Assembly: GCA_903853895.1 (NCBI GenBank)
Contig: CAINUX010000203.1
Location: forward strand, 44,006-108,005
DNA: 64,000 nucleotides
Reading direction: 5' to 3'
Origin: an uncultured beta proteobacterium
GTDB taxonomy: Bacteria > Pseudomonadota > Gammaproteobacteria > Burkholderiales > Burkholderiaceae_C
Shown here piece by piece: positions 1-64,000 of this stretch (the first letter of the stretch is position 1; the number at the start of each line of letters is the position of its first letter). The notes beneath the pieces are model-generated. The model was not told the DNA's origin, did no database searches, and was given only the letters and a program-made list of their open reading frames with translations. The position numbers were made by a program, and so were the translations under genes.

Positions 1-77
1 TGCCCGTTGGGGCAGCCCGTGCGGGCCTGGGCTGAGAAGGCAGCCGCAATCGCGAAGGCATACAGAAAGAGTTTCAT
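1..77 (-). CDS. N-terminus of a secreted protein, truncated by window edge
   Basis: Reverse complement reads MKLFLYAFAIAAAFSAQARTGCPNG..., a signal peptide running off the window. Confidence 0.5.
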   Translation of the reverse strand, partial: MKLFLYAFAIAAAFSAQARTGCPNG

Positions 78-131
78 ATTGGGAGATGCTAGCGTCGCAA
101 CGATCCCTGTCAAGGGCTAGCCTTGTCCACG

Positions 132-1691
132 TCAAGGCTTGGCAGTGCCTCGCCACACCTTCATGAGCAGGTCAGAACCTTGCGAGCGGATGCTATTGCC
201 GGTCAGAATCTCTTCTGTCGCGGCCAACATGTCTTTATGGCGGAAGACGACCGTTTCACCTCCCTTCACGTCGACATCCAGCGTGACGAATTCGTCTTGC
301 ATGTCACGCAGCACCGACACCAGATGCGCCAGACTGCGCACCGGCATACCATTCACCGACTTGATGACACGGTAGACCATGCTGCCATAGCCGTTGGCCA
401 CTTTGTGGGGGAAGAAGGGCGCCGACACGACAACCAGCTCTTCCAGATCTTTGGTTGCATCGCTGCTGCGCTGTGTCACGAGCGGGTTGCCCGTCAGACT
501 CCATCCCACCATGGCGTTGGTAGCGTTGGCGTTGGACGATCCTGCGCTTTGAAAGCCCGGCAGCATATCCGCCGTTGCCTTTGACAAAACCAGGGGGCCG
601 TAGATGAAGTAGGGCGGGTAGGTTCCAACGAGTTCCGGGATCAGCTTGGGAACGGTGCTGACCACGGGCAGCTGAATCGGCATGGACTTTCCAGCGCGAA
701 CCACGGTCAAGGGTAGTTTTCCATTCTTGGCAAGCTTTTGCACCAAATAGTGCAGTCTGACCCGCAACCCGGCACCTACGGTGACCATTCCCTGGGCGTC
801 TACCGGGGTGGTGCCGATGTGGGTAATGACGTCCCACTTCTTGAGTGGGTAGTTGGCATCGGAGTGCAACGGCTCAAATACGACCGTCCCCTTGGTGTCT
901 TTGTCAAGCTGCAGGAATGCGCGTAGCGCCGGGTTTTCCAGAGTCTGCAGTGCGTCAAAAAATGCTGGCTTCCCGTCGTAACGACCATCGGCGATATCTT
1001 GCAGGAACAGTTCGATTTCCTCATTGGGAATGATGTACCCAATGTTCTGTGCACTGGGGATATTCGAGAAGGTCAGCCCGATCATCTTGTTGTCTGCGAC
1101 GACTGGTCCGCCGCTGTTTCCCGGGTTGATGGCAGCGTCCACCTGAATCCGCAATCCGGACACCTGATGCCGGTAGCCGACGAACTCAATGCGCGAAACA
1201 ATACCCCTGGTAATCGATTGAGAGTCGCCGCCGGTCGGGAAGCCGTAGGCCAAAACCGAATCCTTCAGCGCCGGCAAGGTCGCTGCGCGGGGCATTGGGG
1301 CATGTGATCTGAAGAAGCTTTCGTCTTCGAGCTTCAGAACCGCCAAGTCGATGCCGGGCGCAATGGCTTCCACGGTGGCGGGCAACTTGTCACCGGACCC
1401 ATTGGCCTGAACCTGGACCTGACTGGCGTACAACGCCACATGCGCATTGGTCAATATTCGGTTGCCCTCGATGACTACGCCAGAGCCTGTGATATTCGCT
1501 GGAGATTGCTTGTTCCACGGTTTGCCGGGATCAGGATTGAGCCGTGTCGCAAAGATCTTGACCACCGAGTTTGCCAGTGCCTTGTCAGGGTCTATCTCGA
1601 CCGAACGGGCACCAGAAACAAACTGGGTCAGCGCGACCGCGCAGACCAGTGTGGTTCGGAACAGAGTGGATTGAATGGTGTGCAATTGCAT
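132..1691 (-). CDS. Deg/HtrA-type serine protease with PDZ region
   Basis: 519 aa; signal peptide; TNAHVAL, GIDLAVLKLE and AAINPGNSGGP catalytic motifs. Confidence 0.85.
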   Translation of the reverse strand: MQLHTIQSTLFRTTLVCAVALTQFVSGARSVEIDPDKALANSVVKIFATRLNPDPGKPWNKQSPANITGSGVVIEGNRILTNAHVALYASQVQVQANGSGDKLPATVEAIAPGIDLAVLKLEDESFFRSHAPMPRAATLPALKDSVLAYGFPTGGDSQSITRGIVSRIEFVGYRHQVSGLRIQVDAAINPGNSGGPVVADNKMIGLTFSNIPSAQNIGYIIPNEEIELFLQDIADGRYDGKPAFFDALQTLENPALRAFLQLDKDTKGTVVFEPLHSDANYPLKKWDVITHIGTTPVDAQGMVTVGAGLRVRLHYLVQKLAKNGKLPLTVVRAGKSMPIQLPVVSTVPKLIPELVGTYPPYFIYGPLVLSKATADMLPGFQSAGSSNANATNAMVGWSLTGNPLVTQRSSDATKDLEELVVVSAPFFPHKVANGYGSMVYRVIKSVNGMPVRSLAHLVSVLRDMQDEFVTLDVDVKGGETVVFRHKDMLAATEEILTGNSIRSQGSDLLMKVWRGTAKP

Positions 1692-1718
1692 AGTCTGGCC
1701 GGAAGCGAAAATGACGCG

Positions 1719-2594
1719 TCAGAGCGGCGCGGCGAGTTTGTCTTGCGTCTTGGTTTCGAAGTCGCCGGCCTCGTGGCGTTCGTGCAATTGCTTGGCGGGG
1801 TCCCCAAATGTTCGGTTGACCATACGGCCACGCTGGGCGGCGGGTCGCTCTGCAATAAGCTTAGTCCAGCGGACCACATGGGTGTAGGTTTCAACCTGCA
1901 GGAATTCACCCGCCTCGTACAACAGTCCCAGGGCCAACGTGCCGTACCAGGGCCAAACCGCCATGTCGGCAATGGTGTACTCATCGCCCGCCAAGTACTG
2001 ACTTTGCGCGAGCCGCTGGTCAAGCACATCCATTTGGCGCTTGACCTCCATCGCATAACGGTCGATCGCGTATTCGATCTTGGTCGGTGCGTAAGCGTAA
2101 AAATGACCGAACCCGCCGCCAAGAAATGGCGCACTGCCCATTTGCCAGAACAGCCACGACAGGCACTCGGCACGCTTGGCCGTATCGGTGGGCAGAAATG
2201 CGCCGAACTTCTCGGCCAAATAGACCAGGATGGCACCAGACTCAAACACCCTGATTGGCGTTGCTCCGCTGCGATCCACCAACGCCGGGATCTTGGAGTT
2301 GGGATTGACGGACACGAAGCCGCTACCAAACTGTTCACCTTCGTTGATCCGGATCAGCCATGCGTCGTATTCAGCGCCTGCGTGCCCTGCAGCCAGTAAC
2401 TCTTCGAGCATGACCGTGACTTTTACGCCATTCGGCGTGCCCAGTGAATAGAGCTGCAGCGGATGGCGTCCCACTGGGAGATCCTTGTCGTGGGTCGCCC
2501 CTGCGGTCGGGCGGTTGATGTTGGCAAAACGACCACCGCTTTCCTTGTTGGCAGACCAGACTTTAGGCGGTGTGTAAGAGGATGAATTGTCCAT
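1719..2594 (-). CDS. yghU: Glutathione S-transferase, YghU-like
   Basis: 291 aa; LYSLGTPNGVKVTVMLEE thioredoxin-fold start, NPNSKIPALVD, FESGAILVYLAEK. Confidence 0.85.
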   Translation of the reverse strand: MDNSSSYTPPKVWSANKESGGRFANINRPTAGATHDKDLPVGRHPLQLYSLGTPNGVKVTVMLEELLAAGHAGAEYDAWLIRINEGEQFGSGFVSVNPNSKIPALVDRSGATPIRVFESGAILVYLAEKFGAFLPTDTAKRAECLSWLFWQMGSAPFLGGGFGHFYAYAPTKIEYAIDRYAMEVKRQMDVLDQRLAQSQYLAGDEYTIADMAVWPWYGTLALGLLYEAGEFLQVETYTHVVRWTKLIAERPAAQRGRMVNRTFGDPAKQLHERHEAGDFETKTQDKLAAPL

Positions 2595-2663
2595 GGTGTG
2601 TGCAGCTTGGAATGATTGGAGTTTTCTGGTTCAAGGCGATAGCTGGATGGTACGGCATGGCTG

Positions 2664-2818
2664 TCAAGTTGACATTTTGATCGTCGCACGACACCGCTCG
2701 TGTTCGTCCCGGCTTTCGAGCGACACATAGGCCTTGTCCGCCAAGACCGCCCTCGCCAGCGTCGTCTTGCCGGACTGGCCAGGCGCTGCAAGGTGAGGGT
2801 AGCGGTGCGGGGAATCAT
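2664..2818 (-). pseudogene. Remnant of an AAA_14/DUF4143-type ATPase
   Basis: Reverse strand MIPRTATLTLQRLA, then frame change to PGQSGKTTLARAVLADKAYVSLESRDEHE...; Walker A GQSGKTTLA; short and truncated. Confidence 0.6.
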
Positions 2819-2915
2819 TTCCTGCAAATCGGAGTTTTCACTTTCGACTTGCAGTTCTATACCCCGCACAACTCTTTGTTGTTTCCTTCTTTTCGGCACT
2901 TCGGGCTGAACCATC

Positions 2916-2963
2916 GCTATCCATCTGATAGCGATATTCGCTTGTTTCGCGAGGGCTACCGGC
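2916..2963 (+). repeat. Dispersed 48-bp repeat, copy 1 (intergenic)
   Basis: GCTATCCATCTGATAGCGATATTCGCTTGTTTCGCGAGGGCTACCGGC; matches RCTATTN7TAGCTN17GAGGGCTAG. Confidence 0.8.
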
Positions 2964-2997
2964 TGATTTGACTATCAACGTATAAGCATGGGCAAGA

Positions 2998-4731
2998 TTA
3001 CGCCTCGTCCCAGTCCCGCCAGTTCACCGGGTACTTGTCGCGGTACAGGTTGACCGCCCGACCCACGGTGGGTGCAAAGATTTCCTCGCCGATGACGGCT
3101 AACGTGCCGTAGTGGCGCAGGCGGTCCTTGACCGGGCCCTTCAGGCCGGCAAACCACAGTTCGATGCCTTGCTGCTCAAGTTCCCGATACAGCGTGGTGA
3201 GCATGTCTGCGGCTGTGATGTCGACATCGGTAATGGCGTCGGCCGCAACGACCACGCGCTGTACCGGTGTCGTCGCCAGAGCGGCGGCCCGGTGGACCTG
3301 TTCGCGGAATACTTCTGCATTGGCGAAGAATAGTGGTGCGTCCCAGCGAAAAAGCACAAGACCGGGCACGAAGCGGCCTTCCGGGTGGCGGCTGAAATCA
3401 TGAAATCCCTTGCTGCCGTCGACGCGCGCCAGAACGGCGAAATAGGGGTGCCAGGCGTTCCAGACCAGCACCAGCAGGGCCAGCGCCACCGTGATGAAGA
3501 TGCCCTCGATCACCCCGACAAAGGCGACGCCCAGAAAACTCACGACCGACAACGCGAACTCCACACGCCGCAGACGCCACATGGCCCACATACCGCGAAG
3601 ATCGGCAAACGAGAGGCAGGCCGCCACGACCACGGCGCCGAGCGCGGCGCTGGGCAGGCTTTGCAGCATGTTGGGTGCAAACAGCAACAACAGCGCGATC
3701 GCCAGTGCGCCAACCAGCCCCGTCAATTGCGTCTTGGCACCTGCTGCCTCGGCGACTGGTGTGCGCGAGGCGCTACTGCTGATGGAAAAGCCCTGAAACA
3801 GTCCGCTTGCCAGGTTGGCCGCTCCCAGCGCCAGCATTTCCTGGTTCTGGTTGACCTGATAACCACCGCGCTGAGCCAGTGAACGTGACAACACGCTGGT
3901 GTCGGCAAACGACAGTAGCGAGATCATGACCGCCCCCGGCATCAGTTGCATCACGTCGACTAATGCAACGTGCGGGATCTTGAATGCCGGCAAACCTTGC
4001 GGTAGCACGCCGACCACGGCCACTTGTGCCGTGCCGGCCAGGTCGTACGCTGCGCTGACACCGGTAGCCAGAACCACCGCGAACAGGATGCCTGGCCACT
4101 GTGGCCGGTAGTGTTTGGTCAGCAGGACGATCGCCAGGCTGGCGGTGCCAATCAAAAGTGCTGTCGGGTTGGTGTGCCCATCGCGAATACCCTGGGCCAG
4201 CAGTAGGGCGCGTTCTGGCAGGTTGTGTGCATTCACGGAGAAGCCGAATATCTTGGGCAACTGCCCCACCAACACCGTGAGCGCAATTGCATTCAGGAAA
4301 CCGATGCGGATGGGTTTGGAGATCAGATCGGCGACCAGCCCCAGGCGCGCCAGCCCGATCAGGATGGAACAAAAGCCCGACAGGATGGCTAGCATGCCGG
4401 CCAGTGCGATGGCTCGCTCGACGCTGCCCGCAGCCATCGGCAGAATCAGCGCGGCAATGATCGCCGCCAATGTGGAGTCCGGTCCCAGCACCATGATACG
4501 GCTGGGTCCGAAAACTGCATAGGCGATCAGGGGGACGATGGTGGCATACAAGCCGTAAATTGCTGGTAGACCGGAGGCTTCTGCATACCCCATGCCCACC
4601 GGCACCAGGACAGCCGAGAGCACCAGTCCGGCGACGAGATCGTTGGCGAACCAGGCAGGCTGGTAGCTGCGCAACGTGGCCAGCCCCGGCAACCAGCGCT
4701 GCCACGTGAGCGGTTTTGTCGTGCTGTGCAT
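2998..4731 (-). CDS. SulP family sulfate/anion permease with STAS domain
   Basis: SulP signature region (GLPAIYGLYATIVPLIAYAVFGPSR), C-terminal STAS; start set to MHSTTKPLTW because the longer ORF runs through a terminator hairpin. Confidence 0.85.
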   Translation of the reverse strand: MHSTTKPLTWQRWLPGLATLRSYQPAWFANDLVAGLVLSAVLVPVGMGYAEASGLPAIYGLYATIVPLIAYAVFGPSRIMVLGPDSTLAAIIAALILPMAAGSVERAIALAGMLAILSGFCSILIGLARLGLVADLISKPIRIGFLNAIALTVLVGQLPKIFGFSVNAHNLPERALLLAQGIRDGHTNPTALLIGTASLAIVLLTKHYRPQWPGILFAVVLATGVSAAYDLAGTAQVAVVGVLPQGLPAFKIPHVALVDVMQLMPGAVMISLLSFADTSVLSRSLAQRGGYQVNQNQEMLALGAANLASGLFQGFSISSSASRTPVAEAAGAKTQLTGLVGALAIALLLLFAPNMLQSLPSAALGAVVVAACLSFADLRGMWAMWRLRRVEFALSVVSFLGVAFVGVIEGIFITVALALLVLVWNAWHPYFAVLARVDGSKGFHDFSRHPEGRFVPGLVLFRWDAPLFFANAEVFREQVHRAAALATTPVQRVVVAADAITDVDITAADMLTTLYRELEQQGIELWFAGLKGPVKDRLRHYGTLAVIGEEIFAPTVGRAVNLYRDKYPVNWRDWDEA

Positions 4732-4826
4732 GGGCCAATTATGCAGACCCGTCAGACGATGTGAGCAATCGCCGCGTTGTTGCTCGCCGGTGCTGTGTTG
4801 CGGGGGGACGAGGGAGGGGCAAACTA

Positions 4827-4855
4827 AAAGACCCGGCACGAGGGCCGGGTCTTTT
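4827..4855 (-). terminator. Rho-independent (bidirectional-looking) terminator downstream of the phasin gene
   Basis: AAAAGACCCGGC-ACGA-GGGCCGGGTCTTTT hairpin with A/T flanks. Confidence 0.75.
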
Positions 4856-4906
4856 GGTTCAGCCGTGTGTGCACGGCGTATTGGCTTGCCCGTTTCGGGC
4901 CCCGCT

Positions 4907-5389
4907 TTAGCGGGTCTTCTTGGCTTTGGAAGCGGGCGAGACCGAAGCGGCCATCGATGCGCTCTTTTCCATAGCGGTGTCGAGTGCGCTCTCTGCGGTT
5001 GACGCAGCGGCCTTCAGGTTCTTGGCAACGGCGGAGAACGCTTCGGGCGCGGGATGCGCTTTTTCGATCGCGTCCACGGTGCTGTGGAATTGACCAAAGC
5101 TCAGGGCGGTCGCGTCTTTCAGGTTCTTGGCAAACATCGCAGCGCCAGCTTCGGCGGATGCCTTCATGATTTCAAATGCCGCCTGTGGGTCTTTGATGCC
5201 TTTGATAGCTTCCACGGTGTCGGTCAGCGCGGCTTGCGCTTCGCGTGCCTGGTTCTGCGCCAGATCGGCCCATGCCTTCAAGTTGTCCTGCGCGGGCTTG
5301 ATCGCGTCCTGCATGGCAGCGGGAGTGAATTTGGGAGCCGACTCAGACATGGTCTTTGCGATGGCTTCGAAGGGAGTGTTCTTGAACAT
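4907..5389 (-). CDS. Phasin family protein (PHA granule associated)
   Basis: MFKNTPFEAIAKTMSE..., amphipathic helical protein of phasin type, Ala/Lys-rich C-terminus. Confidence 0.8.
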   Translation of the reverse strand: MFKNTPFEAIAKTMSESAPKFTPAAMQDAIKPAQDNLKAWADLAQNQAREAQAALTDTVEAIKGIKDPQAAFEIMKASAEAGAAMFAKNLKDATALSFGQFHSTVDAIEKAHPAPEAFSAVAKNLKAAASTAESALDTAMEKSASMAASVSPASKAKKTR

Positions 5390-5411
5390 GGTGGTTCCTT
5401 TTAAAAAAATG

Positions 5412-5425
5412 TTGCAGTGCAGCAA
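5412..5425. promoter_or_regulatory. Possible PhaR-like operator upstream of phasin
   Basis: TTGCAGTGCAGCAA (reverse TTGCTGCACTGCAA), partial palindrome just upstream of the phasin start. Confidence 0.35.
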
Positions 5426-5665
5426 TTATGGATCAAATTTCGGTTGTGTGCCAGTTTTGGGTTGACTGACTGATGATTAGTGATGGCTCTCCACAACCCG
5501 GTGCCCGCCCACGCGGGCTGTCCATTCGCTCACTTCCGATTCGGAATTGAAACCCGTGAAAGCAAGCGGTATCCGCTGAAACGATGCGCCACAACAGCGA
5601 CTCCCGTCAGTGCTATGAACCTAGACTTCTTGCACCCCGTCCATAACGGTTGAAGAGATATCCAT

Positions 5666-6718
5666 ATGACACGCTACATAGACATTGCAGACATGCAGAA
5701 CCTGGTGATGTACCACGGCGCCGCGCGCATGATGGCCGAAATGGCCGACTGCATTCGCGAAGATTTTTTGCGTTGGGACGATTTCGACAAATCCCCCAGG
5801 ACCGCCAACCATTCGGTTAATGGGGTCATTGAACTGATGCCGGTGTCGGACGACGCCTTGTATGCTTTCAAATACGTCAATGGCCACCCCAGGAACCCCC
5901 TGCAGGGTCTGACCACCGTCATGGCTTTTGGCGTGCTGGCCGATGTGGCAACGGGCTACCCATCGCTGCTCAGTGAGCTGACCATCACGACGGCCATGCG
6001 CACGGCGGCCACCTCGGTTGTGGCAGCCAAGGCGCTCGCACGCCCCAATAGCCGCAGCATGGCGCTGATCGGAAACGGGTCGCAAAGCGAGTTCCAGGCC
6101 ATTGCGTTCATGACCCAGCTCGGCATCCGGGAGCTGCGGGTGTTCGACGTGGACAGCGCAGCCACCGACAAGCTCGTCGCCAACCTGGCACCTTACGCCA
6201 ACACCGGTGAATTGAAGATCGTGCGTGCGGCGTCGATTCGCGAAGCCGTGCGGGGTGCCGATATCGTGACCACCGTCACCGCAGACAAGACCAATGCCAC
6301 CATTTTGACCGACGATCTGGTGGAGCCCGGCATGCACCTGAATGCCGTGGGCGGCGACTGCCCGGGCAAGACCGAACTGCAACCCAGCATTCTGTTGCGT
6401 TCCAAGGTGTTCGTGGAGTACGAACCGCAGACCCGGGTGGAGGGCGAGTTGCAGCAAATGCCGGCCGATTTCCAGACCCACGCGCTGTGGCAGGTTTTGG
6501 CGGGTATTGCCGCGGGGCGCGATGATGCGGCGCAGGTGACGCTGTTTGATTCGGTCGGGTTTGCATTGGAGGACCTGTCGGCATTGCGATACATCCACCA
6601 GTTGTCCCAGAAGCTGGGCATTGGCAGCACAGTGGACCTGGTGCCCACGCTGCCCGATCCCAAGGACCTGTTTGGTTGTGCCACGGCAGCGCGCCCGCCA
6701 TTGCGCAAAGCAGCATGA
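5666..6718 (+). CDS. Ornithine cyclodeaminase
   Basis: 350 aa; SRSMALIGNGSQSEFQAIAF Rossmann motif, TTAMRTAATSVVAAKAL; OCD/mu-crystallin family. Confidence 0.9.
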   Translation: MTRYIDIADMQNLVMYHGAARMMAEMADCIREDFLRWDDFDKSPRTANHSVNGVIELMPVSDDALYAFKYVNGHPRNPLQGLTTVMAFGVLADVATGYPSLLSELTITTAMRTAATSVVAAKALARPNSRSMALIGNGSQSEFQAIAFMTQLGIRELRVFDVDSAATDKLVANLAPYANTGELKIVRAASIREAVRGADIVTTVTADKTNATILTDDLVEPGMHLNAVGGDCPGKTELQPSILLRSKVFVEYEPQTRVEGELQQMPADFQTHALWQVLAGIAAGRDDAAQVTLFDSVGFALEDLSALRYIHQLSQKLGIGSTVDLVPTLPDPKDLFGCATAARPPLRKAA

Positions 6719-7671
6719 CGCCCAAGCTCTTGCACCTGGTCGGTGCGGAAGTGGGGGAGGGAGCCAGCGATGGTGGTTGCAAGTGGGGTGCACAGGCGTT
6801 GCGTGAGCGCGGTATGGTTCAAGCCTTGAAGGCAACGGGCCGGGACAGCATCTGGGGTGACACCGTCACCGCGCAGCCGCTACACGCCGCCAGTCGGCTG
6901 GACGCCATTGAAGCCTTTTCGCGCCAGCTGGCCATGTCGGTGGAGCGCGCGTTGCGCAAGGGCCATCAGCCCCTGGTAGTGGGTGGCGACCACTCTTGTG
7001 CCGCCGGAACCTGGAGTGCTGTGGCCCAGGTCTTGCAGCCCGCAGGTGCATTGGGGCTGATCTGGATCGACGCCCACCTGGACGCGCACACACCACAAAC
7101 GTCTGACAGCCAGGCTCCGCACGGCATGCCACTGGCGGCACTGCTGGGTCACGGCAGCGACGGGATGGCCGGGCTGTATGGATGGCGCGGCAAGCTGTTG
7201 CCCTCCAACGTCGTGGTGATTGGTGCGCGCAGCTACGAGCCGGCCGAAGCCGAGCTGCTGGCGGCTCTCCAGGTGCGTGTCATGACCATGGAGGAAGTGC
7301 TGGACCGCAGCTTTGCCACGTGCTTTGACGAGGCGCGCGCAATCGTCAAACGCCATACAGCGGGTTGGGGGCTCACGCTGGATCTGGATGGACTGGACCC
7401 GCTGGATGCCCCCGGTACCGGCACACCGGTGGAGACCGGGATTCGCCTGGCCGATGCAGTCCAAGTATTGGCGGGGTGTGGACACGACCCCGACTTTGTG
7501 GCCATGGAGCTGGCCGAGTACAACCCGCTGCGTGACTTTGGCGGACACACAGCGCAAGCTGCCATGCAGTTGGTGTGCGCCGCGCTAAACTTGCCCGATG
7601 CAACTTGCGGCCAATCAACTCGGGAACCACCTCGCACGGGGAATCAAAAGCCTGTACACGCTGCATGGTGA
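6715..7671 (+). CDS. Arginase family protein
   Basis: GGDHSCAAGTWS, WIDAHLDAHT, LTLDLDGLDPLDAPGTGTPVETGI metal-binding motifs; ATGA overlap with the OCD gene. Confidence 0.9.
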   Translation: MTPKLLHLVGAEVGEGASDGGCKWGAQALRERGMVQALKATGRDSIWGDTVTAQPLHAASRLDAIEAFSRQLAMSVERALRKGHQPLVVGGDHSCAAGTWSAVAQVLQPAGALGLIWIDAHLDAHTPQTSDSQAPHGMPLAALLGHGSDGMAGLYGWRGKLLPSNVVVIGARSYEPAEAELLAALQVRVMTMEEVLDRSFATCFDEARAIVKRHTAGWGLTLDLDGLDPLDAPGTGTPVETGIRLADAVQVLAGCGHDPDFVAMELAEYNPLRDFGGHTAQAAMQLVCAALNLPDATCGQSTREPPRTGNQKPVHAAW

Positions 7672-8698
7672 CGAACCCCTTCTGCAGCAGGAAGCGCTGG
7701 ACGCCATTCGGGCCGAGGCCCGCCAGCAGGGTTTTACCGAGCGCACCGCGCACACCGTGGCCGGAGCCCACTTTGACTGGAGCGAAGTGCTGGCGGCTGG
7801 CGGCTCGCTGAGCCTGTTTGCGGACAAACAAATCGTCGAGGTTCGTATCCCCTCGGGCAAGCCGGGCAAGGATGGCAGCGTCGCCTTGCAGCAGCTGGCC
7901 GAAATTTCAAAAGACAACGATTCCACGCTCACCATCGTCATGTTGCCGCGCCTGGACAAGATGACCAAGTCGAGCGCCTGGTTTGCGGCGCTGGAGAGTT
8001 TTGGCGTCACACTGGAAGTGCAGCCCGTTGAGCGCAATGCCTTGCCACAGTGGATTGCACAACGACTGTCTGTGCAAGGCCAACGCGTGGCGCCGGGCGA
8101 AGAGGGCCAGCGCACGCTGCAGTTCTTTGCTGATCGCGTCGAGGGCAACTTGCTGGCCGCGCATCAGGAGATCCAGAAGCTGGGCCTGCTGTTTCCGGTG
8201 GAGGGCGCGGGCGGCGGAGTTTTGACGTTTGACCAGGTCGAAAGCGCCGTGATGAACGTGGCGCGCTACGACGTGTTCAAGCTCAGCGAAGCGGTCCTCG
8301 GTGGCCATGCGCTGCGCGTGCAGCGCATGCTTGATGGCCTGCAGGCGGAGGGCGAGGCCGAAGTGCTGGTGCACTACACGCTCTGCGAGGACATCCGTGC
8401 CTTGAAGCGCGTCAAGGACGCCATGGCCCAGGGCAAGCCGCTGCCCATGGCACTGCGCGAACAGCGCGTCTGGGGTGCCAAGGAGCGCCTCTTCGAGCGC
8501 GTCTTGCCGCGCCTCTCTGCGGCCACGTTGTCTGAGCTCTTGCAATCGGCCCACGTAGTGGACGGTATTGTCAAAGGCCTGAAGCAACCCGACTGGCCGA
8601 ACAGCGGCTGGCAGGCATTGCACCGCCTGGCCCTGCAGCTGTGTGCGCTGTGCGCGGCCGCTCCCACTGGCGCTACGGCAGGGCCCAGAGCGTCATGA
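7598..8698 (+). CDS. holA: DNA polymerase III subunit delta
   Basis: MQLAANQLGNHLARGIKSLYTLHGDEPLLQQEALDAIR..., typical HolA. Confidence 0.9.
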   Translation: MQLAANQLGNHLARGIKSLYTLHGDEPLLQQEALDAIRAEARQQGFTERTAHTVAGAHFDWSEVLAAGGSLSLFADKQIVEVRIPSGKPGKDGSVALQQLAEISKDNDSTLTIVMLPRLDKMTKSSAWFAALESFGVTLEVQPVERNALPQWIAQRLSVQGQRVAPGEEGQRTLQFFADRVEGNLLAAHQEIQKLGLLFPVEGAGGGVLTFDQVESAVMNVARYDVFKLSEAVLGGHALRVQRMLDGLQAEGEAEVLVHYTLCEDIRALKRVKDAMAQGKPLPMALREQRVWGAKERLFERVLPRLSAATLSELLQSAHVVDGIVKGLKQPDWPNSGWQALHRLALQLCALCAAAPTGATAGPRAS

Positions 8699-8765
8699 GA
8701 AATTTGGTTACCTTCTCCTGGGGCGATACGTTGCTGCGGGAAGCCTGATCAGCACAGGAGACAAG

Positions 8766-10427
8766 ATGGTGACTTCATCCGGTTTAGAAGCTTCAGACGG
8801 GCGGGTTCGCCTGTTCCATGCCAGTCTGGTCTGGCCGCTGCAAATTGAATCGCTGCCATCGTCGGGGTCGAAGGCGCGCCACTGGGAGGTGCTCGAAGGC
8901 ATTCGGGACGTCCATGCCTGGCGGCGTATCGATGACGAATTCACGGACGACCCTGGGCTCTTCCGTGAACGGCACTATCGCGAATTCGTGTCCTTTCTTC
9001 CTTATGTTCAACGGTTCCTTTACGGGGAGGGCCGCTCCAGCCAGGCCCCAGCGCAGGATGAATCCGGAAACTCGCCGATGCATGTGTTTCGTCGCAGGGA
9101 CATTGCAGGCCTGCGGCTGACCTTGCGGGAGGGCCAGACGCCTGTGGAACTGGAAGTGGTCCACATGGACCTGTATTTCTTTGATGACCTGGACATGGTC
9201 CAGTTCAACGTGGAGGTGCGCGCTACAGACATTGCGCTGGACACCGCGCGCGACATTCTCTTCCGCTTTGGCCGGGCCTACCCTTCGGGATGGGACGATG
9301 ATGGGGGCGGATTGCACAATGCCCACCTGGCGGAATGGCTTGGCAGTGATGGGCGGGTGATTGCAAAGTCAGACTCCGAGCACCGCGAGAAGTTTCTGCA
9401 GTTTGTGTGCAGCCACCGCAGCCCCTGCATCTCGGAACACTGGGCTTGTCTGTTGCGCCCGCTGGTGCTGGCGCACACCGCCGAGCCGGGTGACTTGCGA
9501 TACCGTCTGATCGAATACCACCGCATGCCCGTCATGGCGTATTTGGCCATCGACAGGCCGCGAAGCCTAAGCCCGCAAGAATGGGTGCGTATCGGCCTGG
9601 CCACGGTGCTGCACCCGGATGAGCATCTGCCGGTCAACGAGCCCACCGTCATCGACTTTGAAAAACTATACTGCCAGGACCGCTTTTGGACGGGTACGGA
9701 TGCGGGGCCCAACACCCGCTTCGTGTGTACGGGTAACGCGTTGACGGTGGTGGGAGACAGTGCATCCCCCTTCTTTGTCGACCCGGAACGCGGCGTGCTG
9801 GCGCAGTTTCGCCACCAGTATTTCCTGGTTTTTTTGCTGGCCCATTTGCACCGGGCGGCGTTGCTGGTGTTCTCCGATGTGCTGGTGGGTGCGGTGAACG
9901 CGCTCGATATTCGCAACGATGAATCCGTGCGATCCTTCAAACGGCGCATCCGCTCCAACTTTGAAACGTTTCTGCGGTTTACCCACCGCTACTGGTTTCA
10001 CGAGTTGTCGGAGCGTCCGCACGTGCAGGCCACCTTCCGCATGTGCGCCAACCACCTGCGCAACGACGCCCTGTATGACGAGGTGCGCGATGAGGTCAAG
10101 GAAATGAGCCACTACCTGGACAGTGATTCGCAGCGGCGCCAGTCCAATACCGTGGTGCGCCTGACGGTGATCACCATTCTGGGCTTGATTGCCACCGTAA
10201 CCACTGGCTACTTTGGCATGAACATCATTGCGTTTGGCGAGGCGCCGCCATTGGAGCGGTTGATTCACGGGGTGGCCGCAACTGGCTTCTTTGTTGCAAT
10301 GATCCTTTTTGCCATTGCACGGTCCAAGCGGCTGTCCGACTTTCTCGAAGCCATGTCGGACGAGCGCACGCCCTGGCGCGCAAAACTGCGCGCTTTGTGG
10401 CTGGTGGTGATCAATCGCAAGGAGTGA
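8766..10427 (+). CDS. CorA-like divalent cation transporter family protein
   Basis: Large soluble N-domain, C-terminal two TM helices with TTGYFGMNII (GMN motif). Confidence 0.65.
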   Translation: MVTSSGLEASDGRVRLFHASLVWPLQIESLPSSGSKARHWEVLEGIRDVHAWRRIDDEFTDDPGLFRERHYREFVSFLPYVQRFLYGEGRSSQAPAQDESGNSPMHVFRRRDIAGLRLTLREGQTPVELEVVHMDLYFFDDLDMVQFNVEVRATDIALDTARDILFRFGRAYPSGWDDDGGGLHNAHLAEWLGSDGRVIAKSDSEHREKFLQFVCSHRSPCISEHWACLLRPLVLAHTAEPGDLRYRLIEYHRMPVMAYLAIDRPRSLSPQEWVRIGLATVLHPDEHLPVNEPTVIDFEKLYCQDRFWTGTDAGPNTRFVCTGNALTVVGDSASPFFVDPERGVLAQFRHQYFLVFLLAHLHRAALLVFSDVLVGAVNALDIRNDESVRSFKRRIRSNFETFLRFTHRYWFHELSERPHVQATFRMCANHLRNDALYDEVRDEVKEMSHYLDSDSQRRQSNTVVRLTVITILGLIATVTTGYFGMNIIAFGEAPPLERLIHGVAATGFFVAMILFAIARSKRLSDFLEAMSDERTPWRAKLRALWLVVINRKE

Positions 10428-10485
10428 CGTGCCTGGTGGCAGATGCGAGAGGCCCGCTCTGCGGGATATCTGCCAAAATGCCAGT

Positions 10486-10776
10486 ATGCGATTGACCCCC
10501 AGAGAGCAACAAGTGATTCGAGACGCCAGTCTGCGCTATTTTGGGGTGCGCCCTCGGTTGTTCGGGTCGAGGGTGGATGACAGTAAACGGGGCGGGGATA
10601 TCGATCTGTATATCGTGGCACCACTTTCTCCCGAAGATGCTTTTGCAAGCGAAATGAGTCTGGCTGCCGATCTGTATCTCGCCTTGGGTGAGCGAAAGAT
10701 TGATATCGTCGTCAATACCGGTCGGCTGGATCTGCCCATTTACCACGTCGCGCAAGAGCAAGGAGTCTGGTTATGA
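10486..10776 (+). CDS. mntA: MNT-domain nucleotidyltransferase antitoxin
   Basis: LFGSRVDDSKRGGDIDLYI: GSX9DXD minimal nucleotidyltransferase motif; ATGA overlap with HEPN gene. Confidence 0.8.
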   Translation: MRLTPREQQVIRDASLRYFGVRPRLFGSRVDDSKRGGDIDLYIVAPLSPEDAFASEMSLAADLYLALGERKIDIVVNTGRLDLPIYHVAQEQGVWL

Positions 10777-11099
10777 GCTTGCCTCTAGCGGTAGCGCTTG
10801 TACAGTGCGAACGGCACGCAAACGTGATGGCAGATGCTATGAGAGAAATTCCCTGGCCGCTTCGTGCTGAGCAGATGCTTCAGCCTGACGTTTCCCTATT
10901 GCGGTTGGTCGATCAATTTGTACTCCGTTTTACGAAATTGCAGGCCTGGGCGCTACAACGGGGCGTCCGCAATGCCTTAACCCATGAGTACCCCGAAGAC
11001 CCGCTACGACTGGTACTTGCACTGAACGATGCGCAACAAAAGGCGCTACAACTTATTGAATGGCTCGATCTCATCAGAGCCCGCATTCCACATCCATGA
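10773..11099 (+). CDS. hepT: HEPN-domain toxin (HepT-like)
   Basis: 108 aa helical; RNALTHEY = RX4HXY motif; directly after MNT gene. Confidence 0.75.
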
Positions 11100-12442
11100 A
11101 CGAGTTCAACATCACCGAGTACTCCCAAGCCCTGGGTTCCAAGGCAAAAGTGGCATCAGCCCTCATGGCTGCTGCGCAAACTGCTACAAAAAACAGAGCA
11201 CTTCGCCGTCTGGCCGCGCTGTTGCGCGAGAACACACAGGCGCTGCAGATCGACAACGCCAGGGACATTGACCGTGCCACGGCCGCCGGGCTGGCCGCGC
11301 CGATGGTGGACCGGCTCAAGCTCACCCCCAAGGTGCTGGAGACCTGTGCCCAGGGCTGTGAGCAACTGGCGGCCATGGCCGATGTGATTGGCGAGATCAT
11401 CGGCATGAAGCAGCAGCCTAGCGGCATTCGTGTGGGGCAGATGCGCGTTCCCATCGGTGTGTTTGGCATGATTTTCGAGAGCCGCCCCAACGTGACGATT
11501 GAGGCGGCCAGCCTGTCCATCAAGAGCGGCAATGCCTGCATTCTGCGGGGTGGTTCGGAGGCGATTGAATCCAACAAGGCTCTGGCCAAGCTGGTGCAGC
11601 AGGCCCTGACCGAGAGTGGGCTTCCTGAGGATGCGATGCAATTGGTGCAAACCACGGACCGCGCGGTCGTCGGTCAGCTCATCACCATGCCGCAGTATGT
11701 GGACGTGATCATTCCGCGCGGCGGCAAGGGCTTGATCGAACGCATCAGCCGCGACGCCAAGGTGCCGGTCATCAAGCACCTGGACGGCAATTGTCATGTT
11801 TACGTGGACGACCCCTGTGACCTGGCCATGGCCGTTGCCGTGGCCGATAACGCCAAGACCAGCAAATACAGCCCCTGCAACGCGGCCGAGAGCCTGCTGG
11901 TAGCGCGCGGCGTGGCAGAAGCGTTTTTGCCGTTAGTCGGTGCCGTCTACGCGGCCAAGGGCGTGGAGATGCGTTGTGATACCGCGGCGCTGGAAATCCT
12001 TAAGCGAAATGAGCCTATAGCCCTCGTGGAATCAGGTGATATTGCTATCAATTCAGGAGTAACTGCCAGCGCACCACCCGCTGCCATACTGGTGGCTGCG
12101 CAGGAGAGTGACTGGTATGAAGAATACCTGGCGCCCATCATCAGCATCAAGGTGGTGGAGGGGCTGGACGCGGCGATCGCGCATATCAACCAGTACAGCA
12201 GCCACCACACAGACGCCATCCTCACCCGCGACCATATGCACGCCCAGCGCTTCCTGCGTGAGGTGGATTCGGCCAGTGTCATGGTCAACACCAGCACCCG
12301 CTTTGCCGATGGCTTTGAGTACGGACTGGGTGCAGAGATTGGCATCAGCACCGACAAGTTTCACGCCCGCGGCCCGGTGGGCATCGAGGGCCTGACCTCG
12401 CTGAAATACGTGGTGTTGGGCGACGGAGAAGTGCGCCTGTGA
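11096..12442 (+). CDS. proA: Glutamate-5-semialdehyde dehydrogenase (gamma-glutamyl phosphate reductase)
   Basis: [85 protein letters not shown]. Confidence 0.95.
11152..11199 (-). repeat. Dispersed 48-bp repeat, copy 2 (inside proA)
   Basis: Reverse complement GCTCTGTTTTTTGTAGCAGTTTGCGCAGCAGCCATGAGGGCTGATGCC. Confidence 0.6.
12013..12060 (-). repeat. Dispersed 48-bp repeat, copy 3 (inside proA)
   Basis: Reverse complement ACTCCTGAATTGATAGCAATATCACCTGATTCCACGAGGGCTATAGGC. Confidence 0.75.
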
Positions 12443-12536
12443 CGCCAGGGGCATCAAAATTGCCGGGTGGCCTTGTATCCGGCCATTCGACCCCCACGTC
12501 TTAGCATTGCCCTTTCACTTCCTTCAAGTAGGCCAC

Positions 12537-13835
12537 ATGGTTCCCCATCTTGTTACTGCCCTGACTGGCCCCATCAATGAACTGGAGCAGCGAATACTGG
12601 ATTCCATGCCTGCCATCGAGCGCTGGTTCCGGCTGGAGTGGATGGAGCACACACCTCCCTTCTACAGCTCGGTGGACGTGCGCAATGCCGGCTACAAACT
12701 GGCGCCGGTGGACACCAATCTATTTCCCGACAGCTGGAATATTCTGACGCCGGCCATGCTGCCCCTGGCCGTGCAGGCGGCCATGGCATCGATTGAAAAA
12801 ATCTGCCCTGAGGCACGCAATCTGTTGATCGTTCCCGAGAACCAGACACAAAGCACCTCTTACCTGAGCAATCTGGCGCAGTTGCGCCGCGTGTTCCACA
12901 TGGCCGGCCTGAATGTGCGCATTGGCTCCATCAGCCCGGACGTCAAGAAAAGCGTCGCCATAGCCCTGCCCGACGGGGAATCCATCACGCTGGAGCCGGT
13001 AGTGCGCACCAAGGGGCGTATTGGCGTCAAGGACTTTGACCCCTGCACGATTCTGCTCAACAACGACCTGAGCGCCGGCGTGCCCGGCATTCTGGAAGAC
13101 CTGCATGAGCAATACCTGTTGCCGCCCTTGCAGGCGGGTTGGGCTACGCGCCGCAAGAGCGTGCATTCCAAGTGTTTTGAGGAAGTCTCCAAGCGGTTCG
13201 GCAAGCTCATCGGAGTGGACCATTGGCTGATCAACCCCATGTTTGACAAATGCGCCCAGGTGGATTTCTCAACCGAGGCGGGTGTGCAGGACCTGACCGT
13301 GCGGGTCGACGCGCTGCTGTCCAAAATCCGCAAGAAGCACAAGGAATACGGCATCAAGGAAAAGCCCTTTGTCGTGGTCAAGGCCGACAACAGCGACCCG
13401 CGCATGGGCGTGTTGACGGTGCGCGACGCCAAGGATCTGGAGTCGGCGCGCCTTCAAGTGGTGCGCGATGGCGCGGCCCCTTCCGTGGGTGGCAGTCCCC
13501 TGTTTGACGTGCTGATCCAGGAAGGGGTGCTGACCTGCGAGCGCGTCAACGATGCCGTGGCCGAGCCCGTCGTCTATATGATGGACCGCTATGTGGTGGG
13601 CGGCTTCTACCGGGTGCACGCCCAGCGCAAGGTCGACGAGAACCTGAATGCGCCGGGCTCCAGCTTTGTTCCATTGGCGTTCGCCGAGAGTACGCACTTA
13701 CCCCAGCCCGGTATCAAGCCGGGTGCCAGTGCCCCCAACCGCTTCTATATGTATGGGGTGATCGGGCGCCTGGCCATGCTGGCTGCCAGCTACGAGCTGG
13801 AAGCCACGGATCCCGACGCCGAGCATTACGACTGA
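12537..13835 (+). CDS. gshA: Glutamate--cysteine ligase
   Basis: MVPHLVTALTGPINELEQRILDSMPAIERWFRLEW..., proteobacterial GshA type. Confidence 0.9.
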   Translation: MVPHLVTALTGPINELEQRILDSMPAIERWFRLEWMEHTPPFYSSVDVRNAGYKLAPVDTNLFPDSWNILTPAMLPLAVQAAMASIEKICPEARNLLIVPENQTQSTSYLSNLAQLRRVFHMAGLNVRIGSISPDVKKSVAIALPDGESITLEPVVRTKGRIGVKDFDPCTILLNNDLSAGVPGILEDLHEQYLLPPLQAGWATRRKSVHSKCFEEVSKRFGKLIGVDHWLINPMFDKCAQVDFSTEAGVQDLTVRVDALLSKIRKKHKEYGIKEKPFVVVKADNSDPRMGVLTVRDAKDLESARLQVVRDGAAPSVGGSPLFDVLIQEGVLTCERVNDAVAEPVVYMMDRYVVGGFYRVHAQRKVDENLNAPGSSFVPLAFAESTHLPQPGIKPGASAPNRFYMYGVIGRLAMLAASYELEATDPDAEHYD

Positions 13836-13988
13836 GGTGTTGCGGGGCGTTGCGCCGTTGCCACGTGCGTGGCATGGCCGCGACAGCCCGGTGGGAATGT
13901 TGACCGTTTGAACAGGATTGACCCGCATTGGCGTGATACTTGCTGCGCGCCCTTGACGTTCGTCAATCCTTCAAAACAATGGATCAAC

Positions 13989-16232
13989 ATGAAACCACTA
14001 TTCAAACCCACCCGTTTGCTGCTCGGTATGTCGCTGCTGTGGCCCATGGCCTATTCCACGGCGCAAACGGTTGCCCCAACTGAACCCGCGGTCCAGGCCG
14101 GAACCCTGCAGGCCGTCACCGTCACCGCCGAGCGCCGCACAGAGAACATCAAGGATGTGCCCAGCTCCATTTCCACGCTGTCGGGCGAGAAGCTCGACGC
14201 CCTGAACACCGGCGGGCAGGACATCCGCATGCTGTCCGGTCGCGTACCCAGCCTGAACATCGAATCGTCGTTTGGTCGCGCCTTTCCGCGCTTTTACATC
14301 CGTGGCTACGGCAATACCGATTTCCGCTCCAATGCGTCGCAACCGGTGTCGCTGATCTATGACGACATCGTGCAGGAAAACCCGATTCTCAAAGGCTTCC
14401 CGGTTTTTGATGTGAACCGCATCGAGGTGCTGGCCGGTCCACAGGGCACGCTGTTTGGCCGCAACACGCCCGCCGGCGTGGTCAAGATTGACTCGGTGAA
14501 GCCCTCCAAGACAACCGACGGCTATTTCAATGCGTCCTACGGCACGTACGGCACGTCGGCCCTGGAATCCGCTTTCAATCTGCCCCTGTCCGGCGCCTGG
14601 AACGCCCGCATTTCGGCGCAGGTGCAGCACCGCGACAACTGGGTAACGAATGACAAGAGCGCGACCAAGAATCTCGAAGGCTACGATGACAGCGCCCTGC
14701 GCGTGCAGGCGGCCTACGATGACGGCGGCGCCTTCAGTGCCCTGATTGGGGTGCACGGCCGCGATCTCAAAGGCAGCGCACGGCTGTTTCGCGCCAACAT
14801 CATCCAGAAAGGTAGCAACGACCTGGTGGAGGGCTTTGATCCGAGCCGGATTCAGACCGATGGCCTGAACAACCAGACTCTGACCAATACCGGGGCCAGC
14901 CTGAAGCTGAAGTGGTCGCTGGCGGATGTCAATGTCTACTCCATCACCGGCTACGAGACCGTCAGCGCGTTCAGCCGCGGCGACATTGACGGGGGCTACG
15001 GTGCGGCCTTCCTGCCCTCGGGTGGCGGACCCGGCCTGATTCCGTTCCCGTCAGAGAGTGCCGCCGGCGTGCGCGATCACCAGCAGGTTTCGCAGGAAGT
15101 CCGTGTGGAGTCCAAGAGCAGGGGCCCGTTGACCTGGCAAGCTGGTGCCTACCTGTTCAAGGAAAAGCTGGGCTTCGACAGCTACACCTACAACACCCTG
15201 GGCAACAACGCCCAGTCGGGTGCGGTGCTCAAGTCCGACCAGACCAACGATACCTATGCCCTGTTTGGCGGCGTGACCTACGCGGTGAGCGATGTGCTGA
15301 AGCTGCGCGGCGGTTTGCGTTACACCCAGGACAAGAAGGATCTGGCTACCCAGCCTCTGCCAGCGGGCGACCCTAACCCCACCAACACCAGCAAGGGCCT
15401 GGGCTCCACCTCGGACAACAGCATGGTCAACTGGGACATCGGTGCGACTTACAAGTTGGACAAGGACAGCAACCTCTTTGGCCGCATTGCCACCGGTTTC
15501 CGTGGTGCGAGTATTCAGCCCGCAGGACCCTTTGGCCCCCTGAACCAGGCGGACCCGGAGACCACCATCTCCTATGAGGCGGGCTACAAGGCCGACCTGC
15601 TGAACAAGCGTGCCCGCACGTCGATCAGCGTGTTCCACTACGACGTCAAAGACCAGCAACTGACGGCCGTGGGTGGCACCAATAATGCGGTGCGCCTGTT
15701 GAACGCCAAGAACGCTTCGGGAGATGGTGTTGAGGTCAACTTCGATGCCTATGTCACCCCGAACTTTCTGGTGACGTTTGGCGGCAGCTACAACAACACC
15801 AAGATCAACGATGCCGGTTTGGCCGTCGGTGTGTGTGCCCAGTGCACCGTGCTGAATGCTAAGAACGCTGCGGGACAGGCGCTGATTGACGGCAACCCGC
15901 TGCCCAACGCGCCGAAGTGGATTGCCAACGTGACGGCACGCTATGGCATTCCCGCCGCAAATGGTGGTGAGTACTTCATCTACACCGATTGGGCTTACCG
16001 CAGCGAAACCAACTTCTTCCTGTACCGCTCGGCCGAGTTCACCGGCAAGGACCTGCTCGAAGGCGGTCTGCGCGCGGGCTACAACTGGGGCAATGGCAAG
16101 TACGAAGCCGCCATCTTTGGACGCAATATCACCAACCAGGTCCGCGTGACTGGCGGTATTGACTTCAATAATTTGACAGGCTTTATCAACGATCCGCGCA
16201 CCTTCGGGGTGCAGTTCAAGGCCGCCTTCTAA
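13989..16232 (+). CDS. TonB-dependent receptor
   Basis: Signal peptide; VTAERRTENIKDVPSSISTLSGEKL plug; AGPQGTLFGRNTPAGVV; C-terminal GVQFKAAF. Confidence 0.9.
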   Translation: MKPLFKPTRLLLGMSLLWPMAYSTAQTVAPTEPAVQAGTLQAVTVTAERRTENIKDVPSSISTLSGEKLDALNTGGQDIRMLSGRVPSLNIESSFGRAFPRFYIRGYGNTDFRSNASQPVSLIYDDIVQENPILKGFPVFDVNRIEVLAGPQGTLFGRNTPAGVVKIDSVKPSKTTDGYFNASYGTYGTSALESAFNLPLSGAWNARISAQVQHRDNWVTNDKSATKNLEGYDDSALRVQAAYDDGGAFSALIGVHGRDLKGSARLFRANIIQKGSNDLVEGFDPSRIQTDGLNNQTLTNTGASLKLKWSLADVNVYSITGYETVSAFSRGDIDGGYGAAFLPSGGGPGLIPFPSESAAGVRDHQQVSQEVRVESKSRGPLTWQAGAYLFKEKLGFDSYTYNTLGNNAQSGAVLKSDQTNDTYALFGGVTYAVSDVLKLRGGLRYTQDKKDLATQPLPAGDPNPTNTSKGLGSTSDNSMVNWDIGATYKLDKDSNLFGRIATGFRGASIQPAGPFGPLNQADPETTISYEAGYKADLLNKRARTSISVFHYDVKDQQLTAVGGTNNAVRLLNAKNASGDGVEVNFDAYVTPNFLVTFGGSYNNTKINDAGLAVGVCAQCTVLNAKNAAGQALIDGNPLPNAPKWIANVTARYGIPAANGGEYFIYTDWAYRSETNFFLYRSAEFTGKDLLEGGLRAGYNWGNGKYEAAIFGRNITNQVRVTGGIDFNNLTGFINDPRTFGVQFKAAF

Positions 16233-16243
16233 GGCATTGACAC

Positions 16244-16284
16244 AAAAAAAGGGGCCAGCACGGGTGTGCTGGCCCCTTTTTTTT
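16244..16284 (+). terminator. Rho-independent terminator after TonB-dependent receptor
   Basis: AAAAAAAGGGGCCAGCAC-GGGT-GTGCTGGCCCCTTTTTTTT. Confidence 0.9.
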
Positions 16285-16404
16285 GCATCCAGTTGTTGCG
16301 CTGCAACATGTCCGCAATTTCCCGTGATATCCGTCAAAAGGCGCTTGCAAGCGGGGGCCACTGGCGCAAAATAGCGATCCCAAACGGAATGGAACCCGCG
16401 CAAT

Positions 16405-18294
16405 TTGCAGCCGGGTCAATTTGTGTCAGCAGCATCCAAATCGTCTCTCCCGGCGCTTACGCTGGGCGCCATTGGCGTTGTTTATGGTGATATCGGGACC
16501 AGTGTCCTGTATGCAGTCAAGGAAGTTTTTGGCTCCGGCCACGTCCCCTTCACTCCCGATAACGTCTATGGCATCCTCTCCATCTTTTTCTGGACGCTGA
16601 CGGTCATCGTCTCCCTCAAGTACGTGACGCTGGTGCTGCGGGCGGACAACCACGGCGAGGGCGGTTTGGTGGCCATGCTGGCACTGGCGTCCCAGTCGGT
16701 CAAGGACCGACCGCAATTGCGGCGTGTGCTGCTGCTGGTGGGCATCTTTGGTACCTGCCTGTTCTATGGGGATGGCGTCATTACGCCGGCCATTTCCGTG
16801 CTGTCCGCGGTGGAGGGCATGGAGATCATTTCGCCCGCACTGCACCGCTTTGTGATTCCGATCACGCTGGTCATTTTGCTGTGCCTGTTCATGGTGCAAA
16901 AGAGTGGCACCAGTGGCATTGGCAAGTTCTTTGGCCCCATCACTTTGGTCTGGTTCGCCTGCATAGCCATTCTCGGCGCGGTCCACATTGCCGATCGGCC
17001 GAGCATTTTGCTGGCCATCAATCCGATCTATGCCCTGACCTTTATGTGGAACCAGCCGGGTACCACCTTCATCATCCTGGGCGCGGTGGTGTTGTGCGTG
17101 ACGGGCGGCGAGGCGCTGTACGCGGACATGGGGCACTTTGGTAAAAAGCCGATCCGTTTGGCATGGTTTGCCGTTGTGATGCCAGCGCTCACACTGAATT
17201 ACTTCGGCCAAGGTGCCCTGTTGCTTGATAACCCGGCCGCAGTCAAGAACCCCTTTTATATGATGGCCCCGGACTGGGCGCTAATGCCATTGGTTGCGCT
17301 GGCCACCATGGCGACGGTGATTGCGTCCCAAGCATTGATCACTGGCGCGTTTTCAGTGACCAAACAGGTCATCCAGTTGGGTTATTTGCCCCGTTTGCAA
17401 ATTCAACACACGAGCGTGAAGGACACGGGCCAAATTTATCTGCCGTTTGTCAATTGGGGCCTCTTCGTCCTGATTGTGCTGGCCGTAGTGTTGTTCCGGT
17501 CTTCCAGCAATCTGGCTGCAGCGTACGGCATCGCAGTGTGTACCGACATGCTCATTACCACGGTTCTCACGTTCTACGTCCTTCGCTATAGCTGGAACTA
17601 TCCGCTGGCTTTGTGTATCGGCGCTACCGGATTCTTCTTCGTGGTGGACTTTGCCTTTTGGGCATCCAACCTGCTCAAGCTGTTTGAGGGCGGTTGGTTC
17701 CCCCTGGTCATTGGTGGCGCCATTTTCACGTTGATGTTGACGTGGAAAGATGGTCGAAGGCTGCTCAACGAAAAGCTGCGCGCCGATGCCATCGACTTGC
17801 CCAGCTTTCTGGAAGCGGTATTTGTCAGTCCCCCTACTCGGGTGGAGGGCACCGCCGTATTCCTGACTGCAGAGATTGGCACGGTACCCAATGCGATGTT
17901 GCACAACCTCAAGCACAACAAGGTGTTGCATAACAACAATCTGTTTGTTACGGTGCGCAACCATGAAGTGCCCTGGATTGGTCTAAGCAAACGCCTGGAA
18001 ATTGACTCCCTGGGGCATGACTGCTGGCAGGTTGTGATTCACTACGGTTTCAAGAACGACCCTGATGTGCCCAAGGCCCTGGAGCAAATCAAGGGTCGGG
18101 GTTGCGAGATGAATGCCATGACCACCAGTTACTTCCTGTCCCGCGACACGGTGGTGCCTACCATTGGCAAAGGCATGGCGCAGTGGCGCGAAAAGCTGTT
18201 TGCGCAAATGCACCACAACGCCAGCGGCGCGGCTGACTTCTTGAACCTGCCCAACAATGCGGTGGTGGAACTCGGTTCTAAGATCGAAATCTGA
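16405..18294 (+). CDS. kup: Kup family potassium uptake protein
   Basis: [26 protein letters not shown]; no ATG start: TTG at 16405 or, more likely, GTG at 16423. Confidence 0.92.
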
Positions 18295-18310
18295 ACCCGC
18301 CATCCATCAC

Positions 18311-18862
18311 GTGACTGCGCCGCCCACACTGGAAACCGCGCGCTGTCTGATGATGCTGTTGCAGCCGGAGCATGCGCACCTGCTGCTGGCCTACCGGCAG
18401 CGCAACGCAGCGCATTTGGCACCCTGGGAGCCCAACGCCCAAGACGGCACGCCGCTAGACACCTGCCAGCGCGCAGCCGCGCGGTCCGTGCAGGGCTATG
18501 CCGATGGCATCGCCATGCAGTTCATTGCTATCGAACGGCAGTCGCTCACCATGGTGGCGGCCTGCAACTTCACCAATATCGTTCGAGGACCCTTTCAGGC
18601 TTGCCATCTTGGCTATTCGGTGGACCAGGACTGCCAGGGCCAGGGCCTGATGCGCGAAGTGCTGCAGGCCGGGATGGACTATGTGTTTGGTACCTTGGGC
18701 TTGCACCGTATCATGGCCAACCACATGCCGTCCAATGTGCGCAGCGAGCGACTATTACGGTCCCTGGGCTTCGAGCGCGAGGGCTATGCCCGCGCCTACC
18801 TGCAGATCGCGGGGCGCTGGGAAGACATGGTGCTCAATGCGCTGGTGAACCCCCGTTCTTGA
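18311..18862 (+). CDS. GNAT N-acetyltransferase, RimJ-like
   Basis: LGYSVDQDCQGQGLMREVLQAG ... NVRSERLLRSLGFEREGYAR; GTG start. Confidence 0.85.
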   Translation: MTAPPTLETARCLMMLLQPEHAHLLLAYRQRNAAHLAPWEPNAQDGTPLDTCQRAAARSVQGYADGIAMQFIAIERQSLTMVAACNFTNIVRGPFQACHLGYSVDQDCQGQGLMREVLQAGMDYVFGTLGLHRIMANHMPSNVRSERLLRSLGFEREGYARAYLQIAGRWEDMVLNALVNPRS

Positions 18863-18868
18863 GCCACA

Positions 18869-20101
18869 ATGGTCCGCATGCAGTTTTTCAAAGACATCAG
18901 CCTCTCCGCCTTCACTGCAGGTTTTGTCGCGGTGCTGGTGGGCTTCACCAGTTCGGTGGCCATTGTTTTTCAGGCCGCGCAGGCGCTTCACGCCACGCCG
19001 GAGATGATCGCGTCCTGGATGTGGGCGCTGGGTCTGGGCATGGGCCTGTGCACGCTGGTGCTGTCGCTGTGGTGGAAAAAGCCGGTCATGGTGGCATGGA
19101 GTACGCCGGGCGCCGCTGTGCTGGCCACCGCCGGGGCCACTGGCGGGTTCTCCATCGAAGAGGCCGTGGGCGCCTTCATGGTCTGCGCGGTGCTGATCAC
19201 GTTGTCAGGAGTGACCGGCTGGTTTGAGCGGGTTATGAACCGTATCCCGCTGGCACTCGCCTCGGCCTTGCTGGCCGGCGTGTTGGCACGCTTTGGACTG
19301 GCCGGGTTTGCCGCCGCTCAGACGGCGCTGCCCCTGGTACTGGTCATGTTGCTGGCCTACCTGCTGGGCAAACGGCTGTGGCCCCGCTATGCCGTGCCAA
19401 CGACGCTTCTGGTCGCTATTGTTTTTGTAGCTACATCATCAGGTTTTACGAGGGCTGATATTGCTTTTGGCTTAACGACCCCGGTGTTGGTGGCCCCCAG
19501 CTTTACGATGACCGCCCTGGTCAGTTTGGCACTGCCGCTGTTCATCGTGACCATGGCCTCGCAGAATCTGCCGGGCGTGGCGGCGATCCAGTCCACCGGC
19601 TTTGGCGACCAGCGCGCCAAGGGCGGTGACGCGGGCATTCCCATCTCCAAAACCATCACGCTGACTGGCGTGGCCACGTTACTGCTGGCGCCGTTTGGTG
19701 CATTTGCGCTGAACCTGAGTGCCATCACCGCGGCCATCTGCATGGGCCCCGAGGCCCACAGCAACCCGGCGCGGCGCTACACAGCGGCCGTATCGTGCGG
19801 TGCGCTGTATGTGGTGATTGGCCTGTTTGGCGCGGCCATCACGGGTGTGCTGACGGCCTTCCCCAAGGAGCTGGTGGCCGCCATTGCCGGGCTCGCCCTG
19901 CTGGGCACTATTGGCGGCGCCTTGTCGTCGGCCTTGCAACATGAACCGCACCGGGAGGCCGCCATCATCACTTTCCTGGTGACGCTCAGCGGTGTTGTGG
20001 TGGCAGGCGTGGGCTCCGCCTTCTGGGGTGTGGTAGCCGGGGCGATTGCGCTGCTGGTGCAGCATGGCGGGCGCGCCACCTTGCTGCGTGCGCGGGATTA
20101 G
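18869..20101 (+). CDS. BenE family benzoate/H+ symporter-like transporter
   Basis: 410 aa, many TM; AGFVAVLVGFTSSVAIVFQAAQA, BenE-type. Confidence 0.85.
   Translation: MVRMQFFKDISLSAFTAGFVAVLVGFTSSVAIVFQAAQALHATPEMIASWMWALGLGMGLCTLVLSLWWKKPVMVAWSTPGAAVLATAGATGGFSIEEAVGAFMVCAVLITLSGVTGWFERVMNRIPLALASALLAGVLARFGLAGFAAAQTALPLVLVMLLAYLLGKRLWPRYAVPTTLLVAIVFVATSSGFTRADIAFGLTTPVLVAPSFTMTALVSLALPLFIVTMASQNLPGVAAIQSTGFGDQRAKGGDAGIPISKTITLTGVATLLLAPFGAFALNLSAITAAICMGPEAHSNPARRYTAAVSCGALYVVIGLFGAAITGVLTAFPKELVAAIAGLALLGTIGGALSSALQHEPHREAAIITFLVTLSGVVVAGVGSAFWGVVAGAIALLVQHGGRATLLRARD
19415..19462 (+). repeat. Dispersed 48-bp repeat, copy 4 (inside benE-like gene)
   Basis: GCTATTGTTTTTGTAGCTACATCATCAGGTTTTACGAGGGCTGATATT. 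Confidence 0.8.
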
Positions 20102-20176
20102 CCTCACACATGATGGGAAGGCGGGCTCGTTGTAGAGTTCCCCCACCCCGGTTTTTCAACTAGTCTGGTAGACCCT

Positions 20177-21121
20177 ATGGAAATTCTCTTTGTCAGTGAC
20201 CCGCTTGCGTCCTTCAAGATATACAAGGACACCACCTTCGCGATGATGCGAGAAGCCCAGCGCCGGGGCCACACCATTCACGCCTGTGAGCCGCAACATC
20301 TCGTTTGGGAGCGCGGCGGCGTGGTCCAGGCGCAGGTGCGCAGCATCACCTTGACGGGTGCGCCCGACAACTGGTTTGCCGAAACCGCTCTATCGGTGCG
20401 TGCCATCAAGGACTTTGGTGCCGTGGTGATGCGCAAGGACCCCCCCTTTGACAGCGAATTTTTCTATGCCACGCATTTGCTGGAGCAGGCCGAGCGCGAA
20501 GGCGCCAAGGTCTTCAACAAGCCACGCGCGTTGCGAGACCACCCGGAAAAGCTTGCGATTCTGGAGTTTCCGCAGTTCATTGGTCCCACGCTGGTGACGC
20601 GCGACGCAGAAGCCATCAAACGCTTCCATGCCGAGCACCAGGACATCATCCTGAAGCCGCTGGACGGCATGGGCGGCATGGGGATCTTCCGTGTGAAGGC
20701 GGACGGCCTGAACCTGGGCGGCATCATTGAAACCCTGAACAAGGACGGCGCCGAGACCGTGATGGTGCAGAAATTCCTGCCGGCCATTGCCCAGGGCGAC
20801 AAGCGGGTGCTGGTCATCGGTGGCAAGGCGGTCCCGTTTTGCCTGGCTCGCATTCCGCAGGGCAACGAGGTCCGTGGCAACCTGGCTGTGGGTGGCAAGG
20901 GCGTGGCGCTGCCGCTGAGCGATTCCGACCGGAGCATTGCCGAAAGTCTGGGTCCCATCCTTGCGGCGCGCGGACTGTTGCTGGTTGGGCTGGATGTGAT
21001 TGGCGGCAGCCTGACCGAAATCAACGTGACCAGCCCGACCTGCTTTCAGGAAATCAGCGACCAGACCGGCTTCGACGTGGCGGCTATGTTCGTCGATGCG
21101 CTGGAGGCTGCAGCGCGCTGA
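20177..21121 (+). CDS. gshB: Glutathione synthase
   Basis: MEILFVSDPLASFKIYKDTTFAMMREAQRRGH; DIILKPLDGMGGMGIFRV; ATP-grasp. Confidence 0.93.
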   Translation: MEILFVSDPLASFKIYKDTTFAMMREAQRRGHTIHACEPQHLVWERGGVVQAQVRSITLTGAPDNWFAETALSVRAIKDFGAVVMRKDPPFDSEFFYATHLLEQAEREGAKVFNKPRALRDHPEKLAILEFPQFIGPTLVTRDAEAIKRFHAEHQDIILKPLDGMGGMGIFRVKADGLNLGGIIETLNKDGAETVMVQKFLPAIAQGDKRVLVIGGKAVPFCLARIPQGNEVRGNLAVGGKGVALPLSDSDRSIAESLGPILAARGLLLVGLDVIGGSLTEINVTSPTCFQEISDQTGFDVAAMFVDALEAAAR

Positions 21122-21128
21122 CGACCAT

Positions 21129-21977
21129 TCATTTCGCCAGTTTTTTCAGATTGGAATCGGCGGGTCGTTCTCTTGCTAACGCTTGCCAGATGGTTTGTGC
21201 ATCGTCGGTGGCGCCGGCCTGTTGTAACTGGGCGGCGTAGAGGACCCAGGCCGAAAACGACGCGTCGGGCGCTGGCTTGATCAAGTCCAGAATCCGGGCA
21301 GCATCCGCAGCTACCACTGAAAAGCCCGTGCTGGTGGCGTTTGCAACCGGCTCGCCCGTCTGGTTGAGCGGCTCAACTTTCCACGTGTACCGGTTGCCCA
21401 GGCGCAGGCCGGAATCGGGCGTGAGCGCCAATTGTGCTTCCGTGGTGTTGCGTTGCCAGATGGTTTTGTTGGTGTCATCGCTGACAGTCACCCGGTAGCT
21501 ACTGGCTCCCGCCATGTGCTCCCACCGCAAGGTCGGCGTGGTATCCGGTATGGCCGTATTGGACGGATACATAGGGAGCTTGCCCAGCAAAACGGACCCG
21601 CCGCGCATGGTCATGGAAGCCCGGGAAAGCTTGCCGGTGGCAATCCTGACATCGGGCAGCGAACCCTCTGCAACACTGCGCATCTTGACCGTGCCTGTGG
21701 TCACGGACAGCACACCGCCGCTGGTGATGCGAAACTGGCCGGGGCCGCTGGCAAGGTACTCCTTGCCTGTGACCAGGTCGATCGCGGAAAATTGGAAGCC
21801 TGCGGGCGCGTCGACCAGGCTGCCATTGGCCATTTCGTTCAGTATCGCCAGCGGTGGTTTGCTGACAAGACCGGGCTTGCCGGTCACGTCCGTAATCAGG
21901 ACGTCGGCCCGGCCGGTGGATGGCTGAAAGAGGCTGGTGACCAGTATGGCAAGGGTGGTGGCTCTCAGCAGGCTCAT
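21129..21977 (-). CDS. Exported FecR-domain-like protein
   Basis: Signal peptide; FecR-like GPGQFRITSGGVLSVTTGTVKMRS; overlaps upstream cyclase stop (ATGA). Confidence 0.65.
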   Translation of the reverse strand: MSLLRATTLAILVTSLFQPSTGRADVLITDVTGKPGLVSKPPLAILNEMANGSLVDAPAGFQFSAIDLVTGKEYLASGPGQFRITSGGVLSVTTGTVKMRSVAEGSLPDVRIATGKLSRASMTMRGGSVLLGKLPMYPSNTAIPDTTPTLRWEHMAGASSYRVTVSDDTNKTIWQRNTTEAQLALTPDSGLRLGNRYTWKVEPLNQTGEPVANATSTGFSVVAADAARILDLIKPAPDASFSAWVLYAAQLQQAGATDDAQTIWQALARERPADSNLKKLAK

Positions 21978-23752
21978 GGGCTGTTCCCCGGTTCGGGTTT
22001 CCAGGCAAATACTGCGATTGCAGAATGACCCCGGATCGACATCGTGCCCATGGAAACCAGGGCCCGGGTGTCTTGGACGTGATGGTACACATTGCTGGAG
22101 AGCAGGACAGGAAATCCGGAGTCCTTGGTCAGCCCCTCGATGCGCGATGCCGCATTGACCGTGTCGCCAATCGCGGAATATTCATATCGGTCACGAGAGC
22201 CGACATAGCCCATCACGGCAGGTCCGTAATGCAAGCCGACGCCAATGTCGATGGCGGGCGCGTCCATGGAAAGCTGCTCGGCGTTGAAGCGCCCCAACTC
22301 CCGGATCATGGACTGCGCACAGGCCAGAGCGTCGTCACAGGCGGTGTTGGACGCAACGGGCGCGCCAAACACGGCCATGAGGCCATCCCCGATGAATTTG
22401 TCCAGCGTTCCGCCATGGCTGTGAATGGTGCCCACCATGCGGTCAAAGTAGCGGTTGAGCAACGCGGTGACCTGTTCCGGAGGCATGGATTCGCTCAATG
22501 TGGTGAACCCTCGAATATCGGCGAACAGCACACAGATTTCCGATCGGACGCCGTCCATCTTCGGGTCGAGATTGCCGGCCAGAATCTCGGTCATCACGTC
22601 GGGGCTGACAAATCCGCCAAAGGTGTCGCGCAGCCTTTTGCGCTCGCGTATCAATAGCCAGGCATTGACCGCAGCCTTGGCGCCAACCCCCCCGGCCCAC
22701 GCGACGCAGAGGGACAGTGAAGCAACTGCCCAACCCGAGCGCAGCAAGACCAAGGAACTGACCTGAATGGCAATGGCCAGCACGACCATGCCAGCCCAGG
22801 TCCAGGCGCCTGGTCTAAGCCACCACCCCAGGGCCAACAACACCATGACTGCCAACTGGTACGGGAGCGCCAGCGGTTGGACCATGGCATTGCCCATCAT
22901 GCTGCGCAGTTGTTGTGCGTGAACGAGGACACCGTGTGAGGTTCCGTGTGGGGTGTTCCAGCTGCCCAAGGCCAGAGGTGTGCGCTGGTGGTCGTCGAAC
23001 GACATGACGCTACCCAGGAAGACGGCTTTGTTGGCGAAAGCGGCGCGCAGCAGATCCACCTGTCCTTCGCGCTGCCACGCAAGCACCGTGCGCAGAGGCA
23101 GGTATTGGAAGGCCGGACGGATGGCATAGTTGATGAGGCCCGGTGACGTTGGCACACCAATGGCACGCGCCATCTGTCCCGACAGCGTCGGAACCGGATT
23201 CTCCCCGTCACCGATTTTTTCGTCGAACACGCGAATCACCCCATCGGCGTCGGTGACGACGAAGATATACCCGAAGCCGGCCGCGCCCACCAGTGTTCTG
23301 AACAACGGGTGCACCGGTCTGGGGTTGCCGTCGCTGTCGGCGCTCAGTCCCAGTACCAGCGGGGCAATAGGTCGCAGTTTCAGGATGCCTCGCGCCAGAG
23401 TCGCATCCAGCCCTGGCAGCAGCTTGTCAAACGAAACGGCGGGGAGCAGCATGTCCAGGCCCACCACCCTGGGGCGTGCCATGGCCATGGCTTCCATAAA
23501 TGCACCCAACTCCCTGTGCATCAAGGCGGTGGGGACGCCGAACTGGAGCATGTCCTCGTCATCAATGCCGACAATGGCGACAGGTTCGCTATCCAGGATG
23601 GGTTGCTCGATGGACAGGAAGCGGAACTGCTGATCGCGCCATTGGCTTTCCAGCAGTTGGAATGACGGGGTTAAGAAGCACGCCAGAGCAAGCAGCCAGG
23701 GCAGGGCGAAACCCGCTGCGTTGATCCAGTGTTTTCTCGGGTGAGGTTCCAT
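21974..23752 (-). CDS. CHASE2-domain adenylate/guanylate cyclase
   Basis: N-terminal TM + CHASE2 (IVGIDDEDMLQFG), TM cluster, class III cyclase CVLFADIRGFTTLSE, KFIGDGLMAVFGAP, YSAIGDTVNAASRIEGL. Confidence 0.88.
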   Translation of the reverse strand: MEPHPRKHWINAAGFALPWLLALACFLTPSFQLLESQWRDQQFRFLSIEQPILDSEPVAIVGIDDEDMLQFGVPTALMHRELGAFMEAMAMARPRVVGLDMLLPAVSFDKLLPGLDATLARGILKLRPIAPLVLGLSADSDGNPRPVHPLFRTLVGAAGFGYIFVVTDADGVIRVFDEKIGDGENPVPTLSGQMARAIGVPTSPGLINYAIRPAFQYLPLRTVLAWQREGQVDLLRAAFANKAVFLGSVMSFDDHQRTPLALGSWNTPHGTSHGVLVHAQQLRSMMGNAMVQPLALPYQLAVMVLLALGWWLRPGAWTWAGMVVLAIAIQVSSLVLLRSGWAVASLSLCVAWAGGVGAKAAVNAWLLIRERKRLRDTFGGFVSPDVMTEILAGNLDPKMDGVRSEICVLFADIRGFTTLSESMPPEQVTALLNRYFDRMVGTIHSHGGTLDKFIGDGLMAVFGAPVASNTACDDALACAQSMIRELGRFNAEQLSMDAPAIDIGVGLHYGPAVMGYVGSRDRYEYSAIGDTVNAASRIEGLTKDSGFPVLLSSNVYHHVQDTRALVSMGTMSIRGHSAIAVFAWKPEPGNSP

Positions 23753-23760
23753 TGCCAGTT

Positions 23761-26688
23761 TTAGCGCTTCACCAGTGCAATAGGGAAGTCGCTGATTCCC
23801 GACGGTGTGATGCTGACTGGTGACTGCTGTCCCTTGGTCAGTTCTTTTACTCGCTCCGCCACGTAGAAGTCCAGCGCCTTGTGGGATATGACTCCGGTTT
23901 TCCGGAAGTCTGCCTTGCCGGTCAGTCCTTCCACGACCGCCTTGGTAAACGCGCCATTGCCCCACTCAGGTGCCTCTCTTGAAAACTGTCGGCCGGTTGA
24001 CGCTGCAAAAACAATGACGCCATTTTCGGCGGATGCCAGTTCATTGACGACAGCATTGACATCAACCACGCCACGGGTCTTTGCCGTGCCCAGGGCGTTG
24101 CCCGAGTGGCAGCTGTCAATGAAAAACAAGGCTTTTCCTGCAATGCTGTTCAACGCCAGTTTGATGTCGTTTTGCGCAACCCCGGTGCGCAGCAACTGTT
24201 CCGGGTTGCCGTCGTGGGGTAGGAAGTAGTAGTTGCCAGCGTTGTCATTCAGGCCGTGTCCGGCCAGAAAAAGTATGCCGACATCGCGGGACGTTACTTC
24301 ACGCTTAAGCCATTCCAGCCCGTCCAGAACGCCGTCCTTTGTGGCTTTCCCGTCGGTGAGTATCTTGACTTCCACGTCGCGGTACAGGCTCCCCTTTTGC
24401 AGGGACATCGCCTTGCTGAAGTCACCCGCATCCTTAGCGGCGAAGTCCAGGTTGTATGAGGCATTGCGGTACTTGGACATGCCAACTGCCAGCACATAGA
24501 GCTTGGGCGCCAGGGAGCTGTCGGTTTTGGTCGGGTTTGCGGGTGATGTGTCGCGGGGTCTTGCACCAGACCACTTCACCGGCACGACCGCTGGGGTCGA
24601 TATACCGTTGCGATTCTCGGCAAATACCTGTATCTCCGAGTCGTCTGCGGGTACCTTGACTGAGATCTCACGCCCGGAGGCGCCGGGTCCATCCGAGCTT
24701 TTCGCCAGGCGTGTTTCAGGCTGCAACAGGCCGTTGACCCGAACACGTACCGATAGCACGGGTGCATCGCTGGGCGTGCGGATGGCAATGCGAAGAGTCA
24801 ATTCCGCTTTGGCGGTCGACACGTCTCCAAGCGGGGACACTATCTCCACAATCGGCGGAAGTGCGACGGCTGCAATCTCAGATCGTGGTGTACGGTTGGC
24901 ATCCAAATCGGCCAGCCGAACCGCCTCTTGAATGTCTGCTGCCCCTAACACCCTGGCAACCACATCGGGCCGATAGTATTGCCCCCGAAATCGTGAGGCC
25001 GGGAAGAAATCTGCCGCCAGGTCCTTCCCCCGGTTCAGATGCCAGCCTATCAAGTCCTCTGATCCCGGGCCTGCTGCGAAGAAGCCGGATGGTGTCCACA
25101 GTACCCATCTGCGACGGTCGGTGTGCGCAAACAAAGTCAGATGTTCAGCTCCATCTTTTGCTGCGTACCAATGGATGGTGCCGTCACTGAAGGCCGCGAC
25201 GACCCATCGGCCGTTCTCGGAAACATTGACTTGCCAGGTCGTGCCTGGCGCAGCCACTCGCCAGAGTTCTGTTCCACTCGCGTTGTAGTACCGGACGTGC
25301 TGGCTGGTTCCGATCGCAAAACCTGAGTTGTTCGATGCAACCGCTGCGGTCATGGAAATTTCGGACTCATTCAGGCTTAGGCGACGTTGGTTCAATGTGG
25401 GGTTTGTGTTTTCGAACCAATCGCCTATGACTAGGGGAGGCTTCCCGGCGCCCGGTGGTTTCCATTGCGGTTGGGGTGCAGTCCACTGCAACTGCACGAC
25501 GTCGAATGCGGCAACATCACCCGTTCCTTGACTGCTGTTTAAAGGAAATGCAACGCTTGCCCCGTCTCGGGATAAACGAAAAGCGCTGCGTGCATTGCGG
25601 AAGTCCGCCAGGGCACTGCCAAACGATTGATTGGTATATCCACTGGTAGTGCTTTTTAGCCAACCCCACGAAGGTTCAGCAGACGCGTAGACCACGCGGC
25701 CGTCGGCTAAGGTGTGGACACCGACCACACTGTTGCTGGCAACACTTTCGTCGTTTGCAGCACCCTTGCCGCCCTGTCGCCAGCGCCGAAGGACGTTCAA
25801 GCGATCTGCACCTCGCCAGGTTCCCGCAGCGAGCAAGTCCTCACCATCTCGTGTCCAGGAAACAGCGTTCAGACTGCCGCCCGAAATACCTGTAGTGCTG
25901 GGAGCGTAGGCCAGTTGCAAGGTGTCTGCGTTCAATACGGCAACCGAGGTTGAGTCCGAAAACCCCACGGCCAGGAGTCGATTGTCCGGTGACCAGGCTA
26001 CGCCAAACGGCTGCCGCCCTTGGTTGGGGCGGGTGCTGCCTGCAAGTCTGAGGGGCCGTTGCGTTGCGTCGTAAGCACGGATCAACCCGTCGGTACTTGC
26101 CACGGCGAGTCGGGCACCGTCCCAAGAGAACTTGGCCCCGGTGACTGCACCCTCGTAGCGGTTGTCGCTGCCGGTCTCGCGGCTGCTGTGCCAGCCAGAA
26201 TCGCTGCTGAACAGGCGAACGCCATTTACACCCCACAGCCCTACGGCGAGAGTCCTTCCGTCAGGGGAGAACGTGAGTTGAGTGACAACATCTGGCAATC
26301 CGGTGATGCGATGCCAAAGTGCGCCACTGGATCGATCAAACAGGTAGACGTCGTTGTCCGCGGACCACCCGCCCACCGCCACCATGGCACCGTCCGGAGT
26401 CATTGCCGCAGCAAAGAGCTTTCCGTCGTTACCTGGGCCCACCGGGGGTCTCAGGACTTGCAATAGCTTGCCACTTTCAAGATCCCAGATGCTGGCCGTC
26501 TTGTCTTCCGCAGCCGTTACGGCATACCGCCCTTTGCTGTCAACATCGATTGCACGAATGGGCGCGCTGTGCGAACCAATACTGGTCCGCAATATAGGGA
26601 CTTCCGCTGGCTGGTCTGGACCCGCAAAGGAATTCCAGACGCATGTGGCAAGTGCAAAGGCACACACGCGGCTGAAATACGTCTTCAC
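23761..26688 (-). CDS. Exported WD40-repeat protein with C-terminal caspase (peptidase C14) domain
   Basis: Signal peptide; WD40 repeats; KLYVLAVGMSKYRN, LFLAGHGLND (His), FFIDSCHSGN (Cys). Confidence 0.9.
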   Translation of the reverse strand: MKTYFSRVCAFALATCVWNSFAGPDQPAEVPILRTSIGSHSAPIRAIDVDSKGRYAVTAAEDKTASIWDLESGKLLQVLRPPVGPGNDGKLFAAAMTPDGAMVAVGGWSADNDVYLFDRSSGALWHRITGLPDVVTQLTFSPDGRTLAVGLWGVNGVRLFSSDSGWHSSRETGSDNRYEGAVTGAKFSWDGARLAVASTDGLIRAYDATQRPLRLAGSTRPNQGRQPFGVAWSPDNRLLAVGFSDSTSVAVLNADTLQLAYAPSTTGISGGSLNAVSWTRDGEDLLAAGTWRGADRLNVLRRWRQGGKGAANDESVASNSVVGVHTLADGRVVYASAEPSWGWLKSTTSGYTNQSFGSALADFRNARSAFRLSRDGASVAFPLNSSQGTGDVAAFDVVQLQWTAPQPQWKPPGAGKPPLVIGDWFENTNPTLNQRRLSLNESEISMTAAVASNNSGFAIGTSQHVRYYNASGTELWRVAAPGTTWQVNVSENGRWVVAAFSDGTIHWYAAKDGAEHLTLFAHTDRRRWVLWTPSGFFAAGPGSEDLIGWHLNRGKDLAADFFPASRFRGQYYRPDVVARVLGAADIQEAVRLADLDANRTPRSEIAAVALPPIVEIVSPLGDVSTAKAELTLRIAIRTPSDAPVLSVRVRVNGLLQPETRLAKSSDGPGASGREISVKVPADDSEIQVFAENRNGISTPAVVPVKWSGARPRDTSPANPTKTDSSLAPKLYVLAVGMSKYRNASYNLDFAAKDAGDFSKAMSLQKGSLYRDVEVKILTDGKATKDGVLDGLEWLKREVTSRDVGILFLAGHGLNDNAGNYYFLPHDGNPEQLLRTGVAQNDIKLALNSIAGKALFFIDSCHSGNALGTAKTRGVVDVNAVVNELASAENGVIVFAASTGRQFSREAPEWGNGAFTKAVVEGLTGKADFRKTGVISHKALDFYVAERVKELTKGQQSPVSITPSGISDFPIALVKR

Positions 26689-26700
26689 TGTGGCCCTGAC

Positions 26701-27993
26701 TCAACTCGTCGTCGGACATTGCGCCGATTTGAATTCGATGCGCCGATCCAGGGAGTCAAAGGGATCGCCTTTTCCGGTGGCAACCAGTGCCTCGCTGGAA
26801 CCATAGCCCTTCGTTGATATCACGTTTGCCAGATCCTTGCGTTCTGCGAGCAGACGCTGCTTGACGTATTCGGCGCGCTGAAGCGCCAGGCGTTCGTTGA
26901 GTGGCTCCGAGCCTCCACGGCCGGTATGGCCGCCAACCTCAAAGCAGGTCTCGGAGGTTTTCGCCAATTTCGATGACACACTGGCCAGTTCCTTGATCCA
27001 CCGGTCGTAAGGATTTTCATCTTTGGCCAGTGCCGAACCACCGCTTTGGAAACCAAATTTGACCGCCAGGCGTTTCGCGCTCATACCCTGTGATGCCATT
27101 TTCGAGAACACCTGCATGGCTGCATCGCGACGCCCCAATTTGACGTTGGAGAGGTAGATCCCCGTGTGCACCCTGGCCTGGTCACCTGCCGGGTTTCGCA
27201 ACAGGGCGGTAAAGAGAGCCAGAGAATCCTTGTACTTCTTGCTGTTGTACGCTTTGGTGGCCTCGTCGATGCCGGCAACGACGCTCACCTTGTCCAGGTA
27301 GGCTGTATTGATAGGGTCTCCCGCGCTGGTGCCCTGGCAAGTCTTGATATAGCCTTCCACGATTTTGTCATTGACCCAAAGGGGTGCATCGCGAAAGTAG
27401 GGCAAGGGTGTCGGATCGATGCCGTCAGTTTGTGACCTGGCAAACCCCTTGCTGACAATCTTGCCAGTCTTGAGATCGGCGAGTGCAAAGCAAACGCGAT
27501 AAGCGTCACGTTCGCCCGAGGCCTTGCCTTGCAGGTTGATAGGGGTAAACGTTCCTATGAATACCAGCGGCGCCGCGGCCAGGTTGGCGGCATTAAAGGG
27601 CTTGACCTGGTACCGGGGATAGTTGTTGGAAACAATTTCTGTGACCTGCTGTTCCAGTGCAACCGTGGCGACGGACTGCATCCCCGTCGTTCCATCGACC
27701 AGGGGATCAATGACCAGACTGAAGGATTGGCCATCGGGCAATTTGGCTTTCGTGAACAAATCGCGTGCGGCCAGTTTGACTGCATCCCCATAGGGCAGTG
27801 CAACAACGACCGGCGGTGCGACAGGAGCAGGCTGTGCTACCGCCACGGTGGCCGGCGCTGCTGGGACTGGGGCTCGCACAACCTCCTGCGGCGCGCATGC
27901 AATCATGGACGCGCCAAGGAGCGGGACCCACTTGAAACACCCTTTGGATGCATGGCGGGTCCGGCAGGGAACGCTGGGTAAAAAGTGTTTCAT
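26701..27993 (-). CDS. OmpA-domain lipoprotein with TPR-like middle region
   Basis: Lipobox-like SMIAC; C-terminal EVGGHTGRGGSEPLNERLALQRAEYVKQRLL...GYGSSEAL...DRRIEF. Confidence 0.75.
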   Translation of the reverse strand: MKHFLPSVPCRTRHASKGCFKWVPLLGASMIACAPQEVVRAPVPAAPATVAVAQPAPVAPPVVVALPYGDAVKLAARDLFTKAKLPDGQSFSLVIDPLVDGTTGMQSVATVALEQQVTEIVSNNYPRYQVKPFNAANLAAAPLVFIGTFTPINLQGKASGERDAYRVCFALADLKTGKIVSKGFARSQTDGIDPTPLPYFRDAPLWVNDKIVEGYIKTCQGTSAGDPINTAYLDKVSVVAGIDEATKAYNSKKYKDSLALFTALLRNPAGDQARVHTGIYLSNVKLGRRDAAMQVFSKMASQGMSAKRLAVKFGFQSGGSALAKDENPYDRWIKELASVSSKLAKTSETCFEVGGHTGRGGSEPLNERLALQRAEYVKQRLLAERKDLANVISTKGYGSSEALVATGKGDPFDSLDRRIEFKSAQCPTTS

Positions 27994-28119
27994 GGAATGG
28001 CCTCGAACGAGTGACGTGAGTTACACCATACTGACTGCGCGAATTTAGTCCAATTGCGTGAACAATGCAAAGAGAATCAACGCTGCCCCGATCTGGGGCT
28101 GGTGTGCCCAAACTCCCGG

Positions 28120-28905
28120 TCAGTCGGTGAGCGGTGCACCATCTACAAAGACCTTGAATTCACCCGGTTCCATGGCGACCCAGTCTTCGTTGGTTGTCAG
28201 CGGTTCGGTCACTACGATGGCCAGACGATCCTCGGGTCCATTGAGTTCGGCCAGGTCTACATTCACGTCTTCGTCCTTCAGCTGGACCTGGGTGAAAGGG
28301 TGTTGACGCACCACATAGTGCAACTTGGTGCTGGCATGTGCCCACAGGGCCTGTCCGTTGCTCAGCAGGAAATTGAAGGTGCCGTGCTTGGCAATCCGGG
28401 GCACCAGTTCGCGCAGCGTGTGCGTGAGCTCTTCGACACTGGGCACGCCGGAGTGTGATTTGTTGAGCTCCTGCAATAGCCAGCAAAAAGCCAGTTCGCT
28501 GTCGGTGTCGCCGACCGGTTTGAAAGCCCCGTGCAGCATCGGATGAAAGTCTTTCAAATCGCCGTTGTGGGCAAATACCCAGTAGCGGCCCCACAGCTCG
28601 CGCACAAAGGGATGGCAGTTTTCCAGACTGACCTGGCCCACTGTGGCCTTGCGCACGTGGGCGACGACGTTGTGGCTCTTGATCGGGTAGGTGCGCAGCA
28701 TTTGCGCAATCGGGGATGTGGCGGCGCTTTCCTTGTCGACGAAATAGCGCGCAGCCTTGCCGGGCTTTTGCCCGTCACTTTCAAAGAAGGCGATGCCCCA
28801 GCCGTCAGAATGGTGGTCGGTGCAGCCACCGCGTTGCGAAAACCCGGTAAAACTCAGCGTCAGACTGGCCGGCAGCCGGCTGTTCATTCCAAGGAGTTGG
28901 CACAT
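28120..28905 (-). CDS. Class II glutamine amidotransferase, YafJ-like
   Basis: MCQLLGMNSRLPASLTLSFTGFSQRGGCTDHHSDGWGIAFFE; N-terminal Cys2. Confidence 0.9.
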   Translation of the reverse strand: MCQLLGMNSRLPASLTLSFTGFSQRGGCTDHHSDGWGIAFFESDGQKPGKAARYFVDKESAATSPIAQMLRTYPIKSHNVVAHVRKATVGQVSLENCHPFVRELWGRYWVFAHNGDLKDFHPMLHGAFKPVGDTDSELAFCWLLQELNKSHSGVPSVEELTHTLRELVPRIAKHGTFNFLLSNGQALWAHASTKLHYVVRQHPFTQVQLKDEDVNVDLAELNGPEDRLAIVVTEPLTTNEDWVAMEPGEFKVFVDGAPLTD

Positions 28906-28931
28906 GCAAACAGTTTACACGGCGAACGGCG

Positions 28932-29363
28932 TCAGGTCTCAGGCGAGGCGGGCGCCACCGTTGGGTCGGTCGTGGGCTCGGGCCGCACAGGAATACGCCA
29001 GATAAAAACCCCGAGGATTGTCGCCATGGCCAACAACATGATGCGATGCCAGAACGAGTGCATGATGAGTATCGAGGTCCCGAATGACAGGACCATCATG
29101 AACGCGGCCCAGTGCTTGGTCTTGCGTTGCATGGCGCCATGCGTTCGCCAGTCAGCGATGAGCTGGCCTGTGAGACGGTGGTTCAGCAGCGCGTTGTAGA
29201 AGCGGTCCGAACTTCTGGCAAAGCACGCGGCGGCCAGTAGCACAAACGGGGTCGTCGGTAACACGGGCAACACGATACCCATGAGCCCCATTACCAATGC
29301 AGCAACACCTGCAGCAAAGTAGAGCCCCCTAATCCATCGGGATCGGTGCAGCGAACCTTCCAT
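28932..29363 (-). CDS. DUF454/YbaN family inner membrane protein
   Basis: GLMGIVLPVLPTTPFVLLAAACFARSS. Confidence 0.85.
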   Translation of the reverse strand: MEGSLHRSRWIRGLYFAAGVAALVMGLMGIVLPVLPTTPFVLLAAACFARSSDRFYNALLNHRLTGQLIADWRTHGAMQRKTKHWAAFMMVLSFGTSILIMHSFWHRIMLLAMATILGVFIWRIPVRPEPTTDPTVAPASPET

Positions 29364-29367
29364 CGGT

Positions 29368-30003
29368 CTATTGCAGACTGCCGATGTAAACCGATACCGA
29401 GCGGATCTCGAGGGCGGTCAGTTTGGACGCAACACTGTGCATGACGGCGTTATCGTTCGTGCGTTCGCGGTCACCAAATTCCTTGAGCTGCCCCTCCAGA
29501 TACGCGGGGTGCTGGCCTGCCAACCGAGGCAATTGTTGCGTGCCGTGTCCGTTGGTACCGTGGCACGACACGCACGCGGGCACCCCGGAGAACGAGTTGC
29601 CCTTGGTAAAGATGTATTTGCCGACGCCCGCGAGATCAGCGTCCGCAGATTGTCGGAAGCCCGGTTTGCGGGTGCTGAACCAGGCCGCCAAGCCTCTGAA
29701 TTCTTCGTCCTTCATGCCCTTGACCATGTCGCTCATGGTGTCGCTTTTACGTCGACCGTCGCGGAAATCCTTCAACTGTTTGAGCAGGTAATCCGGGTGC
29801 TGCGCAGCCAATCGCGGGTAGATCGCACTGGCGCTTTCCCCTTCGCGGCCATGGCACAGCACACATCGGGAGTCCACGATCTCCATGACGCGCTGGTCGG
29901 TTGCGACCGGGCCGACTTCGGCCGCAACTGGGCCTGCGAGAAAAACCAAGGACAGGCACACAATCAATTGACGATTGCGGAGTGGGCGGCGTTTGGTCAG
30001 CAT
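29368..30003 (-). CDS. Diheme cytochrome c (c4-type)
   Basis: Signal peptide; CVLCHGREGE and CVSCHGTNGHG heme motifs. Confidence 0.85.
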   Translation of the reverse strand: MLTKRRPLRNRQLIVCLSLVFLAGPVAAEVGPVATDQRVMEIVDSRCVLCHGREGESASAIYPRLAAQHPDYLLKQLKDFRDGRRKSDTMSDMVKGMKDEEFRGLAAWFSTRKPGFRQSADADLAGVGKYIFTKGNSFSGVPACVSCHGTNGHGTQQLPRLAGQHPAYLEGQLKEFGDRERTNDNAVMHSVASKLTALEIRSVSVYIGSLQ

Positions 30004-30178
30004 GTTAAAACCAGTCAAGTAGATGCATCAAATTTTACCCGTACGCAGTAGCGGTAGATTGTGCGATGTCACTGTTTCGAGATGTGTCGTTTCTGGATCG
30101 CGTGTGCTTTGCTAGGTGACAATAAGTGCAATGCGCTGCCCGCATAGCTAGCCTTCGTTTTGCATACTGAAAGTTTTA

Positions 30179-31921
30179 ATGACCTTGACCGGCCTGATTG
30201 GCCAATATGTCCGCCAGAACTGGCGCCCCTATCTGTTGTCAGCCCTGATGCTGGCCGCGGTGAGTGCGCTCACGGTTTACATACCACGCCAGGTGGGGCG
30301 GGTGGTGGACGGGCTTGTGGCCGGCACGTTAAGTCCGGGCGCGCTACAGGGTGAACTGGCGTGGCTGATCCTGGCGGGTGTCGCCATCTATTTTCTGCGC
30401 GTGGCATGGCGCCTGCAATTGTTTGCGGCCAGCTACCGCTTGGGCGCAGAACTGCGCCAGCGCTTGTATGCCCGCTTGTGTCTGCAAGGGCCACACTTTT
30501 TCCAGCAGAAGCGCACCGGTGACTTGATGGCCATGGCTACCAACGACATTGACTCAGTGGAAATGGCGTCAGGCGAAGCCATGCTCGCGGGCTTTGACGG
30601 GACCCTGACCCTGATCATGGTGGTGGCGATGATGAGCCTGGGCGTGGACGGCCGGCTGGCGGGGGCGGCGCTGTTGCCTTTCCCCTTGATGGCGTTGGCG
30701 TTCTGGCGTATTTCCAACCACATCCACAAGGCCTCCAAGGACTCACTGGATGCCTTTGGCAAACTCAATGACCATGTGCAGGAAACGCTGACCGGTGTGC
30801 GCACTTTGCGGGCGTTGGGCCTGGAGGAACGCAGTGCCGCCCGATTTGCTGAACTGGCCGAAGCCGCAGCGAGTGCCAGTCTGCGCGCCCAGCGTTGGGA
30901 AGCGGCCTTTGAGCCCGCCGTCGGCATTGCCCTGGTCAGTGCAACCGTATTGACGCTGGGGCTGGGTGGCTACCTGGTGTGGCACGCAGAGCTGACCATT
31001 GGCGCGCTGACGGCCTTCAGCATGTATTTGGGGCAGCTGATCTGGCCCATGTTTGCCGCGGGCTGGGTGTTGGCTTTGATGGAGCGCGGGCGCGCGGCCT
31101 GGGGGCGCCTGCAGCCCACACTGGATGCGCCGTTGTCCATTGATGACCACGGCACGTTCGATGCCGTGGTCAATGGTTCATTGGTGTTTGACAGCGTGAG
31201 TTTTTCCTACCCCGGTCATCAGGCGCGGGCTTTGTCGGGCTTGAGCCTGAGCGTGCCAACCGGTCAGACTTTGGGTCTCGTGGGTGCCACCGGTTCAGGC
31301 AAGTCCAGTGTGCTGCGGCTTATCCTGCGCCAGTATGGGGTGCATTCTGGCAATGTGGCGTGGGGCGGGAAGTTGCTGTCGGACTACCGGCTCGACGCGC
31401 TGAACAGCGCCATCAGTTGGGTGCCACAGGAGCCGTTTCTCTTTTCCGCCTCCATTGCCGAGAACATCGGGCTGGCCAAGCACGATGCCAGTCGTGCCGA
31501 GATTGAACAGGCCGCGCGGCTGGCCTCTATCCACGACGATATTGTGCGCATGCCGCTGGGCTACGACACGCCCGTCGGTGAAAAAGGCATTGCGCTGTCG
31601 GGTGGCCAGCGCCAGCGCGTGGCCATCGCCCGTGCACTGCTAACCGATGCACCGCTTTTGTTGCTGGACGACGCGTTGTCGGCAGTGGACACACAGACCG
31701 AAACCGACATCCTGCAGCACCTGCGCAGCGCGCGCACCGGGCGCACCGCAGTGATCGTCAGCCACCGACTCAGTGCGGTCATGGATGCTGACCACATTCT
31801 GGTGCTCAAGGACGGTAAAGTCAGCGAGCAGGGCAACCATGCCAGCCTGCTCGCATGCGATGGCTGGTACGCCGCACAGTGGCGCTACCAACAACTGGAG
31901 GCTAGCCTGGATGCCGCCTGA
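30179..31921 (+). CDS. ABC exporter subunit (permease-ATPase), MdlA-like
   Basis: GATGSGKSS Walker A, LSGGQRQRVAIARAL signature; 6-TM N-domain. Confidence 0.88.
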   Translation: MTLTGLIGQYVRQNWRPYLLSALMLAAVSALTVYIPRQVGRVVDGLVAGTLSPGALQGELAWLILAGVAIYFLRVAWRLQLFAASYRLGAELRQRLYARLCLQGPHFFQQKRTGDLMAMATNDIDSVEMASGEAMLAGFDGTLTLIMVVAMMSLGVDGRLAGAALLPFPLMALAFWRISNHIHKASKDSLDAFGKLNDHVQETLTGVRTLRALGLEERSAARFAELAEAAASASLRAQRWEAAFEPAVGIALVSATVLTLGLGGYLVWHAELTIGALTAFSMYLGQLIWPMFAAGWVLALMERGRAAWGRLQPTLDAPLSIDDHGTFDAVVNGSLVFDSVSFSYPGHQARALSGLSLSVPTGQTLGLVGATGSGKSSVLRLILRQYGVHSGNVAWGGKLLSDYRLDALNSAISWVPQEPFLFSASIAENIGLAKHDASRAEIEQAARLASIHDDIVRMPLGYDTPVGEKGIALSGGQRQRVAIARALLTDAPLLLLDDALSAVDTQTETDILQHLRSARTGRTAVIVSHRLSAVMDADHILVLKDGKVSEQGNHASLLACDGWYAAQWRYQQLEASLDAA

Positions 31922-33692
31922 TCACGATCCGCAATCCAGCCGAGCAAACCCGGTAACACCGCGCAATACCCGACGGGCGGTGGCCCTGCTATTGCACGCG
32001 GCCGCACCCGAGCGACGCCATCTGTTGCTGGGCACCGCCTGGTTGCTGGCGGCGGCTGTGATGGAGGCGGCTGGCCCTCTATTGGGCAAGTACTACATAG
32101 ACCAATACCTGTTGCCCCAGCGTCTTGACTTGCAAATGATGGGTGTCTTGCTCGCGGGCATCGTCGTGGCAGGCAGTGTGGCCAGTGTGATTCGCTATGC
32201 CCAGCTGACCCGTTTGTCGGGTGTGGCCATGCGCTCGGTGCGGCGTTTGCGTGAAGAAGTCTACGGCCATGTGTTGCGCCTGCCCATGGCGTTCTTTGAC
32301 AAGGCCATCACCGGGCAACTGGTCAGTCGCGTGACCAACGACACCGAGCAGGTGAAGAGCCTCTACGTGCAAGTGCTATTTGTCATGCTGGACAGCAGCA
32401 TCGTGGTACTGGGCGCACTAGGCGCCATGGCCTGGCTTGACTGGCGCCTGATGCTGATCGTGCTGACGCTGATCCCGGCAGTGGTGGTCATTGTCTGGTT
32501 TTACCAACGCTGGAGCGCACCCGCCGTGGCCCGTGCGCGCCAGAAGCGTAGCGACATCAACGCCCAGATGTCGGAGTCCATTGCCGGCATGGCCGTGCTG
32601 CAAGCCAGCAACGCGCAGCAGCGCTTTCGTGACCGCTTTGACAAGACAAATCGGCAACACCTGGCGGCCCGCATGGCCGAGATGCGCGTCAACGCCTGGC
32701 TGCTGCGCCCCATGCTGGACTTCATCAATGTGGTGCTGCTGGCTGTGGTGATCTACAGCTTTGGCCAGCGCAGCCTGGGTGCGGTGGAGATCGGCGTCTT
32801 GTATGCCTTTGTCAGCTACATCGGGCGTGTGGTGGACCCGCTGATCCAGATTACCCTCCAGTTTGGACAGCTGCAGCAAGCCGTGGTGGCAGCGGCCCGG
32901 GTGGACGCGCTGTTGCAGGAGCAACGGCCAACACCCGTCGTCAGTGATGCCTGCATCCGCGAAGGGTCCATCCGGATGGAGAATCTGCGTTTTGGCTACG
33001 ATCCAGCGACCGTGGTGTTGCACGATCTGTCGCTGGACATTCCTGCAGGCGGATTCTTTGGTTTGGTCGGTCACACCGGAAGTGGCAAGTCCACGTTGCT
33101 GAGTTTGTTGCTGCGCTTCTACCAGCCACAGGCTGGCAGCATTGCGCTAGATGGTGTTCCCTTGGCAAGCTTTAGCGACGCACAATTCCGTGCCGATGTG
33201 GGCCTGGTACCGCAAGATCCGTTTCTACTGGCTAGCACCGTGCGCGACAACATCGCCATGGGGCGGGATCTGACCCAGCACGCGGTGGAGACGGCGGCGC
33301 GTGCTGCCCACTGCCACGATTTCATCGTGCAACTGGAGCAGGGTTACGACACCCTGCTGGGAGAAGGCGGCGCGCGCCTGTCGGTGGGGCAAAAGCAGCT
33401 GATCGCGATTGCACGCGCGCTGGCTGGGCAGCCGCGCATCCTGTTTCTGGACGAAGCCACAGCCCACATCGATTCCGAGACCGAGCAGATCGTGCAAGTG
33501 GCGTTGTCGGAGTTGCATGGGCGCGTGACGGTGGTGGCAATTGCCCACCGCCTGTCCACGATACGTGCTGCCGATTGCATCGTGGTGCTCAACCATGGCC
33601 GCATCCACGAGCAGGGTACGCATGATGCCCTGATGGCTCTGGATCAGGGCATCTACCAGCGCTTGTACCTGTTGCAGCAGATGGGTGAGTAG
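31911..33692 (+). CDS. ABC exporter subunit (permease-ATPase), MdlB-like
   Basis: GHTGSGKST, LSVGQKQLIAIARAL; overlaps partner by 11 nt. Confidence 0.88.
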   Translation: MPPDHDPQSSRANPVTPRNTRRAVALLLHAAAPERRHLLLGTAWLLAAAVMEAAGPLLGKYYIDQYLLPQRLDLQMMGVLLAGIVVAGSVASVIRYAQLTRLSGVAMRSVRRLREEVYGHVLRLPMAFFDKAITGQLVSRVTNDTEQVKSLYVQVLFVMLDSSIVVLGALGAMAWLDWRLMLIVLTLIPAVVVIVWFYQRWSAPAVARARQKRSDINAQMSESIAGMAVLQASNAQQRFRDRFDKTNRQHLAARMAEMRVNAWLLRPMLDFINVVLLAVVIYSFGQRSLGAVEIGVLYAFVSYIGRVVDPLIQITLQFGQLQQAVVAAARVDALLQEQRPTPVVSDACIREGSIRMENLRFGYDPATVVLHDLSLDIPAGGFFGLVGHTGSGKSTLLSLLLRFYQPQAGSIALDGVPLASFSDAQFRADVGLVPQDPFLLASTVRDNIAMGRDLTQHAVETAARAAHCHDFIVQLEQGYDTLLGEGGARLSVGQKQLIAIARALAGQPRILFLDEATAHIDSETEQIVQVALSELHGRVTVVAIAHRLSTIRAADCIVVLNHGRIHEQGTHDALMALDQGIYQRLYLLQQMGE

Positions 33693-33719
33693 TCGGGCGC
33701 GCGTGGGTTGGCGCCGGAC

Positions 33720-34049
33720 TTATTTTCCAGCTGGCACTGCGGTTTGTGCGTCGTGTTTCTGCTGGCGGATGGCCTTGCTGTCACGGTGCGCTTCGCGTTG
33801 CAGCTTGCGGCGCTCAGCGCGGGTAACCGTGCCGTCGGCCTTGGCTGCAGCTTCATCGGCTGCCAGTTTGGCTTCGCGCTTTTGCAGGCGGTTGGTTTCC
33901 TTGGCGGTGAGCTGACCGGAGGCTACGCCCTGGTCAATTCGTTGCTGTTGATTGGCTTCGCGTTTGTCCAGATTGGGGGTTGCGGGTTGTGCCATTGCCA
34001 ATCCTGCCATGGTCAAAGCCAATGCGGCAACGAGTGTCTTTGTCTTCAT
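33720..34049 (-). CDS. Small exported Lys/Arg/Ala-rich protein, unknown function
   Basis: MKTKTLVAALALTMAGLAMAQ signal peptide; repetitive helical KxTNRLQKREAKLAADEAAAKADG. Confidence 0.6.
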   Translation of the reverse strand: MKTKTLVAALALTMAGLAMAQPATPNLDKREANQQQRIDQGVASGQLTAKETNRLQKREAKLAADEAAAKADGTVTRAERRKLQREAHRDSKAIRQQKHDAQTAVPAGK

Positions 34050-34185
34050 GAGAATCTCCGGTGTGTTGGATGCATGGAACGACTCCATCGGACTACAACG
34101 CCGCTGCCACCCCATGGGGTTGACCGTGCGCGGGTCGGGTTCTGTAAAAGTTTGTGAAGTACGCAGGTACTAGCGCATGGGGCGT

Positions 34186-34377
34186 TCAGTCGCGCGGCTC
34201 GCTCCAGAGTTTTCCGCCCGTGGCCCAGTTTTCGCGTTTCACATCGGTGATCAGGATGTCAACGGACTCCGGTGAACCGCCCAACACTTCGACGGTGACG
34301 CGGGTGATTTCTTCGGCCAGTTTCTTCTTCTGTGCAATGGTGCGGCCTTCGAGCATTTCAATATGGTAGGTAGGCAT
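34186..34377 (-). CDS. 4-oxalocrotonate tautomerase-like protein
   Basis: MPTYHIEMLEGRTIAQKKKLAEEIT with Pro1. Confidence 0.85.
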   Translation of the reverse strand: MPTYHIEMLEGRTIAQKKKLAEEITRVTVEVLGGSPESVDILITDVKRENWATGGKLWSEPRD

Positions 34378-34413
34378 GGGAGTCCTTTGGGAGGTCAATG
34401 GAAAGGGATTGAT

Positions 34414-34659
34414 TCAGGGAGCAGAGGGATCAGGGAGTGCCGCCGCAGCACAGCGGGCACATACGCAGGCCAGCCGTCGGGCGTCGGTTGGAATGCGCTC
34501 AAGCAGCGTCGGTGCAAACACGACCGTGGTACACCAGCACGGGTCTTGGGCCACCCCTGTTTCGCGCTGCATTTCGTTGGCGCACTGGTTGCTTTGACCG
34601 CACAGCGAACACATGCGGGGGTCGACTCTGGGGGCAGGGCGGGGCAATATTTCGGACAT
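34414..34659 (-). CDS. Cysteine-rich CWC family protein
   Basis: CSLCGQSNQCANEM...DPCWCTTV...CVCARC. Confidence 0.75.
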   Translation of the reverse strand: MSEILPRPAPRVDPRMCSLCGQSNQCANEMQRETGVAQDPCWCTTVVFAPTLLERIPTDARRLACVCARCAAAALPDPSAP

Positions 34660-34702
34660 GGCGGGTTGTGGGCTGGACCCCTCAGTTTAGACTGAGGGGG
34701 TT

Positions 34703-36238
34703 TTGACTCATCCCCTGTTGCCCTTGCGCTCCGCCCCCTCACTGTTCCACGCCCCAAGAAACACCTGGCTCTTATTGTTCCTGGTGTGCTCCCTGCATTT
34801 CGGCATGGGTGCGCTGCTAGGGTTGTCGGTGGATGAAGCGCACTACGCGCTGTACGCCGTGCATCTGGACTGGAGCTATTTTGACCATCCACCGCTGGTG
34901 GGGTGGGCCCAGTGGCCGTTGGTGGCGCTGAATGCGCCCACGTGGGCCATGCGGCTGGTGCCCGAACTAGTTTGGCTGGCGACTGCGCTACTCGCCTACC
35001 GACTGGCAGAGCGTCTGAACGCCAGTACTCAGCCAATGGTGCCAACCGGGCAGGCCGGTCTTTGGGCGGTGGCTGCGCTGGCCTTGGCACCCCTGTTGCA
35101 TGTGCTCGGAATTGGCCTGCTACCCGACACTTTGTTGATGTTTTTCAGTGTCGCCCTGTTGGGGCTAACGTGGGACCTGATGGATGGCAACATTGTGCGC
35201 CGGCCCTTGCCATGGGTAGCTCTGGGTGCGGTGTTGGGCCTGGCGGGCCTGAGCAAATACACCGCCATACTGGCTGCTGCGGCGGTCGCGCTGTGTCTGA
35301 TGCTGGCACATGGCGTCGCGGTCCTGCGCAATGTCTGGTTGTGGATGTCCGTAGCGATAGGCTTGTTGCTGGTCATGCCTGTCGCCTACTGGAATGAACG
35401 CAACCAATGGATCTCTTTTGTCTACCAGGCTCAGCATGGGGCGGGCGGCGGCTGGCAAGTAGCGCATCTGCTACGGTTCCTGGTGGTGCAGCTGCTGGTC
35501 TATGGACCGCTGCTTCTATGGGGTTTGGCGGGCGTGCCCCGGGCTCAGGGAGCGTCCCCGCGCGCCTTGCTGCTGTTCTTTGTTGTGCCGTTCGTGGTGC
35601 TGGCCGCGCTCTCGGGTGGCGGCACCAGCCTGCCGCACTGGACGGCACCCGCCTGGGCGGCGCTGGCTCCGTTTGCCGGGGTGGGGCTCGCACACGCTAT
35701 GCAGAACGGGCATCGCTGGGTGATCTGGGGGCTGGTGGTGGTGCAGGGCCTGGTGAGTGCTGCTGCGCTGGGCCTGATGCTGACCGGCGGTGTGCCGTTG
35801 TTCACCGGTGCCACCGGCCAAGGCAATAGCGCTAATCCATCCAACCCCTTTGCAGATTTACACGGTTGGGACGCGGCAGGTAGCCGCGCCCGCGTCCTGG
35901 CCGAGCAGCACGGACTGCAGAGTGTGGGTGTACAAAACTGGACCCTGGCCAGCCGACTGGGCTGGTATGCCAGTCCCCTGCCGGTGTATGTCCTGGAGGA
36001 TCGGTTCGACCAGTTCGACCTGTGGGCGGGTGATCTGCCAGCGGGGGGTAACACGCTATTTGTCGATTGGTCCCAGCTGGCCTACATGGCGCCAATAGGC
36101 GACAACGGTTTTACCGACTGCACCTTGCTGGAGACGCAGGACGTGCGGCGGCTGGGTACCACCATCGCCACCTTCCGGTTCTACGCTTGCCACAACTGGT
36201 CGGGGCAGCCGCGACCCCGTCTCCGAGGTGCTTCCTGA
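34703..36238 (+). CDS. Glycosyltransferase family 39 / ArnT-like membrane protein
   Basis: SVDEAHYALYAVHLDWSYFDHPPLVGW, multi-TM. Confidence 0.85.
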   Translation: MTHPLLPLRSAPSLFHAPRNTWLLLFLVCSLHFGMGALLGLSVDEAHYALYAVHLDWSYFDHPPLVGWAQWPLVALNAPTWAMRLVPELVWLATALLAYRLAERLNASTQPMVPTGQAGLWAVAALALAPLLHVLGIGLLPDTLLMFFSVALLGLTWDLMDGNIVRRPLPWVALGAVLGLAGLSKYTAILAAAAVALCLMLAHGVAVLRNVWLWMSVAIGLLLVMPVAYWNERNQWISFVYQAQHGAGGGWQVAHLLRFLVVQLLVYGPLLLWGLAGVPRAQGASPRALLLFFVVPFVVLAALSGGGTSLPHWTAPAWAALAPFAGVGLAHAMQNGHRWVIWGLVVVQGLVSAAALGLMLTGGVPLFTGATGQGNSANPSNPFADLHGWDAAGSRARVLAEQHGLQSVGVQNWTLASRLGWYASPLPVYVLEDRFDQFDLWAGDLPAGGNTLFVDWSQLAYMAPIGDNGFTDCTLLETQDVRRLGTTIATFRFYACHNWSGQPRPRLRGAS

Positions 36239-37038
36239 TGCAGGTTCCTGCTATTCCGTTGCGCTGGTGGCTGCTGCCCTTCGTGCTGTTCGCGTTGAGC
36301 GCGCCGCTGTGGCTGCACACCTTTGAGCCGGCCAGTTTTGTAGTGATCAATACTTTTTTTGCGCCGGTCGCGGCGCCGGTGTGGACGGGGCTTTCACTGC
36401 TGGGCAATGCCTGGGGCATTCTGGGGGTGACCGCGCCGCTGCTGGTGCGCGCGCCCCGGCTGCTGTGGGCCTGGTTGTGCGCTGCACCCTTTGCCATCGT
36501 GTTTGCCCGTGTGGGCAAAGGGCTGATCGAAAGCCCGCGACCGGCCGCCGTCGTGGATAACGCCCAGATGCGCGTGGTGGGTGAACTGCTGCATAACGTT
36601 TCCATGCCGTCGGGTCACACATTGACCGCGTTTACCGTTGCGTCAGCGATCTATTTCGCATTGCCCCAGAAAGGGCGTGCCAAACATCTGTGGCTGTTTG
36701 TGCTGGCTGCGGGTACCGGTTTGTCGCGTATTGCTGTGGGCGCGCACTGGCCGGGTGATGTGGCAGTGGGCATGAGCCTGGGGCTGCTGGCTGGCATGCT
36801 GGGCACACGCCTGCTGGCACGCATGGGCAGCAAGCATCTGTTGCCTACTGCGTGGAGCTTGCGCCTGGTCGCAGCACTTCTGGTGGCTACCGTTTACACC
36901 CTGCTGACTGAACCTCAGGATTTCGAGGAGAACTGGCCGGTGCAGTACGTCCTAGTTTTGGTTGTGGTCGCAGCACTTTATACTTTTGCCAAACAGAATT
37001 GGGCGGCATACCGAGCGGCCCGTCAGTGGAGTGCGTAA
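36238..37038 (+). CDS. PAP2 family lipid phosphatase
   Basis: KGLIESPRP...SMPSGHTLTAF...SRIAVGAHWPGDV three-part PAP2 signature; TGATG overlap with upstream gene. Confidence 0.88.
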   Translation: MQVPAIPLRWWLLPFVLFALSAPLWLHTFEPASFVVINTFFAPVAAPVWTGLSLLGNAWGILGVTAPLLVRAPRLLWAWLCAAPFAIVFARVGKGLIESPRPAAVVDNAQMRVVGELLHNVSMPSGHTLTAFTVASAIYFALPQKGRAKHLWLFVLAAGTGLSRIAVGAHWPGDVAVGMSLGLLAGMLGTRLLARMGSKHLLPTAWSLRLVAALLVATVYTLLTEPQDFEENWPVQYVLVLVVVAALYTFAKQNWAAYRAARQWSA

Positions 37039-37042
37039 AACA

Positions 37043-37624
37043 ATGAACCAGAATGCTGTCAAATTGGTGCAGGAGTCGTGGTGCAAGGTTGAGGCTGCAG
37101 GCCCCGTAGCTGCGGAGTATTTTTGCCACACCTTGCTGGGAAACAGGCCGTGGTTGACGGCCGATTACATTGGCCACCTGGATGAACGCGACGCCATGTT
37201 GATGCAGACCTTTGGCCAGTTGATCCGGGGAATGCACAGACTCGATAGCCATGCATCCCTCCTCTTGCAGGTCGGGCGGATTAACGCCTGTTGCGGCATT
37301 CAGACGCACCACTATCCCTACTTTTCAGTGGCCCTGCTGCAGACCCTAGCGCACCTTTTGGGCGATGAATTTTCCGAGCCGGTCAGACACGCGTGGACCA
37401 AGGTGATCGGGACCATGACCCGGCTGATGCTGGCGGGCGCAAGTGGAGCGTCGGGCGCGAGCTTCGCGATCCGGCAGAGCGCGGAAGACCGGCGCTACCA
37501 GCGTCGGCGGGCGGCACGCGACCTGGGCGGGATCAGGGGCTACCACCGACGTTCGGCGCCCGAGAGCAATCGGCGCAATCTTGGCACCCATGCGCCTAGT
37601 GTGATCGCGCGTCCTGCGATTTGA
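37043..37624 (+). CDS. Globin-like protein
   Basis: LVQESWCKVEAAGPVAAEYFCHTLL...GIQTHHYPYFSVALLQTLAHLLGDEFSEPVRHAWTKVIGTM resembles flavohaemoprotein globin domain. Confidence 0.6.
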   Translation: MNQNAVKLVQESWCKVEAAGPVAAEYFCHTLLGNRPWLTADYIGHLDERDAMLMQTFGQLIRGMHRLDSHASLLLQVGRINACCGIQTHHYPYFSVALLQTLAHLLGDEFSEPVRHAWTKVIGTMTRLMLAGASGASGASFAIRQSAEDRRYQRRRAARDLGGIRGYHRRSAPESNRRNLGTHAPSVIARPAI

Positions 37625-37874
37625 GTTCCTCCATCAGCGGGTCGGGCTGACCGCCTGCTGCCAGGTGACTCTTGTACCAAACCGCCAGGATGCTCGTCAC
37701 CACGGGCCCCGGATCTTGCAGAACTTTCGTGAAATCAAGTCCGTTGATGTTGCAGACCCGCTTGACGAGGTCCATGTCGAGGTCAATGGCATCCAAGTCG
37801 CAGCGGCGAATCTTCAGGTCGGCGAATGTGTAGCCCTCTGGAAGCTTGAGGGTCAGGAGTGAATCGGTTTGCAT
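37596..37874 (-). CDS. Hypothetical protein
   Basis: MQTDSLLTLKLPEGYTFADLKIRRCDLDAIDLDMDLVKRVCNINGLDFTKVL; open, globular composition. Confidence 0.5.
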   Translation of the reverse strand: MQTDSLLTLKLPEGYTFADLKIRRCDLDAIDLDMDLVKRVCNINGLDFTKVLQDPGPVVTSILAVWYKSHLAAGGQPDPLMEELKSQDARSH

Positions 37875-37967
37875 GGCGTGTGTGCAGCGGAATGGTTCGG
37901 CAAGCCTTGATTGTCGCAATCCCGGGAGTACATTAGCGATCTCATTGTGTGCATCCCAAAGTTTGAA

Positions 37968-38543
37968 ATGAAAAAATTTACCTTAACTGCATTGCTGCTG
38001 GCATCAACCGTGGTCTATGCGCAATCCTCCACTGCCAAAAAAGACCTGGTTGCCAAGATTCTGATTTTGCAGCAGCCGGCCATAGAACAGACTGCACAAG
38101 CCCTGGTCGAACGACCCGCCATGCAGTTGCACCAGCAGGCAGGCCTGGCGCTACAGACCCGAGTGGCGCCTGAAAAACGAGAGGCCGCTGCGAAGCTGGT
38201 TCAGGAAGACCTCAAGAAATATGTGGACGAGGTAGGGCCACAGGTTCGCCAGCAGGCGGTGAAGCTGGCGCCATCCACCATTGGCGCCCTGCTGGAGGAA
38301 AAGTTCACCGAAGACGAACTCAAGCAACTGATCGCCATCATCGAATCGCCGGTCAACCGCAAATTCACGCAGATGGGCGGTGAGTTTCAAAAGGCTCTGG
38401 GCGAAAAACTGATAGTGCAGACCAAGTCGGTCGTGGAGCCGAAAGTCAAGGCACTGGAGCAGGCCATCGTCAAGCATCTGGGCTTGCCACCCGCGCCGGA
38501 TGCCAAGGCTTCGGAAACCCCGGCCAAATCGCCCAAGAAATAG
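37968..38543 (+). CDS. Exported DUF2059-like protein
   Basis: MKKFTLTALLLASTVVYAQ; FTEDELKQLIAIIESPVNRKFTQMGGEFQ. Confidence 0.75.
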   Translation: MKKFTLTALLLASTVVYAQSSTAKKDLVAKILILQQPAIEQTAQALVERPAMQLHQQAGLALQTRVAPEKREAAAKLVQEDLKKYVDEVGPQVRQQAVKLAPSTIGALLEEKFTEDELKQLIAIIESPVNRKFTQMGGEFQKALGEKLIVQTKSVVEPKVKALEQAIVKHLGLPPAPDAKASETPAKSPKK

Positions 38544-38554
38544 CTTGAGGGCGA

Positions 38555-39436
38555 CTAGCGTGCGTCTGGCCTGTGCTGCGCAAGACGCAGTGCCAGCGCA
38601 CTCAAGGCCTCATACGCCGCACCGGTCGGCGCATCCCAGGCGGCCACCGCCGCACCCTGGCGTGCGATAGCGTACGTGTCGCCCCGCGCGGCGGGGCCTG
38701 TCAACGCAGCCTGTGGGCCCAGCGCGGTGATGTTGGCCACCGCGTTGCGCAACAGGGCAGAACGCAAGTGCACGATCACGTCGGCGGGTACGCCGGTGGA
38801 CTGCCACAAATCCTCCGCGGTGGCTTGCAACACGGGTAGAAAGTTGGTCGCGAACACAGCTGCTGCGTGGTAGAGCAATTTGTCACTGCTGGCTACGTCA
38901 AAGCAGCGCGCACCGATGGTGTGGAAGGCGACGCGCAGTGTGGCGCAGGCCGTTGCATCGCCCTCCAGCGCGCACGGCGTCCCCGGGAATTGCGCAATGG
39001 CGCTGGGCACCGACGCGAAACTGAGGATGCAATGTGCGCTGGCCACACGCCAACCCAATGCCGCCAGCGGCGCAAGTGACGCAGTGCTTTGGGCGCCACT
39101 GCAGTGGAAAACGATGGGTGTAGTCGCTCCGTCTGCGCCTAGGCGGGAACTTGCAGCGGTCTGTGCCAAGGACTGCGCGCAGTCCGCCAGTTGTGCGTCT
39201 GGCACGCCCAACAGCCAGATGTCGGCACTGCGCAGGGCGTTCATTTGCGCCACGGCTTGCCCAGCACCGATCACACTGCACGCCGACTGCGCGCTGTGCA
39301 GGGCAGTGGTCAATACGTCCTGCACCGCAAAACTGCCCTGGGCATGCCAGAGGCTGGCCAGGGTTTGCGCCACCCGCCCGGCGCCAATCAGGTTCAGTGT
39401 TGGCAGGTAGGGGGCGGCGCGAGCGGAGCTTGGCAT
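38555..39436 (-). CDS. Rossmann-like / DUF2520 domain protein
   Basis: LNLIGAGRVAQTLASLW; CSGAQSTASLAPLAALGWRVASAHCILSFA. Confidence 0.85.
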   Translation of the reverse strand: MPSSARAAPYLPTLNLIGAGRVAQTLASLWHAQGSFAVQDVLTTALHSAQSACSVIGAGQAVAQMNALRSADIWLLGVPDAQLADCAQSLAQTAASSRLGADGATTPIVFHCSGAQSTASLAPLAALGWRVASAHCILSFASVPSAIAQFPGTPCALEGDATACATLRVAFHTIGARCFDVASSDKLLYHAAAVFATNFLPVLQATAEDLWQSTGVPADVIVHLRSALLRNAVANITALGPQAALTGPAARGDTYAIARQGAAVAAWDAPTGAAYEALSALALRLAQHRPDAR

Positions 39437-39452
39437 GGGGGTGTTTGTCGTC

Positions 39453-39839
39453 TTAACGAAGGGTACAGCTGTCGCCAACGCCGTCTCGCCATACGCGCAC
39501 CTGCACCAGGCCGGGCACGGCATCGGTCATTGCACGCCAGATGAACGCAGCCAGGTTTTCCAGCGTAGCGGGTCCCAGGCCCGGCACTTCGTCGAGCAAA
39601 TGGTGGTCCAGTTGCGGGCGCAACTGCTCAACGGCCTGGCGTACCAGCCCCAAGTCGATAACCATTCCGGTCGCCGGATCGACGTTGCCTGTCAATGTGA
39701 CCTCTGCGTTGTAGGTGTGGCCATGGATGCGGCGGCTGCCTTCGGCCTCGATATCGCGGCGCAGGGTATGGGCGGCGTCGAAGTAGAACTTCTGGCTGAT
39801 TTCGCAGCGGGTGGGTTTTTGGGCGGTTGGGGGGCTCAT
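39453..39839 (-). CDS. queD: 6-carboxy-tetrahydropterin synthase
   Basis: KFYFDAAHTL...RRIHGHTYNAEVTLTG...LDHHLLDEV. Confidence 0.92.
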   Translation of the reverse strand: MSPPTAQKPTRCEISQKFYFDAAHTLRRDIEAEGSRRIHGHTYNAEVTLTGNVDPATGMVIDLGLVRQAVEQLRPQLDHHLLDEVPGLGPATLENLAAFIWRAMTDAVPGLVQVRVWRDGVGDSCTLR

Positions 39840-40471
39840 CGGATGCCTGAGATCTTGTGGGTTTGCAGGGACAGGCGCCATGCCGGGCGCTGCAAGCACT
39901 GCGCAATGCAGGCTTGGGTGTTAGCGTCGCGTTGCGGGTTGTCCATGGGTTGCAGGTAACGGTGGCTAAAGTTAACCGCCTCACACTCGGCCAGGGTGAT
40001 ACCGGGCTGCGGCCACACCAGCTTGAGCTCATGGCCCTGGCGTTGCACCCAGGTGGAACCGGCCTTGGGGCTGACGCAGATCCAGTCGATGCCCGGCGGT
40101 GCCGCGATGGTTCCATTGGTTTCTACGGCGATGTGAAAGCCCTGCGCATGCAAGGCGTCAATCAGGGCGACATCCACCTGCAACAATGGCTCACCACCGG
40201 TCATCACGACAAAGCGGTGGGCTGTATCGGTGCCAGGCCACTGGGCTGCGATGCGTTCGGCCAAAGCCTGTGCGGTGTCAAACTTGCCGCCCAACGTGCC
40301 ATTGGTTCCGACAAAGTCGGTGTCGCAAAACTGGCAGACGGCGCTGGACCGGTCTTGCTCACGCCCTGACCACAGGTTGCAGCCGGCAAAGCGGCAAAAC
40401 ACCGCCGGGCGGCCCGCGTTGGAGCCTTCACCCTGCAGGGTATAGAAAATCTCTTTGACCTGGTAGCTCAT
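39836..40471 (-). CDS. queE: 7-carboxy-7-deazaguanine synthase
   Basis: MSYQVKEIFYTLQGEGSNAGRPAVFCRFAGCNLWSG...CQFCDTDF; TGGEPLLQ. Confidence 0.93.
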   Translation of the reverse strand: MSYQVKEIFYTLQGEGSNAGRPAVFCRFAGCNLWSGREQDRSSAVCQFCDTDFVGTNGTLGGKFDTAQALAERIAAQWPGTDTAHRFVVMTGGEPLLQVDVALIDALHAQGFHIAVETNGTIAAPPGIDWICVSPKAGSTWVQRQGHELKLVWPQPGITLAECEAVNFSHRYLQPMDNPQRDANTQACIAQCLQRPAWRLSLQTHKISGIR

Positions 40472-40559
40472 GGGGTGCGCCCCGCATGCCTATGCACCCC
40501 ACGGTGTGGGGATACGAGGTTTTTGTACATGGTAGTCCTCTACATGGCTCCGGATGACA

Positions 40560-40600
40560 AAAGGCAAAGCCCGCCGGAGCAGCGGGCCTTAGGGGTATTT
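40560..40600 (-). terminator. Probable terminator downstream of HEPN gene
   Basis: Minus strand AAGGCCCGC-TGCTCCG-GCGGGCTTTGCCTTTT. Confidence 0.5.
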
Positions 40601-40606
40601 TACTGT

Positions 40607-41056
40607 TCACTGCGCGATCATTGGTGTTCCGCTGAGTTTGTAGACTTCAGGTATGTACTTCTTCAAGATACCAACCAGTGCATCCGCTTCGGCTTTTGAC
40701 ACTGGCGGAAATGGCGAGTGGTAAGTTGTCTCGTTTCTGCGGGTGTGCGCCTTGATGATGAGTGCCATCTCGGGTGGTGTCATCTTCAGGTCACTGCCTA
40801 CGCGCTGGATCACCAAGTTGCGCCCAGCTGCTTTGGCACGCACGCAGTAGAACTCCTGCACCGCTTGCACCAACTGAAAGTAGCCTTCGTATGCCGACGT
40901 GAACCGTTGCATCGACAAGTTGGCGTCGATTTGATTCGCCCCTGTCAAGTAGTCCTGCGCATTGGTGAGGTACAGCGCCAACGCGCCTGGTGTTTGCGCC
41001 ACCTCTTCCAAGGCACCGGTCTTGATAAGGTTTTGGTATTCAGTGGGACGCTGCAT
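40607..41056 (-). CDS. HEPN-domain protein (toxin of MNT-HEPN pair)
   Basis: Helical, SMQRFTSAYEGYFQLVQAVQEFY; RRNETTYH = RX5-6H motif. Confidence 0.65.
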   Translation of the reverse strand: MQRPTEYQNLIKTGALEEVAQTPGALALYLTNAQDYLTGANQIDANLSMQRFTSAYEGYFQLVQAVQEFYCVRAKAAGRNLVIQRVGSDLKMTPPEMALIIKAHTRRNETTYHSPFPPVSKAEADALVGILKKYIPEVYKLSGTPMIAQ

Positions 41057-41615
41057 GGGGAAGAATCCTTATTTGTGAGGCTTCAGAAATCTGAGCCAGA
41101 ACCGGGTCGGTTTGCCGTAGCTTGGCCCACTCCGCTGCACCGTATAGGTTCAAATGTACCGCTCGCCCGAGGGACTTTTCCGCCTCCAGCAGGGAGGTGC
41201 TTACCTCCATCAGCGGTGCATTGCCTACTACGATCAGGTCGATGTCACTGGCGTGCGTGTCGGTCCCTCTTGCCACCGATCCAAAAACAAATGCCTCGTC
41301 GATTTGGGCTTGGAAAGGCGCCAGCACCGCACGCAAAGGCTCTGCGAGCCCAAACGATTTCAAAACAATGGCGCGCAGTTCTGGGTAAAGAAAGAACGTG
41401 GTGTTGACCTTGATGCAGCGTTGCCGCGCGCGTCGTGGGCCTTCCTGCAATACCCCTGCAGCCAACAAGCGCTCAATCTGCCGCTGTCCGCCCCCGTTGC
41501 CGCCCCCCGCGTGCGCCAGCAGCTCGTTAAGCGTAAAGCTGTGCTCTGGGTCGGCAAACGCCACGCCCAGCACCCTTTGCATGCTTGGCGTGAACAGAAA
41601 ATCTGCTGCACTCAT
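41040..41615 (-). CDS. Nucleotidyltransferase-domain protein with N-terminal winged HTH (antitoxin)
   Basis: FVFGSVARGTDTHASDIDLIVVG = GSX10DXD; N-terminal HTH-like QRQIERLLAAGVLQEGPR; 17-nt overlap with HEPN gene. Confidence 0.8.
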   Translation of the reverse strand: MSAADFLFTPSMQRVLGVAFADPEHSFTLNELLAHAGGGNGGGQRQIERLLAAGVLQEGPRRARQRCIKVNTTFFLYPELRAIVLKSFGLAEPLRAVLAPFQAQIDEAFVFGSVARGTDTHASDIDLIVVGNAPLMEVSTSLLEAEKSLGRAVHLNLYGAAEWAKLRQTDPVLAQISEASQIRILPHAASH

Positions 41616-41884
41616 TAAATCCCCTCTGTAGGGATCGTTACCCCTGATTGGGGGATTTTGACACAAATAACGCATGACGTGACAACGTCTCCCGCCGCCA
41701 AGGGCAAGGATGCATTGCGGTCCAGTCGGTTGATGGTGACAGGCAATGACCTGCGGGAATACTCAGACGAAACTGTCAAAAATCTTGCATTGCATTGTGC
41801 TAACTTGTTGAGAAAGAGAATCTTCCTCTGGCTCGATTTTTGTGCATGTCTCTCACTTTTCAAATTTCTAGCGTGATACATCCA

Positions 41885-42660
41885 ATGCAAACCAAAGCCT
41901 CCCTCAAAACTCTTCTGGCCACCAGCAGCATCGCTGCGGGTCTGTTGCTGGCTGCCCCGGCACAAGCCGCCGTGATGGTGGGAGGCTCGGCCCTGCTGGC
42001 TTCGGGTGACGCGGACCAATTGGAATCTTGGCTGGGTGAAGGGGCGATTACGCTGACCAACACTTTCACCAAGCAAGCGGGCGACGATGCTGTCTATTTT
42101 CATGCTGCAGCGGATGGCAAGGGGCTTACCTTCGTTGTGATGTACGGAACCGAAAACAGCACCGGCAAGTCGGCGGTGTACGGCGGATATGACCCACAGT
42201 CCTGGCGTTCTTCAAGTGGCTGGAATGTCACCCCCAATGTGACGGAGTGAACCGGATTCCTGTTCCACCTGGCACGGACCAGCTATTTGGTCAGCGGATG
42301 ACACCATTGTCAGGTGGGGCATGGGCAGGGTGGGACGCCGGTCTAAACCAAACTTACAACGATACTAGCTTCGGCCCATCATTTGGAAGCGGTCTCGATA
42401 TTTGGGTGAATGAGGCGCTCAGTTCGGGTCACTCGGTTCTTTGGTCCTATGCGGATGACAACGCGACAACAAAGCGGACGTCCATCATCGACGGCAGCAT
42501 ATACACCGACGAGAATATTTCAATCACCGGTATTGAGGTATTCACGATCAGCCTGATTGGCGCGGTGTCCGAGCCGGGCTCCCTGGCACTGGCAGGCTTG
42601 ACGCTCGCGGGTTTGGCGGCTGCTCTTCGGCATCGTCCAGCGGGTACTTTGACCGCGTAA
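41885..42660 (+). pseudogene. TLDc-like PEP-CTERM protein, disrupted
   Basis: MQTKASLKTLLATSSIAAGLLLAAPAQA signal peptide ... YGGYDPQSWRSSSGWN then TGA at 42248; continues in another frame to SEPGSLALAGLTLAGLAAALRHR PEP-CTERM. Confidence 0.65.
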
Positions 42661-42667
42661 ACCCGCT

Positions 42668-43714
42668 TCAAACCACCAACGGATCTTCCTGCATGGCTTC
42701 CATCTGTTCTTCGAGCATCTGCACCTGGCCCTGCCAGTAGTCGCTGGAGCCAAACCACGGGAAGTTGACGGGGAAAGTGGGATCATCCCAGCGCCGGGCC
42801 AGCCAGGCGCTGTAGTGGATCAGGCGCAGCGTGCGCAGTGGCTCGATCAGCGCCAGCTCGGCACGGTTGAAATCCCGGAACTGCTCGTAGCCGTCCACCA
42901 GTGCGCCCAGTTGACGCGTGCGCTGGCTGCGGTCGCCGCTGAGCAGCATCCACAGGTCTTGCACGGCGGGGCCGGTGCGGGCGTCGTCCAGGTCGACAAA
43001 ATGCGGACCGGGGCCGGCGGCGGGGGCTGCGTCGGCCGGGGTCCACAGGATGTTGCCGGGGTGGCAGTCGCCGTGCAGGCGCAAAACCGCCACGCCCGAA
43101 TCATCGAGGTCTTTTTGGCCACTAGACCTCGTCAATACTGCATGAGTAGCTACTAAATCAATAGCGTTTGTGCAAACCTTGGTCCAGGCGGATTGCACAT
43201 CCAACGGCACCTTGTCGTGCTCCAGCAGCCATTGCATGGACTCCACACCAAAGCTCTGTACGTCCAGACGCGGGCGGCTGGCAAACGGCTTTTTGGCGCC
43301 CACGGTGTGGATGCGCGCCAGGAAGCGGCCGATCCACTCCAGTACCTCGCCATCGTCGAGCTCGGGAGGGCGCCCGCCGCGTCGGGGGCTGGCGCTGAAG
43401 GCAAAGCCGCCAAAGTGGTGCAGCGTCTGTGGTCCACCGGCGAAGGGACCCTGCAGCTTGAGTGGCCCGACGGCAGGTATTTCAGCGGCCATCAGCTCTG
43501 CGGCAAAGTCGTGCTCTTCCTGAATCTGGGCATCGCTCCAGCGCTCGGGGCGGTAGAACTTGGCAACGACGGCCGTGCCGTCTTCGAGTTGCACCTGGTA
43601 GACGCGGTTCTCATACGACGACAGGGCGGTCAACCGACCGTCGCCGCGCAGGCCCACGCTATCGAGCGCGTCGAGTACGACGTCCGGCGTCAGTGTTTCA
43701 AAGGGATGGCGCAC
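42668..43714 (-). CDS. srkA: Stress response kinase A (YihE/RdoA)
   Basis: SYENRVYQVQLEDG, LRLHGDCHPGNILW, HFVDLDDARTGPAVQDLWMLLSG. Confidence 0.92.
   Translation of the reverse strand: MRHPFETLTPDVVLDALDSVGLRGDGRLTALSSYENRVYQVQLEDGTAVVAKFYRPERWSDAQIQEEHDFAAELMAAEIPAVGPLKLQGPFAGGPQTLHHFGGFAFSASPRRGGRPPELDDGEVLEWIGRFLARIHTVGAKKPFASRPRLDVQSFGVESMQWLLEHDKVPLDVQSAWTKVCTNAIDLVATHAVLTRSSGQKDLDDSGVAVLRLHGDCHPGNILWTPADAAPAAGPGPHFVDLDDARTGPAVQDLWMLLSGDRSQRTRQLGALVDGYEQFRDFNRAELALIEPLRTLRLIHYSAWLARRWDDPTFPVNFPWFGSSDYWQGQVQMLEEQMEAMQEDPLVV
43118..43165 (-). repeat. Dispersed 48-bp repeat, copy 5 (inside srkA)
   Basis: Reverse complement GCTATTGATTTAGTAGCTACTCATGCAGTATTGACGAGGTCTAGTGGC. Confidence 0.8.
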
Positions 43715-43897
43715 TCAGTCCTTGTGGCGGTTGTTTTGGTTGGGCGTGAAAAACATGGCCACGCCTACGGCGATCAGGATCGCCGGCCACCAGGTCTTGA
43801 ACAGATCGGCCAGACTGACATTGATGAGCCCAAGATTGGTCAGCAGAAAAAACGTGCCGAACACGATCAGTGCGATGGCAGCGACATTGCCCTTCAT
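43715..43897 (-). CDS. LiaF-TM/DUF5668-like small membrane protein
   Basis: 60 aa, two TM: ALIVFGTFFLLTNLGLINVSLADLFKTWWPAILIAVGVAMFF. Confidence 0.7.
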   Translation of the reverse strand: MKGNVAAIALIVFGTFFLLTNLGLINVSLADLFKTWWPAILIAVGVAMFFTPNQNNRHKD

Positions 43898-43961
43898 GGT
43901 GAACCCCTCATTTCAAAAAGAATGAGGGCATTGTCGCAAGGTTTGGGATGTCGGCGAGCGC

Positions 43962-45479
43962 TTAGCCCAGTGGCCCCAAATCGTCGCCATAGAGTGCGGC
44001 GTCGTCCGAGCCCGAATCGGAGAACCCTCCTGCGGTAGACGTGTCTTTTGAGCTGCTGTCACCCAACAGTTCAAAGGGCAGGGATTGCTTGACCAGGATG
44101 ATGGTACAGGGCGCGTCCATCGCCACCTTGATGGGTACGGTGGCGACGAAACGCTGCGTTTTCAGCCCGTGCGTGGCCGCTCCCATCACGATGACGCTGA
44201 CGTGGTTGCCCCGGGCATAGTCCAGAATGGCCTGGGCCACGTCGCCCGATTCGAGCACGTGGAACGAGGTCTGGTGGCCGGGGTGGTCCAGCGGCTGGGC
44301 CCACTGGCGCAACGTCGTCAGGTAGCGGCGGTGGACGTTGGTTTCGCTTTTGTCTTCATCGGTGCTGCTGGTCTGCCCGGACGAAATGACCGTAACACAG
44401 GCCAGGCGTGCCCCGATGCGGGTGCCCAGCGAGCGGGCCACAGCCTGGCGCAAGGAATACAGCGTTGCATCGGTCACGTCCTTGTGGGGCACGGCCACCA
44501 TCACGATGGGCACTTCGTCGATTTGTTGTGCTGCGATGGGACTGGGCTTGTACTGCATGCCCGCCGCCTTGATCCATCTCTTGAAGTGCGTGCCAAACCG
44601 GGTGCCCGTGACATTGGTTCCGCGGTGGGTGATGGTGATCTGCTCCGGATGTACCAGATCAAAGGCCAGGTGCGCCGCCGATGGGTAGCGGTGCGCGGCT
44701 TCGGGCTCCAGGCAACGCATGACCACTTCTTGCAGCCAAGGAGGCAATTCGGGCTTGAGCTTGCGTGGAGGTACCGGGTCCACCCACAGCCGTTGCCGCA
44801 AGCCGCCATCGGTTTGAGGGGCACCAAAAGGCAGCCGTCCGGTGCACAGCTGGTAGAGCATGACGCCGACCGCAAAAATGTCGCTGCGTGGGTCGCCGCG
44901 CACACCCACCACTTGCTCGGGCGCAATCCAGGCAGGGGAGCCTACGGCCTTGCGCAACTGCTCAGCCAGCAGATCGGGGTAGTGCGCGTGGCACGACAGG
45001 CCAAAGTCCAGCAGCACAGCCGTGCCGTCCCCGCGGAACAGCACATTGGCGGGCTTGAGATCCAGATGCACCGTGTTCTGTTGGTGCAGGGCATGCAAGG
45101 CACGGGCCATCGCTGAGCCTAGCCAGGCGATCTGCTCGACGCTGGGAGGTGTTTCAGAGTCCAGCCAGTGCTCCAGGGTCTCGCCCGTGACGTACTCCAT
45201 GACCAGATAGGGCACGCGGGAAAGGTCGCCAGCGGCCACAAAGCGCGGCACATGGCGGCCCTGCAGCACCTGCATGATCTGGCACTCGATCTCGAAACTG
45301 ACAATGTTTTCCGCGCCGTCGCCCGCCGTCATGCGCGGAATCTTCATCGCCATGGCAAAGCCCGGGTCGCGCTGGCCGTCGGCGTAGTGCACGCGGTAGA
45401 TGTGGGCCATGCCGCCGGAGTGGATGCACTCTTCAATCGTGAAGCCGTCCAGCTCGGCCCCGGGCTCCAGCAGTTTCAT
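43962..45479 (-). CDS. Ser/Thr protein kinase fused to universal stress protein domain
   Basis: HSGGMAHIYRV, HLDLKPANVLF, LLDFGLS, then C-terminal Usp VIVMGAATHGLKTQRFVATVPIKVAMDAPCTIILVK. Confidence 0.88.
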   Translation of the reverse strand: MKLLEPGAELDGFTIEECIHSGGMAHIYRVHYADGQRDPGFAMAMKIPRMTAGDGAENIVSFEIECQIMQVLQGRHVPRFVAAGDLSRVPYLVMEYVTGETLEHWLDSETPPSVEQIAWLGSAMARALHALHQQNTVHLDLKPANVLFRGDGTAVLLDFGLSCHAHYPDLLAEQLRKAVGSPAWIAPEQVVGVRGDPRSDIFAVGVMLYQLCTGRLPFGAPQTDGGLRQRLWVDPVPPRKLKPELPPWLQEVVMRCLEPEAAHRYPSAAHLAFDLVHPEQITITHRGTNVTGTRFGTHFKRWIKAAGMQYKPSPIAAQQIDEVPIVMVAVPHKDVTDATLYSLRQAVARSLGTRIGARLACVTVISSGQTSSTDEDKSETNVHRRYLTTLRQWAQPLDHPGHQTSFHVLESGDVAQAILDYARGNHVSVIVMGAATHGLKTQRFVATVPIKVAMDAPCTIILVKQSLPFELLGDSSSKDTSTAGGFSDSGSDDAALYGDDLGPLG

Positions 45480-46228
45480 CGTCCATCCTCCAGACGCGCG
45501 GCAAAAAATTCGGGCAGACCAATGCGCCGAATCGCGTTGGCCGCCGCGTAGTGGTCGTAGGGCACGCGGTGAAAGGTCAGCTGCGCGCGGTCGGTGTCAA
45601 AAATGCAGTACATCGCGTGGAAATTGCCATCGCGCGGCTGGCCGACCGACCCTACCGTGCACAGCCATTGGCGGTGCTTGGGCACGGGCACGGCCACGCC
45701 GGGCTGCGGCGTGAAGGGCATCAGTCCATCACCGGCGCCGCGGTAGTACAGGGTCTGAAAATGGACGTGGCCCCCGAAAACATAACGCACGCCGGGCCAC
45801 TGGACCGCTGCGTCCATGCTGGCTTTGGCGGCCCGCTGGTCGTAGACATAGCGCCACAGGTGAGGCTCGTTGGCACTGGCGTGTACAAACAGCACGCTGT
45901 CGTCGTGCAGGGTCAGCGGCAGGTTGGTGATCCAGTCCTTCTGGGAGGCACTCAGCTGCTGACCCGTCCACGCGGCGCTGCTGTCGCCTATGGTTTTGAC
46001 TTCGGCGGGGGGATTGACGGCCATGGCATCGTGGTTGCCCTGTATGGCCATGGCACCTTCCTCGGTGAGCAGCATGATGCGGTCTACCACGGCACCCGGG
46101 TCCGCGCCGTAGCCGACCATGTCGCCCAAAAATACAAAACGCTGCGCCTGCTGCGCCCGGGCATGCGCCAGGCAGGCGTCGAGCGCCTGCAGGTTGGCGT
46201 GGATGTCAGACAGTAGGGCAAAGCGCAC
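45476..46228 (-). CDS. Metallophosphoesterase
   Basis: LLSDIHANLQAL, LGDMVGYGADP, QGNHDA, FGGHVH; ATGA overlap with kinase gene. Confidence 0.9.
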   Translation of the reverse strand: MRFALLSDIHANLQALDACLAHARAQQAQRFVFLGDMVGYGADPGAVVDRIMLLTEEGAMAIQGNHDAMAVNPPAEVKTIGDSSAAWTGQQLSASQKDWITNLPLTLHDDSVLFVHASANEPHLWRYVYDQRAAKASMDAAVQWPGVRYVFGGHVHFQTLYYRGAGDGLMPFTPQPGVAVPVPKHRQWLCTVGSVGQPRDGNFHAMYCIFDTDRAQLTFHRVPYDHYAAANAIRRIGLPEFFAARLEDGR

Positions 46229-46309
46229 AGAGTCTCCTGTTTAGGGCGCCACCATTTTGCAGTGACGCATGCGCAATCATGCCTCAGTTGACTGACGCCA
46301 AGTTTGCAT

Positions 46310-47437
46310 TTACAGGGAAAGTATGTGGCCCAGTCGCGGGTCGCCTTTGCCGCCCAGCACCTGCTGGTACGCGGCCTGCACAGCCGCCGCGCCCACATGG
46401 TGCTCGACATGCAACCAGGGGCGTTCGGGTCGCGACACCGCCGCCGTAAACGCCTGCCAGGACTGCACCAGCCGTTGACCCAGGCCCTGTGGGCCCCATT
46501 CGCTGCTGCGCTTCTTGATTTGTGCGGGTGCGAAAAATAGTGTGGCCTTGGGGCCGGGCACATCTTTTGCGCCGCCCATATCCGACACATGGGTGGCGCC
46601 TATGGAGCTGCTGTACCGCAGACCGGTGCAATGGGTATGCAGCGCCTTGCGCAGTGGCGCATTGCCGGCAAAGTCCACGTAGATGCTCGGTGCGTCAGGC
46701 GCAATCTGGTCCAACTGGTCATACGTCAACACCCGGTGGTAGCAGCCCAGGCTTTCGCAAAAAGCCACGTTGCCGGGCGATGTAAGACCGACCACTTCGA
46801 TGCCTTTGCGCTGGGCCAGCTGAAAGGCCGTGCCGTAGGCGGTCTTGCTGGACGCGCTGGACAGCAACAGTAGGGCGGGCCGGGTTGCATCGGCGGTGGC
46901 GCCAAAGAAATCGTTGTCGGCCAGAAAGTCGTCTATCAGCCACGAAGTGATGAACAGCGGGCGCAGCAGGGCCTGGATGTCCTCGGTGTCGGCCGCGTAG
47001 AACGGGTCGGCCGCACAGCGCATGTACTGGTTGTAGACCATGTGCAACTGGGCCCGGTGTGGCGCGGCGTCAAAGAACGAGCCGGCTGACACTTTCGCAG
47101 GTGTCAGATCGACGGCACTGGACATTGGAAAGTAGCCATACAGGTGTTCGCCCACGGCCACATCCGGGTGGCGTGACTCGCGCACGGTGCCAAAACCCCA
47201 GACCGGAATGCGGCCCCAGGCGATACCGTCACCCGAATCTGCCACCGGGTAAAACTGCCAATACTGCATGGCATCGCCCATGGCCGCGTAGGTGATGTTG
47301 TTGGAGGTCAACGCAAAGCGTTCAATGCCCACGCGCACGTGACCATCGGCAAGTGTGCCCATGGGTGACGTGCGCACGGTGGTGGTGGTCAGCTGGGCCT
47401 TGCGGACCAGGAGTTCAGTCGTGTCGGAGGTGTTCAT
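46310..47437 (-). CDS. DUF2855 family protein
   Basis: IERFALTSNNITYAAMGDAMQYWQFYP; medium-chain reductase-like. Confidence 0.8.
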   Translation of the reverse strand: MNTSDTTELLVRKAQLTTTTVRTSPMGTLADGHVRVGIERFALTSNNITYAAMGDAMQYWQFYPVADSGDGIAWGRIPVWGFGTVRESRHPDVAVGEHLYGYFPMSSAVDLTPAKVSAGSFFDAAPHRAQLHMVYNQYMRCAADPFYAADTEDIQALLRPLFITSWLIDDFLADNDFFGATADATRPALLLLSSASSKTAYGTAFQLAQRKGIEVVGLTSPGNVAFCESLGCYHRVLTYDQLDQIAPDAPSIYVDFAGNAPLRKALHTHCTGLRYSSSIGATHVSDMGGAKDVPGPKATLFFAPAQIKKRSSEWGPQGLGQRLVQSWQAFTAAVSRPERPWLHVEHHVGAAAVQAAYQQVLGGKGDPRLGHILSL

Positions 47438-47502
47438 GCCTCTACCTTAATGCAATTCGGCAGGGCCATCAACTCACCAAGGGCGCTGCTGCGACAGGCC
47501 GG

Positions 47503-47904
47503 CTACAGCCAGACTCCGCTGTGCGGCATCTGTATCGGGTGCGCGGTGTCGCCGCTGAGTACGAAGGCGCCAATCAGGAAACTGAGCAGCGAGACAAAAA
47601 TGCTGGCGAAGAACGCCGTCCAGAACCCCGACACCGAAAAGCCTTTGACCAAAGCGGCCACCAACTGGATCATCAGGGCATTGATCACCAGCAAGAAAAG
47701 ACCAAAGGTGATGAGCGTCAGCGGTAGTGTCAGAACGATGAGCAGGGGTTTGACCAGCGCGTTGGCAAAACCCAGTAGCAGCGCGGACACGATCAACGAG
47801 AAGGTATCGGCGAACCGCAACCCCCGAAAAACACCACTGGCGACCCACAGCGAGACGGCGGTGATGCACCAGTGCAAAAGGAAGGGTTTGAGTTCGTCAA
47901 GCAT
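47503..47904 (-). CDS. Small membrane protein of phage holin family 4 superfamily type (YvlD-like)
   Basis: Four TM; ALLLGFANALVKPLLIVLTLPLTLITFGLFLLVINALMI. Confidence 0.8.
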   Translation of the reverse strand: MLDELKPFLLHWCITAVSLWVASGVFRGLRFADTFSLIVSALLLGFANALVKPLLIVLTLPLTLITFGLFLLVINALMIQLVAALVKGFSVSGFWTAFFASIFVSLLSFLIGAFVLSGDTAHPIQMPHSGVWL

Positions 47905-47971
47905 GGGCGGGGGTCGTGATGATCAAAGGCACAATATACCCCGAACAACGAAATGCACCATAGCATCGGGT

Positions 47972-48019
47972 GCTATTGAAATAATAGCTGGATAGCCTTA
48001 TTTTGTGAGGGCTAGGTAC
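47972..48019 (+). repeat. Dispersed 48-bp repeat, copy 6 (intergenic)
   Basis: GCTATTGAAATAATAGCTGGATAGCCTTATTTTGTGAGGGCTAGGTAC. Confidence 0.8.
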
Positions 48020-48097
48020 CGATTCTGTTAACGCGTTCCCTCTGTAACCAACGGGCCGCCGTAAAGGGTGTTTTGACAATGCTGTATCCCGCCCTCC

Positions 48098-48802
48098 ATG
48101 GTTAGAAGATTGGTCCTCATGCCCGGCATGGACGGGACTGGGGAATTGTTCGTACCATTTGTCCATGCCCTGGGCTCAGCCTGCCAGGTGAAGGTGATCC
48201 GGTACCCGGGTGATGTTGCGATGGGATATGCCGAGCTGGAGGCCTTTGTCCGCAAGCGATTGCCAAAGAAAGGCCGCTATGTCGTTTTGGGCGAATCGTT
48301 TTCCGGCCCAGTGGCGGTGCGCCTTGCGGCGGCCCCGCCACCGGGCCTGATTGGCGTCATCCTGTGTTGCACGTTCTTGAAGAACCCGCGACCCAGCCTG
48401 TCGGGCCCGCGTTGGTTGATGGACATGGCGCCTGTGAAGCGCGTGCCGGTCGGAGTCATGGCTGCAGTGATGATGGGTCGCTACTCGACGGCAAGCCTGC
48501 GCGCGGCACTGGCCCATGCATTGGTGCAGGTGTCCGACGCAACGCTGAAAGCGCGCATGCGTGCGGTTCAGGAGGTTGATGTGACGCGGGACCTGGCGTC
48601 GGCAAAGATCCCGGTCATGTACCTGCAAGCCGAACAGGATTACGTCGTACCGAAGGATGCGGCGGCTGAGGTTCAGGCACAACTTCCTTCTGCAACGGTT
48701 ATATCGATCAACGGCCCCCACTTTTTGTTGCAGACGCGGCCAACTGCCGCAGCGGCAGAAGTTGTAAGCTTCATCCGTAGCCGAAAGAGCGTTTCCCCAT
48801 GA
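48098..48802 (+). CDS. Alpha/beta hydrolase
   Basis: LMPGMDGTGELF, VLGESFSGPVAV nucleophile elbow, GPHFLLQ. Confidence 0.8.
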   Translation: MVRRLVLMPGMDGTGELFVPFVHALGSACQVKVIRYPGDVAMGYAELEAFVRKRLPKKGRYVVLGESFSGPVAVRLAAAPPPGLIGVILCCTFLKNPRPSLSGPRWLMDMAPVKRVPVGVMAAVMMGRYSTASLRAALAHALVQVSDATLKARMRAVQEVDVTRDLASAKIPVMYLQAEQDYVVPKDAAAEVQAQLPSATVISINGPHFLLQTRPTAAAAEVVSFIRSRKSVSP

Positions 48803-49311
48803 CCCAATTGTCCCCCATGACCGAACCTGCATTCGCTGACTATCTGGCGTTTGCGATTCCTGATTTTGCCCGGGACAAGGTGCAAGCCGGTCAATGGGCA
48901 GAGCACGAATCGCTGGAGCTTTCGCGCACGGGCTACGTCGAATTGTTGCCACAAGGGCTGGCCACGCCGGACAATTTTTTCTACACGGTGCGCGATGGAG
49001 CCTTGCTGGCGGACATCGGCATGCTCTGGTTTGCGGCACAGCAGCGTGCCGGCCAAAGGATCGCCTATGTGTATGACGTCTACATCCGACCAGAGCACCA
49101 GCGCAAGGGGCACGCCAGCCGCGCCTTCGCCGAGCTGGAAGTCGAAGTCCGCAAGCACGGTCTGTCGGGCATAGCCCTGCACGTGTTTGGCCACAACGCG
49201 GGGGCACAGGCGTTGTACCAAAAGCTGGGTTATGTGCCAACTAACATCAATATGTTCAAGCTGCTGACCAGCGCCGCTGCGCCAAGACCGACACAGACCC
49301 GCCAAGGCTGA
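48799..49311 (+). CDS. GNAT N-acetyltransferase
   Basis: YVYDVYIRPEHQRKGHASRAFAELE...HVFGHNAGAQALYQKLGYV. Confidence 0.88.
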   Translation: MTQLSPMTEPAFADYLAFAIPDFARDKVQAGQWAEHESLELSRTGYVELLPQGLATPDNFFYTVRDGALLADIGMLWFAAQQRAGQRIAYVYDVYIRPEHQRKGHASRAFAELEVEVRKHGLSGIALHVFGHNAGAQALYQKLGYVPTNINMFKLLTSAAAPRPTQTRQG

Positions 49312-49381
49312 AGCTACACTCAACAATCATCATTGCGCGCGGCAGGGAATGCCTCCGCTCACGACACGGAGGATTGGGACC

Positions 49382-50536
49382 ATGGGGAGTCGTTTGCTAC
49401 GGCAGGTGCATGTCGATTGTCTGGGGTGCCATATTCATGGACCTGGTCATCCCGACCCGCGCCAGGCCTGCCTCAACGTGTTGGAGCGGCTGGGTCTGGC
49501 GGATTTGGAGCCGATGGTTGTCGCAAAGCACCTGCACGGGTCGCAGGCGAATTTTCTGTCCCTGAAACTCCACCCCGACCAAGTGCAGCATTGGGCGCCT
49601 GGCCTGGATACGCTGGGGTTGGCCGCCACCCTGAAGCTTGACACGACGGGCAGCCGACAGGATCTGGCCCGCGAGATTGTGGTCGCCATGCTGATGGGGC
49701 CGGTGGCCTTCGAGTTTCCCAGCGTGGACGAACTGGTGAGTGCTGTCCATATTCGCATCAACATTGTGCAGGCAGCGCGCAAGACGATGCTGGCCTTTCA
49801 CACCATGCAGGCCGAGCGCCCGCAGGACTGCTGGCAGTACGATGAAGACCGCGGCTTCGTACTGCGGCCTGGGGCTTCGCTGATAACGGCACTCGTCAAG
49901 GCAACCCAGCCCGAGGTGTCGGGCGAACTGTATTCCTTCTCCTGCTACCGCGCCTCGGAATATCTCATTCTGCTGGGCATCGCGCAGGAGTTGGAGCGTT
50001 GCAATCCTGCCTTGTACGTGCAATTGCAGTCCATGTGGGGTGCGAACCCTATCAAGTCAGGCCTGTTCCATGACGTCTTTCTGCATGAGCAGGGGTCCAT
50101 GGATGCCCCCCTGCCGCCGCACTACTTTGTGCCTGGCGACCGTACCTGGTTTCGCAACCCGGATGAGGCATCTGCCGACGCGTCCGGGTTTGAGGGGTCG
50201 TGGGTGATGTATCTGGGGGGTGGTTTGTTCAACAACTTCTGGCAACGCGATCGGCCCTACACCATGGTGGCCAAGTACCTGGAGATCTACCACTGGCGCA
50301 ATGCCGTGTACCGCGACGAGCAGGGGGAAGAATGCATCGACGAGGCCCGCGTCGCGCAGCTGGTGCAGCAGACCTTGCATGACCCCGCCGAAATAGCGCG
50401 CATTGTTGCGGTGATGGGTCGCTATCGCGAGGCACGCGGTGTCTATACCGATGCCGGGGGCTGTAATGACACGACGCGTGAGTTTGCGCGCTGGGTGTGC
50501 CCCGGCACGACAGATCTGGTCCTGCCCCAGTCCTAA
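49382..50536 (+). CDS. Tgl-like (Bacillus spore transglutaminase-like) protein, divergent
   Basis: FEFPSVDELVSAVHIRINIVQAARKT...CWQYDEDRGFVLRPGAS...YSFSCYRASEYLILLGIAQEL...HYFVPGDRTWFRNPD resembles recalled B. subtilis Tgl; GGAGG before ATG 49382. Confidence 0.5.
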   Translation: MGSRLLRQVHVDCLGCHIHGPGHPDPRQACLNVLERLGLADLEPMVVAKHLHGSQANFLSLKLHPDQVQHWAPGLDTLGLAATLKLDTTGSRQDLAREIVVAMLMGPVAFEFPSVDELVSAVHIRINIVQAARKTMLAFHTMQAERPQDCWQYDEDRGFVLRPGASLITALVKATQPEVSGELYSFSCYRASEYLILLGIAQELERCNPALYVQLQSMWGANPIKSGLFHDVFLHEQGSMDAPLPPHYFVPGDRTWFRNPDEASADASGFEGSWVMYLGGGLFNNFWQRDRPYTMVAKYLEIYHWRNAVYRDEQGEECIDEARVAQLVQQTLHDPAEIARIVAVMGRYREARGVYTDAGGCNDTTREFARWVCPGTTDLVLPQS

Positions 50537-50541
50537 AGACA

Positions 50542-51573
50542 ATGCCACGGCGCCAACTGCACATCGACGCGGCCAAGGTTGTCGCGTCGCATCTCATTGT
50601 GCTGCACCACTTCACGGTGTATGGGCCATTGGCGGTTGCGCTGGACGTCGCTGCGCCGCGGCTGACGGACTTCTTCTTCGAATACGCACGCATGGCGGTG
50701 CAGGTGTTTCTGGTGATCGGCGGCTACTTCGCGGCCAGCTCTCTAGCGCCACATGGACACTTGCAGCTCTCGCATCTGATCCGGCGGATCGGGCAGCGCT
50801 ATCTGCGTCTGGTATTGCCATTTTCTGTGGCCATGTTGTTGGTCTTGGTGTGCAGTGCCGTGGCGCGCAGCGGGCTACCGTCCGAGTTCATTCCGGCGGC
50901 CCCGGGGTTGCTGCAGTTGCTGGCCCATGCCGGGCTCTTGCACGGTGTGCTGGGTGTTGAGCCGCTTTCCATTGGCATCTGGTATGTGGCCATCGATTTT
51001 CAGCTGTACGTCCTGATGGCTTTCCTGCTGTGGCTTGGCAGGCGCCAGGCGCAGTGGCTGGTTGCAGTGTTGACGTTGACATCGCTGCTGGTTTTCAATC
51101 TGCAAGCCGATGGCGACAACTGGGCGCCATACTTTTTTGGCGCCTATGGCATGGGCGCATTTGCGTGGTGGGCGGGGCATTCACGCCACGCTGGACCGCG
51201 GCTGGTGGCGCTGGCTGGAGCGGGCGCGCTCGCATTGCTGTGGGACTTTCGGTTGCGCATCCTGCTGGCGCTGGCGGTTGCCCTGTGGCTGGGGGTTGCG
51301 CGCTGGCGCACTGCCCAGGATGGGACCGCGCATGCGCTCCCCGTATCCATGTCAAGGGCCGTCCGGGTGCTGGGGCGTTGTTCCTACGCGCTGTTCCTGA
51401 CGCATTTCTGCGTGATCCTGTTGGCCAATGTCGCCTGGGCCCACTTGCAATGGACTTTTGCGGGCAGCGCCGGCCTGGTTACCCTGGTGGCCTGGAGCGC
51501 CTGCGTGGTACTGGCGCTGGCTTTTGAGCGCTATATCGAACGACCCCTTTCGGGGTTGCGGCTGTTTCACTGA
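50542..51573 (+). CDS. Acyltransferase 3 family membrane protein
   Basis: RQLHIDAAKVVASHLIVLHHFTVYG; multi-TM; IERPLSGL C-terminus. Confidence 0.82.
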   Translation: MPRRQLHIDAAKVVASHLIVLHHFTVYGPLAVALDVAAPRLTDFFFEYARMAVQVFLVIGGYFAASSLAPHGHLQLSHLIRRIGQRYLRLVLPFSVAMLLVLVCSAVARSGLPSEFIPAAPGLLQLLAHAGLLHGVLGVEPLSIGIWYVAIDFQLYVLMAFLLWLGRRQAQWLVAVLTLTSLLVFNLQADGDNWAPYFFGAYGMGAFAWWAGHSRHAGPRLVALAGAGALALLWDFRLRILLALAVALWLGVARWRTAQDGTAHALPVSMSRAVRVLGRCSYALFLTHFCVILLANVAWAHLQWTFAGSAGLVTLVAWSACVVLALAFERYIERPLSGLRLFH

Positions 51574-51612
51574 ATCAGGCAGACTGGTCAAACCACTACC
51601 CATTGGAGCAGC

Positions 51613-52446
51613 ATGAACACACCACTTCGTTACGCGCTGGCCTGCCTTGCCATGGTGGGCCTGCATGGTCTGGCTGCGGCTGAGGTGCCCGTAGCCACCG
51701 CTGAGGCACTCATGCGCAAGTCGGGCGTCTGGGCGCAGTTGGGCGACGTAGTGGTACAGGTGAAGGCGGGGATAGCCCAGTCGGCTGCGACCGGCACGAT
51801 GACCCCCGACGACGTGAAGCGGCTGGAGGAACTGGCAGAAGATGCCTTTGCGGCCCCCCGCCTGCGCGATGCCTTTCTGCGTGAGGTGTCGCAGCATGTG
51901 ACGGTGGCACAGAGCGCGGACGCACTCAAGTGGTTCAACAGCCCGACGGGACAACTGATGACCCGTCTGGAAGAGACCTTTTCGGCCAACTTCGACGACA
52001 TGCAGCGCGTGATGAACGACGGCAATAAAGCGTTGGGCAGTGCATCGGCCAAGCGGCATGCCCTGCTGACACAGGCTGTGCAGGCGACGCGCGCAGCCGA
52101 GGGCATGGTCGCCATGCAGATCAATACCACGTTGGGCGTGTTGCAGGGCGTGGCCAACGTGGCCCCCAGCGCATCCACACCACCGGCCCATGAATTGCGC
52201 CGGATGCTTGAAGCACAAAGGCCGCAAATGCTCGCGCAATCCATGGGCGTCATGTTGACCCTGTTTGCTTTGACCTACCAGACGGCCAGCGACAAGGCAC
52301 TGGAGCAATACGTAAAGTTCCTGTCGTCGAAATCGGGCAGCGCACTGTCGGTCGCGATGAATGATGCGCTGGACAAATCCCTGTCTGGTGCCGCTCAGCG
52401 TTTGGGAAGCGGCATCCCGAAGGTGCCCGACGCGATGCGCCTCTAG
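51613..52446 (+). CDS. Exported DUF2059-like protein
   Basis: Signal peptide; LKWFNSPTGQLMTRLEE. Confidence 0.65.
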   Translation: MNTPLRYALACLAMVGLHGLAAAEVPVATAEALMRKSGVWAQLGDVVVQVKAGIAQSAATGTMTPDDVKRLEELAEDAFAAPRLRDAFLREVSQHVTVAQSADALKWFNSPTGQLMTRLEETFSANFDDMQRVMNDGNKALGSASAKRHALLTQAVQATRAAEGMVAMQINTTLGVLQGVANVAPSASTPPAHELRRMLEAQRPQMLAQSMGVMLTLFALTYQTASDKALEQYVKFLSSKSGSALSVAMNDALDKSLSGAAQRLGSGIPKVPDAMRL

Positions 52447-52460
52447 CCCCGGCGCTGCGG

Positions 52461-53231
52461 CTAGGCCGCTTTGAACAGGTGCGAGAACGGTCGGCTCACG
52501 GTCAGGTTCTCGGGCCGGCCCTTGATCTTGACGGACGCCTGACCGCGAAAATCCCGCGTTACGTTTTCAATCGCCTTCGCATTGACGATGGTGGAGCGGT
52601 GGATTTGCCAGAACTTGTTGGCATCGAGTCCGGTCAAAATTTCCTTGATGGGCGTGCGTATCAGGGTGTCCAGATCGCGGGTGGCGACCAGTGTGTATTT
52701 CTCGTCGGATTGAAAAAACAGCACGTCATCGATGGCGATCAGGCGCAACTGGTTGCCAACGCTGGCCTTGATCCATTGCAGTGCCTCTGTGGCCGGGCGC
52801 AAGTGGGCCGATATCTGCGCGACCAGCGCGTCCAGATCCTGCGATGGCGGTGGCACCATGGCCAACCGTCCCTTGAGCCGGTCCACCGTAGCCTGCAGCC
52901 GCTCATCCGTGTACGGTTTGAGGACATAGTCCACTGCGTTGGCCTCGAACGCCTCCACCGCGTACTGGTCGAAGGCGGTCACAAACACCAGATGGGTTCG
53001 AACTGCCGGATTGGCTGCCAGGCATCTGGCCACTTCCACACCCGTCATCTCCGGCATCTGGATGTCCAGAAACGCCAGGTCGGGGTGGTGCCCTTCGATC
53101 GCTTCCAGGGCAGCTTCACCGTCGCCCACGTCGGCGACGATGCGCAGGTCGGGCCACATCCGGGCCAGCTTGGCTTTGAGCTGGGCCCGCAAAATCGGTT
53201 CGTCTTCAGCAATGATGGCGGTAGGGTGCAT
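52461..53231 (-). CDS. LytTR family response regulator
   Basis: AIIAEDEPILRAQLKAKL, LAFLDIQMPEMTG; C-terminal LytTR DVLFFQSDEKYTLV...FWQIHRSTIVNAKAIE. Confidence 0.92.
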   Translation of the reverse strand: MHPTAIIAEDEPILRAQLKAKLARMWPDLRIVADVGDGEAALEAIEGHHPDLAFLDIQMPEMTGVEVARCLAANPAVRTHLVFVTAFDQYAVEAFEANAVDYVLKPYTDERLQATVDRLKGRLAMVPPPSQDLDALVAQISAHLRPATEALQWIKASVGNQLRLIAIDDVLFFQSDEKYTLVATRDLDTLIRTPIKEILTGLDANKFWQIHRSTIVNAKAIENVTRDFRGQASVKIKGRPENLTVSRPFSHLFKAA

Positions 53232-53243
53232 AGAGTGATTGTG

Positions 53244-55373
53244 CTACGGGCGGTTGCGTTTTGTCACCAGCCACCAGACCAGCAGCCCCATCAGGATGAA
53301 GGGCGATATCGCGGGCAGCAGCCCTATCAATATGGCTGCCACAGTAACGACCATGACGGCTACCAGCAGAAAGCCTAAACCGTACAGCACCCCCACCACA
53401 ATGGCCACCGCCAATGCGGCCGCGCCAAACCCGATCAGCAGGCCCACGGAGCCGACGGCCAGGCTCTCGATGCCATCAAGCTGCAGGTCGCCCATCTGCA
53501 CGGGCAGCCAGCCGGTGACCAGGGCAACGAAGCCCGCCAGCAGCAGGCCTGCCAGCACCAGCATCAGCACCATGAACATGCGGGCCAGCAAACGGACCCA
53601 CACGCCGTGCGTTTTGCTGGTTGCGTACCAGACGCGGCGCCAGCCCTTGGGCGGCGCTGCGCTTTCGACTGTGTTCTGAGCAGTCGTCTCTACAGACCCG
53701 TGTATGGCCGACAGGTAGGCGGCAGACGATTGCAACGGCACCTCGATGCTGGCCACCACTCCCTGGGGTTCGTTGGACGTGAGGGTAAAACGACCGCGTG
53801 TGCCGTAGAGCGCTGCCAGGCGCTCGCGCAGGTTGCTTAAGCCCACACCACTGCCGGTTTGCATGGGCGTGTCAGACAGACCCCTGCCGGTGTCGCGCAC
53901 CAATACGCGCAGCGTTTCGCCATGGCTTTCCAGCAGGCGCTCCACCACCACATCGATGCGGCCACCTTCGCGCTGCGGCTCCAGGCCGTGCTTGATGGCG
54001 TTTTCGACCAGGGACGGCAGCATCATGGGCGGGAAGGCGCAGGCCAGTACATCGTCGGGTGCCTGAATGCCAAACTCCAGACGCGAACCCATGCGCATTT
54101 GCAAAATATTGAGGTAGGCGCGCACCAGCTCCAACTCTTGACCGACCGTGGATGTGCTTTCGCGCATCTTCGGCAAGGAAGCCCGCAGGTACTGGATCAG
54201 GTGGCCCACCATCTGGTTGGCAGCGGGCGGGTCCACCTCATTCAGGGCCTGCACATTGGCCAGCGTGTTGTACAGAAAGTGGGGTTCCACCTGGGCCTGT
54301 AGGGCCTGCAGGCGTGCTTCGGTCACCTGGCGACTGACATCGCTCAATTCGGCTTCCCGCGTCTTGCGGTCTGCCAACGCCAGTGCGCTGCGTGATCGGC
54401 CGATGAAAAATTTGGCAATCAGCAGCACTACAAACAGCGGGATGAACGCAAGGATCAGCGCCGATCCGACCGCTACGCGCCAGACATCGCTGCCGACCTG
54501 GGCGCGGATATCGCCCCGGACTTCGGGGCTCAAGACCAGCGCGGTGCGGTCATCCGCGCGCTGACCCGGCCAGTGCACACCGATGGATACATCTTTAGCC
54601 GACCCGCTGGCGCTGGTGGCGGGTTTTGGAGGAATCGCGGGAATGGGCGGTAGTGCCGGGATGGCGGGAATCGCGGGGGTGGCCGCCTTGCTGGGGACAC
54701 CGGGCACGCCAGGAACACCGGGAACGCCGGGGACGCCCGGCAGGCTGGCCCGCGATTCATGGCCGACGTTCTGCGCGGCGCGCAGTGCATTGAGGGCTTC
54801 GTGCGCTGATTTTTCGTTCTCGCGGGCAGACGTTACGAGTTGCTCCATCGATTTCAAAGTGGCGGCTGCGTCCACACCCTTGCCGCGCAGGCGCTCCATC
54901 GTGTCAGTACGGGCCTCTTCTACCGCTTCGCGCGCTTCGACGGCTGCTTCCAGCGCGGCTTCGGCCGCTTGGGTGGCGGTCTCCAGGGCCGCGTCCGCCG
55001 CCTCCCGTGCAGAGTCAATCACGGTGTCGTAGCCCGCGGTTTGCGCGCGGATGAGTTCGTCGCGGGCGCGGGTAACTTCGGCCAGCGCGCTCTCAAATTC
55101 GCGCCGGCGATCCGGGTCGGTGCTGCGGTCCTTCATCGCAGCCAGCACGCCAGCGGCCAGATCAAGCGCACGGTTGCCCACCGTCAGCCCGATTTCACGG
55201 TTGATGGCACGGTTCTCGGCGGGCGTGGCGCCGCTGTCGACCAGGCGAATCACGTGCACTGGAAGCGCAAACAGCACCAGCACGGCCAGCGAGGCAATGC
55301 CGCCGACGATCATTCCCCACCAGGGGGTTTTGTGGATGAAATTACCGAGGGCTTTGAACATGTTGGCTGACAC
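53244..55373 (-). CDS. LytS-type sensor histidine kinase with coiled-coil/collagen-like sensor region
   Basis: QAQVEPHFLYNTLANVQAL (His_kinase PF06580 motif), HATPase; PGVPGVPGVPGVPGVP repeat; C-terminal TM segments. Confidence 0.85.
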   Translation of the reverse strand: MSANMFKALGNFIHKTPWWGMIVGGIASLAVLVLFALPVHVIRLVDSGATPAENRAINREIGLTVGNRALDLAAGVLAAMKDRSTDPDRRREFESALAEVTRARDELIRAQTAGYDTVIDSAREAADAALETATQAAEAALEAAVEAREAVEEARTDTMERLRGKGVDAAATLKSMEQLVTSARENEKSAHEALNALRAAQNVGHESRASLPGVPGVPGVPGVPGVPSKAATPAIPAIPALPPIPAIPPKPATSASGSAKDVSIGVHWPGQRADDRTALVLSPEVRGDIRAQVGSDVWRVAVGSALILAFIPLFVVLLIAKFFIGRSRSALALADRKTREAELSDVSRQVTEARLQALQAQVEPHFLYNTLANVQALNEVDPPAANQMVGHLIQYLRASLPKMRESTSTVGQELELVRAYLNILQMRMGSRLEFGIQAPDDVLACAFPPMMLPSLVENAIKHGLEPQREGGRIDVVVERLLESHGETLRVLVRDTGRGLSDTPMQTGSGVGLSNLRERLAALYGTRGRFTLTSNEPQGVVASIEVPLQSSAAYLSAIHGSVETTAQNTVESAAPPKGWRRVWYATSKTHGVWVRLLARMFMVLMLVLAGLLLAGFVALVTGWLPVQMGDLQLDGIESLAVGSVGLLIGFGAAALAVAIVVGVLYGLGFLLVAVMVVTVAAILIGLLPAISPFILMGLLVWWLVTKRNRP
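54640..54745. repeat. In-frame short tandem repeats encoding (GVP)n and (AIP)n
   Basis: Degenerate 9-bp units ggcacgcca/ggaacaccg/ggaacgccg/gggacgccc, plus neighbouring gggaatcgc-type units. Confidence 0.7.
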
Positions 55374-55518
55374 CTGATGCGGTTAATGGGTTGCGCAACC
55401 GGGGTGATTGCGGTGCATGGGGGTCAGAATACCGGGCGTTCCATGCCCGGGCTAGCGAAAAGGGACAGATTGCAGAAAGCGGGGAATGAAGCGACAGGCC
55501 GCTGCTGCGGCCCTTCGG

Positions 55519-55947
55519 TCAGGCGACCGAAATCGTCACTTCAATGTTGCCGCGGGTTGCGTTGGAGTAGGGGCACACGGCGTGGGCCTTGGCGACCAGG
55601 GCTTCGGCTGCAGCGCGCTCCATGCCGGGGATGCTGACCACGAGCTGGACTTCGATGCCAAACCCCTGGGGGATCTGGCCGATGCCCACCGTGGCGTCAA
55701 TGCTGGTGTCGGCGGGCAGGGCAATCTTTTGCATGCCGGCGACAAACTTCATGGCGCCGATGAAGCAGGCGCTGTAGCCTGCTGCAAACAGCTGCTCGGG
55801 GTTGACGCCGCCGCCCGCACCGCCCATTTCCTTGGGGACCGCGAGTTTCAGGTCCAGCAGACCGTCCGACGTGCGGGTAGTGCCGTCGCGTCCGCCGGTA
55901 GATTTGGCGTGGGCTTGGTAAATGACTTTTTCGACTTTGGTGGCCAT
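55519..55947 (-). CDS. ohr: Organic hydroperoxide resistance protein (Ohr/OsmC)
   Basis: [36 protein letters not shown]. Confidence 0.93.
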
Positions 55948-56032
55948 GGTGGTGGTGCTTTCAGGTATGGTGCCCCGGGTTGGAGCGGGTGGTAAACGGG
56001 TTGAATGGATGGGCGAACAGCGGGGGGGCGGT

Positions 56033-56722
56033 TTAGAGCAGGCTCTTGAACCAGCTTACGGTGGCGCCGATGGTGACAAGGGCGCGCAGCTTCAGCAAAG
56101 CCATGGTGTCGCCGGCTTCGGGAACGGCGGGGCCGCAGCGTGGGTCGGAGCGTTGCAGGGCGCCGGTCATCTTGTGGTCGATGGGAATGGGCTCGCAGCC
56201 GTGGTCGGTCTCACAGACAAAGTCCCAGGGCTCACGGGCCGGTACGTGGCACGTGAAACAGTTCTTGCCGAAGCGGTTGTTGACCTCGGCAAAGCCGCGC
56301 TTGCCGATTTTGGTTCCGCTGTCATTGACTGACAGCTCAAAGAATTCCCAGTCGCCGGTGGCAGGGCTGAAGCCGGCCTCACGCTTGACCATGGCCTCGG
56401 TGGGCACCAGTTGTACGACTGAGCCCACCGGGTAGATCGCGCCCTTGGGTGCGTTGGCCGCGGTGACGGTGGACATCACATCGCCCAGCAGGTTGTCGAC
56501 ATAGAAGTGGCGCACCTGGGCCATCTGGCGCATGCACTTGAAGCTGTTGTCATCGACCTTGACCATGGCGGTGGCGGCGTCTGCCACCTGGCCGACGGCA
56601 ACCAGGCCCAGGCTCACGGTGATGGCGGTCGCAACGAGCCGCAGCTGCAAGCCCAGCGTGCGGGCAACGGTTCGCAGTCCGTTGCTGGCGGACCGCGTTG
56701 GGGTGACTGGGGATGGATGCAT
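56033..56722 (-). CDS. Cytochrome P460-like heme protein
   Basis: Signal-anchor region; [27 protein letters not shown] single CXXCH. Confidence 0.65.
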
Positions 56723-56741
56723 GGTGGTGGTCCTTTCGGGT

Positions 56742-57218
56742 TCAGGGTGTAGATGGGTTTGTGGGCGCATGCATGGTGTTGCGAAGCTTCTTGATCTGCT
56801 GGTTCAGCGCGACCAGTTCACCCAGCGGCAGTCCGCTTTGGGTCACGACGCAGCCCGGTATGTGGGCAGCCTGCGTCTGCAGTTGTTTGCCAGCCGGGCT
56901 GAGCCACACATGCACCCGGCGCTCGTCGGCGCTGGAGCGCTGGCGGGTCAGCCAACCGGCGGCCTCCAGCCGTTTGAGCAAGGGGGTCAGCGTGCCCGAA
57001 TCCAGACTCAGGCGTTCCCCCACTGCTGACACGGTGGGCCCATCAGACTCCCATAGCACCAGCATGACCAGATACTGCGGGTAGGTCAGGCCCAGTGCAT
57101 CCAGCAAGGGTTTGTAAAGCTTGGTCATGGCCAGCGACGCGGAATACAGGGCGTAGCACAACTGGTTGTCCAGCAACTGTGCTGGATTGGAGAGGGAGTT
57201 GGCCGGTGTGTGTCGCAT
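56742..57218 (-). CDS. ohrR: MarR family regulator, OhrR-like
   Basis: [43 protein letters not shown] with N-terminal reactive Cys; [19 protein letters not shown]. Confidence 0.88.
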
Positions 57219-57236
57219 GGGCTGAAGTATATCACG

Positions 57237-57262
57237 CAATTCAATTGTGTGCAATTGAATTG
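57237..57262. promoter_or_regulatory. Perfect inverted repeat, probable OhrR operator
   Basis: CAATTCAATTG-TGTG-CAATTGAATTG between divergent ohrR and GMC oxidoreductase genes. Confidence 0.8.
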
Positions 57263-57325
57263 AATATCTGTACTATGCGGGTACTTCGGGGCAGGGCAGT
57301 ACAACTTTCCAAAGAGACCAACCGC

Positions 57326-58933
57326 ATGGCTGAGGGGCAGTTTGACTACATCATCGTGGGCGGCGGGTCTGCCGGCTGCGTGCTGGCTGCTCGCCTGACC
57401 GAAAACCCCGGTATTAACGTGGCACTGCTGGAAGCCGGCCCTCCAGACAAGGGCGTGCTGATGCACTGTCCGGCCGGGCAGGCGGTGCTGATGAAGAAGG
57501 GCGATGCCAACTGGAAGTTCGAGACCACGGAGCAACCCGGTCTCAATGGCCGCTGCGGATACCAGCCGCGCGGCAAGGTGCTGGGCGGTTCTAGCGCGAT
57601 CAACGCCATGGTCTACATCCGGGGTCAGCGTGCCGACTACGACAACTGGGCCGCAATGGGCAATCCGGGCTGGTCCTACGACGACGTGCTCCCCTATTTC
57701 AGACGAGCTGAAGACAACGCGCGTGGGGAAGACGACTTCCATGGCGTGGAAGGCCCGCTGCATGTCATGGACCTGGCCAGCCCCAGCCGGCTGGGGGCCG
57801 TCTTTCTGGAGGCTGCCCAACAGGCGGGGTATGCGCTCAACCCGGACTTCAACGGCCACTCCCAAGAGGGCGTGGGCCCCTACCAGGTCACGCAGCGCAA
57901 CGGCGAACGCTGCAGCGCCGCCAAGGCCTATCTGGCGCCGATCCATCGGCGTCCCAACATCCGCGTGTTCACCAGAGCCCACGCCACGCGCATCCTGGTT
58001 GAGCACAAACGCGCGGTGGGTGTCGAGTTTGTGCGCGATGGCGAGACCCTGCAGCTACGCTGCGCGCGCGAGGTGCTGTTGTGCGCCGGTGCGCTCCAAT
58101 CACCGCAAATCCTGATGCTGTCCGGCATTGGCCCGCACAAACAACTGGTACGCAAAGGCATTGCCACCGTGCACGATTCTCCGGGCGTCGGGCAAAACCT
58201 GCACGACCACGTCGGCATCGTCCAGGTCATCAACGCGCCACGCCTTACCGCCAGCATTGGTCTGTCGCTGAGTGGCACCCTGCACGTCGCGCGGGGCCTG
58301 TTGGAGTGGCAGAAACACCGCACAGGCATGCTCACGACCAACTTCGCCGAGACCGGTGGCTTTATCAAAAGCCAGCCGTCGGAACGCGCGCCTGATCTGC
58401 AGTTGCACTTCGTTGTCGGCAAAATGATGGACCATGGTCGCAGCACCGCGCTGGGCCATGGCTTTTCGGGGCTGGTCAGCCTGCTGCGTCCGGCCAGCCG
58501 CGGCCTCGTGGCGCTGCGCAGCAAGGACCCGTTTGAGCCGCCGTTGATTGATCCGAACTTCTTGGGCGTGCGAGATGACATGGAGCGCCTGGCGCGCGGC
58601 TTCAGAATCCTGCGCGACCTGTTGCAGCAACCGGCGCTGACCCAGTTGGGCGGGCGTGAAACCAAGACTTCCGCGCAGGCCACCAGTGATTTTCACATCG
58701 AGCAGTTCTTGCGGGATAACGCCGACTCACTGTATGACCCAGTGGGCAGTTGTCGCATGGGCAAGGGCTTGATGGACGTCGTCGACCACAAGCTTAGGGT
58801 CTATGGGGTGCAGGGACTGCGCGTGGTGGACGCCTCCATCATGCCGCAAATCATCAGCGGCAATACCAATGCCCCGACCATCATGATCGCCGAGAAGGCA
58901 GCCGACCTGATCAAGGACGCTCAGGAACAGTAG
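57326..58933 (+). CDS. GMC family oxidoreductase (choline dehydrogenase-like)
   Basis: [48 protein letters not shown]-terminal [24 protein letters not shown]. Confidence 0.93.
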
Positions 58934-61493
58934 ACGTAACAAACGGCGCCGTCACCGGAAGGCGCAGCACAAACCGGGTACCTTCACCCATCACGGTGTG
59001 GACCTCGATCTGGCCGCCCAGCACGCTGGTCACAATGTTGTGGACGATGTGCAGGCCCAGACCCGAACCACCCTGGCCCAAGCGGGTGGTGAAAAAGGGG
59101 TCAAAGATGCGCTTTACATGTTCGGGTGCAATACCGCGCCCGTTGTCATGCACCGTGATTTGCACATGACCGGCAATTCCCGCCAGGCCCAGGATATCGA
59201 TACGACCAGCGTGGCCAGGGGTAAAGCCATGCACGGCGGCGTTGTCAATCAAGTTGGTGAGCACCTGCACCAGTGGTCCCGGGAAGCTGTCCATCATCAA
59301 ACCGCGAACGACGTCGGTGTGCACCGCGCAGTGTGCGCGCCGAGTAGCCGGGCTGATGGTCAGCACCACTTCATCCACCAGACCCGCCAAATCAAAGCTC
59401 CGGCGCTGCGCACTGGTCTGGTCCACGGCAATCTGTTTGAAGCTCGAAACCAGGGTTGCCGAGCGGCTCAAGCTGCGCACCAGCAGGTCGGCTGCCATCT
59501 GCGTTTCCTGGATGAAAAGTTCAAGGGCGGAGCGCTGCATGGGCTGTTTGACGGCCAAGGCAAATGCCCGCGTGCGTTCGTCCAAGGCGCTGGCCACCGT
59601 CAGGCCATTGCCGATGGGCGTGTTGAGCTCATGTGCGACACCTGCTACCAGGGCCCCCAATGACGCCAGCTTTTCCGACTGTACTAGGCTGTCGCGGGCC
59701 AGCTCAATGGTGCGCATGGCCTGCGACAAATCGGCATTGGCGGCTTGCAGCTGCTCGGTGCGCTGGTTGACGCGCTCTTCCAGACTGGCATTGAGCTCTT
59801 CTACCTTTTGCTGGGTGCGCAGCTGTTCGGTGATGTCAAACAAGGTGGTGACCAGCATCTTGCGATGCGGTTCCTGGATAACCCTGGCGTAAATGGAGAC
59901 CCACAGATGCCGGCCATCGGCATGGCGCACCTGCACCACCCAGTTGTCAATCGATGTTGACTCCTGCCGCAATTCACGCGCGGTCACGGCGTCATGCGGA
60001 TGGACCCAAAGTCCCAACTCAGAAGTAGACAGCGCGGCGGTGGTCGCCTTGTCATATCCAAATGTTGCGTAAAAGGCTGCGTTGCGGTAGTACGTGGTGT
60101 AGTCGTCCGAATCAAAACTGTAGGATGTTGGCAGGGGCGACATTTCAAACAGGTTGGAGAAACGAGCCTCACTCTCCCGCAAGGCCCTTTCCGCCAGCGC
60201 CGCATCCGTTATATCGCGCACCACGGCGATCATGTAGCGCTCACCGCGCGACTCGAACACTGCTGCATAACCCAGACAATCGCGGACCGTGCCGTGGCGG
60301 TCGCACAGACTCACCGCAAAATCTCGTGCCTCCTTGTCGCGTGCAATGGTATGCATCAGAGCCTGGCGCTGATCGGCGTTGTGCCACAGGCCGATTTCCA
60401 CAGACGTGCGACCAATGACCTCCTCGCGGCTGTAGCCGGTAAAGCGCTCAAACGCCTCATTGACCTCGACATAGCGGCCGTCCGACGCTCTGGAAATCGA
60501 CATGAAGTCGGGCGTCAGGCGAAAGGCCACCACGAACTTTTCATGCAGCGCCAGCTCGTCGGTCACGTCGCGCGCAATCCAGACCGCGTGGGAATTGGTC
60601 TTCCCTTCCAGGTCAATCAGCACCGCGTTGGCAACAAAGTCCCGGATCTCCCCATCCTTGCGGCGAATCTGCGCCCTGCCGTCGAGCACGCTGCCCTCAC
60701 GCAACAGGGTCTCAACAATCGCGGCACGTTGCTCAGGGTGAACCCAGATATCCAGGTTGCCAATGGGGTGCCCAATGGCGTCCGCCCGCGAGTGACCGCC
60801 AATCTGCTCAAAGCCCTCGTTGGCATCAATTACGACGCCATCCGATAGTCGGGTGATGACGATCCAGTTGGGGCTGGCGTGGAAAACCCGCACGAACTTC
60901 TCGCTGGTGGCTTCACGTTCGGTAATATCGGTGGCTACCAGACCTACCCCGACAATCTGGCGTTGGGCGTCAACCAGCGGGAACTTGACCGCTTCCATCT
61001 GGCGCAACCCACTGCTGCTCTGGATGGGGACTTGGTAGCGCAGTGTTTCGCCTGTTTCCAAAACCCGCCGGTCGTTGGCGCGCACGGTTTCTGCCGTCTC
61101 GGCTGCCATGAAGTCGAGGTCCAGTTTTCCGGCTAGGGCCAGGGAGCTAATGCCGTGGGTGCGCTCAAATTCAGCGTTGGCGCTCAGGTAACGACCGTCT
61201 TTCCCTTTGGCAGCAATCACCATGGGCGCGTTGTCCATGAAGGTTTGCACCAACCGACTCTGATCTTTCTGTGCCTGGAGCTGGGTTTGCAGCGACCGCA
61301 TGGGGCACACCAGTCCCACGTAACCCAGCCAGTAAGCCCCTGCGGCCCCCAGAACCGCCAGCACAGCTATGGCGACCGCGGGCGCGCCCAACTGTGCACC
61401 GATGCCCGCCAGGGCCAGGGACGTCGCTGCGGTCAACACCCAGTGGACAAACAGAGTCACGGGACGCAAATTTTTATTAAATGGAGTGTTCAT
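58911..61493 (-). CDS. Multi-PAS sensor histidine kinase
   Basis: Several PAS domains; LGALVAGVAHELNTPIGNGL; GRGIAPEHVKRIFDPFFTTRLGQGGSGLGLHIV. Confidence 0.92.
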   Translation of the reverse strand: MNTPFNKNLRPVTLFVHWVLTAATSLALAGIGAQLGAPAVAIAVLAVLGAAGAYWLGYVGLVCPMRSLQTQLQAQKDQSRLVQTFMDNAPMVIAAKGKDGRYLSANAEFERTHGISSLALAGKLDLDFMAAETAETVRANDRRVLETGETLRYQVPIQSSSGLRQMEAVKFPLVDAQRQIVGVGLVATDITEREATSEKFVRVFHASPNWIVITRLSDGVVIDANEGFEQIGGHSRADAIGHPIGNLDIWVHPEQRAAIVETLLREGSVLDGRAQIRRKDGEIRDFVANAVLIDLEGKTNSHAVWIARDVTDELALHEKFVVAFRLTPDFMSISRASDGRYVEVNEAFERFTGYSREEVIGRTSVEIGLWHNADQRQALMHTIARDKEARDFAVSLCDRHGTVRDCLGYAAVFESRGERYMIAVVRDITDAALAERALRESEARFSNLFEMSPLPTSYSFDSDDYTTYYRNAAFYATFGYDKATTAALSTSELGLWVHPHDAVTARELRQESTSIDNWVVQVRHADGRHLWVSIYARVIQEPHRKMLVTTLFDITEQLRTQQKVEELNASLEERVNQRTEQLQAANADLSQAMRTIELARDSLVQSEKLASLGALVAGVAHELNTPIGNGLTVASALDERTRAFALAVKQPMQRSALELFIQETQMAADLLVRSLSRSATLVSSFKQIAVDQTSAQRRSFDLAGLVDEVVLTISPATRRAHCAVHTDVVRGLMMDSFPGPLVQVLTNLIDNAAVHGFTPGHAGRIDILGLAGIAGHVQITVHDNGRGIAPEHVKRIFDPFFTTRLGQGGSGLGLHIVHNIVTSVLGGQIEVHTVMGEGTRFVLRLPVTAPFVTSTVPERP

Positions 61494-61532
61494 TCTGCAC
61501 CAACACTCGCCAGCCGGGGCTGCGTGTTTTCG

Positions 61533-62387
61533 CTACTGCCGAAAGCGTTTGCGTGTCAGTGCCAGCGCCACCCAAAAAGATACCACCGTGTACGCCACCA
61601 GCACCGATGTGTGGCGCGCCACATCACTGGGCCACTGGTCCATGAACAGCGGGCGCACCAGCAGCACGGCGTTGCTCAGGGGCAGCCAGTCGGCCACCAC
61701 GCGCACGGCGTGGGGCAGTTGGTCGAGCGGAAAGAACACGCCGCTCAAGAACATCATGGGTGTCAGGAACAGCGTGAAGTAGTAGGTGAAAAAATCGTAG
61801 CCTTTGGCCAGCGCATTGAAAATCAGCGCAATACAGCTGAAGGTAATGCCCACGCCCAGCAGAATCGGCCAGGCCAGCAGCAGTTTCGGGCTGTGGCTGA
61901 TGCCCAGGGCCAGCATCACGCCCAGGATGGCGGTCACCGTGAACAGCGACTTGAAGGCCGCCCACAGCATCTCGGCCAGCACGATGTCGTCCAGGCCGAC
62001 CGGCGCATTCATGATGCCGTCCCATGTTTTTTGTACATGCATGCGTGAGAAGGCCGAGTACAGCGCCTCAAACGATGCGGCCTGCATGGCGCTCATGCAG
62101 ATCGAGCCGCTGGCCAGAAACAGGATGTAGGGCACCTGTACCGGGCCGGCGGGGCCTGGCACGGTGATCTGGCCGACCAGCGCACCCATGCCGTAGCCAA
62201 AGGCCACCAGCCACATCAACGGTTCGGCGATGTTGCCGACCAGGCTGGGAATGGCCAGCTTGCGCCACACCAGCAGGTTGCGCAGGAACACCGGCCAGAA
62301 GCGCAGCGACAGCTGTGGTGCCCGCCATACAGAGGAAATTGTGCCGCTAGCCCTCGTGGAGGTTGCGTTAATAGCTATTGTTTTCAT
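61533..62387 (-). CDS. ABC-2 type permease, NodJ-like
   Basis: LVWRKLAIPSLVGNIAEPLMWLVAFGYGMGALVG; six TM; paired with ATPase. Confidence 0.85.
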   Translation of the reverse strand: MKTIAINATSTRASGTISSVWRAPQLSLRFWPVFLRNLLVWRKLAIPSLVGNIAEPLMWLVAFGYGMGALVGQITVPGPAGPVQVPYILFLASGSICMSAMQAASFEALYSAFSRMHVQKTWDGIMNAPVGLDDIVLAEMLWAAFKSLFTVTAILGVMLALGISHSPKLLLAWPILLGVGITFSCIALIFNALAKGYDFFTYYFTLFLTPMMFLSGVFFPLDQLPHAVRVVADWLPLSNAVLLVRPLFMDQWPSDVARHTSVLVAYTVVSFWVALALTRKRFRQ

Positions 62388-62390
62388 AGT
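62343..62390 (-). repeat. Dispersed 48-bp repeat, copy 7 (contains the permease start codon)
   Basis: Reverse complement ACTATGAAAACAATAGCTATTAACGCAACCTCCACGAGGGCTAGCGGC. Confidence 0.8.
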
Positions 62391-62392
62391 GA

Positions 62393-63316
62393 CTAAGCAT
62401 CCTCCCGGATCTGGCGGCCGGTGAGTTTGAGGAACAAATCCTCAAGATTGGCCGGGCGGTGCAGGGTGCGCAACTGCGGGTGGGCGTGCAGGGCCTGCAG
62501 CAGGGCTGCGGCGTTGCCTGTGTAAAAGAACACGGTTTCGCCGCTCACTTCCACGCGCGAGGCCAGCGAGCGCAGGGGGCCCTCGGCGACGGCCAGCGCA
62601 CCCACGCCAAACACCTCCACCACATCGGGCTCCAGGTGCTGGGCGATCAGGTCGCGCGGCCGCCCTTCAGCGATCTTCTTGCCGTGGTCCAGCACCAGCA
62701 GGCGGTTGCACAGGCGCTCGGCCTCGTCCATGAAATGGGTGGTCAGCAGGATGGACTTGCCCTGGCCTAGCAGCAGTTGCAGGCGCTCCCACATCAGGTG
62801 GCGGGCCTGCGGGTCCAACCCGGTGGTGGGCTCATCCAGCATCAGCAGTTTGGGGTCATTGACCAGGGCCCGGGCCAGCGACAGGCGCCGCTTCATGCCG
62901 CCGGACAGTTCGCCCGGTTTGGCATCGGCTTTGCTGGTCAGCGACGCAAATTCCAGCAGTGCCGGAATGCGTGCGCGAATCTGCGCATCCTTCATCCCGA
63001 AATAGCGGCCGTAGACCAACAGGTTCTCTGCGCACGTGAAGTCGGGGTCCAAGGTATCCATCTGGCTGACTACGCCCAACTGGGCCTTGATGGCCAACGC
63101 GTCTCTGGGCATCTCCAGCCCCAGGGCGTGGATGCTGCCGCTGTCGGGGGCGCTCAGGCCCAGGCACATGCGGATGGTAGTGGTCTTGCCGGCGCCGTTG
63201 GGGCCAATGACACCCAGGCATTCCCCAGGTCCGATCTCGAACGACAGGTCGTCGACGACGGTGGCGTCGCCATAGCGCTTGCTCAGGTGCTCGACCCGGA
63301 CCAGTGCGCTGGACAT
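62393..63316 (-). CDS. ABC transporter ATPase, NodI-like
   Basis: GPNGAGKTTTIRM, LSGGMKRRLSLARALVNDP, LMLDEPTTGLDPQ. Confidence 0.9.
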   Translation of the reverse strand: MSSALVRVEHLSKRYGDATVVDDLSFEIGPGECLGVIGPNGAGKTTTIRMCLGLSAPDSGSIHALGLEMPRDALAIKAQLGVVSQMDTLDPDFTCAENLLVYGRYFGMKDAQIRARIPALLEFASLTSKADAKPGELSGGMKRRLSLARALVNDPKLLMLDEPTTGLDPQARHLMWERLQLLLGQGKSILLTTHFMDEAERLCNRLLVLDHGKKIAEGRPRDLIAQHLEPDVVEVFGVGALAVAEGPLRSLASRVEVSGETVFFYTGNAAALLQALHAHPQLRTLHRPANLEDLFLKLTGRQIREDA

Positions 63317-63318
63317 GG

Positions 63319-64000
63319 CTACTGGAACGCCACTTCGGAGAAGCTGCGCAGCTTGCGGCTGTGCAGCTGTTCGGAGCCCTGGGCGCGCAGCAGCTCCACG
63401 GCGCGCATGCCGATGCGCAGGTGCTGGTCAACCCGTTCACGGTAGAAATGGTTGGCCATGCCGGGCAGCTTGATCTCGCCATGCAGTGGCTTGTCGCTGA
63501 CGCACAGCAGGGTTCCATACGGCACGCGGAAGCGAAAACCGTTGGCGGCGATGGTGGCGCTCTCCATGTCCAGGGCGATGGCGCGGCTCTGGCTGAAGCG
63601 GCGCTGGGGCTGGTTGTCGGGCAGCAGCTCCCAGTTGCGGTTGTCGGTGCTGGCCACGGTGCCGGTGCGCATGATGCTCTTCAGGGCCGGGCCCTTGATC
63701 TGCGTGACATCGGCCACGGCCTGTTCCAGTGCCACCTGGACCTCGGCCAGCGCCGGAATTGGTACCCACAGCGGCAGCTCTTCGTCCAGCACATGGTCCT
63801 CGCGCACATAGCCATGGGCCAAAACGTAGTCGCCCAGCTGCTGGCTGTTGCGTAGACCGGCGCAGTGGCCCAGCATGATCCAGGCGTGGGGGCGCAGTAC
63901 GGCGATGTGGTCGGTGATGTTCTTGGCATTGGCCGGGCCAACGCCGATGTTGACCATGGTGATGCCGGCGCGGTCAGCGCGTACCAGGTGGTAGCCCGGC
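63319..64000 (-). CDS. amn: AMP nucleosidase, C-terminal part (truncated at window edge)
   Basis: MVNIGVGPANAKNITDHIAVLRPHAWIMLGHCAGLRNSQQLGDYVLAHGYVREDHVLDEELP; ALDMESATIAANG. Confidence 0.88.
   Translation of the reverse strand, partial: PGYHLVRADRAGITMVNIGVGPANAKNITDHIAVLRPHAWIMLGHCAGLRNSQQLGDYVLAHGYVREDHVLDEELPLWVPIPALAEVQVALEQAVADVTQIKGPALKSIMRTGTVASTDNRNWELLPDNQPQRRFSQSRAIALDMESATIAANGFRFRVPYGTLLCVSDKPLHGEIKLPGMANHFYRERVDQHLRIGMRAVELLRAQGSEQLHSRKLRSFSEVAFQ

Follow-up and report, generated by a model that had tools for sequence, protein, structure and literature searches.

How could a caspase that is exported to the periplasm be tied to the synthesis of cAMP in the cytoplasm? The question is raised by four minus-strand genes lying side by side at positions 21129-27993 of the window, i.e. 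the whole 64,000-nucleotide stretch of DNA that was analysed here. Their products are an OmpA-domain lipoprotein, an exported WD40-caspase, a class III adenylate cyclase with a CHASE2 sensor, and a small MtxA-related protein that is likewise exported. To our knowledge, bacterial caspase homologues are widespread and mostly without known function, the exported ones especially, and we know of no ligand for any CHASE2 sensor. We lean towards the view that the four genes form an envelope-to-cytoplasm signalling module in which the periplasmic caspase would control cytosolic cAMP by way of the MtxA-like protein and the CHASE2 domain.

Organisation and history of the gene block

The coordinates and strands that a first-pass annotation had assigned to the four genes are exact. 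The spacing that it described between them, two gaps of 12 and 8 nt and one ATGA overlap, is exact as well. Its reading of the block as an operon-like single unit also holds, given the tight spacing, the common insertion described below and the lack of any promoter-like or terminator-like site in the block beyond the shuffled background, which leaves no sign of separate promoters for the individual genes.

The block (21120..28126) is flanked by gshB (20177-21121) and a GATase_4 gene (28120-28905), which are direct neighbours in Rhodoferax congeners, 37-153 bp apart in the clean cases. Congener alignments end at window positions 21111-21119 and restart at 28126-28139. Since the flanking genes adjoin in the congeners and the alignments break at the block edges, the four genes represent one insertion of about 7 kb. 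A caspase of the window type was absent from all congeners sampled, the sole weak C14 matches within the genus being those of G151. The same site is occupied by all four genes in a second Rhodoferax (L072), whose proteins are 88-91 % identical to those of the window. Between these two copies, dN/dS amounts to 0.094, 0.094, 0.114 and 0.127 for the four genes, and values in this range (0.09-0.13) indicate that all of them are real and maintained by purifying selection.

Four other Rhodoferax loci (L073, L074, L076 and L120) carry the OmpA-lipoprotein and caspase genes only, without a cyclase. The two halves of the block likewise differ in GC3, which is 0.65 for the lipoprotein and 0.63 for the caspase gene versus 0.70 for the cyclase and 0.73 for the MtxA-like gene. 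Together, these observations suggest that the lineage of the window joined two pre-existing pairs, lipoprotein with caspase and cyclase with MtxA-like protein. Carriage by a mobile element was considered and rejected: none of the four inserted genes encodes a transposase domain or one of the integrase type, and the caspase has only distant relatives on plasmids (30-37 % identity), where they adjoin T6SS genes.

The lipoprotein, the caspase and the cyclase

The OmpA-domain lipoprotein (26701..27993, minus strand; 430 aa) was identified by Pfam and its lipobox. The OmpA domain (PF00691) is C-terminal (residues 334-407) and, at 34.5 bits, exceeds the cut-off of 27.2. The lipobox-like N-terminus that had been proposed is borne out by Cys33, invariant in 6/6 family members, and by the 90 % identical L072 copy, which has a canonical LGAC where the window has MIAC, a weak lipobox. 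Residue +2 is Ala, of the outer-membrane type, and not Asp, so that motif rules (used here for signal peptides and lipobox alike, rather than SignalP) predict an outer-membrane lipoprotein. The usual motif of OmpA domains is GHTD, whose Asp is DAP-binding. GHTD is retained in G129, G016, L106, L110 and L116; in the Rhodoferax clade it is replaced by GHTG (so in the window) or GHTS, and of the Asp and Arg expected in an OmpA-like peptidoglycan anchor only the Arg is kept in an otherwise present domain. This replacement weakens the earlier description of the protein as anchored to the cell wall, but not its prediction as an outer-membrane lipoprotein.

The WD40-caspase gene (23761..26688, minus strand) starts with a GTG codon at 26688 and encodes 975 aa, assigned by Pfam, predicted structure and alignment of the catalytic dyad. 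Pfam scores are 52.3 bits for Peptidase_C14 (PF00656) and 66.9 bits for WD40. A signal peptide (about residues 1-22) precedes a WD40 beta-propeller region (about 32-550), an Ig-like domain (about 613-706) and the C14 p20 domain (about 730-972), and the predicted structure (mean pLDDT 85.8) indeed displays beta-propellers, an Ig-like domain and a caspase fold. An alignment of 25 sequences has H811 and C860, the catalytic dyad, in every one of them, and both residues are present in 50/50 aligned homologues that cover the two positions; the protein is thus a C14 caspase homologue (orthocaspase) with a p20 domain and a His-Cys dyad. Export, also claimed beforehand, agrees with the outcome of a simple scorer, which finds a signal-peptide-like N-terminus in 48 of the 58 homologues and whose negatives include truncated ORFs, and nearly all full-length relatives begin in this way. 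On this motif-based evidence, a cytosolic caspase is not indicated. A genome search with PF00656 overlooked the window's own caspase, and counts of C14 genes based on this family are therefore lower bounds.

The cyclase gene (21974..23752, minus strand; ATG at 23752) encodes 592 aa, and its product was assigned by Pfam and by motifs read directly. The annotated combination of an N-terminal CHASE2 sensor with a class III catalytic domain is confirmed: CHASE2 (residues 21-308; 84.1 bits) is followed by membrane helices and the catalytic domain (404-581; Guanylate_cyc, 81.9 bits). The catalytic motifs FADIRGFT, LDKFIGDG and IGDTVNAASRIE are intact and retain the metal-binding Asp residues and, in LDKFIGDG, the adenine-type Lys. 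Among solved structures, the best sequence match is a bacteriophytochrome-adenylate cyclase chain.

An MtxA-like protein instead of FecR

The product of the fourth gene (21129..21977, minus strand; 282 aa) had been called FecR-like. The signal peptide claimed for it is present; the label is wrong and FecR identity was rejected. None of 13 family members matches PF04773 in Pfam at E<=1, and comparison of the family profile with true FecR domains by hhalign yields a probability of 0.2 %. The same method aligns the family over 260 columns with one carrying DUF7354, MtxA_IG-like and MtxA_C (probability 98 %, E 2.5e-13), and the family profile retrieves proteins with these three domains. Assignment to the MtxA family is based on this full-length profile similarity, the window protein alone falling below the thresholds of the Pfam MtxA models. 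Behind the signal peptide, an N-terminal beta domain (24-101), an Ig/Fn3 domain (140-221) and TPR-like helices (224-281) can be distinguished, and the predicted fold likewise shows an Ig domain and, behind it, TPR-like helices. Foldseek matches include the solved C-terminal domain of MtxA (4z29), though the TM-scores are modest (0.33-0.35 and 0.50-0.51). The FecR guess is understandable because true FecR proteins do precede other CHASE2 cyclases, and the second CHASE2 cyclase of this genome (L060) is one of these.

In many genomes the MtxA-like gene is paired with a CHASE2-cyclase gene without a caspase. In four genomes of another family (L232-L235), an exported WD40-caspase gene is followed after 18-26 nt by an MtxA-like gene, and no cyclase was detected next to this pair. 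As the MtxA-like protein pairs with both the caspase and the cyclase, it is taken as a candidate adaptor between them.

Recurrence of the caspase-cyclase association

A genome-wide scan with a caspase alignment gave 69 loci. Under chance estimates that assume independence of the genomes and approximate gene densities, a CHASE2-cyclase would be expected near about 0.2 of the 28 close-family WD40-caspase loci flanked by 4 kb or more on either side, versus seven observed, and a C14 gene within 5 kb of the CHASE2 cyclases of the order in 0.15 genomes, versus five. This enrichment led us to reject chance clustering. Four of the latter caspases have other architectures (MORN twice, DUF4384 and FGE-sulfatase), likewise with signal-peptide-like N-termini. 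Many of the compared loci come from metagenome bins.

Conservation of the gene set is not limited to close relatives. A Syntrophobacterales locus (L106) contains OmpA, caspase, cyclase and MtxA-like genes in the order of the window. Two further loci (L112 and L115) have two-partner-secretion genes followed by caspase, cyclase and MtxA-like genes. Caspase and cyclase genes are adjacent in L085, L103, L112 and others, with a gap mostly below 20 nt, and caspase precedes cyclase in four Nitrospirota loci, in three of which a DUF4384 gene lies just upstream of the caspase. A more complex arrangement (L084/G129) comprises two caspases, DUF4384, FecR, the cyclase and an LPP20 lipoprotein. Most WD40-caspase loci, among them the four Rhodoferax loci mentioned above, have no cyclase nearby, and the caspase should hence have a job without it. 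Further caspase relatives adjoin two-partner-secretion genes; such neighbours, or those of the T6SS type, could point to a different role in these relatives.

In the cyclase tree, cyclases linked to WD40-caspases are polyphyletic: they fall into at least three deep clades, and well-supported branches force at least five changes. The caspase tree shows nine gains or losses of a neighbouring cyclase. The separate deep clades indicate that the link was made repeatedly and do not favour a single shared ancestry of the pair; a single origin followed by replacement of the cyclase is a less favoured possibility. The assembly of the same partnership several times in distant bacteria suggests an undescribed link between envelope proteolysis and cAMP.

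Relation to known systems

A close published arrangement is that of Magnetospirillum gryphiswaldense (MGR_0208), where the gene behind mtxA encodes a CHASE2 adenylate cyclase; a role in magnetotaxis has been suggested, and deletion of mtxA causes no phenotype under standard conditions (PMC4439547). As in the block, a periplasmic protein of the MtxA family (beta, Ig and TPR regions) adjoins a CHASE2 adenylate cyclase, whereas in the part of the text consulted neither a caspase nor an OmpA lipoprotein is named for the magnetotactic cluster (PMC4439547). The BiofilmReg operon of Burkholderia also pairs a periplasmic envelope protein with a CHASE2 sensor. It consists of a LysM-FecR protein, a CHASE2 histidine kinase, a response regulator and DUF4136, and thus differs by a kinase and regulator in place of the cyclase, by a true FecR domain and by the absence of a caspase (PMC5192318). 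Conversely, no kinase, regulator, FecR or LysM was found among the four genes.

Metacaspase (orthocaspase) operons resemble the block in that C14 caspases occur with WD40 and, in 14/217 operons, OmpA is present (PMC3501461). A caspase-CHASE2 fusion is known from Trichodesmium; its caspase domain is predicted to be cytosolic, unlike the exported caspase of the window (PMC3501461). The part of the text consulted describes no operon in which a CHASE2 cyclase or an MtxA-like gene takes part, and neither "cyclase" nor "FecR" appears as a word in the paper. Our literature search found no operon combining a caspase with CHASE2 and FecR or OmpA. The combination of the four parts is thus apparently undescribed, the pair of MtxA and CHASE2-cyclase being already published.

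With Pycsar and other cyclic-nucleotide defence systems the block shares the class III cyclase fold. It differs from Pycsar in that its cyclase is membrane-bound and has a CHASE2 sensor, by an exported protease and by the lack of a nucleotide-gated cytosolic effector. Assignment to Pycsar- or CBASS-like defence was rejected, since the PADLOC matches concern the catalytic domains only; no other Pycsar component in PADLOC matches any of the four genes, and the cyclase Lys is of the adenine type.

A possible route from envelope proteolysis to cAMP

Gene content, inheritance as one unit, selection, catalytic motifs, export signals and the recurrent assembly of caspase, cyclase and MtxA-like protein can be read from the sequence; from these we infer physical contact, the direction of signalling, substrate, stimulus and effectors. 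The predicted layout of lipoprotein, protease, adaptor and sensor-cyclase would suit a system that passes an envelope signal on to cAMP. The lipoprotein would reside at the outer membrane with the WD40-caspase beside it in the periplasm. The cyclase would cross the inner membrane, its sensor facing the periplasm and its catalytic domain producing cAMP in the cytosol, and the MtxA-like protein would serve as a periplasmic adaptor common to caspase and cyclase. An envelope signal, such as damage, misfolded protein or a ligand on the WD40 propellers, might activate the caspase. The target of the active caspase could be the MtxA-like protein or else the CHASE2 domain, which it would cleave or bind through and so alter cyclase activity.

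On sequence grounds, a coupling of the exported caspase to the CHASE2 cyclase is well supported. Co-location alone is no proof of an action of the caspase on the cyclase. The two could provide parallel outputs: the cyclase and MtxA-like pair would sense an envelope condition and raise cAMP, and the caspase, together with the lipoprotein, would be a separate, co-expressed periplasmic protease for quality control or processing under the same stress. The existence of each pair without the other and the lower GC3 of the lipoprotein and caspase genes agree with such a division. Against it, MtxA-like genes also pair directly with WD40-caspase genes without an adjacent cyclase, and unrelated caspase architectures have repeatedly joined the cyclase and MtxA-like pair; both observations suggest contact rather than mere co-regulation and make parallel outputs rather unlikely.

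Abortive infection or programmed death, with the cyclase sensing phage or stress and the caspase acting as executioner, seems improbable. The inner membrane separates the caspase from the product of the cyclase, and activation of the caspase by cAMP in the manner of Pycsar is therefore unlikely. The sporadic distribution, the gain by insertion and the PADLOC matches to the cyclase (PycC) and caspase models would suit this role, and prokaryotic caspases are found in conflict systems (PMC8195603); however, the PycC match is limited to the class III catalytic domain, the block has no Pycsar-type effector, and its near neighbours (gshB, GATase_4 and DUF454) are housekeeping genes, not a defence island. 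A defence role is possible but unsupported, and no result favours an anti-phage role in particular. That four accessory envelope genes are neighbours by mere chance would agree with the presence of each family alone elsewhere, but is very improbable in view of the shared insertion, the matching order in distant phyla, the strong enrichment and the repeated independent assembly.

If the four proteins do form a signalling module, exported caspases, CHASE2 sensors and MtxA, structurally solved but without known function, each gain a testable partner, with caspase activity as the CHASE2 input, MtxA as adaptor and cAMP as output. More tentatively, periplasmic proteolysis by a caspase, relayed by an MtxA-like adaptor and CHASE2 to cAMP, might represent a new principle of transmembrane signalling, of which the orphan MtxA and many exported caspases would be parts. 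A caspase in a place where suicide triggered by a second messenger is unlikely argues for signalling roles beyond cell death. Downstream, cAMP would act on effectors of the CRP type or on other cNMP-binding proteins. The genome itself encodes 24 cNMP-binding domains, which are candidate readers, and in one locus (L058) a cNMP-binding/GGDEF/EAL gene lies directly upstream of a CHASE2-cyclase and MtxA-like pair.

The OmpA-domain lipoprotein

In the OmpA domain of the block lipoprotein (window 26701-27993), as in those of five relatives from the Rhodoferax clade, the usual GHTD motif is replaced by GHTG or GHTS (A3). Judged from this substitution, binding of peptidoglycan by the lipoproteins of this clade is doubtful.

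Related gene arrangements

At four loci (L232-L235, in genomes G291, G253, G302 and G272), an exported WD40-caspase gene is followed, after a gap of 18-26 nt, by an MtxA-like gene; no cyclase gene was detected adjacent to these two-gene units. A CHASE2-cyclase/MtxA-like pair occurs in G083 (L058, 8303-12578), immediately downstream of a cNMP-binding/GGDEF/EAL gene, with which it is a candidate relay from cAMP to c-di-GMP. The window's own genome encodes a second CHASE2 cyclase (contig C41, 6275-11726), preceded by a 1160-aa FecR-TPR-beta-barrel protein, and, at a distance from the four-gene block, a second C14 caspase (C106, 36548-37207). In a Holophagaceae locus (L099, 8108-21000), a divergent CHASE2-cyclase gene adjoins a run of four C14 genes.

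WD40-caspases are lined up with ShlB-type secretion proteins at L110, L112, L115, L116, L121 and L122, most of which also carry a large TPS-domain (FHA-like) protein; these caspase systems are possibly secreted or surface-located. On two plasmids, Pseudoroseomonas pL11-A and Azospirillum oryzae unnamed2, the gene of a distant WD40-caspase relative has a glycine-zipper protein gene before it and type VI secretion genes after it.
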